A stretch of 34,499 bases of DNA. Source: Planctomycetota bacterium. GTDB taxonomy: Bacteria > Planctomycetota > UBA1135 > GCA-002686595. The translations under genes and the position numbers were made by a program. Where the stretch lies: contig SMVQ01000059.1 in the NCBI GenBank assembly GCA_004357655.1, forward strand, positions 1 through 34,499, read 5' to 3'. This document shows, piece after piece, positions 1 through 34,499 of the stretch. The notes under the pieces are model-generated. The model had not been told where the DNA came from, did no database searches, and saw only the letters and a program-made list of their open reading frames with translations. Each line of letters begins with the position of its first letter. Within the stretch, counting starts at the first letter, position 1.

Positions 1-54
1 CTGCGCGAGTCCACCGAGACGGGCGAGGTCGCCGCGGGGCTCTCGCACGCTTCG

Positions 55-855
55 ATGGAGGGCATGTTCCTCTTGCAGGTGAACGAGCTCGCGGCCCGGG
101 GCGAGCCCCGGGGAGCAGTCACGGTCGTCCACGACATCGGCGACCACGGCGGCCGCTATCGCGACTTCGCCCACAAGCTCGCGGAGGTCGGCTGGGCGGT
201 GGCGCTGCCCGACATGCGCGGACACGGGGGGTCCGAAGGCGACCGGGGTCACAGCGCGGGGATCCGGGAGATCGTGCGCGATCTCGGCGAGATCCAGGAC
301 CACCTGGCCTACCGCCTGCCCGACTCGCCCAAGATCCTGATCGGTCAGGGCCTCGGCGCGGTCCACTGCCTCACGTTCGCCCTCGAGCGCCCGGGGGTCA
401 TCCAAGCCCTCGTCCTCGTGGCGCCCCTCCACGAGCCGCGCTTCGAACCGCCCGCGCCGGCCAAGGGCCTCAAGCGACTCTTCAAGAAGACCGGGGCCCG
501 ATCGGCGGGACGCATCGGCTACTCCGCGGACCAGCTCACCTCCCATCCCGGCGCTCGCGACGCCTGGGCGGCAGACCCCCTGACGCACGACGTGATCACG
601 GTTCGCGCGGCCGAGCAGGCTGCCGCGGCGGCGCGGTCGTACCTGCCGCGCGCCGCCGAGGCGGGCGTCCCGATCCTCGTCGTACACGGGGCGGACGACC
701 CGCTCGCGAGTCCCGAGTCCAGCCGCGCGATGAGCGGCGACACCATCGAAGTCGAGATCTTCGAGGGCCTGCGGCACCAACCGCTCCACGAGCAGGCGGA
801 GGATGTGGTCGTGCAGTCGATCATCGCCTGGCTCGACGTTCACGTTCCCCGCTAG
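55..855 (+). CDS. alpha/beta hydrolase, monoacylglycerol-lipase-like, nucleophile Ser missing
   Basis: A 266-residue protein with the monoacylglycerol lipase / lysophospholipase layout. A VVHDIGDHGGRY stretch stands where the family has an HG..eH..RY oxyanion loop, followed by DMRGHGGSEG. The nucleophile elbow, normally GHSMG, reads GQGLG here, so the catalytic serine position (about residue 99, codon ggc at 349-351) is glycine. The other two triad positions look intact: Asp in HGADDP (about 214-215) and His in LRHQPLH (about 241). The fold call is firm, but classical serine hydrolase activity is unlikely as written. The frame stays open to the left edge of the window. I chose the ATG at 55 because MEG followed by a short beta-strand resembles family N-termini, but an upstream start cannot be excluded. 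It converges on ruvX across 93 bases. Confidence 0.8.
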   Translation: MEGMFLLQVNELAARGEPRGAVTVVHDIGDHGGRYRDFAHKLAEVGWAVALPDMRGHGGSEGDRGHSAGIREIVRDLGEIQDHLAYRLPDSPKILIGQGLGAVHCLTFALERPGVIQALVLVAPLHEPRFEPPAPAKGLKRLFKKTGARSAGRIGYSADQLTSHPGARDAWAADPLTHDVITVRAAEQAAAAARSYLPRAAEAGVPILVVHGADDPLASPESSRAMSGDTIEVEIFEGLRHQPLHEQAEDVVVQSIIAWLDVHVPR

Positions 856-948
856 GGTCGAGCTGTTCACTCCCAAGCGAGAGTCCTGAAGCGTCGGCCC
901 GGGCACGGGCACGTTGGGAAGACAGTCACCGGGTCGAAGTGAACGGCG

Positions 949-1395
949 TCAGGACTGCGGCTCACCCGCCGCAAGCCAGTCGCGGAGGATGACCAGCGCG
1001 CTCCAACTGTCCCGCCGTGCCTTGCGCTCGGCCCCGAAGTGGCCCGCCTCGCGGAGGAGGGACTCCGCTTCCTTCGTGGAGAGTCGCTCGTCCTGCTTCG
1101 CGACCGACACGGCCGGAAATCGCGCGCGCACGCGTTCGATGAAGGCGTTCACCTGCTCGGCGCGCGGCCCCTCCGTGCCGTCCATGTTGTAGGGGAACCC
1201 GATGACGAAGGTCGTGACGGTCCGCTCGCCGACGAGCCCCGCGAGATGGTCGAGGAGCTCGTCGCTGTCGCCCGGCCCGTGCCAGACTCCGATCGGCTGA
1301 GTCACGATCCGCAGGGCGTCGGTCACGGCGAACCCCGTTCGCTTCTCGCCGTGGTCGATCGCGATCGCGGCGCCCTTCGAAGCCCGGGAGCTCAG
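949..1395 (-). CDS. ruvX: RuvX/YqgF-type Holliday junction resolvase-like nuclease
   Basis: An RNase H-fold protein of the YqgF/RuvX family, which acts on Holliday junctions or in pre-16S rRNA processing. The N-terminus AIDHGEKRTGFAV matches the family's first acidic strand (LD.G.KRIG.A). VIGFPYNMDGTEGPRA is the G.P..mdG..g..a motif, QDERLST carries the conserved glutamate, and RRDSWSALVIL holds the C-terminal aspartate. All expected acidic residues are therefore present. The start is a problem. No ATG, GTG or TTG lies at the natural N-terminus. A CTG at 1393-1395, overlapping the manC stop and preceded by a G-rich stretch, fits the family length (about 148 residues). A GTG at 1470 would add 25 atypical residues and has no ribosome binding site. 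Last gene of the alr-asmA-manC-ruvX run. Confidence 0.77.
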   Translation of the reverse strand: MSSRASKGAAIAIDHGEKRTGFAVTDALRIVTQPIGVWHGPGDSDELLDHLAGLVGERTVTTFVIGFPYNMDGTEGPRAEQVNAFIERVRARFPAVSVAKQDERLSTKEAESLLREAGHFGAERKARRDSWSALVILRDWLAAGEPQS

Positions 1396-2471
1396 GCGAA
1401 CCCCCGCGGCCCCTCGCGCTTCAATCGCTCGACGACTGCGCGCACGTCCTCCGCGCGGTCCTTTCGGCACACGAGCGTGACCCCGTTCGAGTGGACCACG
1501 ACCAGGCCCTCGACGCCGACGAGCGCCGTGAGCGTCTCCTCCCCGCCATGGACGATGCAGTCGCGCGCATCCTCGGAGAGGAGCGCGGTCCCGCCCGTGA
1601 CGCAGTGTCCGGAGGAATCGGTGCCGAGCGCTCCCGGGAGCGCCGCCCAGGAGCCGACGTCGCTCCAGGTATAGTCGATCGGCAGGACGCGGCGTACCTG
1701 GGCCCGTTCCATGATTCCAGTGTCGATGGAGATCGCCGGCAGGTCCGGGTAGACCCGCGCGAGGTCGGCGGGCGAGGCAGCGCGGAGCGCGCTGTCCACG
1801 TCGGGCGCGTGCTCGGCCAGCGCATCGAGGATCGCGGCCGTGCTCCACACGAACATCCCGCTGTTCCAGAGGAACCGGCCGTTCGCGAGGAACTCCTGTG
1901 CCCGCGCCAGATCGGGCTTCTCGACGAAGCGTGTCACCGCATGGACGGACTCGCCCGCCAGCTCGCCGGTGGGGTCTCCCATCTCGATGTACCCGTAGCC
2001 CGTGGCCGGGTACGAGGGACGGATTCCGAAGGTGACGAGCGCGCCCGTCGCCCGCGCGACTCCGGCAGCCGCGAGCACGCTCGCCCGGAACGATTCCGCG
2101 GGCGCGATGAGGTGATCGGCGGGCAGGACGACCTGGACCGGGTCTCCAGCGCGGCGAGCGATCTCGTAGGCCGCCAGCGCCACGCACGGCAGGGTGTTGC
2201 GGCCGACCGGTTCGAGCAGCACGTTCTCGGGCGGGAGGTCCGGGAGGGCTTCCCGGACGAGCGCCTCGTGCTCCGCCCCGGCGACGACGAGGGTGCGCTC
2301 CGCGGGAATGATCGGCTCGATGCGGGCCCACGTCTCCGCGAGCATCGATCGACGGCCGGTGATCGCGAGGAATTGCTTCGGTCGGGCGCGCCGGCTGGCG
2401 GGCCAGAACCGGGTGCCAGAGCCGCCGGCCATGATGATGGCAAAGAGGTCGGGATCGCCTGCGGATGTCAT
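1392..2471 (-). CDS. manC: mannose-1-phosphate guanylyltransferase (GDP-mannose pyrophosphorylase)
   Basis: A 359-residue nucleotidyltransferase that makes GDP-mannose from GTP and mannose-1-phosphate for polysaccharide or glycolipid synthesis. The nucleotide-binding signature AGGSGTRFWP is at residues 15-24 and RPKQFL, with the catalytic lysine, at about 31-36. The sugar-binding region has LPADHLI, VEKPDLA and LWNSGMFVW, all typical of the family. The length matches the short form, which has the transferase domain plus a brief beta-helix-like tail and no phosphomannose isomerase domain. The ATG at 2471 places the signature at the usual distance from the N-terminus. The reading frame stays open upstream as far as 4187, but that part lies inside the AsmA-like gene and is composition-driven shadow. 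The stop overlaps the likely start of ruvX. Confidence 0.9.
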   Translation of the reverse strand: MTSAGDPDLFAIIMAGGSGTRFWPASRRARPKQFLAITGRRSMLAETWARIEPIIPAERTLVVAGAEHEALVREALPDLPPENVLLEPVGRNTLPCVALAAYEIARRAGDPVQVVLPADHLIAPAESFRASVLAAAGVARATGALVTFGIRPSYPATGYGYIEMGDPTGELAGESVHAVTRFVEKPDLARAQEFLANGRFLWNSGMFVWSTAAILDALAEHAPDVDSALRAASPADLARVYPDLPAISIDTGIMERAQVRRVLPIDYTWSDVGSWAALPGALGTDSSGHCVTGGTALLSEDARDCIVHGGEETLTALVGVEGLVVVHSNGVTLVCRKDRAEDVRAVVERLKREGPRGFA

Positions 2472-2659
2472 GGTGCTGGAGTTCTCAAGGGTCCGTGCCG
2501 CCGAATGTCGAGTCAAGTCTCTCCGTCGAGACCTCTGCCCGCCGGGCCGGCGAGCCGGCGGCGCAGACTTGTCGCGCCCAGGGCCTGGCTGGCGCCCGCG
2601 GAGTCCGTCGCGAGCCTTGGTCCGAGCCCTATCGGAGTCCAATACACGCCCGACCCCGA

Positions 2660-5600
2660 TCAGAAACGCCGTGGGAGCTGGCTGGGTCCCGGCAGCGGCA
2701 GCTCGTGCAAGTGCTCCCCACCCCCGAAGAAGAACGGCGAGAGCAGCCCCCGGACAGCAACCTTCGGGCGCTCGAGGTCGCCGCGGATCGAGACGCGCAG
2801 GAGCTCGTTCTGAATCTTGTACAGGAGCCAAGTGATCGGCCCCAGCCTGTCCACGATGCCGTAGCGAACCTCCAGGTCGTGATCGAGGCGCCCATCGAGG
2901 TACAGTTGTCCTCTTCCGACCAGGCTTAGGAGCGGGCTCTTCATGCGCATGTAAGGCATGTCGATGACTCCGTCTCCGAACGTGAGATTGGCCTCCATCT
3001 CCTCGAAGATGGCGGTGGTGTCGAAGCCGAGTTGCGAGAACAGGGCCTGGAACACAGGGATGGACCAGAGGCTCGAGTCCTCGATTCGCACGCGCCCCGT
3101 CCCCGTGATCGAAGTCGGGTGCTCCGTGTTCCCGTGCAGGTCGAGGAAACCGGAGAGTCGGCCCTCGTTCGCGAACTCGGAATTGAAGAGTCCCCGCAGG
3201 AATCTCCGCAGGTCGACGTCCACCATCTCCATCGAGAGCCAGAAGGGGAAGGGCTCCTCGAGGTCCATGGAGAAGAACCTCGCGCCCGGGCCGGAGTTCT
3301 TGCCGATCGCCCGCAGGCGGCCGCCTTCGAAGTTGCTCGAGAACTCCTCGATCGACAGGTGCGGCTCGAGGTAGGTGAGGAGCATCTGGCCTTGGCCGAT
3401 CTGGCGGCCCGCCACCTGGCCGTAGAGCTCCTCGACGACGGCCCTGACGCGGACATGGTCGCCCTCGAGGACGAGATCGAATTCGACCACGCGCGCGGAT
3501 CGCACGGAGATCGGCACACCGAGCCAGGCGAACATGTCCGAGACGAGCAACGAGCCGGTGAATCGGACGGTCGAGTCGTCCTGCGCGCGTGTGGTCACCT
3601 CCAGGAGCGCGTCCTCGAAATCGACACGGCCCCTCCATCGAATCTCGCCGAACAGCGTGTCGAGCGTCTCCTCGTCCAGGAAGTAGAGGAGGTGCTCCCG
3701 ATCCAGGGGTAGGTCGCGGGCCGTGATGCGCGTCACGAGCCGCGCCACTCCGTCCTCCTCGAAACGGCGGAACCCCTCGAGCTGCACCGGCGTTCGGCCC
3801 AGGACGGCTTGCAGGTGCTCCCCCTTCACTTCGCCGTCCTCCACGACGAGCTTGCCGACGACGTCGCGCAGCAGTGTCGCCCCGTTCGAGCCGATGCTCA
3901 TGCGCCGGGGATAGAGGTCGAAGGCGACGGCTCCACCCAGCGTGTCCGCACCGTCCTCCGCCAGCTCGATCTCGGCCGAGAAGTCGAAGTGGCCGCGCAA
4001 GCCCAGGGTGGAAAGGTCCGTCTGCGCTCCGTCCGGGTCGGAGTCGGCGATGGCGCGCGTCACGTTCGCAAGGAACTCCTCGTCCGTGGAATCGAGCCCG
4101 GCCCCCTGGAACTCCAGGACGACGGGTCCGTCCGTGATCAAGCGCGTCCGCATCGCCACGGTCACCGCGCTGTCGCCCTCGCCCCACTCACCGATCAAGG
4201 GCTGGATCGACGTCTCCACGGGGGGCGGGGACGCGCGGCCGCCGTCATCGGGGGGAGGCGACAGCTCGAAGGCGACCAGGGCACGCCCGCGGACGTTGCG
4301 CGTCTCCATCGGAAACACCCGGGGCCGGACCGCGACCCCTCCCGCGGCAGGGACGACCTCGAGCGTCGTCCACCCCGCGCCGTTGGGATGGGGCTTCGCG
4401 AGGGTGTAGAGGAGATCCACCGAGCCCCGGGGGTCGGTCGCTTCGATCACCTCCGCCAGCGCGGGGAGCTTGTCGGCGACGACGCGCGACAACTCGGGGT
4501 TCCGGAGGTGCAGCCCGCCCACGCGCACCTCGACGTGCGCGACCGTGGCGTGCCTGCCCAGCGCGGGCTGGCCCTGGATGTGACCGACGACGCGCACGGG
4601 CTCGTCGACCGCCTCGTGCTCTCCGGCCAGGTCGAGGGTGATCACCCAGTTGCCGCCACCCTCCTCGGGCTTGCGCCCGTCCACGCGGACCCCGATCAAG
4701 CCCGTCGTGTTCCGAAGCGGGAGGGGGAACTCCTCGATCGTGAACTGGACGCCGCTGGGTCGGATGTCGAGGTCCGTCGCAAGCTTCCGCGCGCGCGAGT
4801 TGCTCCACATCTCGAGCTCGAATCCGAGCTCGCCGCCGAGCGGGGAGTAGCGCTCCCACATGTCCTCGGGGCGGACGACTCCAGACAATCCGCGGAAGGC
4901 CGCCGCGAGCCGCGCATCGACCGCCAGCCGTTCGCTCTCCGCTCGGATCCAGAAGACGGAGTGTGCCATCCAGACGGGTGCGTCGGGTCCGAGGAACCAC
5001 TGGGGCAGTCCGAAGAGCGAACCCTCCACGAGCGCCCGTCCGCTACCGTGTTCTCCCTCGAGCGCGAAGATCCCGAATTGCTCGGGGAAGGAGAGCTTGG
5101 GGTCGAACGCGTAGATCACGTGTCCCCCAAGGCGCTCGAGCCGAAGCGGGAAGCCGACGTCGCGCTTGCCCGTCAGGAGGTTCGGACCACCGTGGTAGGC
5201 GGCCGAGGCGCGTCCCCGCGGCTGGATGATGAGCGCCCGGTGCATCGCCTTCGTCAGACCGTCGGCGGGCTTCCAGCCTATGGGTAGCCGTGCGCCGGCC
5301 GAGAATCCAACGTGGCCGTCCGGCGCGAGCATCGGCCATATTCCATCCACGAGTGCCTTCGGCCGACCGAGCAGGTCGAGGAGAGTCTCGTCGAGCGCGA
5401 GCTCGGAGCAGTCCAGCCACACTTCGGCGAGGATCCCTGGGCTGGCCGGTCGCCCGACGCGACTCCAGACCTCGATCTCCGTGCCGGCCCAGCTCGCCGT
5501 CGCATGGCCTCTCACGTCCCAGGCCTCGCGCGTCGAGAGCTCGTCCTCGGGGCCGGCCTGGAAACGGCCGCTGATCTGAACGGCGACGTTCTCGAGGACG

Positions 5601-6526
5601 CGGCCGCGCTCGAGGGTGACGTGGGGGAAGCGCAGGCTGCCGCCCGCCAGCGAGAAGCGCGCCTCCACCTCGGGCAAGACGCTCGTCCCGATCACGTACC
5701 GGGTCTCCACCTCCAAGTCGAAGACGGCCCGCGGTTCGAGCCGGCGCCAGACATCGAACGCCGCGTCCTGGGGCAGGTAGGAGGCGGCGAGCGGAAGGTC
5801 GCGGGCGGAGCCGCGGAGCTCGAGCACGTTGCCCTCCGAGAGATTCCCCGAGAGGTACACGGAGCTCGGCGAACCGCCGGCGGTCGCGGACGGCGATACG
5901 AGCCGGCCGGAGAGGATGGGCTGGTCGTCCTCGTCCGGATTGAGGCACAGATCGACGACGCCCACCGCGATCTCGCCCCAGGGCTCGGAGGCAAACGCGA
6001 CGCGGAACTCGCGCAATACGATCGTGGGCACGGCGTCCCGATCGAGGAGCTGGCTCGCGGGCGGGGCCCAATCGCGCGCCAGTTCCTGCACGCCCTCGAG
6101 CAACTCGGTGGAGATGCGGACCTCGCCGCCCGTGACCACCGCGCGCTTCAGGTGGAAGCCGCGCCGGAACGACCAACCGAGGAACAGGTCGAGCGTCTGG
6201 AGCGACAGGTCCTCGCCTCCGCTGCCGAGGGTCACGCCCCGTAGGGTGGCTCCGCCGTAGAACGGCCGCAGGTCCGTGCTCTCCACGGAGACGTCTTCGA
6301 AGGCCGGCACGAGTACGCGCGCGAGCAGGCGCTCGACCCACACGTTGATCCAGCCCGCGCGCTCGAGGACCAGTGTCGTCGCCACCGCGAGCGCGGCACC
6401 CCAGCCGACGACCTGGAGCGTGCCGAAGGTCAAGCCGGCGAGCGCGCGCGCGATCGGGCTGCGCCAGCGACCGCCCCGCGGCGTGGGAGGGGATTCCTTC
6501 GAACCCGGATCACTCGTGCCCGACAT
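2660..6526 (-). CDS. large AsmA/TamB-like membrane-anchored protein
   Basis: A 1288-residue protein. Its basic N-terminus is followed by one membrane segment (about residues 29-53). The remainder is predicted to be extracytoplasmic, with long runs of alternating hydrophobic residues suggesting beta-strands. The C-terminal part (from about residue 900 on) resembles AsmA-like C-terminal domains: repeated strand blocks with GRGQLYLDGRLDHDLEVRYG and a final LLYKIQNELLRVSIRGDLERP segment. The overall design matches the AsmA/TamB/YhdP group of bridge-like proteins, thought to carry phospholipid between the two membranes. That role is inferred from the group, not shown here. It starts with ATG, 90 bases after alr and on the same strand, and is followed by manC after 188 bases in which I see no gene. 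Exact subfamily unknown. Confidence 0.8.
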   Translation of the reverse strand: MSGTSDPGSKESPPTPRGGRWRSPIARALAGLTFGTLQVVGWGAALAVATTLVLERAGWINVWVERLLARVLVPAFEDVSVESTDLRPFYGGATLRGVTLGSGGEDLSLQTLDLFLGWSFRRGFHLKRAVVTGGEVRISTELLEGVQELARDWAPPASQLLDRDAVPTIVLREFRVAFASEPWGEIAVGVVDLCLNPDEDDQPILSGRLVSPSATAGGSPSSVYLSGNLSEGNVLELRGSARDLPLAASYLPQDAAFDVWRRLEPRAVFDLEVETRYVIGTSVLPEVEARFSLAGGSLRFPHVTLERGRVLENVAVQISGRFQAGPEDELSTREAWDVRGHATASWAGTEIEVWSRVGRPASPGILAEVWLDCSELALDETLLDLLGRPKALVDGIWPMLAPDGHVGFSAGARLPIGWKPADGLTKAMHRALIIQPRGRASAAYHGGPNLLTGKRDVGFPLRLERLGGHVIYAFDPKLSFPEQFGIFALEGEHGSGRALVEGSLFGLPQWFLGPDAPVWMAHSVFWIRAESERLAVDARLAAAFRGLSGVVRPEDMWERYSPLGGELGFELEMWSNSRARKLATDLDIRPSGVQFTIEEFPLPLRNTTGLIGVRVDGRKPEEGGGNWVITLDLAGEHEAVDEPVRVVGHIQGQPALGRHATVAHVEVRVGGLHLRNPELSRVVADKLPALAEVIEATDPRGSVDLLYTLAKPHPNGAGWTTLEVVPAAGGVAVRPRVFPMETRNVRGRALVAFELSPPPDDGGRASPPPVETSIQPLIGEWGEGDSAVTVAMRTRLITDGPVVLEFQGAGLDSTDEEFLANVTRAIADSDPDGAQTDLSTLGLRGHFDFSAEIELAEDGADTLGGAVAFDLYPRRMSIGSNGATLLRDVVGKLVVEDGEVKGEHLQAVLGRTPVQLEGFRRFEEDGVARLVTRITARDLPLDREHLLYFLDEETLDTLFGEIRWRGRVDFEDALLEVTTRAQDDSTVRFTGSLLVSDMFAWLGVPISVRSARVVEFDLVLEGDHVRVRAVVEELYGQVAGRQIGQGQMLLTYLEPHLSIEEFSSNFEGGRLRAIGKNSGPGARFFSMDLEEPFPFWLSMEMVDVDLRRFLRGLFNSEFANEGRLSGFLDLHGNTEHPTSITGTGRVRIEDSSLWSIPVFQALFSQLGFDTTAIFEEMEANLTFGDGVIDMPYMRMKSPLLSLVGRGQLYLDGRLDHDLEVRYGIVDRLGPITWLLYKIQNELLRVSIRGDLERPKVAVRGLLSPFFFGGGEHLHELPLPGPSQLPRRF

Positions 6527-6616
6527 CGATCGACGCTCTCTTCCAGACGACCGGAGGGTACTCCGAATCCGGCGTCGTACCAGTCTCCGCGGTCCCCGCC
6601 GGGGACAACTCCGGAC

Positions 6617-7819
6617 TCATTCGGGGAATCCGCTCGTGACCGGTGGCAGACTTCGGGTTCGGGCGCCAGGCGCGGCGGGCAGGATCTCGTCGCCGCCCGT
6701 GTAGACGCGTTCCACGCGCTTGCCGAAGGAGCACAGGAGCTCGTGCGGGATCGTTCCCGCGCGGCGAGCGACGTCGGCGAGTCGCAGCTCGTCCTGTCCG
6801 TCGCGTCCGATGAGGATCGCTGTGTCGCCGACGCAGACGCCTGGCACGCGCCCGATGTCGACCGTCGTGTAGTCCATCGAGACGCGCCCGACGATCGGCG
6901 CGCGACGGCCGCGGAGGAGCACCTCCCCGCTCCCGGAGAGCGACCACGGCACCCCGTCCGCGTAGCCCACGGAGAGCGTCGCGATGCGCGTCGGTCGCGG
7001 CGCGCGCCAGGTGGCGTCGTAGCCCACGGGCGTACCCGCCGGAACGTCCTTCAGGAACACGACCTGGCTCGCGAGCGTCACGACCGGCCTCAACTCCGCC
7101 GCCCGGGCGAGATGCCCGGGGAGCGTCCCGTACGCGGCGATACCCGGGCGCACCATGTCGTAGGGCCAGGCACGCGGGCCGCGGACACCGGAGAAGATCG
7201 CGCACGAGTTCGCGACGTGGACCGAGCCGGGCAAGATCCCACGCGCGCGCGCCGCCGCCAGGAGCTCGTCGAAGGCCAGCGCCTGTTCGAATGTCGCCTC
7301 GTCGGACGCCCCGTGCGGGGCTGCGACGTGCGTCATGATCCCTGCCAGCGCAAGGTTGCGCGAGGCGTGTATCTCCTCCAGGAGCCCCACCGCGCGCGAG
7401 GGCAGCACGCCCAATCGGCCCATGCCGGTGTCCACGTTCAAATGCACGTTGGCGACGGTCCCCATCGCCATCGCGAGCGCCTGCAGCGACGCCCTGCGGT
7501 CGGCGGAGTGCAAGCCGATGTGAATGCCATGACTCAAGCAGTCCGCGAGCTCGTTCTCGATCACTGTGCCGAGGACGAGGACGGGGAGCCGGATCCCCGC
7601 CCCCTGCAGCTCCAGAGCTTCGCGGGAGGTGCCGACTCCGAGGGCGGACACACCGCAGCGCGCGGCGTGCCGAGCGATCGTCACTGCACCGAGTCCGTAG
7701 GCGTCCGCCTTGACGACCAGCATCACACGGACGCCGGGACCCGCGCGACGCCGGATGGCGGCGAGGTTGTGCGTCAGCGCATCGAGGTCGATCTCCACCC
7801 AAGCACGAAAGTCGCTCAC
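6617..7819 (-). CDS. alr: alanine racemase
   Basis: A 400-residue PLP enzyme that interconverts L- and D-alanine for peptidoglycan. The PLP lysine is in VVKADAYG (Lys37). HLNVDTGMGRLG, the VRPGIAAYG strand and LSVGYADG are all family hallmarks. The second catalytic base, tyrosine, is present in VGYDATW. RVSMDYTTVDI matches the substrate-loop GRVSMD motif. The start is a GTG at 7817-7819. A TATCTT box ends exactly six bases upstream of it, so the message may be leaderless. The last 20 or so residues (rich in Pro, Arg and Ser) extend beyond the usual family end. It is the first gene of the alr-asmA-manC-ruvX run and is divergent from the histone-fold gene. Confidence 0.95.
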   Translation of the reverse strand: MSDFRAWVEIDLDALTHNLAAIRRRAGPGVRVMLVVKADAYGLGAVTIARHAARCGVSALGVGTSREALELQGAGIRLPVLVLGTVIENELADCLSHGIHIGLHSADRRASLQALAMAMGTVANVHLNVDTGMGRLGVLPSRAVGLLEEIHASRNLALAGIMTHVAAPHGASDEATFEQALAFDELLAAARARGILPGSVHVANSCAIFSGVRGPRAWPYDMVRPGIAAYGTLPGHLARAAELRPVVTLASQVVFLKDVPAGTPVGYDATWRAPRPTRIATLSVGYADGVPWSLSGSGEVLLRGRRAPIVGRVSMDYTTVDIGRVPGVCVGDTAILIGRDGQDELRLADVARRAGTIPHELLCSFGKRVERVYTGGDEILPAAPGARTRSLPPVTSGFPE

Positions 7820-7825
7820 GACTCG

Positions 7826-7853
7826 AAGATAGCTTTCTCCACAGGCCGATCAA
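7826..7853 (-). promoter_or_regulatory. putative promoter of alr, leaderless arrangement
   Basis: On the minus strand there is TTGATC (7848-7853), a 16-base spacer and TATCTT (7826-7831). Six bases then separate the -10 box from the GTG start of alr at 7819, so transcription would begin at about the first base of the start codon. No Shine-Dalgarno sequence is present. The hexamers were read directly; the leaderless interpretation is inference. Confidence 0.5.
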
Positions 7854-7922
7854 CTGTCCGTGAACGCACAGGTTCGTCGGAGTGGACGTCCGAGAAACCG
7901 CCGAATCCGGGGCATCGGCGTG

Positions 7923-7951
7923 TTGACAACCATGCGACGCGCGGACATTGT
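7923..7951 (+). promoter_or_regulatory. putative sigma70-type promoter of the histone-fold gene
   Basis: A perfect TTGACA (7923-7928) is followed by a 17-base spacer and a weak -10, CATTGT (7946-7951). The predicted leader of about 85 bases contains a six-base-pair hairpin (7965-7970 with 7976-7981, loop TCAGT) and a strong Shine-Dalgarno run, gggaggagg, at 8023-8031. The -35 match is exact in a very GC-rich background, which makes chance less likely. The -10 is poor. Confidence 0.5.
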
Positions 7952-8042
7952 GGCTCCCGCATCCCGGAGTTCAGTACTCCGAACCCCGTACGCGGAGGTC
8001 CGGAGGACACATCCCCCGCATCCGGGAGGAGGCAAGACCACC

Positions 8043-8285
8043 ATGGCGAAGAAAAAGGCCCGCACCGGAGCCAGGCCCGCCACCCGCAGGACGACCGCCA
8101 AGAAGCGCAGGAAGACGAACGGCGACCTGATCATCAGCAAGAACCGCGCGAAGAACGCCGTGACGATCAACGTCTCCGGTGATTTCTACCAAGCGCTCGA
8201 TGAGGCGGTCCGCGCCATGATCGCGGAGGCAGAGCAACGCGCCGTCAGCAACAACCGGCGCACCCTGCGGCCGCACGACCTGTAG
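8043..8285 (+). CDS. bacterial histone-fold DNA-binding protein with basic N-terminal tail
   Basis: An 80-residue, strongly basic protein. Residues 1-25 form a Lys/Arg/Thr/Ala tail with repeated KK, RR and KKRRK clusters. Residues 27-40 (GDLIISKNRAKNAV) look like a short first helix. Residues 43-70 (VSGDFYQALDEAV then RAMIAEAEQRAVSNN) match the long central histone helix. NRRTLRPHDL at the end corresponds to the RkT(I/L)..eDi loop-and-third-helix signature of archaeal histones and of the small bacterial histones such as Bdellovibrio Bd0055. The protein stops right after that motif, so the third helix is truncated. It likely binds DNA as a dimer. The ATG at 8043 is set by the gggaggagg ribosome binding site 11 bases upstream. 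It has its own promoter and is monocistronic: a long inverted repeat follows, then the convergent tsaB. Fold assignment is by motif reading, without a search. Confidence 0.75.
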   Translation: MAKKKARTGARPATRRTTAKKRRKTNGDLIISKNRAKNAVTINVSGDFYQALDEAVRAMIAEAEQRAVSNNRRTLRPHDL

Positions 8286-8307
8286 GCCCTTCCCTCCCCT
8301 TCCTCTC

Positions 8308-8396
8308 CTCACCCCTCCGTTCCTGCGCTCCTTCCAGCCGGAAGCAGACGAGCCAGGAAGGCCGGGACGGAAGGAGCGCAGGAACGGAGGGGTGAG
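8308..8396. repeat. perfect 28-bp inverted repeat between convergent genes
   Basis: The left arm 8308-8335 and right arm 8369-8396 are exact reverse complements over 28 bases, separated by a 33-base loop. The element fills most of the gap between the ends of the histone-fold gene (8285) and tsaB (8402), starting 23 bases after one stop and ending 6 bases from the other. There is no U-tract, so it is not a classical intrinsic terminator. It could act as a two-way transcript end or 3' stabiliser, or be a mobile palindrome. Its arms do not share sequence with the other two long palindromes in the window. Confidence 0.85.
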
Positions 8397-8401
8397 CAGT
8401 C

Positions 8402-9055
8402 TCAGCGCTTGCGCTCCCGCACGGCGAAGGGCCGCAGGTACAGGGGCTGGATTTCTTCGGGCTGCATCGGGCCTCGGGCGTGGAGGCGGCGGGTGCCCAG
8501 CTCCAGCAGGTGGGCGGCGGTCGGCTCGATGTCCGTTCGCAGCCGACGGCGCGTGGCGGGGGAGAGTTGTGCGGCGTCGGCGACGGTCTCATCACCGAGG
8601 ATAGTGGTCTCTGGAGCGAGCAGGGTCGCAAGTTCCGCCGCGGTCGTGACGCGCGGGGCGTCGCGGACTTCGACGTCGTGCGCGGTGCGACGATAGCGCG
8701 CGTAGTAGAGCTGTCGGCTCCGTGCATCGAGGAGGACGACGGCTTCGCCACCGGGCTCGAGTGCGGCGTAGGGCATCGTCTCGATCGATGGCAGACCGAA
8801 GAGGAGCGCGCCCGTTCCACGCATGAGGCCGAAGGCCGTCGCGATGCCGACGCGCAGGCCTGTGAAGCTGCCTGGGCCCGTGCCGACGATGACCGCTCGG
8901 ATGCCGGCGGGCTCCGATCCGGCCTCCGCGAGGAGTGCTTCGAGCCGCGGGAGCAGGTCGCGATCGTGTTCGAGCGCGGCGGAGAACAGACCGCTCGCCG
9001 TACTCACCGCGACCGAACCGGGGCGTACCGAGGTCTCGATCGCGACGGTCGTCAC
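8402..9055 (-). CDS. tsaB: tRNA threonylcarbamoyladenosine biosynthesis protein TsaB
   Basis: A 217-residue TsaB-type ASKHA-fold protein. It partners TsaD in t6A modification of ANN-decoding tRNAs. Signature regions are the N-terminal strand TTVAIETS and the hallmark GTGPGSFTGLRVGIATA (about residues 68-84). A GLPSIETM stretch and the LLDARSRQLYYARYR strand also match the family. The start is GTG at 9053-9055, overlapping the glmM stop as GTGA, which indicates translational coupling. It is the last gene of the nine-gene minus-strand run. No other t6A genes are in view. Confidence 0.9.
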   Translation of the reverse strand: MTTVAIETSVRPGSVAVSTASGLFSAALEHDRDLLPRLEALLAEAGSEPAGIRAVIVGTGPGSFTGLRVGIATAFGLMRGTGALLFGLPSIETMPYAALEPGGEAVVLLDARSRQLYYARYRRTAHDVEVRDAPRVTTAAELATLLAPETTILGDETVADAAQLSPATRRRLRTDIEPTAAHLLELGTRRLHARGPMQPEEIQPLYLRPFAVRERKR

Positions 9056-10395
9056 CCGATCTCTTCCGCGATGCAGTTCGCCAGCTCCTCGGCCTGCGCC
9101 TGGATGTGCGCGAGGTCCAGACCCTCCACCATCACGCGCGCCAGGGGCTCGGTACCCGAGTACCGCAGGAGCACGCGTCCGTCGGAGCCGAGGTCCGCCT
9201 CGATGCGCTTCACGACTTCGGCGGTGCGCGGGAGCTGGCTGAGGCTCGGCTTCCGTTCGACTCGCACGTTCAGGAGCACTTGCGGCATGGGTTGGTAGGG
9301 CGCGGCGAGCTGGGACAGGGTCTGACCGGTATCGCGCATCACGCGCAAGACGCGCAAGGCGGTGAAGATGCCGTCGCCGATGTGGTCGTTGTCGCTGCCG
9401 AGCACGATGTGTCCCGACTGCTCGCCGCCCAGGCTCAGGTTCTCCCGCCGGAGGCACTCGACGACCTGGCGGTCACCGACGCCGACTTCGACCACCTCGA
9501 TCCCCGCCGCACGCAGGGCACGGTGCAGCCCCCGGTTGCTCATGACCGTCGCGACGATTCGGGGATCGCGGAGCTCCCCGCGCGCCATCGCATGGAGCGC
9601 CAGGACGGTCATGATCCCGTCGCCGTGCACGAGCTCCCCGCGCTCGTCGACCAGCACGCATCGATCGCCGTCGCCGTCGAGTGCGATCCCGATCTCCGCA
9701 CCGCGCGAGCGGACTTCGCGTTGCAGCGCCTGGGGCTGCGTCGAACCGCAGTCGCGGTTGATGTTGTCCCCATCCGGCTCCACGCCGATCGCGTGTACCT
9801 GAGCTCCGAGACGGCCGAAGACCCGCGGCGCCACTCGGCTGCCGCCGCCGTTCGCGCAGTCGAGCGCGAGGACCATGCCGCCGAGCATGAGCCCTTCGCC
9901 GGCGGTGGACAGGAGGTGGCCGAGGTAGGCCAGCTCCAGCTCGGGGTCCATGGGCAGGCGCCCGATGGACTTCGGCGGCTCCTCGTCGTCAGCGCGCAGC
10001 ACGCGCTCGATCTCGTCCTCCACCGCGTCGGAGAGCTTCTCGCCTTCGCTGGAGAGCACCTTGATCCCGTTGTCCTCGGCGGGATTGTGCGAAGCGCTGA
10101 TCATCACGCCGAGCCGGAAGTCCTGGGCGAGCGCGAGCCATGCCAGCCCGGGGGTCGTCATGAGGCCGGCACTCTTCGGCAACAGCCCGGCAGCCTGCAA
10201 GCCCGCTCCCATCGCCGACTCGAGCTCCGGCCCGGAGTGCCGGCCGTCGTGCCCGAGGAGGGCCGCGCACTCTTCGCCTGAACCCATCACGCGGCCGATG
10301 GCGCGCCCGAGCCGCGCCACCTTCTCGGGTGTGAGCCAGCCCTCGCCCGCGCGGCCGCGAATCCCGTCCGTGCCGAAGATGCGGCCCTCGGTCAA
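9052..10395 (-). CDS. glmM: phosphoglucosamine mutase
   Basis: A 447-residue alpha-D-phosphohexomutase that converts glucosamine-6-phosphate to glucosamine-1-phosphate on the way to UDP-GlcNAc, and hence peptidoglycan and LPS. RIFGTDGIRG is at the N-terminus and the phosphoserine loop ISASHNP is at about residues 98-104. The metal site DGDGDRC lies at about 238 and the phosphate-binding RYSGTEP at about 409. Order and length match GlmM rather than phosphomannomutase. The start codon is TTG (10393-10395), directly abutting the TAG stop of the upstream diadenylate cyclase gene, so the two are surely co-translated. In Firmicutes, GlmM binds and inhibits CdaA; the same neighbourhood here suggests a similar link. 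Confidence 0.95.
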   Translation of the reverse strand: MTEGRIFGTDGIRGRAGEGWLTPEKVARLGRAIGRVMGSGEECAALLGHDGRHSGPELESAMGAGLQAAGLLPKSAGLMTTPGLAWLALAQDFRLGVMISASHNPAEDNGIKVLSSEGEKLSDAVEDEIERVLRADDEEPPKSIGRLPMDPELELAYLGHLLSTAGEGLMLGGMVLALDCANGGGSRVAPRVFGRLGAQVHAIGVEPDGDNINRDCGSTQPQALQREVRSRGAEIGIALDGDGDRCVLVDERGELVHGDGIMTVLALHAMARGELRDPRIVATVMSNRGLHRALRAAGIEVVEVGVGDRQVVECLRRENLSLGGEQSGHIVLGSDNDHIGDGIFTALRVLRVMRDTGQTLSQLAAPYQPMPQVLLNVRVERKPSLSQLPRTAEVVKRIEADLGSDGRVLLRYSGTEPLARVMVEGLDLAHIQAQAEELANCIAEEIG

Positions 10396-12390
10396 CTAGT
10401 TGCCTCCGGATCCATCATTCGGCCCGTCGTTCCCGGCGCCCGAGTCCGCCGGCTTCTCCTCGATGAGCAAGATCCTGGGATCGCTCTCGAGCACCGGGAC
10501 GATCTCGGCGCGCTCGTCGAGCGCGCCCATCTCCTCTCCGAACACATCGCGCCAGTCCTCCTTGACCTCCCAGCGAACCTTCACCTGGCTCCCGCCGCCG
10601 GGGACGACGTTGGAGGCGTCCACGAATACCCAGAGGTTGTCCTCGATGAACCTGCGGATCTTGATGTCCTGCCCGATCCAGACCTCGGAGTTGGGCTCGC
10701 TCTGGAAAATCCCGACGGTGCGGATGGTGAAGCGCGCTCTCTGCGTCGGTCGCTTCCAGCGGGCCGTCTCGTCCGGCCTGTCGAGCGAGCGCCACACGAG
10801 CGCGATCTCCTTCTCGATCGGCACGGGGAGGAAGTGCTCCGCCGGGAGGATCTCGAGTCGCACCTCGACCGTGCCGCTGCCCACCAGCGAGAACCCTTTG
10901 TCCTGGAGGCTCTGGTCGAGGCCCAGGTACTCGACGCGATCCGTGACGTCGGTGCCGAGGAGCGTGATGGGGGACAGGAGCAGCGGCAGGTCCTCGGTGC
11001 CGAGCCTGTCGATCATGCCGATCGGTCCCTCGATCTCCACGGAGGCGGGGTCGATGAACACGCCGTCGGTCTGCGCGCGGTAGCGCGGGCTGAGCTTCGT
11101 CGTGTCGACCACGACGCTCCCGGAGTCGAGCGTGTAGCGCTCACGCTGGAACTGGACGGCGACCTCGAACCGCGGCACGGCCGACTTCCAGCGGATGTCG
11201 AGCCCCTGGCCGATCCCGCCGACGCTCCACATGACCTCGCCCAGGGGAAACTCGTGCGCCCCGGGTTCGATGTCCGCATTCGTGACGAGGACGCCGCCGA
11301 AGCCGCCGATCAGCTCGTCGAGCTGGGCGCGGGTGCCCTCCACTTCGACTTCCAGGATGGCCTCGTCCTGCGGCTCGACGCGGTGGTAGTTCCTGCCGGG
11401 CGGCAGCACGATCTGCATCTGCCCAGCGACCGGAGTCGTGCCCTCGAGCCCCTCGACCACGCGTAGCTGGAAGCTCTTCGTGAGGCTGATGTCCTGGTGC
11501 GCGAACCAGTAGAGGACGACGGCGAGCGCGAAGGCGCCGGCCTTCCGTCCCGCGTTCTCCGTGCAGAGCCGACGCAGCCAGCCGCGCACTCCGATCTCGG
11601 AGACGTCCTCCTTCAGGACGGCCGCGCCGGCGTCCTCGTCCGAGCCGATGCGGTCCCGCAAGACCTCCTCGAGCTTCGTCGACGGGATGTTGCGCTCCAT
11701 CTTCCCGCCCTTGCAGATCGAGATGAAACCCGTCTCCTCCGACACCGCGACGGTCACAGCGTCGGTCTCTTCCGTAAGTCCGAGCGCGGCGCGGTGCCGC
11801 GTGCCCGTCGACTTGCTGATCTCGATGTTCTCGGTGAGCGGGAACAGGCAGGTCGCCGCCGCGATGCGCTCGCCGCGCAGGACGACCGCGCCGTCGTGCA
11901 GCGGGCCGCCGTGGTGGAAGATGCTGTCCAGGAGGATCCGGTTGACCTCCGCGTCGATCTTCACTCCGCCCTCGATGAAGGCGTCGAGCGCGATCTTGCG
12001 CTCGAAAGCCACGAGCGCGCCCTGGCGCTTCTTCGCCATCTGGATCATCGCCTGCGAGACCTCGGTCAGGATCTCCTGCCGGCGGGCCTTCAGGAGTCGC
12101 CCGAGCAGCCGGTTCTCCCCGAGGTGCACCATTCCGCGCCGCAGCTCGGGCTGGAAGAGGATCACGAGGATGACCGCGACGTAGCCGCTGACCGTCTGGA
12201 TGATGTGGTCGAGCTCCTCGAGCACGAGGACCTTCGAGAGGCCCCACAACCCGACGAAGCCGACGACCATCGTGAGCGCGAGGCCGCGCACGAGACCGCC
12301 TCCGCGCGTCGTCCGGAGGAACCCCAGAACGACGTAGATCCCCGTCGTGAGGATCAGGAGCTGGACAGCGAGGCCGATGGTGAAATCCAC
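10396..12390 (-). CDS. cdaA: diadenylate cyclase CdaA fused to a YbbR/CdaR-like regulatory region
   Basis: A 664-residue protein. Three N-terminal membrane helices (about residues 5-85) precede a DisA_N/DAC domain (about 100-250). That domain has the catalytic DGA in LHDGAVV (about residue 164) and the RHR motif in TRHRAALG (about 195), so c-di-AMP synthesis is expected. A further membrane helix (about 280-298, AGAFALAVVLYWFA) comes next, followed by some 350 extracytoplasmic residues built of beta-rich repeats resembling YbbR domains. One such repeat includes VEGTRAQLDELIGGF. CdaR in Firmicutes is a separate protein with exactly that plan, a single membrane helix then YbbR repeats. A natural fusion is therefore the simplest reading. 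The GTG start at 12390 is 9 bases after folP, and the stop abuts glmM. The cyclase part is certain; the YbbR assignment is by resemblance. Confidence 0.9.
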   Translation of the reverse strand: MDFTIGLAVQLLILTTGIYVVLGFLRTTRGGGLVRGLALTMVVGFVGLWGLSKVLVLEELDHIIQTVSGYVAVILVILFQPELRRGMVHLGENRLLGRLLKARRQEILTEVSQAMIQMAKKRQGALVAFERKIALDAFIEGGVKIDAEVNRILLDSIFHHGGPLHDGAVVLRGERIAAATCLFPLTENIEISKSTGTRHRAALGLTEETDAVTVAVSEETGFISICKGGKMERNIPSTKLEEVLRDRIGSDEDAGAAVLKEDVSEIGVRGWLRRLCTENAGRKAGAFALAVVLYWFAHQDISLTKSFQLRVVEGLEGTTPVAGQMQIVLPPGRNYHRVEPQDEAILEVEVEGTRAQLDELIGGFGGVLVTNADIEPGAHEFPLGEVMWSVGGIGQGLDIRWKSAVPRFEVAVQFQRERYTLDSGSVVVDTTKLSPRYRAQTDGVFIDPASVEIEGPIGMIDRLGTEDLPLLLSPITLLGTDVTDRVEYLGLDQSLQDKGFSLVGSGTVEVRLEILPAEHFLPVPIEKEIALVWRSLDRPDETARWKRPTQRARFTIRTVGIFQSEPNSEVWIGQDIKIRRFIEDNLWVFVDASNVVPGGGSQVKVRWEVKEDWRDVFGEEMGALDERAEIVPVLESDPRILLIEEKPADSGAGNDGPNDGSGGN

Positions 12391-12399
12391 GGTGGCCCG

Positions 12400-13542
12400 T
12401 CAGAGTGTCGTGCGGAGCGGGGCTCGCCCGGCGAGGGCCGCGGCGACCTGGATCGCCTCGGCCATGGGTCGCACGTCGTGCACGCGCAGGATCTCGGCCC
12501 CGTTCGCCACGCAGGCGGCGAGCGCGGCGGCGGTCCCGCCGACGCGCTCCCGGGCCGCGCGGCCCGCGACTCGCCAATCCGTTTGTTGCTCCATGCCTGT
12601 CAGGTGTCCGATGAACGACTTGCGCGAGACCCCCAGGAGGAGCGGCCGCCCCAGGGAGCGCAGCTCCCTCAGCCGCCGGATGAGCTCCAGGTTGTGCTCG
12701 AGGCGCTTGCCGAAGCCGATCCCGGGATCGAGCACGATCCTATTGGCTGAGATTCCCGCCTTCAAACACGCGTCGCCACGCCCCCGCAGGAAATCGGCGA
12801 CCTCGCGTACGGGATCATCGTAGGCGGGCTGCGCCTGCATCGTCCCGGGCCGCCCTTGCATGTGCATGAGGACGATCGTGCAGCCCCGTTCGGCCACGAG
12901 TGCCAGCATGCCCGCGTCCGCGAGTCCGGCGGTCACGTCGTTGACGAGACTCGCTCCGGCGTCGAGCGCTGCCTCGGCCACCCGCGCCTTGGAGGTGTCG
13001 ATGCTGATCGCCGCCGGGCAAGCGCGCGCGAGGCCCTGGACGACCGGGATGACGCGGGCGAGCTCGTCGGCCGCGGACACGGGCGATGCGCCGGGCCGCG
13101 TCGACTCGCCACCCACGTCGAGGACCGCCGCGCCCGCGTCCGCGAGCTCGAGCCCGTGCTCGATCGCCCGCGCCGGATCGAGGAACCGGCCGCCGTCGGA
13201 GAAGCTGTCCGGGGTGACGTTGACGATGCCCATGAGCGCGGGACCATCGAGCGGGCGCTCCGCGTTCTCGAGCGCGGTGAGGAGTAGGCGCGCCGGCTCG
13301 CACTCCGCGGCGAGTGCCGCGAGCTCGTGACGATCGCAGGCGAGGCGGACGGACCCCGCATCGAGGCCGTCCAGGGTGGCGGAGGGGAGACTGGCCAGGG
13401 CCTCGCGCTCGCCGCTGCTGAGCCCGTCGGCGGCAAAGGCGACCGCGACGCGGCCTGGGGTCTCCGGAGCGAGCGCGCGCGCGGCGAGCGCGCGCGCCGA
13501 GGGCCCGAACACGAGCTCCCGCGCGAGGGTCCCCGGGCTCAT
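12400..13542 (-). CDS. folP: dihydropteroate synthase
   Basis: A 380-residue enzyme that condenses p-aminobenzoate with dihydropterin pyrophosphate in folate synthesis. The TIM-barrel signatures run in order: MGIVNVTPDSFSDGG (about 103-117), DVGGESTRPGA, SIDTSKARVAE, LVNDVTAG, LMHMQGRPGTMQ, LDPGIGFGK, LLGVSRKSFIG and RVHDV. About 100 residues precede the barrel. The usual enzyme is about 270-290 residues, so this is an N-terminal extension with no motif I recognise. The ATG at 13542 lies 7 bases after the ftsH stop. No other folate gene is nearby. Confidence 0.93.
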   Translation of the reverse strand: MSPGTLARELVFGPSARALAARALAPETPGRVAVAFAADGLSSGEREALASLPSATLDGLDAGSVRLACDRHELAALAAECEPARLLLTALENAERPLDGPALMGIVNVTPDSFSDGGRFLDPARAIEHGLELADAGAAVLDVGGESTRPGASPVSAADELARVIPVVQGLARACPAAISIDTSKARVAEAALDAGASLVNDVTAGLADAGMLALVAERGCTIVLMHMQGRPGTMQAQPAYDDPVREVADFLRGRGDACLKAGISANRIVLDPGIGFGKRLEHNLELIRRLRELRSLGRPLLLGVSRKSFIGHLTGMEQQTDWRVAGRAARERVGGTAAALAACVANGAEILRVHDVRPMAEAIQVAAALAGRAPLRTTL

Positions 13543-13549
13543 GGCGCCC

Positions 13550-15910
<2,361 letters not shown>

Positions 15911-15973
15911 GGGTTCTGTATCGACTACGAACGCCGCAGGCTCCAGGGGCCAGCCGGCCGGCGGCGGTGATCC

Positions 15974-16003
15974 ATTGTACGGGACCCCTGCGCGAGATGT
16001 CCT
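15974..16003 (-). promoter_or_regulatory. putative promoter of ftsH
   Basis: On the minus strand AGGACA (15998-16003) is followed by an 18-base spacer and TACAAT (15974-15979), a five-of-six match to the -10 consensus. It sits in the 120-base gap between lptE and ftsH, the largest gap inside the nine-gene run. ftsH and the genes after it may therefore have their own promoter. Read by eye; no start-site data. Confidence 0.45.
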
Positions 16004-16030
16004 CAGCCCGATTGGGGTGACGGTCTCGGG

Positions 16031-16576
16031 CTATTGCTCCGGGGCGGTCTTCAGGGCCTCGGCCGCGCTGAGTAGATCGAGCACGATCCTGTCCGCGATG
16101 ATCTTGAGGGCCCGCTCGCGCGCCTCCCGTTCGTTCCCGGGGGTGTCCAGCGTATAGCCCACGTTGACCCGCGAGATGCTCGGTTCCACGACTCTTACGC
16201 CGGCGGCGGTCCAGAGCTCGGACCTCACCTGGATCTGGAGCCCGCTCTCGATCAGGCGGTTGCTCCTGCTGCGGATGCCGCCGCGCCGGAGGTAGGACAC
16301 GATTCGCCCGCGAATGATCAGATCCGCGCGGTTCGGGTCCGCGAGTGGCGCGCTCGAGATGTTCCGCACCGAGCGCGAGAGCTGGACGTGCAGGTCGCGT
16401 TCCAGGTCGGTGAGCGCGCTGTCGTTCCCGAACATCTCCACACCGACGCTCCCGACCGCCGGATCGAGTCGGATGCCCGTCGAGAAGCCGCAGCCCGCGC
16501 TCAACGAAGCCAGGAGGCACGTGAGCCGCGCGAGCCGGGTGATCCCGAAGGTGGTCCTCTGGCTCGTGACCGCCAT
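16031..16576 (-). CDS. lptE: LptE-like LPS-assembly lipoprotein
   Basis: A 181-residue lipoprotein. The basic N-terminus and hydrophobic stretch end in LSAGC, with the lipid-accepting cysteine at about residue 29. The -3 position is Ser rather than Leu, so the lipobox is imperfect. The mature part has the LptE pattern: RLDPAVGSVGVEMFGNDSALTDLERDLHVQL, then DPNRADLIIRGRIVSY, a beta-hairpin, and a helical end with LKIIADRIVLDLLSAAE. LptE sits inside the LptD barrel at the outer membrane. The assignment rests on this pattern, and the family is very divergent. The ATG at 16576 overlaps the stop of the upstream TPR lipoprotein gene (TGATG), showing coupling. Confidence 0.7.
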   Translation of the reverse strand: MAVTSQRTTFGITRLARLTCLLASLSAGCGFSTGIRLDPAVGSVGVEMFGNDSALTDLERDLHVQLSRSVRNISSAPLADPNRADLIIRGRIVSYLRRGGIRSRSNRLIESGLQIQVRSELWTAAGVRVVEPSISRVNVGYTLDTPGNEREARERALKIIADRIVLDLLSAAEALKTAPEQ

Positions 16577-17646
16577 CACTGCGAACCTGCCTCGCGCTCC
16601 GAGAGGATGCTCGCGAGGAGCCGCTCGGCCTCCGCGGCCTGAGCCTCGTTGCCCCCGTCCTTCGCTTCCTCGAGTGCACGCCGGGCGTGGTACTCCGCGC
16701 CTTCGGAGTTCTTCACCTTGTCGTAGAAGCGCGCGATCAGGAGGTCGCTGTCGGCCAACCTCTGGAGGCAGTCGACCAGATCGGTCTCGACCTCGGGTCG
16801 CAGCTCGTTGCGCGGATGCCCGCTGACCCACTCCTCGAGCTCCGCACGGGTCTTGTCCAGCTCGTACCGGTCGTACTCGGGGCTACCCAACGCGGCGAGC
16901 CGCAGGTGGGGGATCCGGGCTTCGCTCGCGGGCACGTAGTCACTCGCCGGATACCAGAGCGTCAGGTCCTCGTGCTTCTCGATCGCGAGCGCGTGATCGA
17001 GGTCCTCCTCGTAGATCTCGGCCAGCGTCCAGTAGGCCCGGTCTCCGCGCGGTTCGGTCGGATAGTTCAGGACGAGGTACTCGAGCACCTCGGGGGCGAG
17101 GCCGCGAAACGTGAAGAAGAACCCGTACCGGCCGGGATCGCCGGCGAAGTCGAAGCCGATCTCGGCCAGGAGCCTGCCCGCCGCCGGCCGCTCGTGGTGG
17201 TGCGGGTATTGGTTGTCCAGGCGCTTGAGGAGCCGGTACGACTTCCTGCGCTCGCCCTCCTCGAAGAGCAGCTGCGCGGCACGCATCCCCGCCGTCACGG
17301 CGATCTGACGGGGCAGCTCGAAATCGAGCATGTCCTCGAGGTCCCCCGGGTCCGAGCCCGGGGCGGAGAGCTCGGTGATACGGGTCTCGGCGGAGCGCTC
17401 GAGGAGGGTCTGGACCTCCGCGCGCACCTCCGGTGTGAGCCCGCTCGCCTCGCTCGCGATCCGCATGCGCCACATGGCATTCTCGCTCTCACCGCCGGCG
17501 AGCTCGGCGCGCGCCTGTTCGACGGCTGCCGGGACGTCGGCGGTGTCGTACCGGACCGGTATCCCGGACGGCCGAGCGGAGCCGCAGCTGCCGGCGAGCA
17601 GGGCGAGGAGTGCGAGGAGGCTGGAGAGGGTGCGGGTCGAGGTCAC
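16576..17646 (-). CDS. BamD/YfiO-like tetratricopeptide lipoprotein
   Basis: A 356-residue exported lipoprotein. Its signal LLALLALLAGSC has the lipidated cysteine at about residue 21. It is then almost wholly helical, with tetratricopeptide-like units: GMRAAQLLFEEGERRKSYRLLKRLDNQYP, a pair around YLVLNYPTEPRGDRAYWTLAEIYEE, then YDKVKNSEGAEYHARRALEEAKD. The repeat of AlaTyr..LAeiYee with tyrosine-proline turns is like BamD/YfiO, the outer-membrane protein assembly lipoprotein, though it is longer than classical BamD (about 245). Its position next to lptE supports an outer-membrane assembly role. The start is GTG at 17646, overlapping the recO stop as GTGA; the frame runs on upstream only as shadow. 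It could instead be another TPR lipoprotein. Confidence 0.72.
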   Translation of the reverse strand: MTSTRTLSSLLALLALLAGSCGSARPSGIPVRYDTADVPAAVEQARAELAGGESENAMWRMRIASEASGLTPEVRAEVQTLLERSAETRITELSAPGSDPGDLEDMLDFELPRQIAVTAGMRAAQLLFEEGERRKSYRLLKRLDNQYPHHHERPAAGRLLAEIGFDFAGDPGRYGFFFTFRGLAPEVLEYLVLNYPTEPRGDRAYWTLAEIYEEDLDHALAIEKHEDLTLWYPASDYVPASEARIPHLRLAALGSPEYDRYELDKTRAELEEWVSGHPRNELRPEVETDLVDCLQRLADSDLLIARFYDKVKNSEGAEYHARRALEEAKDGGNEAQAAEAERLLASILSEREAGSQ

Positions 17647-18482
17647 GGGAGGGCGCCTGCCGGTCCAGGGTGGCCGGGCTCGGGGGCGTTGCGGTTGGGG
17701 ACGGAGAGGAAGGTTTGGCTCGTCTTCGGTCGGGTCTCGAGGTGGTAGTCGAGGAATCGCTCGAGGAGGTCGCGGACGCGGACTAGGACGTCGGGGGCGG
17801 GAACGTCGGGGGCGGGGATCGGATCCGCCTCCGCTGCACCGCGTGGGCTGAGTTCCTGCGCGGCGGAGAGGATCTCGACGGGCAGGGTCCCCACGCGGCG
17901 CCCCGCGCGCTTCGCCTCCTCCGCGCACGGTCGGCAGAGCCGGCCCCCCGCCCCGGCCGAGAACGCGGCCCGGAGGCCGTCCGGAGTGACGGGGGCGGCG
18001 GTGAGGCCGCAGGCGGCGCAGGCGATCAGAGCGGGTGAGAGCCCCAGATTCTGCAGGAATCCGAGCTCGAACACAACGAGCGCGAGGGTGGGGGCCGCCC
18101 CCGCGGCGAGCGCATCGAGGCCGGTCCGGAGCAGGCCGAAGAGGCCCTGTTCCGCCTGGTCGGGCCGTCCCGCGAGCTCCGTCAGCTCCACCATGAGGAG
18201 CGCGGCCTGGTAGCGCTCGAGGTCCGCGGCGATGGTCCTGCGCCGTTCGAGCACCGTCCCCCAGCGGAGGATGGCGAGCGCCTGTCCGCGGCCGTCCGAC
18301 CACTCGATGTCGAGGGTGTCGAAGAAGTCGAGCACGCAGAAGTAGCGCGACGTCGCGCGGTAGGCACCCTTGGCGATCAGGTGGACTCGACCGTGCTGCC
18401 GCGTGAACGCGTGGACGACGAGTGACGACTCCCCATACGGAGCGCGCTTCAGGAGGAAGGCCTGGTCACGGACGACGGGCAC
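17643..18482 (-). CDS. recO: DNA repair protein RecO
   Basis: A 279-residue protein of the RecFOR recombination-repair pathway, which loads RecA onto SSB-coated DNA. The N-terminal OB-fold begins DQAFLLKRAPYGESSLVVHAFTRQHGRVHLIAKGA, the family signature. A helical domain follows, and a zinc site is formed by CAAC (about 174) and CRPC (about 206). The C-terminal tail after about residue 225 is Pro-rich and lies beyond the usual end. The GTG at 18482 is the natural start. A TACACT box ends seven bases upstream with no ribosome binding site, so the mRNA may be leaderless. It lies 21 bases after the corC-like gene. Confidence 0.9.
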   Translation of the reverse strand: MPVVRDQAFLLKRAPYGESSLVVHAFTRQHGRVHLIAKGAYRATSRYFCVLDFFDTLDIEWSDGRGQALAILRWGTVLERRRTIAADLERYQAALLMVELTELAGRPDQAEQGLFGLLRTGLDALAAGAAPTLALVVFELGFLQNLGLSPALIACAACGLTAAPVTPDGLRAAFSAGAGGRLCRPCAEEAKRAGRRVGTLPVEILSAAQELSPRGAAEADPIPAPDVPAPDVLVRVRDLLERFLDYHLETRPKTSQTFLSVPNRNAPEPGHPGPAGALP

Positions 18483-18489
18483 GGGGGGG

Positions 18490-18495
18490 AGTGTA
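18490..18495 (-). promoter_or_regulatory. putative -10 box for recO
   Basis: TACACT on the minus strand ends seven bases (all C) before the GTG start of recO. I see no good -35 hexamer. It has the same geometry as the boxes before alr and hutI. It would place a promoter within the short corC-recO gap. Confidence 0.35.
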
Positions 18496-18503
18496 CGAGG
18501 CGA

Positions 18504-19817
18504 TCACGCCGAGCGCTTCACCGACACCAGGAGCACCCGGCGATCGCTGGCCTCGACGATCTCGTACTCGACGCCCATGTCTTCGAACCGCTCGCCCTGT
18601 TTCGGGAGGTGTCCGAGCTTCGCCAGGACAAAACCGCCCAGCGTCTCGAAGTCCTGCTCGTCGGGGATGTCGAGCCCCAGGGCTTCGTTCACGTCGGTGA
18701 CGTGGAGGCCCGCCTTGACCTCGACGACGCCGTCCTCGAGCTCGCGCATCGGCTGGGGATCGTCCTCGTACTCGTCCTGGATGTCGCCGACGATCTCGGC
18801 GACGACGTCGCCCAGCGTGACGATGCCCGCAGTGCCGCCGTACTCGTCGAGCACGATGGCCAGCTTCTGCTTGTTGTCGCGGAACTCCGTGAGCAGCTCC
18901 GAGATCTTCTTGGTCTCGGGTACGAGATACGGCGGCCGTATCAGCTCCTCGACGAGCACCTCCTCCGGCCGCTTCCCGGCCATCGCCTTCGTGGCTTCGA
19001 GCGCGCTGATGGTGCCGATGATCGAGTCGATGCTGTCCCGATAGACGGGCACGCGCGAGTGCCCCGCCTTGGCGAAGACGGCGAGGGCGGCCTCGAGCGT
19101 GGACCCGGCCTCGACGGCGTGAATCTGGGTTCGCGGCGTCATGACCGCAGCCACGTCCACGTCGCCGAACTCCATCACGTTCTGCAGCAACTCGCGACCG
19201 GTGGGGTCGAGGTCGCCCGAGATGTCGGAGTCCTCGATGACCTCGCGCAGGCCCTCCACGATCGTGCGTGACGAAAACGGGCTCTCCGGTAATCCGAGCA
19301 TCCGCAAGATCGCGCGCCGCAGGCCTTCGATGCCCGCGACGACGAATCCGACGGGGATCTGCAGCAGGTGGAATGCCGGCAGCGCGCGGATCAGCAGCGT
19401 GTCGCCGCGAGCGCGCGCGACGGCGACCGGAATGGACTCGGTGAAGAGCAGAATCACCGGCGCCGCGATGGCGAGCGCCACGCCGAGGTGCGTCCAGTCG
19501 AGGATGACGTCCTTGCTGGCCACGAGGCCGAGGAGCAACGTCACGAAGACGAGGTCGCTGGTGATCTTCAGGAGGCTGGCGCTCGCCGCGAGCTGGTCGG
19601 CGCGCTCGAGCAGAGGCGCCATTCGGGCGAGCGTCTTGTCCGATCGGGTCCGTCCGAGGACGCGCGACGGCACGGAATACCGGAGCGCCGCGCGGAGCGA
19701 ACTGAAGAAGGTCGAGAGCAGGAGGACGAACAGGATCCCCAGGAGCGCCTGGACATCGCTCTCGACGAGACTATTTGGCGGTGCGCTCGGATAGAGCGCA
19801 GGTGGCAGCGGTATCAA
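18504..19817 (-). CDS. CorC/CNNM-family membrane protein with CBS pair
   Basis: About 437 residues. The N-terminal DUF21-like membrane region has three or four helices (ESDVQALLGILFVLLLSTFFS, LLKITSDLVFVTLLLGLVA, GVALAIAAPVILLFTESIPVAVA and FHLLQIPVGFVVAGIEGL). The CBS pair begins with the signature VMTPRTQIHAVEAG (about 225) and continues with HSRVPVYRDSIDSIIGTI and IVLDEYGGTAGIVTLGDVVAEIVGDI. A C-terminal CorC_HlyC domain ends the protein. The family covers magnesium/cobalt efflux proteins (CorC, CNNM, YfjD); the real substrate is unknown. The start is unclear: the first plausible codon is TTG at 19815-19817, and no ATG precedes the first helix. It is the first gene of the nine-gene run and is divergent from the sigma factor gene. 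Confidence 0.87.
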   Translation of the reverse strand: MIPLPPALYPSAPPNSLVESDVQALLGILFVLLLSTFFSSLRAALRYSVPSRVLGRTRSDKTLARMAPLLERADQLAASASLLKITSDLVFVTLLLGLVASKDVILDWTHLGVALAIAAPVILLFTESIPVAVARARGDTLLIRALPAFHLLQIPVGFVVAGIEGLRRAILRMLGLPESPFSSRTIVEGLREVIEDSDISGDLDPTGRELLQNVMEFGDVDVAAVMTPRTQIHAVEAGSTLEAALAVFAKAGHSRVPVYRDSIDSIIGTISALEATKAMAGKRPEEVLVEELIRPPYLVPETKKISELLTEFRDNKQKLAIVLDEYGGTAGIVTLGDVVAEIVGDIQDEYEDDPQPMRELEDGVVEVKAGLHVTDVNEALGLDIPDEQDFETLGGFVLAKLGHLPKQGERFEDMGVEYEIVEASDRRVLLVSVKRSA

Positions 19818-20286
19818 GAGAACAGCGTGAGGGGTAGGGCGGGACCGCCGGGGTCCGAAGCGCGGGGTCGGCGGCCGGAGCGATTGCACGAGCGCGCTCC
19901 CGGCCCATGGTATCGGCAATCCGACGCGGAAGATCGCGCTTTCGGTGGCCCGTACAGCGAACGGAATGGTGCACGCTGATACGAATTCGAAACGCAGCGG
20001 GTCGGGCGGCCCGCGTGCCGGCACCGGCTCTGACGCACGCGACGGTCGCAAGTCCCCATGCTGCCATGGGTTGCAGCAGGGCTCGGGCGCGGAGACCCGC
20101 TGCTGGCACGCGACATGCTTCCCGCACCCCGTGCCTTCAGCCCGTCTCGCCCGTGACCCTCGCCGGCTTCGGGAGCTCGAGCTCCCCCCGCGGGACGCCG
20201 CCGCCCTCGCTGGGCGCGGTCTGCGGCCTGGCGGCGGGGCGGGACCGGACTCCGAGCGGCGTGAGCGCCGGGTCGAGACCGCGCTC
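19818..20286. other. 469-base divergent intergenic region
   Basis: It lies between the corC-like gene (minus) and the sigma factor gene (plus). The frame of the sigma factor stays open upstream to an ATG at 19945, but the added residues are low-complexity and unlike any sigma domain, so I treat the stretch as non-coding. A small hairpin, GCTGC with GCAGC, lies near 20059-20076. I found no convincing promoter hexamer pair, RNA gene or repeat. Confidence 0.55.
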
Positions 20287-20910
20287 ATGACCCTCTTCCG
20301 GGATACGCGCACGGAGGAGGCTTTCGAGGCGCTCTACGTGCGCGCGAGCAAGTCGCTCCTCGCGTGGATCGGACACCTCCTGGACGGGCGCGGTCAGACG
20401 AGCGATCCGCTCGAAGTCCTGCAGGACACGTTCGTGAACATCTACCGGTACGCGGCCGGATTCCGCGACGAGGGCGGGAACACCTTTCGGGCCTGGGCGC
20501 GGACCATCGCCGCGAACGTCGTGCGCCGGAATCGCAGGCGCGCGCGCTCGATTTCGCTGCAAGCCATGACCGCGGAAGTGGGCGAGCCGGCGGACGAACG
20601 CGGAGGGCCCGAGCACGCTGCCATCGTGACCGAACAGCGCGCCGAGCTCCGACGTGCTTGGACGATCCTGCTCCTGCACTATGCCGCGGCCTGGGAGAAG
20701 CTCGGCCCACGGGATCGTGCCGCGCTCGAGCTGATCGAGGTTCAAGGCCTCTCGTACGCGGAGGCCGGCCGGCGCCTGAAGGTCGGGCGCTCCAACATGA
20801 AGATGATCATGTTCCGGTCCCGGAAGCGCATCCGCGCCCACATCCTGCGCGCGATGTTGATTACGGAGCCAGGACAAGATCCGCCGGCACTTCCGACAGC
20901 CGGGCGGTAG
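20287..20910 (+). CDS. ECF-type RNA polymerase sigma factor
   Basis: 207 residues. Region 2 (about residues 10-85) carries EAFEALYVRASKSLLAWIGHLL, then DPLEVLQDTFVNIYRYAAGF and the aromatic/basic TFRAWARTIAANVVRRNRRR, typical of sigma2. Region 4 (about 138-190) has LGPRDRAALELIEVQGLSYAEAGRRLKVGRSNMKM followed by a basic helix, a clear helix-turn-helix for -35 recognition. The ATG at 20287 places region 2 at the usual distance. The last 15 residues (from T193) and the stop codon are encoded by the left arm and loop of a palindromic repeat, so the gene end looks rewritten by that element. No anti-sigma gene is adjacent. Target genes unknown. Confidence 0.85.
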   Translation: MTLFRDTRTEEAFEALYVRASKSLLAWIGHLLDGRGQTSDPLEVLQDTFVNIYRYAAGFRDEGGNTFRAWARTIAANVVRRNRRRARSISLQAMTAEVGEPADERGGPEHAAIVTEQRAELRRAWTILLLHYAAAWEKLGPRDRAALELIEVQGLSYAEAGRRLKVGRSNMKMIMFRSRKRIRAHILRAMLITEPGQDPPALPTAGR

Positions 20911-20954
20911 CTCCGGCTGTCGGAAGTGCCGGCGGATTTTGTCCTGGCTCCGTA
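20862..20954. repeat. dispersed palindromic element, copy 1
   Basis: Arms 20862-20902 and 20914-20954 (41 bases each) are reverse complements with one mismatch (a G in the left arm at 20878, a G-U pair in RNA) around an 11-base loop. The outer 35 bases of each arm match copy 2 at 32028-32146 except at two positions. The left arm and loop code for the end of the sigma factor, whose TAG stop (20908-20910) lies in the loop. The right arm carries TTGTCC at 20939-20944, which could serve as a -35 for hutI. Confidence 0.9.
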
Positions 20955-20966
20955 CCCGGTTATCCT
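20939..20966 (+). promoter_or_regulatory. putative promoter of hutI, leaderless arrangement
   Basis: TTGTCC (20939-20944, inside the palindrome arm) is followed by a 16-base spacer and TATCCT (20961-20966). Exactly six bases separate the -10 from the ATG of hutI at 20973, and no Shine-Dalgarno is present, so the transcript would start at the ATG. The hexamers are seen; use as a promoter is inferred. Confidence 0.45.
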
Positions 20967-20972
20967 GCCGTC

Positions 20973-22241
20973 ATGACAGTGAGTCCGCGTCCGATCGACT
21001 TGCTCGTGACGGGCGCCGCCGAGGTCGCGACACCGCTCGGGACGACGCCCAGGGGCGGGGCCGAGCTGGGCGCGATCCGCGTACTCGAGGACGGCGCGGT
21101 CGCCTGCCATGACGGGGAGGTGGTGGCCGTCGGTCCCGCCGCCGAGCTCGCGGGCGCCTACCGGGCGACGGAAACGCTCGATGCCGCGGGCGGCACCATC
21201 GTTCCCGGTTTCGTCGACGCGCACACGCACCCCGTCTTCTTCGGGACGCGCGAGGACGAGTTCGAGATGCGAGTGGCGGGCAGGTCCTACGTCGAGATCG
21301 CCCGCTCGGGCGGCGGTATCGCGGCGAGCCTCGAGGGCGTGCGCGACAACTCGCTGGAGCTGTTGCTCGAGCGGCTGCTCGTCCGGCTCGACCGGTTCCT
21401 CGCGTTCGGGACGACGACGGTCGAGGCCAAGTCCGGCTACGGACTCACGCTGGTGGACGAGCTGAAGTGCCTGCGGGCGATCGATACCGCGAACCGCGCC
21501 CACGCCGTCGACCTCGTGCCCACCTTCCTCGGCGCGCACGACTTCCCGCCCGAGTACCGCGGGCAGCACGAGGCGTACGTGACGCTGCTCGTCGAGGAGA
21601 TGCTCCCCGCCATCGCCGAGTCCCACCTCGCCCGGTACTGCGACATCTTCACGGAGGCCCACGTCTTCGACCTCGAGGCATCGCGGCGGATCCTCGGTCG
21701 CGCCCGCGAGCTCGGGTTCGAGCTGCGCATGCACGTCGACCAGCTCACGCCGCTCGGAGGTGCGGAGCTCGCCGCGGAGCTCGGGGCGGCGAGTGCCGAC
21801 CACCTCGAGCACGTGAGCGATGCGGGGATCGCGGCCCTCGCGGCGGGCGGCGTGATCCCGGTCCTCTGCCCGCTCGTCCCGCTCTACCTGCGCGAGACGC
21901 AGGAGGCGCCCGCCCGCCGCATGGTGAACGAGGGCCTCGCACCGGCCCTCGCCACCGACTTCAATCCGGGGAGCTGCTACACCCAGAGCATGCCGGAGGT
22001 CCTCACCTGGGCCGCCCTGCGCTACGGGTTCTCGGCGGCGGAGGCGCTGACGGCGGCGACCCTCAACGCCGCGTGCTCCCTGGGTCTCGGGGCGGAGCTC
22101 GGCACGCTCGAGCCGGGGAAAGCCGCGGACCTGCTCGTGCTCGACGTCGACAATTACCACCACCTGACGTACGAGCTCGGCCGCAACCCCGTCCGCGCGG
22201 TGGTCAAGCGCGGGCGGGTCGTTCTCGGGGCCGCGGAGTAA
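20973..22241 (+). CDS. hutI: imidazolonepropionase
   Basis: A 422-residue amidohydrolase-superfamily enzyme that opens 4-imidazolone-5-propanoate to N-formimino-L-glutamate in histidine breakdown. Metal ligands are in FVDAHTHPVFFG (about residues 78-89). Family-specific stretches are EFEMRVAGRSYVEIA..GGGI, KSGYGLTL (about 152), FLGAHDFPPEYR, HVDQLTPLGGAELAAELGA (about 253) and ATDFNPGSCYTQSMP (about 327). The end GTLEPGKAADLLVLDVDNYHHLTYELGRN is diagnostic for HutI. The rest of the hut pathway (hutH, hutU) is not adjacent, so the gene stands alone. The ATG at 20973 is chosen from the box spacing and family N-terminus. Confidence 0.95.
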   Translation: MTVSPRPIDLLVTGAAEVATPLGTTPRGGAELGAIRVLEDGAVACHDGEVVAVGPAAELAGAYRATETLDAAGGTIVPGFVDAHTHPVFFGTREDEFEMRVAGRSYVEIARSGGGIAASLEGVRDNSLELLLERLLVRLDRFLAFGTTTVEAKSGYGLTLVDELKCLRAIDTANRAHAVDLVPTFLGAHDFPPEYRGQHEAYVTLLVEEMLPAIAESHLARYCDIFTEAHVFDLEASRRILGRARELGFELRMHVDQLTPLGGAELAAELGAASADHLEHVSDAGIAALAAGGVIPVLCPLVPLYLRETQEAPARRMVNEGLAPALATDFNPGSCYTQSMPEVLTWAALRYGFSAAEALTAATLNAACSLGLGAELGTLEPGKAADLLVLDVDNYHHLTYELGRNPVRAVVKRGRVVLGAAE

Positions 22242-22279
22242 GATCGGCACGAGTGCGCCCCCCGGGGCGCGATCCCCAG

Positions 22280-23677
22280 ATGCGACACCTGCGGCAACCC
22301 CTGCGACGCCACGCTCCGCGACCCCGCGCGCTCCTCCTCGCCGCTGTCCTCGGCGTCTTCGCGTCGTCCGCCTCCGCCCAGGATTCGCTCGCGAAGCGTC
22401 ACGTCGCAAACGCGCGGTTCGAGCGCTACCTGGCGCTCCAGGCCGCGTGGGAGGCCGCCGATGCGGAGCATCGCGCCCCCGTGCTCACGATCTTTCGTGA
22501 GCTGGCGACGCGCGGGATTCCCTCGGTCTACGTGCTCGAGGTCGCGCTGCTCACGCGCATGACGCGCATGCTCCGGATCGGAGACGCGCCTCCCGCGCCC
22601 GGCCAACACCTCGTCGACGCCCTCGACCTGCGTCCGATCCCCGGCGTCTTCCGGCCCGGCACGGAGGAGCGTGGCGATCCGATCACGGTCCGCATCGTCA
22701 CGCTCTACAAGGTGCGCCCCGCGGACGAGGTCGAGCTCTCGCTCCTCTGGCTGGGACCCGACGGACGGGAGGTTCGCGCGCGCACGGAGCCCATGAGCTC
22801 GAGCCCCGACAGCGTCCGGGGGTTGGAGATGTACATCCACGCGCCCCCCTCGCCGCCGGCTATCTGGAAGCTCGTGGCGGAGGTGCGCACTCCGGACGGC
22901 GTGTTCCGCGGCTTCCCGGTGGACGTCGAGTGCGTTCGGCCCGTGCTCGACGCCGCGGTCGACGAGCTCCTCGCATTGGACGAACGCTCGTCGCTCGCGG
23001 CGGCCCTGATCGATCGCGTGAACCACGGTGTGCGCGACGTGATCGCGCCGCCCGTCTCCGACCTCCTGGCCGGCGCGGGGACGAGCGCGGAGTGGCGGCG
23101 TCTCGGTCCGCTCGAGGGTTACGAGATCGGAGACTCCCGAACCTGGGTGCTCGATCCCGAGCGCGGCCGAGCGCGCCAGGTGTTGTTCGTGCCGACCACT
23201 TCGTACGTCCACCCGGCTTGGATCTTCGCCGGCTCCGAGGGTCGTGCATGGCGCGCGCTCGCCGACGGTTCCGGCTGCCGCGTGATCGCCACGGACCTGC
23301 CCTTCGTCGCCGCCGAGGGACCGAGCCTGTTCGGTCTGGCGCGGGCGTTGCGCGCCGAGGATCCGGCGCTCGTCCTGACCCTGGTCGCTCGGGGGCCCCT
23401 GCTGGGTCCGTTCCAGATTGCGATCCTCGTCGACGGCGCCTTCCCCTTCGACCGACTCGTGATCGCCACGGTTCACCGGCGCGACCGCGTCCCCGGCCCG
23501 ATCGCCCCCGTGCCCACGCTCTTCTTCGAGTCGCTCGACCGGGATGTCCCCGCCGCGGAGGTCGAGGGCGAGCAGCACGGGCTCGTCTGGGTGCGCCGGG
23601 CAGCGCCGCCGTTCGCGGCGGAGTGCGAGCTCCCGAAGTGGATCGGGGAGTGGCTCGGCACCCTGGACGGAAAATAG
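22280..23677 (+). CDS. exported protein of unknown function
   Basis: A 465-residue protein. Its signal peptide is basic (RQPLRRHAPRPR) with the core ALLLAAVLGVFASSASA and a cleavage site near AQDS (about residue 33). No family is recognised. An N-terminal helical part with LTIFRELATRGIPSVYVLEVALLTRM is followed by a beta-rich domain with VEVECVRP-like and RIVTLYKV strands. The final third contains strand-helix alternations, including CRVIATDLPFVAAEGPSLFGLARAL and VLTLVARGPLLGPFQIAILVDGAFPF, and ends with TLFFESLDRDVPAAE and a QHG. This vaguely recalls an alpha/beta hydrolase without a GxSxG serine; I do not claim it. It follows hutI by 38 bases, in which TAAGAT (from 22238) could be a -10 box. 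No Shine-Dalgarno is seen before the ATG. Confidence 0.75.
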   Translation: MRHLRQPLRRHAPRPRALLLAAVLGVFASSASAQDSLAKRHVANARFERYLALQAAWEAADAEHRAPVLTIFRELATRGIPSVYVLEVALLTRMTRMLRIGDAPPAPGQHLVDALDLRPIPGVFRPGTEERGDPITVRIVTLYKVRPADEVELSLLWLGPDGREVRARTEPMSSSPDSVRGLEMYIHAPPSPPAIWKLVAEVRTPDGVFRGFPVDVECVRPVLDAAVDELLALDERSSLAAALIDRVNHGVRDVIAPPVSDLLAGAGTSAEWRRLGPLEGYEIGDSRTWVLDPERGRARQVLFVPTTSYVHPAWIFAGSEGRAWRALADGSGCRVIATDLPFVAAEGPSLFGLARALRAEDPALVLTLVARGPLLGPFQIAILVDGAFPFDRLVIATVHRRDRVPGPIAPVPTLFFESLDRDVPAAEVEGEQHGLVWVRRAAPPFAAECELPKWIGEWLGTLDGK

Positions 23678-23779
23678 TCCGTTCCCAGGATCGGTACCGC
23701 TGGACCCGGGTCGGTCCCGGCCGACGCGGGAATCCGGGTAAGGCGCGGGCGGAATCGACCGAACACCGGGTAGCCAACC

Positions 23780-24616
23780 GTGAAACAGGCAGAGATAGAG
23801 AAGCACCTCGGGGCGCAGCTCAACGTCCCGTCGCTGCCCAAGGTGATCGAGCGGATCCGGGATCTGCTCGGGGGCCCCGGGGCGAGCATGGTCGAGGTCG
23901 GCCGGGCCGTGGCCCAGGATCCGCCGCTCACGGCGCGGCTCCTGCGCAGCGTCAACAGTCCGCACTACGGGCTGGCGGAGCCGATCCTGTCGCCCGAGCA
24001 CGCCGCTTCGGTCGCCGGGTTCCGGGGGCTGGAGAACCTCCTCCTCCGCGCGCCGGTCTTCAGCGGCCCGATTTCGCTGGGGCTCGGCCGCTTCGATGTT
24101 CGCACGCTGTGGCGCCACTCGATCCTGACCGCGCGAGTCGCGGCGGAGCTCACGCGCGTCGCCGCTGGCGCGAACGGGCTGGAGCCGGACGACATGCACG
24201 TCTGCGGGCTCCTGGCCGACATCGGCCATTTCGTGATGTTCGATCGAATGGGTGAGGCCTGGGTCGACGTGTACGAGCGCGCCGAGGCCGAGGACGTCGG
24301 GATCGACGTGCTCGAGCGCGAGGTCTTCGGCTTCACCCACAACGACCTCGGCGCGATGATGGCGAAGCGCTGGGCGCTGCCCGAGACGATCGTCAGGGCG
24401 ACTCGCTTTCACGACAACGAGAACGGGCTCGCCGAGCTCGACGCCCTCCCGGCGATCGTGCTCGTGGCGGACCGCATCGTCCATTGCATCGAGCGCGGGA
24501 GCTGGAAGAGCTTCCAGGATCGGACGCCGGCGGCGTGTCTCGAGCGGCTCGACGTGGAGCCCACGGAGCTCGAGGCGCTCGGGGCGAGGGCGGCCGAGAC
24601 GAAGATCGTGCTCTGA
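23780..24616 (+). CDS. HDOD domain protein
   Basis: 278 residues, nearly all HDOD domain, the HD-related output domain found in signalling proteins. It begins LNVPSLPKVIERIRDLL, continues with VGRAVAQDPPLTARLLRSVNSPHYGL (the DP.L.a.lLr.vNS..yg hallmark), and then LWRHSILTARVAAEL. DMHVCGLLADIGHFVMFDR follows, where HD proteins carry HD (here AD..GH), and FGFTHNDLGAMMAKRWALPETIVRA comes near the end. There is no receiver, GGDEF or kinase domain attached, so its input is unknown. The start is GTG at 23780. It is followed by hisS on the same strand after 64 bases that hold a -10-like box. Confidence 0.88.
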   Translation: MKQAEIEKHLGAQLNVPSLPKVIERIRDLLGGPGASMVEVGRAVAQDPPLTARLLRSVNSPHYGLAEPILSPEHAASVAGFRGLENLLLRAPVFSGPISLGLGRFDVRTLWRHSILTARVAAELTRVAAGANGLEPDDMHVCGLLADIGHFVMFDRMGEAWVDVYERAEAEDVGIDVLEREVFGFTHNDLGAMMAKRWALPETIVRATRFHDNENGLAELDALPAIVLVADRIVHCIERGSWKSFQDRTPAACLERLDVEPTELEALGARAAETKIVL

Positions 24617-24653
24617 CCGATCCTCCGCCGACGACTCCGGGACCGCGGCTCGC

Positions 24654-24659
24654 TATCCT
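24654..24659 (+). promoter_or_regulatory. putative -10 box for hisS
   Basis: TATCCT preceded by GC, the same hexamer as before hutI, lies 21 bases before the ATG of hisS. An AGGAAG ribosome binding site (24671-24676) stands between them, so this message would carry a short leader. No strong -35 is seen. Confidence 0.35.
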
Positions 24660-24680
24660 GTCCCCCGCGCAGGAAGCTCC

Positions 24681-26018
<1,338 letters not shown>

Positions 26019-26026
26019 GCCCTGGA

Positions 26027-28207
26027 TCAGGTCTCCGCGGCCGTCTCCAACACCTGCCGGACGAACCCCTCCACGAACCGTTCCTCGTCCTTGGACAGCT
26101 CGGTGTGCCCGAATCGGGCGCGGTAGAACAGCTCGACGACGTCGCGCAGAGGCAGGAACGGACGGCCCTCCGCCAGGCTGACAGCACGCGCGAACTCGCG
26201 CGGCGTTTCGGCCCGCGCCCGCCGGTGGCCCCGGGCGGCGAGCGCGCGCACGAGCCGTTCGTGGAGCCGCGCCGTGGGGGCGGGGAGGGGGCTCGGGAAC
26301 GCGCCCGCGGTGTCCGTCGTGCCCCGGCGTCGCAACAACAGGTGGAGCACGGCGAGGAGCGCTGCGACCACGATCAGCCACGCGCTGGGATGGTCGCCCA
26401 GGAACCCGAGCGGCGCGAACGCGAGCGCGGACACCACGTCGCCCAGCGACACGGTCTCACCGCCGCTCTCCATCCAACCGCCGAGAGTCTGGCGCAGGCG
26501 CTCGTACCAACCCATCCCCACGTCCCCGAGCAGGAGCGCCAGGGCGCGGCTGCTGAGGTCCTCCGCCGTCGGGTCGAGCGTCACCCAGCCGATGCCCTCG
26601 AAGTGGACCTCGACCCACGCGTGCGCGTGGCGCTCCCGGACGAGATAGGCGCCCGCCCCTTCGTCCCACTCGCTCGCGAGGTAGCCGGTCGCCACGCGCG
26701 AGGCGATTCCGAGCGAGCGCAGCATCAACGTCGCCGCCGACGCGAACTGCGTGCAGTGGCCGCGCCGCTGCTCGAGGAACTGCAGGATGGCGCGCGTGCC
26801 CCGGAACCCGAGCACCTCGAAGCCGTACTCGAACTCCTGCTTGAAGAACGCGAGCACCCGCGCGACGCGCTGCACGTCCGACCGGGCGCCGCGCGTCGTT
26901 TCCCGGGCGAGCGCGCCGATCCATGCCATGGCCGCGGCGTCGTCCGGGAGCTGCAGGAAGCGCGGATCCGGGTGCTGCGCGGCGGCGCTCTCGAGCCCCG
27001 GGGTCGTGAGTCTCCGCGGCTCGCACTCGAGGTCGTAGGCGAAGGGCGCGAGCTCGACACCGACCTCCACGAACACGCTGTCCACGCTGTACCTGACGCT
27101 CGGGAGGCTGACCGCCGCGAGGGGGTGCGGGCTGAACAGCAGCGTCCAGGCCTGCGCCGTGATGATGCTCGGCCGGAGGACCTCGACGGTCAGGCGCACT
27201 GTGCTCGCGGAAGCTCCCGCGGAGGTGCCGGACGCGCGGACGCGCGTCCATCCGTCGAGCTGCCCGTCGGTCCCGTCCGTCATGAGGGGCGGATGGGTCC
27301 GATCGTGGAGCGACACGCCGTCCGATCCGATCCGGTCGAGGACGCTGTTGCGCATGTAGAGCGGCGATCCCGGCGTGAATCCGGTCCCGCCATCGACGGG
27401 CAACACTCGCATCACGAGCACGTCCGAGAGCACCGAGGGCGACGAGAGCCCGAGCGCCTGCCCGACGTCCCAGTCGCGCATCTCCGCGACGCCGTCCGGG
27501 GTCTCGCCACTGTTGACTGCGGGGACGGGCTCGGCCCCGGCGACACCGTTGCGCTCGGGCTCGCGCTCGATCGCCTCCGCGATGCGGTCGAGCCCGAGGA
27601 ACGCGAGCACGGCCACACTCAGGGTCGCCGCCGAGAGCGAGGCTGCGAATCCGAGTCGAGCCCGCCGGCCCGCCGCGCTCTCAGCATCCGGCCGCAGGCG
27701 GCGCACGCGACGCCGCGCCAGACGTCCGTGGAGGACGACGAGGGCGACGAGGCTCATCGCGACCGACGCGGGCACCATCACGAGCAGGAGCGGCGCCTGA
27801 ACGAGCGCGACGCACGTGACCGCGAGCAGTGGCGGGAGCAGGAGACAGCCCACGGCGTAGCGGTCGTCCTCCCCGCCGGTGAACAGGTGTCCTTGCGCGA
27901 GGATGACGGCTCCGAGCAGAAAGGCCGCGCTCGGACCCGCCGGCAGGAACGCGATGGGCAGCACCTCGAGCAGCCACACGGCCCGCGCGAGGCGCGCGCC
28001 GAACCGGGGCAGACGCGCGATCCACCCGGCGAGGTGCGATTCGTAGAGTGGGCCGAAGATCAGGAGTGCGATGCAGGCGATAGCCCGTGGTGCCGAGTGT
28101 TCGATGCCGTGCAGCAGCGTGATCGACGCGGTCGCCCAGCCGCAGCCGGCGCAAGCCGCGAGCGCGGTGCGCAGCGCCCTATCCGCTTGTGCGTTCAGCC
28201 GGTCCAT
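26027..28207 (-). CDS. TgpA-like membrane transglutaminase-domain protein
   Basis: A 726-residue protein. About five to seven hydrophobic helices lie in the first 200 residues (the TgpA N-terminal type). A large extracytoplasmic part then holds a transglutaminase-like core: RRGHCTQFASAATLMLRSLGIASRVATGYL (catalytic Cys about 485), HAHAWVEVHFEGIGWVTLDPT (His about 529, Asp about 544). One more membrane helix (about 600-620) and a cytosolic DUF4129-like tail ending ELFYRARFGHTELSKDEERFVEGFV complete it. The full catalytic triad is present. Such proteins sit with MoxR and DUF58 partners in bacteria, as here, and are thought to work on envelope proteins; the substrate is unknown. The ATG at 28207 overlaps the end of the DUF58 gene by 13 bases. 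Confidence 0.9.
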   Translation of the reverse strand: MDRLNAQADRALRTALAACAGCGWATASITLLHGIEHSAPRAIACIALLIFGPLYESHLAGWIARLPRFGARLARAVWLLEVLPIAFLPAGPSAAFLLGAVILAQGHLFTGGEDDRYAVGCLLLPPLLAVTCVALVQAPLLLVMVPASVAMSLVALVVLHGRLARRRVRRLRPDAESAAGRRARLGFAASLSAATLSVAVLAFLGLDRIAEAIEREPERNGVAGAEPVPAVNSGETPDGVAEMRDWDVGQALGLSSPSVLSDVLVMRVLPVDGGTGFTPGSPLYMRNSVLDRIGSDGVSLHDRTHPPLMTDGTDGQLDGWTRVRASGTSAGASASTVRLTVEVLRPSIITAQAWTLLFSPHPLAAVSLPSVRYSVDSVFVEVGVELAPFAYDLECEPRRLTTPGLESAAAQHPDPRFLQLPDDAAAMAWIGALARETTRGARSDVQRVARVLAFFKQEFEYGFEVLGFRGTRAILQFLEQRRGHCTQFASAATLMLRSLGIASRVATGYLASEWDEGAGAYLVRERHAHAWVEVHFEGIGWVTLDPTAEDLSSRALALLLGDVGMGWYERLRQTLGGWMESGGETVSLGDVVSALAFAPLGFLGDHPSAWLIVVAALLAVLHLLLRRRGTTDTAGAFPSPLPAPTARLHERLVRALAARGHRRARAETPREFARAVSLAEGRPFLPLRDVVELFYRARFGHTELSKDEERFVEGFVRQVLETAAET

Positions 28208-29388
28208 GTCGAGCTCGGCGCCGTGAAGAGCGGCGCGTGGCGCGTCTGCGCGGGGTCGAAGACCTCGTCGATGTCCGCGGCGTCGACGTCGAGATGGATC
28301 GCCTCCGAGCGCGGCACTTGCGCACCGCGTCCGGCGACGACGACGATCGGTACTTCGTCGCGACCGTCCCGGCGGCGACGGCCCTGGCGGAGCTGCGGGA
28401 CGGCCGCGAGCGGATCGCCGCCGTCCGGCTCGACCTCGGCGAGGGTGGCGAGGATCGGGTAGAGGCTCGCCCGCCCGCGGCCCCGCTCGATGGAGCACGG
28501 ATTCGGACCGACGACCGTGAGCGCGACGCGGTGCCCGCCCCGCAGAAAGTGCTCCGCGATCGTCGCCGTGAGGCAGACCGCGCGTTCGAACGATGGATGT
28601 CGGTTGCCCGCACGGGCGAGGAAGGGGCCGGCGACGAGCGTGGAAAGGTAGAGGTGCACGGCGGGTCGGTCCTCGTTCCGGAGCTCGCGGACGAGCAGCC
28701 GGCCGCGTCGGGCGGAGAGCTTCCAGTGCACGCCGCGCAGGCTCTCGCCCTCCCGCCACTCCCGCAGGCCATAGAACTCGCCGTCGCCGACGGTGCCCTG
28801 CGCCGTGTCCAGCCTCCGGCCCGCGAAGTGCGCGACGCGATCGTCGAGGGCGCGAAGACCCGCGAGATAGGGGAGGACCAGAATGTCCGCGGGCAGCTCG
28901 AAGACGAGGGTGCGCTCGAACAGTTGGAACGGAAAGCTCGACGTGATCGTCAGTCTGACCGCGCGTCGTCGGCCGCGGGTGGCGAAGCGGGGCGCCGTTC
29001 GCACCGCGCTGGACTCGCCGCGCGCGAGCGATGGGAGGTAACCCGTCGGGCCGGTGGTGCGCTGGGTGCCGTCGTCGAGCGTGAGCAGCAGGTCGCGCGC
29101 GACGAACCACGAGCTCCGATTCCGGACGCGGATCGCGAGCTCGAACCACGCGCCCGCGGCGGCGAGGGAGGCCGCGGGCGGGAGGACCTCGAGCGCGGAG
29201 AGGTTCGCGCGCGCAAGGCCCCAGGCGAGCAGGAGGGTCGCGACGGCCAGCGCGGCGACGAGCCCGAGGGGCCGGCCGCCGAAGACGAAGAGCAGGACCA
29301 GGGCCGCACTGATCGGGATGAGCGAGCGCGCGATGCCCGTCGGTCGGGTGCGCTGCCACTTCGGCGCCAGGTAGCCCTCGTCGCTCAC
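28195..29388 (-). CDS. DUF58 domain protein
   Basis: A 397-residue membrane-associated protein. Two hydrophobic helices near the N-terminus (about 18-58) are followed by an Ig-like beta region. The DUF58 signature is GEFYGLREWREGESLRGVHWKLSARRG, which continues as RLLVRELRNED (about residues 209-245). A vWA-like C-terminal fold with HLYLSTLV and FERAVCLTATIAEHFLRGGHRVALTVVG comes last. DUF58 proteins are constant partners of MoxR ATPases and transglutaminases. The GTG start at 29388 overlaps the moxR stop as GTGA. No Ca/Mg MIDAS motif is clear. The exact role is unknown. Confidence 0.9.
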   Translation of the reverse strand: MSDEGYLAPKWQRTRPTGIARSLIPISAALVLLFVFGGRPLGLVAALAVATLLLAWGLARANLSALEVLPPAASLAAAGAWFELAIRVRNRSSWFVARDLLLTLDDGTQRTTGPTGYLPSLARGESSAVRTAPRFATRGRRRAVRLTITSSFPFQLFERTLVFELPADILVLPYLAGLRALDDRVAHFAGRRLDTAQGTVGDGEFYGLREWREGESLRGVHWKLSARRGRLLVRELRNEDRPAVHLYLSTLVAGPFLARAGNRHPSFERAVCLTATIAEHFLRGGHRVALTVVGPNPCSIERGRGRASLYPILATLAEVEPDGGDPLAAVPQLRQGRRRRDGRDEVPIVVVAGRGAQVPRSEAIHLDVDAADIDEVFDPAQTRHAPLFTAPSSTWTG

Positions 29389-30350
29389 TCGGGTACCGCG
29401 ATGTCCTCCAGGAGCTCGGCGAGCACCTCCTCGCTCGTCCGTGCACCGGTCCCGTTCACCGGGCTCGGGACGACCCGGTGGGCGAGCACCGGAACGGCGA
29501 GCTCCTTCACGTCGTCCGGGACGCAGTAGTCGCGGCGCTCCAGCAGCGCGTGGGCCTGCGCGGCGCGGTAGAGCCCGAGCCCCGAACGTGGGCTCGCACC
29601 GAGCAGGAATGCACCGCGGCTCCGCGTGGCGTCGAGGATGCGCATCAGGTAGTCGAGGATCGCGTCGTCGACGCGCACTTGCTTCACGCGCTCGATGAGC
29701 GCGCACAGCTCGCTCTTGTCCAGCACCGGCGCGAGGTCGTCGAGCGGGTGGCGGAGCGCCTGCGCGCGGAGGATGCGACGCTCTGCGTCCGGACCGGGAT
29801 AACCCAGGCGGATGCGGAGGAGGAAGCGGTCGAGCTGCGACTCCGGCAGGGGGTAGGTACCCTCGAACTCGAGCGGGTTCTGGGTGGCGATGACGAGGAA
29901 GGGCCGCGGGAGCGGGCGCGTCACGCCTTCGCTGGAGACGGAGCGCTCGTTCATGCACTCGAGCAGGGCCGACTGCGTCCGGGGCGGCGTCCGGTTGAGC
30001 TCGTCGGCGAGGACGATGTTGGCGAAGATGGGCCCGGGCTGGAACCGGAACTCGCCCGACTCGGCGTGGAGGATCGAGAGGCCCGTGACGTCGGCAGGGA
30101 GGAGGTCCGAGGTGAACTGGATGCGCCGAAAGGTGGCGTCGACCGAGCGCGCGAGCGCGCGCGCGAGGGTCGTCTTGCCCGTGCCCGGCACGTCTTCGAG
30201 CAGGAGATGGCCCTCCGCGAGCAGGCCGACGACCGCGAGTCGCACCGCTCGGTGCTTGCCGAAGATCACGCGCTCGACGTTCTCCACCAAGAGCTCGAGC
30301 CGGCTGTCGAGCTGCGAGGCGGCGGGGGTCCTGGATACGTCGAGGCTCAT
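29385..30350 (-). CDS. MoxR-family AAA ATPase
   Basis: A 321-residue MoxR ATPase, a chaperone-like AAA+ protein believed to mature or activate partner membrane complexes. The N-terminal helix VERVIFGKHRAVRLAVVGLLAEGHLLLEDVPGTGKT contains Walker A (about residues 53-60). IQFTSDLLPADVTG, Walker B IVLADELNRTPPRTQSALLECMNER and sensor 1 FLVIATQNPLEFEGTYPLPE follow. The sensor 2 region is GASPRSGLGLYRAAQAHALL (about 252-271). It leads the moxR-DUF58-transglutaminase operon. The ATG at 30350 has AGGAG nine bases upstream. Confidence 0.94.
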   Translation of the reverse strand: MSLDVSRTPAASQLDSRLELLVENVERVIFGKHRAVRLAVVGLLAEGHLLLEDVPGTGKTTLARALARSVDATFRRIQFTSDLLPADVTGLSILHAESGEFRFQPGPIFANIVLADELNRTPPRTQSALLECMNERSVSSEGVTRPLPRPFLVIATQNPLEFEGTYPLPESQLDRFLLRIRLGYPGPDAERRILRAQALRHPLDDLAPVLDKSELCALIERVKQVRVDDAILDYLMRILDATRSRGAFLLGASPRSGLGLYRAAQAHALLERRDYCVPDDVKELAVPVLAHRVVPSPVNGTGARTSEEVLAELLEDIAVPE

Positions 30351-30383
30351 GGGCGGGATCTCCTGTGGATCGGCGGGTGCGGC

Positions 30384-30389
30384 ATTCTA
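30384..30389 (-). promoter_or_regulatory. putative -10 box of the moxR operon
   Basis: TAGAAT on the minus strand (five of six to consensus) lies 33 bases upstream of the moxR ATG. The leader holds AGGAG about nine bases before the start. The -35 region is weak. It lies in the 82-base gap after the SGNH-like gene, so the moxR operon probably has its own start. Confidence 0.45.
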
Positions 30390-30432
30390 ACAGCCCCCGG
30401 CCGCAGGGTTACCGCACCCGGGCGGCGCGGGG

Positions 30433-31581
30433 TCAGGGCGACCAGTCGTAGTCCCGGGCGATCCCGCGCCGGATCATCTCGAACATGACCTCGTTGCCGA
30501 GGGGCGTGTAGTGGCCGAAGCCCTCACCCTCGAAGATGTAGTAGTCCTTGAGCGTGCGATGGCTCGTCTTCTGGTCCTCGCGTAGCCGTCGCTTGCTCGA
30601 GAGGTACGGCATGCGGAGTCGCTGCAACTGGCGGATGAAGAACGGCTCGCGCCAGTTGTTCTTGTTCTTCGGTCCGAAGTGCTTCTTGCTGTGGAACAGG
30701 ATCACGAAGTACTCGAGGTCGCGCGCCGCGAGTTCGAGCTCGATCTCCGCGAGGATCCGCGCGTTCAGCGCCCTCATCTCCGCGAAGGTAGCCTGGCGTC
30801 CCATGACTTTCCGCTGCCAGGTCTCCGGCAGCATGCGCTTGCCGTACACGAGGTAGCGCCAGGCGTAGCTCGTGATCTCGAGTGGGTACCGCTCGATGTA
30901 GGCCTCGAAGCCCTTCGGGACCGGACCCTCATCGAGGCGCAGGGCGCCGTCCGCGTCGAGCGTGAAGTGCGGCTTGGGCCACCCGCGAAGCGTGAGCAGG
31001 CTGCGGTCGAGGTCTTCGTCCACGAGCAGACTGATGATGACGATGGGGTCCTCATCCGCGTACAGATCGATCGAGTGGATGAACTGCAGGTAGATCTGGT
31101 CGAATCCGAAACCCGTTCGGCCGTAGTTGAGGAACCGGTACTCATCCGCCAGGTCCGAGTTCCGGAAGATGCCCTGCCAGCACAAGTCGGCCGGCGTGGC
31201 GCAGGCGGCGAACGAATCGCCGTACAGGAGGACCGGCCGGCGGTCGCCCATGTCGACGGCGTCCTCGTGCTCGTAGGTCTCCGGCAGGACGAATCGGCTC
31301 CGCCATCCGAGGAGCTCGTCGTAGTGCTTGTCCGGCGCGTAGGCGCCTTCGCGGTACTCCGGGGGCACGAACAGGGTCCGGAGCTTCCAGTAGTCGTCCT
31401 GCCACCGGTCCGCGAAGAGGTGCTCGTGGCGGATCGAGGCGCCCAGCTTGCGTGCGAGGTCGCTGTCGTGGAGCGCCGCGAACCGGAAGCCGAGCTCGAC
31501 GAGGACGAGCCCCACGACCAGGGCCCCCAGCAGTTTCAGGGAGAACCGGAGGAGGCGTTTGCGGAGGGGCGGCTTTGCCAT
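30433..31581 (-). CDS. membrane-anchored SGNH/GDSL-like protein
   Basis: A 382-residue protein. A basic N-terminus precedes one membrane helix (about residues 10-30, LLRFSLKLLGALVVGLVLVEL), with the rest outside. VLLYGDSFAACATP (Ser about 122) matches block I of SGNH hydrolases. LNYGRTGFGFDQ supplies a Gly block with Asn-like context. FGHYTPLGNEVMFEMI (His about 356) matches the final block. The H-x-T-P-x-G-N form is seen in AlgJ/AlgX-like and other polysaccharide-associated SGNH-type proteins, so an acetyl-transfer or esterase role on an exported polymer is possible. I chose the ATG at 31581 because it directly precedes the basic and hydrophobic anchor; an in-frame ATG farther up (31686) adds unrelated residues. 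Divergent from the PilZ gene. Confidence 0.78.
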   Translation of the reverse strand: MAKPPLRKRLLRFSLKLLGALVVGLVLVELGFRFAALHDSDLARKLGASIRHEHLFADRWQDDYWKLRTLFVPPEYREGAYAPDKHYDELLGWRSRFVLPETYEHEDAVDMGDRRPVLLYGDSFAACATPADLCWQGIFRNSDLADEYRFLNYGRTGFGFDQIYLQFIHSIDLYADEDPIVIISLLVDEDLDRSLLTLRGWPKPHFTLDADGALRLDEGPVPKGFEAYIERYPLEITSYAWRYLVYGKRMLPETWQRKVMGRQATFAEMRALNARILAEIELELAARDLEYFVILFHSKKHFGPKNKNNWREPFFIRQLQRLRMPYLSSKRRLREDQKTSHRTLKDYYIFEGEGFGHYTPLGNEVMFEMIRRGIARDYDWSP

Positions 31582-31730
31582 CGTCGATTGGGCCCGGCTC
31601 CAAGATCCTGTGCCGCTCCGGGCACCGCGGTGGACCTGGAATTGAGTTCCGGGAGGATTCTGTCGAAAGGGTACCTCGACCGCCACGGCCCGAGCCCCGG
31701 CGCCCGATCACCCCTCACTGGAGAATGCTG

Positions 31731-32024
31731 ATGAAGCCTTCCGATGACACCCAATCGATGACCGGAGAGCGGCGCACCGGCATCAGGGTCTCCATGCAGA
31801 GCAAGGTACGCCTGACCGTGGAGAACCCCGAGTTCGAGGGCCGCGCCGAGAACGTCTCGCAGACGGGCGTGCTCTTCTTCTCCGACCAGGACCTCGCGGT
31901 GACCGTCGAGATCGAAGAAGACGGCGTAGTCAAACGCGTCCCCGGCCACCTCGTCCGCTTCCAACGGATGCGCGGCGAGCGCACGGGCTGGGCGGTGGAG
32001 TTCGATCTCCCGGAATCGGCGTAA
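31731..32024 (+). CDS. stand-alone PilZ domain protein
   Basis: 97 residues forming one PilZ domain. The c-di-GMP signature is complete: RRTGIR (RxxxR, about residues 16-21) and NVSQTG (D/NxSxxG, about 43-48). Strands VRLTVENPEFEGRAEN and VKRVPGHLVRFQRM follow, and WAVEFDLPES ends the barrel. It is therefore likely a c-di-GMP binding switch in the cytoplasm; its partner is unknown. The ATG at 31731 has GGAG seven bases upstream, while the ATG at 31725 is too close to that site. The stop is followed, four bases later, by a perfect palindrome. No c-di-GMP synthase or hydrolase is in view. Confidence 0.9.
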   Translation: MKPSDDTQSMTGERRTGIRVSMQSKVRLTVENPEFEGRAENVSQTGVLFFSDQDLAVTVEIEEDGVVKRVPGHLVRFQRMRGERTGWAVEFDLPESA

Positions 32025-32027
32025 TAC

Positions 32028-32146
32028 AGAGCCTGATACGGAGCCAGGACAAAATCCGCCGGCACTCCCGAATCCTGTGCGGTGCGAAGCACCGCACAGG
32101 ATTCGGGAGTGCCGGCGGATTTTGTCCTGGCTCCGTATCAGGCTCT
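32028..32146. repeat. dispersed palindromic element, copy 2 (perfect 58-bp arms)
   Basis: Arms 32028-32085 and 32089-32146 are exact reverse complements over 58 bases around a three-base GAA loop. Within each arm 35 bases (32037-32071 on the left) match copy 1 with two differences. The outer nine bases and the tip differ from copy 1. It lies four bases after the PilZ stop. No stretch of T follows. It is non-coding and contains no transposase. Confidence 0.95.
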
Positions 32147-32208
32147 CGAGCCAGCCGAGGGCGCCTCTGACCCCCGTAGGTCGGCGTAGCGGAGTGCGCC
32201 GAACGGAG

Positions 32209-32505
32209 TCAGTATCGAATGTCGTCGCGGCCCACGGTCATTTCGATCCGACCGACCTTCTTCCCAAACGACCAGAACTCTCCGTTCCCTGCCGTAATCC
32301 CGAAGAATGCCCGCGCCTCCGAGTCCAGGCGGCCGTTGCTGTCGGTGACATCGGGATGGACCGTAGTGCGCAGAACCTCGGGAGGAGGAACGTCCTGGAC
32401 GGCGTCGGCGCGTGATCTTCTCCGTACCTACTCGCGTCCCAGCGTCGAAGCCAACCCTTCGGCCGACCGGACGTGCAGGTCGCGCTGCGGGAAGGGCGCT
32501 TCCAT
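32209..32505 (-). pseudogene. probable decayed coding sequence with in-frame TAG
   Basis: On the minus strand an ATG at 32503-32505 opens a 25-codon frame ending in TAG (32428-32430). The same frame then continues for 72 sense codons to TGA at 32209-32211. The downstream part includes DSEARAFFGITAGNGEFW and SFGKKVGRIEMTVGRDDIRY. The mix is rich in Phe, Trp, Lys, Asp and Asn yet has mostly G/C third bases, as real genes here do. I read this as a gene interrupted by a stop, or a remnant. No family is recognised. It occupies most of the gap between palindrome copy 2 and the S74 gene; the rest of that gap (32506-32699) shows nothing but a GGAG site before 32700. Confidence 0.35.
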
Positions 32506-32699
32506 GACGCACGTCGGTCCTCGCAACCCGCCATTCCCCCAAGCCCTTGGCTGGAAAGGAATTGAATCGCTCGATCGGCTCGTCTCGGGCCCCGGTTCCA
32601 GAATTCGCGTCCGGAGCGAGACTCGGGCGGCGCGTCAGGTCCGTCGAGCGGGTTGGCCGCCCGACGATTCACCTGGACCCGATCCGCACCGGAGTTCCC

Positions 32700-34067
32700 A
32701 TGACCCTACCGAGGATTCGTCGCGCCGCCTTCCCGTTCCTCCTGCTCGGCTTCGCCACGAGCGTGGCAGCAGCTCAGACAACCGGCAGTGCGACCTCGGC
32801 GCCACCTGGTACGCCCGTGGCCGGGCTCGCGTTCTGCCCTGACGCGCTCTCCGATCAGGCCGGCTCAGCCACTTGTATCGGCGCCTCGTCGATGCCGACG
32901 CTCGGGTCGCTCTACCCTCTCGGTCTCGACCTCAACGTCGACCTTTCGGGCAACGTGGGCGTAGGGACGCTGGCGCCCCAATCGCGTCTCCACGTCGCGG
33001 GTGATCTCACCGTCGACGGTGGCGTGGCGTTCGGCAACAACACCGGTGTATCGAGCGCGGCTGTGATCTTCGACATCTCCCACCGCATGACCGATTTCAG
33101 CGGCAACTCGGATTGGCGCGCGCGGTACTCCTACATCGAGGTCGACCCGACGATCGACCTGACGGGACCCGACCAGAAGTTCGTGTGGGGGAGCATGGAG
33201 CTCGCCCTGGTCCCGAGCACGAACTCGCGCAACATCCGTTACCTGGTGGGCGCCTATCACGGCGCCGGGACGTTCGGGTCGGGGAACATCGAGTTCATGG
33301 CGGGCTCGGGTATCGGGGCCACGGCGCTCGGGACATCCACTCTGGACGAGCAACGCGGCGCCTTCATCACCTCGGACGTGCGTGAATCGGCGACCGTTCA
33401 GGACAACCGCACCCTCGACCTGCTGGGGGGTCACGACGGGGTGGCGGGCGAGATCGTCGCCAATCACGGGCTCTACGTGCGGAGCCCCAATGCCGCGCGC
33501 CCGCTCCAGAACCACTACGGGGTCTTCCTCGAGGACCAGGACTTCGGCCAGAACGACAGCTTCGCGGTCTACTCCGAGGGCGGGACCGTCTACTTCGCCG
33601 GCGACGTGGGCATCGGCACGAGCGCGCCCGCGTACAAGCTGCAGGTCGGCGAGGCCGGCGACGGCACCGAGGCGCGCGCCAACGCCTGGAACCTCCTGAG
33701 CTCGCGCGAGTACAAGCGCGACATCCGGCCCCTCGACGCCGCCGAGCGCGCCGCGGTCCTGGCCGCGATCGTGGACACCGACGTGGTGCACTACACCTAC
33801 GCCGGCGACCCGGACGCGGAGGAGCACATCGGCGTGATCGCCGAGGACAGCCCCGAGGAGATCTTGAGCAAGGACCGCGGCGCCGTGAGCCTCGGCGACT
33901 GGTCGGCGTTCCTCATGGCCGGCATGCAGGCCCAGCAGACCGAGATCGAGGAGCTGCGCCGCGAGCTCGGCCTGGCAGCCAGACAGGACCAAAGGCGCGA
34001 GATCGACGCACTGCGATCCGAGCTCGACGCGATGCGTGCGGCCCTCGCGCGCTTGGAGCAACGGTGA
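32700..34067 (+). CDS. exported protein with tail-fibre-like repeats and C-terminal S74 chaperone domain
   Basis: 455 residues. The signal peptide (LPRIRRAAFPFLLLGFATSVAAAQ, cut at about 25) is followed by the VGIGT..P...LHVAG fold typical of fibre proteins: NVGVGTLAPQSRLHVAGDLTV and, later, DVGIGTSAPAYKLQVGEAGDG. A glycine-rich, beta-rich middle comes between them. The intramolecular chaperone (peptidase S74, endosialidase type) begins at SSREYKRDIRPLD (about 332), continues with DVVHYTYAGDPDAEEHIGVIAED, and is followed by a heptad coiled coil (about 405-455). Such chaperones trimerise fibres and cleave themselves. GGAG five bases before the ATG at 32700 fixes the start. It is likely a trimeric surface or secreted fibre; its target is unknown. 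Confidence 0.85.
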   Translation: MTLPRIRRAAFPFLLLGFATSVAAAQTTGSATSAPPGTPVAGLAFCPDALSDQAGSATCIGASSMPTLGSLYPLGLDLNVDLSGNVGVGTLAPQSRLHVAGDLTVDGGVAFGNNTGVSSAAVIFDISHRMTDFSGNSDWRARYSYIEVDPTIDLTGPDQKFVWGSMELALVPSTNSRNIRYLVGAYHGAGTFGSGNIEFMAGSGIGATALGTSTLDEQRGAFITSDVRESATVQDNRTLDLLGGHDGVAGEIVANHGLYVRSPNAARPLQNHYGVFLEDQDFGQNDSFAVYSEGGTVYFAGDVGIGTSAPAYKLQVGEAGDGTEARANAWNLLSSREYKRDIRPLDAAERAAVLAAIVDTDVVHYTYAGDPDAEEHIGVIAEDSPEEILSKDRGAVSLGDWSAFLMAGMQAQQTEIEELRRELGLAARQDQRREIDALRSELDAMRAALARLEQR

Positions 34068-34106
34068 AGCAGCCTACTGTGCAGTCCTACAATTTGACAC
34101 GGGACT

Positions 34107-34124
34107 CACTCTAGTTGAAGAGTG
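34107..34124. terminator. small hairpin between convergent genes
   Basis: CACTCT and AGAGTG pair over six bases with a six-base loop, in the 122-base gap between the S74 gene and the convergent esterase gene. There is no T-tract, so it is at best a weak terminator. Confidence 0.25.
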
Positions 34125-34189
34125 GAGGGAGAGTTCGCGAGCTTCACGGCAGGCGTCTGGACGGCGCACGACGGCCAGAGTCATTTGAC

Positions 34190-34499
34190 CTAACGCGTGA
34201 ACTGACTCATCCACGTGTAGTACTGGGGTACGTAGTCCGTAGGGTGGTTGTTCCCGCTGGGATACTCGTGACCGAGTCCGGGCAAGATGCGGAAGCGGTA
34301 CTCAGTCGGACCGGGACCCGGCAGGAGCGCATTGTCCCAGAGGATCTGGGTGAAGTTCGCGTGCTCGATCGAGCTGAACGTCCAGGGATTCAATCCGATG
34401 GATGCTGCCAGAGTGGTCACCGGATTCCAGATACACGGCGTGACGACGATGTCGGCGATCTGGATGGGGAAGGCGTCTACGGGGCCCAGATCGCCCAAG
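34190..34499 (-). CDS. C-terminal part of an exported esterase, truncated by the window edge
   Basis: At least 102 residues remain in frame up to the right edge; the start lies outside, and the TTG at 34498 is probably internal. The end has the flow of a PHB-depolymerase / feruloyl-esterase-like alpha/beta hydrolase C-terminus. FPIQIADIVVTPCIWNPV is followed by YRFRILPGLGHEYPSG, where the catalytic His would be HEYP, and then a YYTWMSQF helix. The nucleophile and Asp are not in view, so the family is only tentative. It converges on the S74 gene. Confidence 0.6.
   Translation of the reverse strand, partial: LGDLGPVDAFPIQIADIVVTPCIWNPVTTLAASIGLNPWTFSSIEHANFTQILWDNALLPGPGPTEYRFRILPGLGHEYPSGNNHPTDYVPQYYTWMSQFTR

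Follow-up and report, generated by a model that had tools for sequence, protein, structure and literature searches.

A compact bacterial protein in which a histone-like core follows a long basic tail raises the question to which kind of histone it belongs and which role it may play in a lineage that also contains HU. The gene lies in a window of 34,499 nucleotides (the whole stretch of DNA that was analyzed), contig SMVQ01000059.1 of a Planctomycetota bacterium. A sequence-only reading of this window had described an ORF, a basic tail, a histone-like core and a short C-terminus, each of which was found where claimed. Of its overall interpretation, homology to histones, a basic tail, a truncated α3 (the third helix) and a strong promoter are supported by comparison, but not the Bdellovibrio type as the nearest relative. 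Judged by its residues, the protein is a face-to-face (FtF) α3 histone and not a tailed histone of the Bdellovibrio type. FtF histones in Planctomycetota and basic tails on bacterial FtF histones are already published, and the protein adds a good and conserved case to an established kind of DNA-packaging protein without founding a new one. New here are its distribution in the class (124/154 genomes), the antiparallel setting at tsaB/alr, the conserved promoter, clean losses of the gene, and a tailed HU-like protein.

The Gene, Its Neighbors and Its Promoter

The product of the ORF on the + strand is MAKKKARTGARPATRRTTAKKRRKTNGDLIISKNRAKNAVTINVSGDFYQALDEAVRAMIAEAEQRAVSNNRRTLRPHDL, and the gene is accompanied by the following features:

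8043..8285, + strand: FtF-type histone gene, 80 aa, ATG to TAG, homologs in 124/154 genomes of the class
8027..8032, + strand: AGGAGG ribosome binding site, 10 nt 5' of the ATG
7923..7951, + strand: promoter TTGACA-N17-CATTGT, conserved among relatives as TTGACA-N17-CATTCT
6617..7819, − strand: alr (alanine racemase), conserved neighbor
8402..9127, − strand: tsaB-like gene (TsaD fold), convergent conserved neighbor, start approximate
8305..8399, no strand: inverted repeat, 31 nt, 97% complementary, 33-nt loop, filling the convergent gap between the histone gene and tsaB

An upstream in-frame GTG start, which would give an ORF of 141 aa, was rejected because the proteins of the relatives and the AGGAGG, the strong ribosome binding site that had been read here, indicate the ATG at 8043. 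The gene is present once in the source assembly (4.45 Mb, 78% complete). The same genome contains nine genes with a PSD1 domain, which was absent from all 14 control genomes and is indicative of Planctomycetota.

Homologs were found in 46 of 61 genomes in a search of close relatives and in 124 of the 154 genomes of the class, covering 72/87 genera, and more distant ones occur in 112/294 genomes sampled from the phylum. When the core is compared between pairs of homologs, codon positions 1, 2 and 3 differ by 0.24, 0.21 and 0.52 per site, a divergence pattern from which we conclude that purifying selection acts on the core. Most loci of relatives that reach far enough show the same order, glmM-tsaB-[histone, opposite strand]-alr. 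The inverted repeat between the histone gene and tsaB, which lacks a T-run, is probably a two-way terminator; short and weak partial copies of it lie on other contigs of the genome, and a repeat of this length was not seen at the equivalent place in relatives. Scans of viral contigs and phages for the histone returned zero matches, and there is thus no sign of a viral origin. One relative (G008) contains a second histone copy (L035:2755-3234, − strand) with a C-terminal extension of ~80 residues in which no domain was recognised.

The perfect TTGACA box pointed out in the sequence-only reading is present at 7923-7928, and taken alone it is unremarkable, as the window contains two against 3.7 expected. 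Upstream of the homologs, TTGACA-N17-CATTCT is perfect in 14/47 cases and matches at ≥11/12 positions in 19, compared with 0/940 shuffles, a test that is partly circular since the same sequences supplied the consensus, although the margin is wide. In 6/6 relatives, picked for a perfect pair at the histone gene, that gene is the single place in the genome with the exact hexamer pair; the pair is absent from the source genome, where the −10 is one base off. A sigma-70 promoter scan of the window returned no consensus pair, which is no evidence of absence because the scanner demands 4/6 matches in the −10 and hence misses CATTGT. Two further elements recur, namely an A-run located upstream by ~30 nt and, ~8 nt past the −10 and close to the expected start, a stretch resembling GCGTCAC. 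Conservation of the pair in relatives supports the strong promoter that had been proposed, and high expression of the histone is plausible from these signals.

Assignment to the Face-to-Face Histones

Searches with the single protein were of limited reach: Pfam and NCBIfam returned chance-level matches only (secretin, lipoate ligase), none of which passes the cut-off, the PDB search was borderline (HLp, 9qt0, E 0.005; HTkC, 9f2c, E 0.009), and a scan of the collected genome contigs yielded a Halovenus protein as sole match. A profile comparison with histones, proposed along with the sequence-only reading, was carried out with the family of 46 homologs and found the FtF histones HTkC (9f2c, 2.7e-9) and HLp (9qt0, 1e-6), with HBb (8cmp) at 0.35. 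Comparison with haloarchaeal FtF-type proteins by hhalign gave a probability of 99.3% and an E of 4.8e-20 over 53 columns. The parts of the protein that carry this assignment are:

8121..8282, + strand: histone-fold core, residues 27-80 (54 residues), aligned over its full length with haloarchaeal FtF-type histones, which lack a tail
8238..8279, + strand: FtF signature R66, N70, R72, T74 and D79, invariant in 46 sequences
8139..8153, + strand: α1 lysines K33 and K37, both invariant in 46 sequences

FtF histones form the second largest prokaryotic histone group, a class defined from a predicted tetramer, and their profile contains R, N, R, T and D at positions 48, 52, 54, 56 and 61 (PMC11390915). 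The five signature residues have exactly the published spacing. In D4GZE0 of H. volcanii the signature comprises R41, N45, R47, T49 and D54 (PMC11390915), and the Halovenus protein, which carries the residues at identical numbers, has them aligned to R66/N70/R72/T74/D79. By their published equivalents, R66/N70 would make dimer-dimer contacts, R72/D79 would form the RD clamp, and T74 would be a DNA contact in L2. K37 aligns, with a one-residue alignment gap, to K11 of the haloarchaeal FtF histones (D4GZE0; logo position 16), a proposed DNA contact (PMC11390915). In HLp, the dimer-dimer contact is made by R49, N53 and R55 (PMC12701072); bacterial-dimer histones are reported to be without the R/N pair (R48/N52). 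As the FtF residues are invariant and align with the D4GZE0 type and with HLp, we place the protein among the FtF histones rather than beside the Bdellovibrio type. The truncated third helix that had been noticed is supported by these comparisons; a one-turn or truncated α3 is normal among FtF histones (PMC12701072).

HLp, the FtF histone of Leptospira perolatii (PDB 9QT0-9QT2), resembles the protein in its core length, RD clamp, bacterial origin and the tetramer residues R-x3-N-x-R (R49/N53/R55, here R66/N70/R72), and probably also in its one-turn α3, but comprises 63 aa and is without the long tail; moreover, Leptospira is without HU (PMC12701072), whereas the lineage studied here contains HU and the histone. 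The best named matches are haloarchaeal FtF histones (HVO_0196/D4GZE0 type and plasmid copies), with 45-52% over the core among the best-ranked matches. These are archaeal and, unlike the planctomycete protein, tail-less (54-55 aa), with an α1 start one residue shorter. The matching plasmid proteins are annotated as DUF1931 or DNA-binding, and in Halobacteria FtF histones are found both on the chromosome and on plasmids (PMC11390915). HTkC, the FtF histone of Thermococcus kodakarensis (PDB 9F2C), is the top profile match among solved structures (2.7e-9), but it is tail-less, archaeal and coexists with nucleosomal histones. The Bdellovibrio dimer HBb/Bd0055 has a short α3, the RD clamp and a compact size in common with the protein, but lacks the FtF R/N pair and a tail. 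The comparison with the Bdellovibrio type made in the sequence-only reading thus gives way to HLp, HTkC and the haloarchaeal histones as the nearest relatives.

Two further assignments were rejected. A DUF1931 pseudodimer histone does not agree with a single fold in 80 aa, and the Pfam model DUF1931 matches weakly, in 10/46 members with a best E of 0.004. A tailed nucleosomal histone of the eukaryotic or Asgard kind is contradicted by the truncated α3 and by core-histone matches with E ~0.3 or worse; among the matches listed, most begin within the part of the profile that covers the tail. An AlphaFold monomer, based on a two-row alignment with the Halovenus protein, predicts helices at residues 26-38, 44-74 and 77-79, which is the histone layout, although the model is weak (pLDDT 69, pTM 0.31-0.36). 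Full-length and core-only monomers were both weak, and Foldseek found no match with either of them.

The Basic Tail and the Proposed Role

8043..8120, + strand: N-terminal basic tail, residues 1-26, with 12 K/R and 0 D/E

The Lys/Arg-rich stretch described ahead of the core is thus present with 26 residues and without acidic residues, and the pI is 8.5 for the core and 11.6 for the whole protein. Haloarchaeal histones start with M-(A/S/T)-D-L-I, aligned to D28-L29-I30, and therefore begin where the tail stops, so that the tail is an N-terminal extension ahead of α1. A K-rich tail is present in 46/46 aligned homologs, with a length of 11-56 aa and a median of about half Lys/Arg; the tail survey covered 47 sequences, i.e., the 46 members and the second copy L035, and all tails together contain four acidic residues, nearly all tails having none. 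According to published work, bacterial FtF histones commonly carry basic tails (PMC11390915), so that the tail seen here is what one would expect in this group. The proposed likeness to a eukaryotic histone tail applies to composition but not to the tail sequence, which is unconserved even inside the family. By composition, the tail resembles lysine-rich H1-like sequence as much as core-histone tails, and chlamydial HC2/H1-like lysine-rich proteins, which are without a histone fold, have a comparable Lys/Ala-rich basic composition.

Taken as a whole, these observations are in our view best explained by a tailed FtF histone tetramer that acts as a chromosomal architectural protein, a reading which we regard as highly probable. 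HLp is reported to be tetrameric and to wrap DNA (PMC12701072), and by analogy with HLp, HTkC and the haloarchaeal histones two copies would form a histone-fold dimer, and two dimers would join face to face via R66/N70 against R72 and the C-terminus, giving a ring-shaped tetramer with a positive rim. DNA of ~50-60 bp would bend or wrap round this rim, with the α1 lysines and loops L1 and L2 holding it in place. From the N-terminal ends of α1, the four basic tails may project and bind the same or neighboring DNA non-specifically, which would add compaction, and the strong conserved promoter would provide for expression, possibly to high abundance. As HU is present too, the main part in packaging need not fall to the histone.

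The alternatives differ in which part of the protein would do the work. A histone of the HBb/Bd0055 type to which a tail was added would bend DNA as a dimer without forming a tetramer, and the short α3, the R-x-T motif, the bacterial origin and the weak profile match of HBb (E 0.35) are in line with it; however, R66/N70, reported missing in bacterial dimers, are invariant in 46/46 sequences, and with the family profile HTkC scores ~eight and HLp ~five orders of magnitude better than HBb, which makes this a distinctly improbable reading. Slightly more room, although still little, is left for a protein that is mainly an H1/HC2-like polycation, in which the tail condenses DNA and the small domain only dimerizes without wrapping. 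The KKA/KKAT-like repeats of the tails, the conservation of tail composition rather than sequence, and the fact that the chlamydial, H1-like Pfam model HC2 touches two of the 46 members (best E 4e-4) speak for it. Yet conservation is far stronger in the core, including the DNA-contact residues K33, K37, R72 and T74, than in the tail, which in some members measures no more than 11-16 residues; an outright assignment as an HC2/H1-like nucleoprotein was rejected on the conserved core with its FtF homology and on the small number of members matched by HC2.

In GC-rich DNA (70%), with numerous spurious ORFs overlapping the site, it has to be considered whether the ORF arose by chance or was mis-called, or whether its product is a helical protein other than a histone. 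Homologs in 72/87 genera, the same synteny, selection visible in the codon positions and the matches to solved structures argue against both, leaving them almost no probability, and the chance-ORF reading is refuted by the number of genera, the conserved synteny and the purifying selection. HLp is the only bacterial FtF histone found with a solved structure and was studied in a short form. The planctomycete-type clade described here is large, and the majority of its genomes, among them some assembled in one or two contigs, contain a clearly tailed histone, which offers natural material on the function of histone tails in bacteria. Planctomycete nucleoids (Gemmata) were described as unusually condensed, with unexplained bead-like particles (PMC3440768).

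Loss of the Histone and a Tailed HU-Like Protein

In the 12 histone-lacking relatives examined, alr is intact, and tsaB directly adjoins alr wherever the tsaB match reaches the junction, leaving no room for a gene. These clean junctions indicate that the absences are not assembly gaps, and the losses provide matched genomes without the histone. HU is present in 60/61 genomes of the close relatives, and many histone-lacking genomes encode an additional, conserved protein of the HU fold whose N-terminus bears a short basic tail (alignment A6; L101-L107). Of the 30 genomes of the class that lack the histone, ten of which were identified as such by inference, partly from the close-relatives search, 19 have a match to this tailed HU-like protein, vs 4/124 histone-bearing ones, the four being mostly weaker matches. 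The two distributions differ with a Fisher p of ~4e-13, uncorrected for kinship. In a single-gene alr tree several changes of histone state are needed, at least two of them forced by supported branches, and a kinship-corrected pair test of the histone/HU exchange was underpowered, with two supported pairs.

It is possible that the tailed HU-like protein replaced the histone in some lineages, and we regard this as a lead. The wider proposal, in which the tailed FtF histone would be a principal chromatin protein of the class, would have a promoter pair that is unique in the genomes tested and would be functionally interchangeable with an unrelated tailed HU-fold protein in lineages that lost it, is tentative and in our judgment rather unlikely; if true, it would mean that chromatin built on a histone has been exchanged in nature for chromatin built on HU.

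Elsewhere in the window, an ORF at 32547-34067 (+ strand) encodes a protein whose C-terminal part (LLSSREYKRDIRPLDAAERAAV...) resembles an intramolecular chaperone (S74-like) tail-fiber domain, here presumably on a secreted protein.
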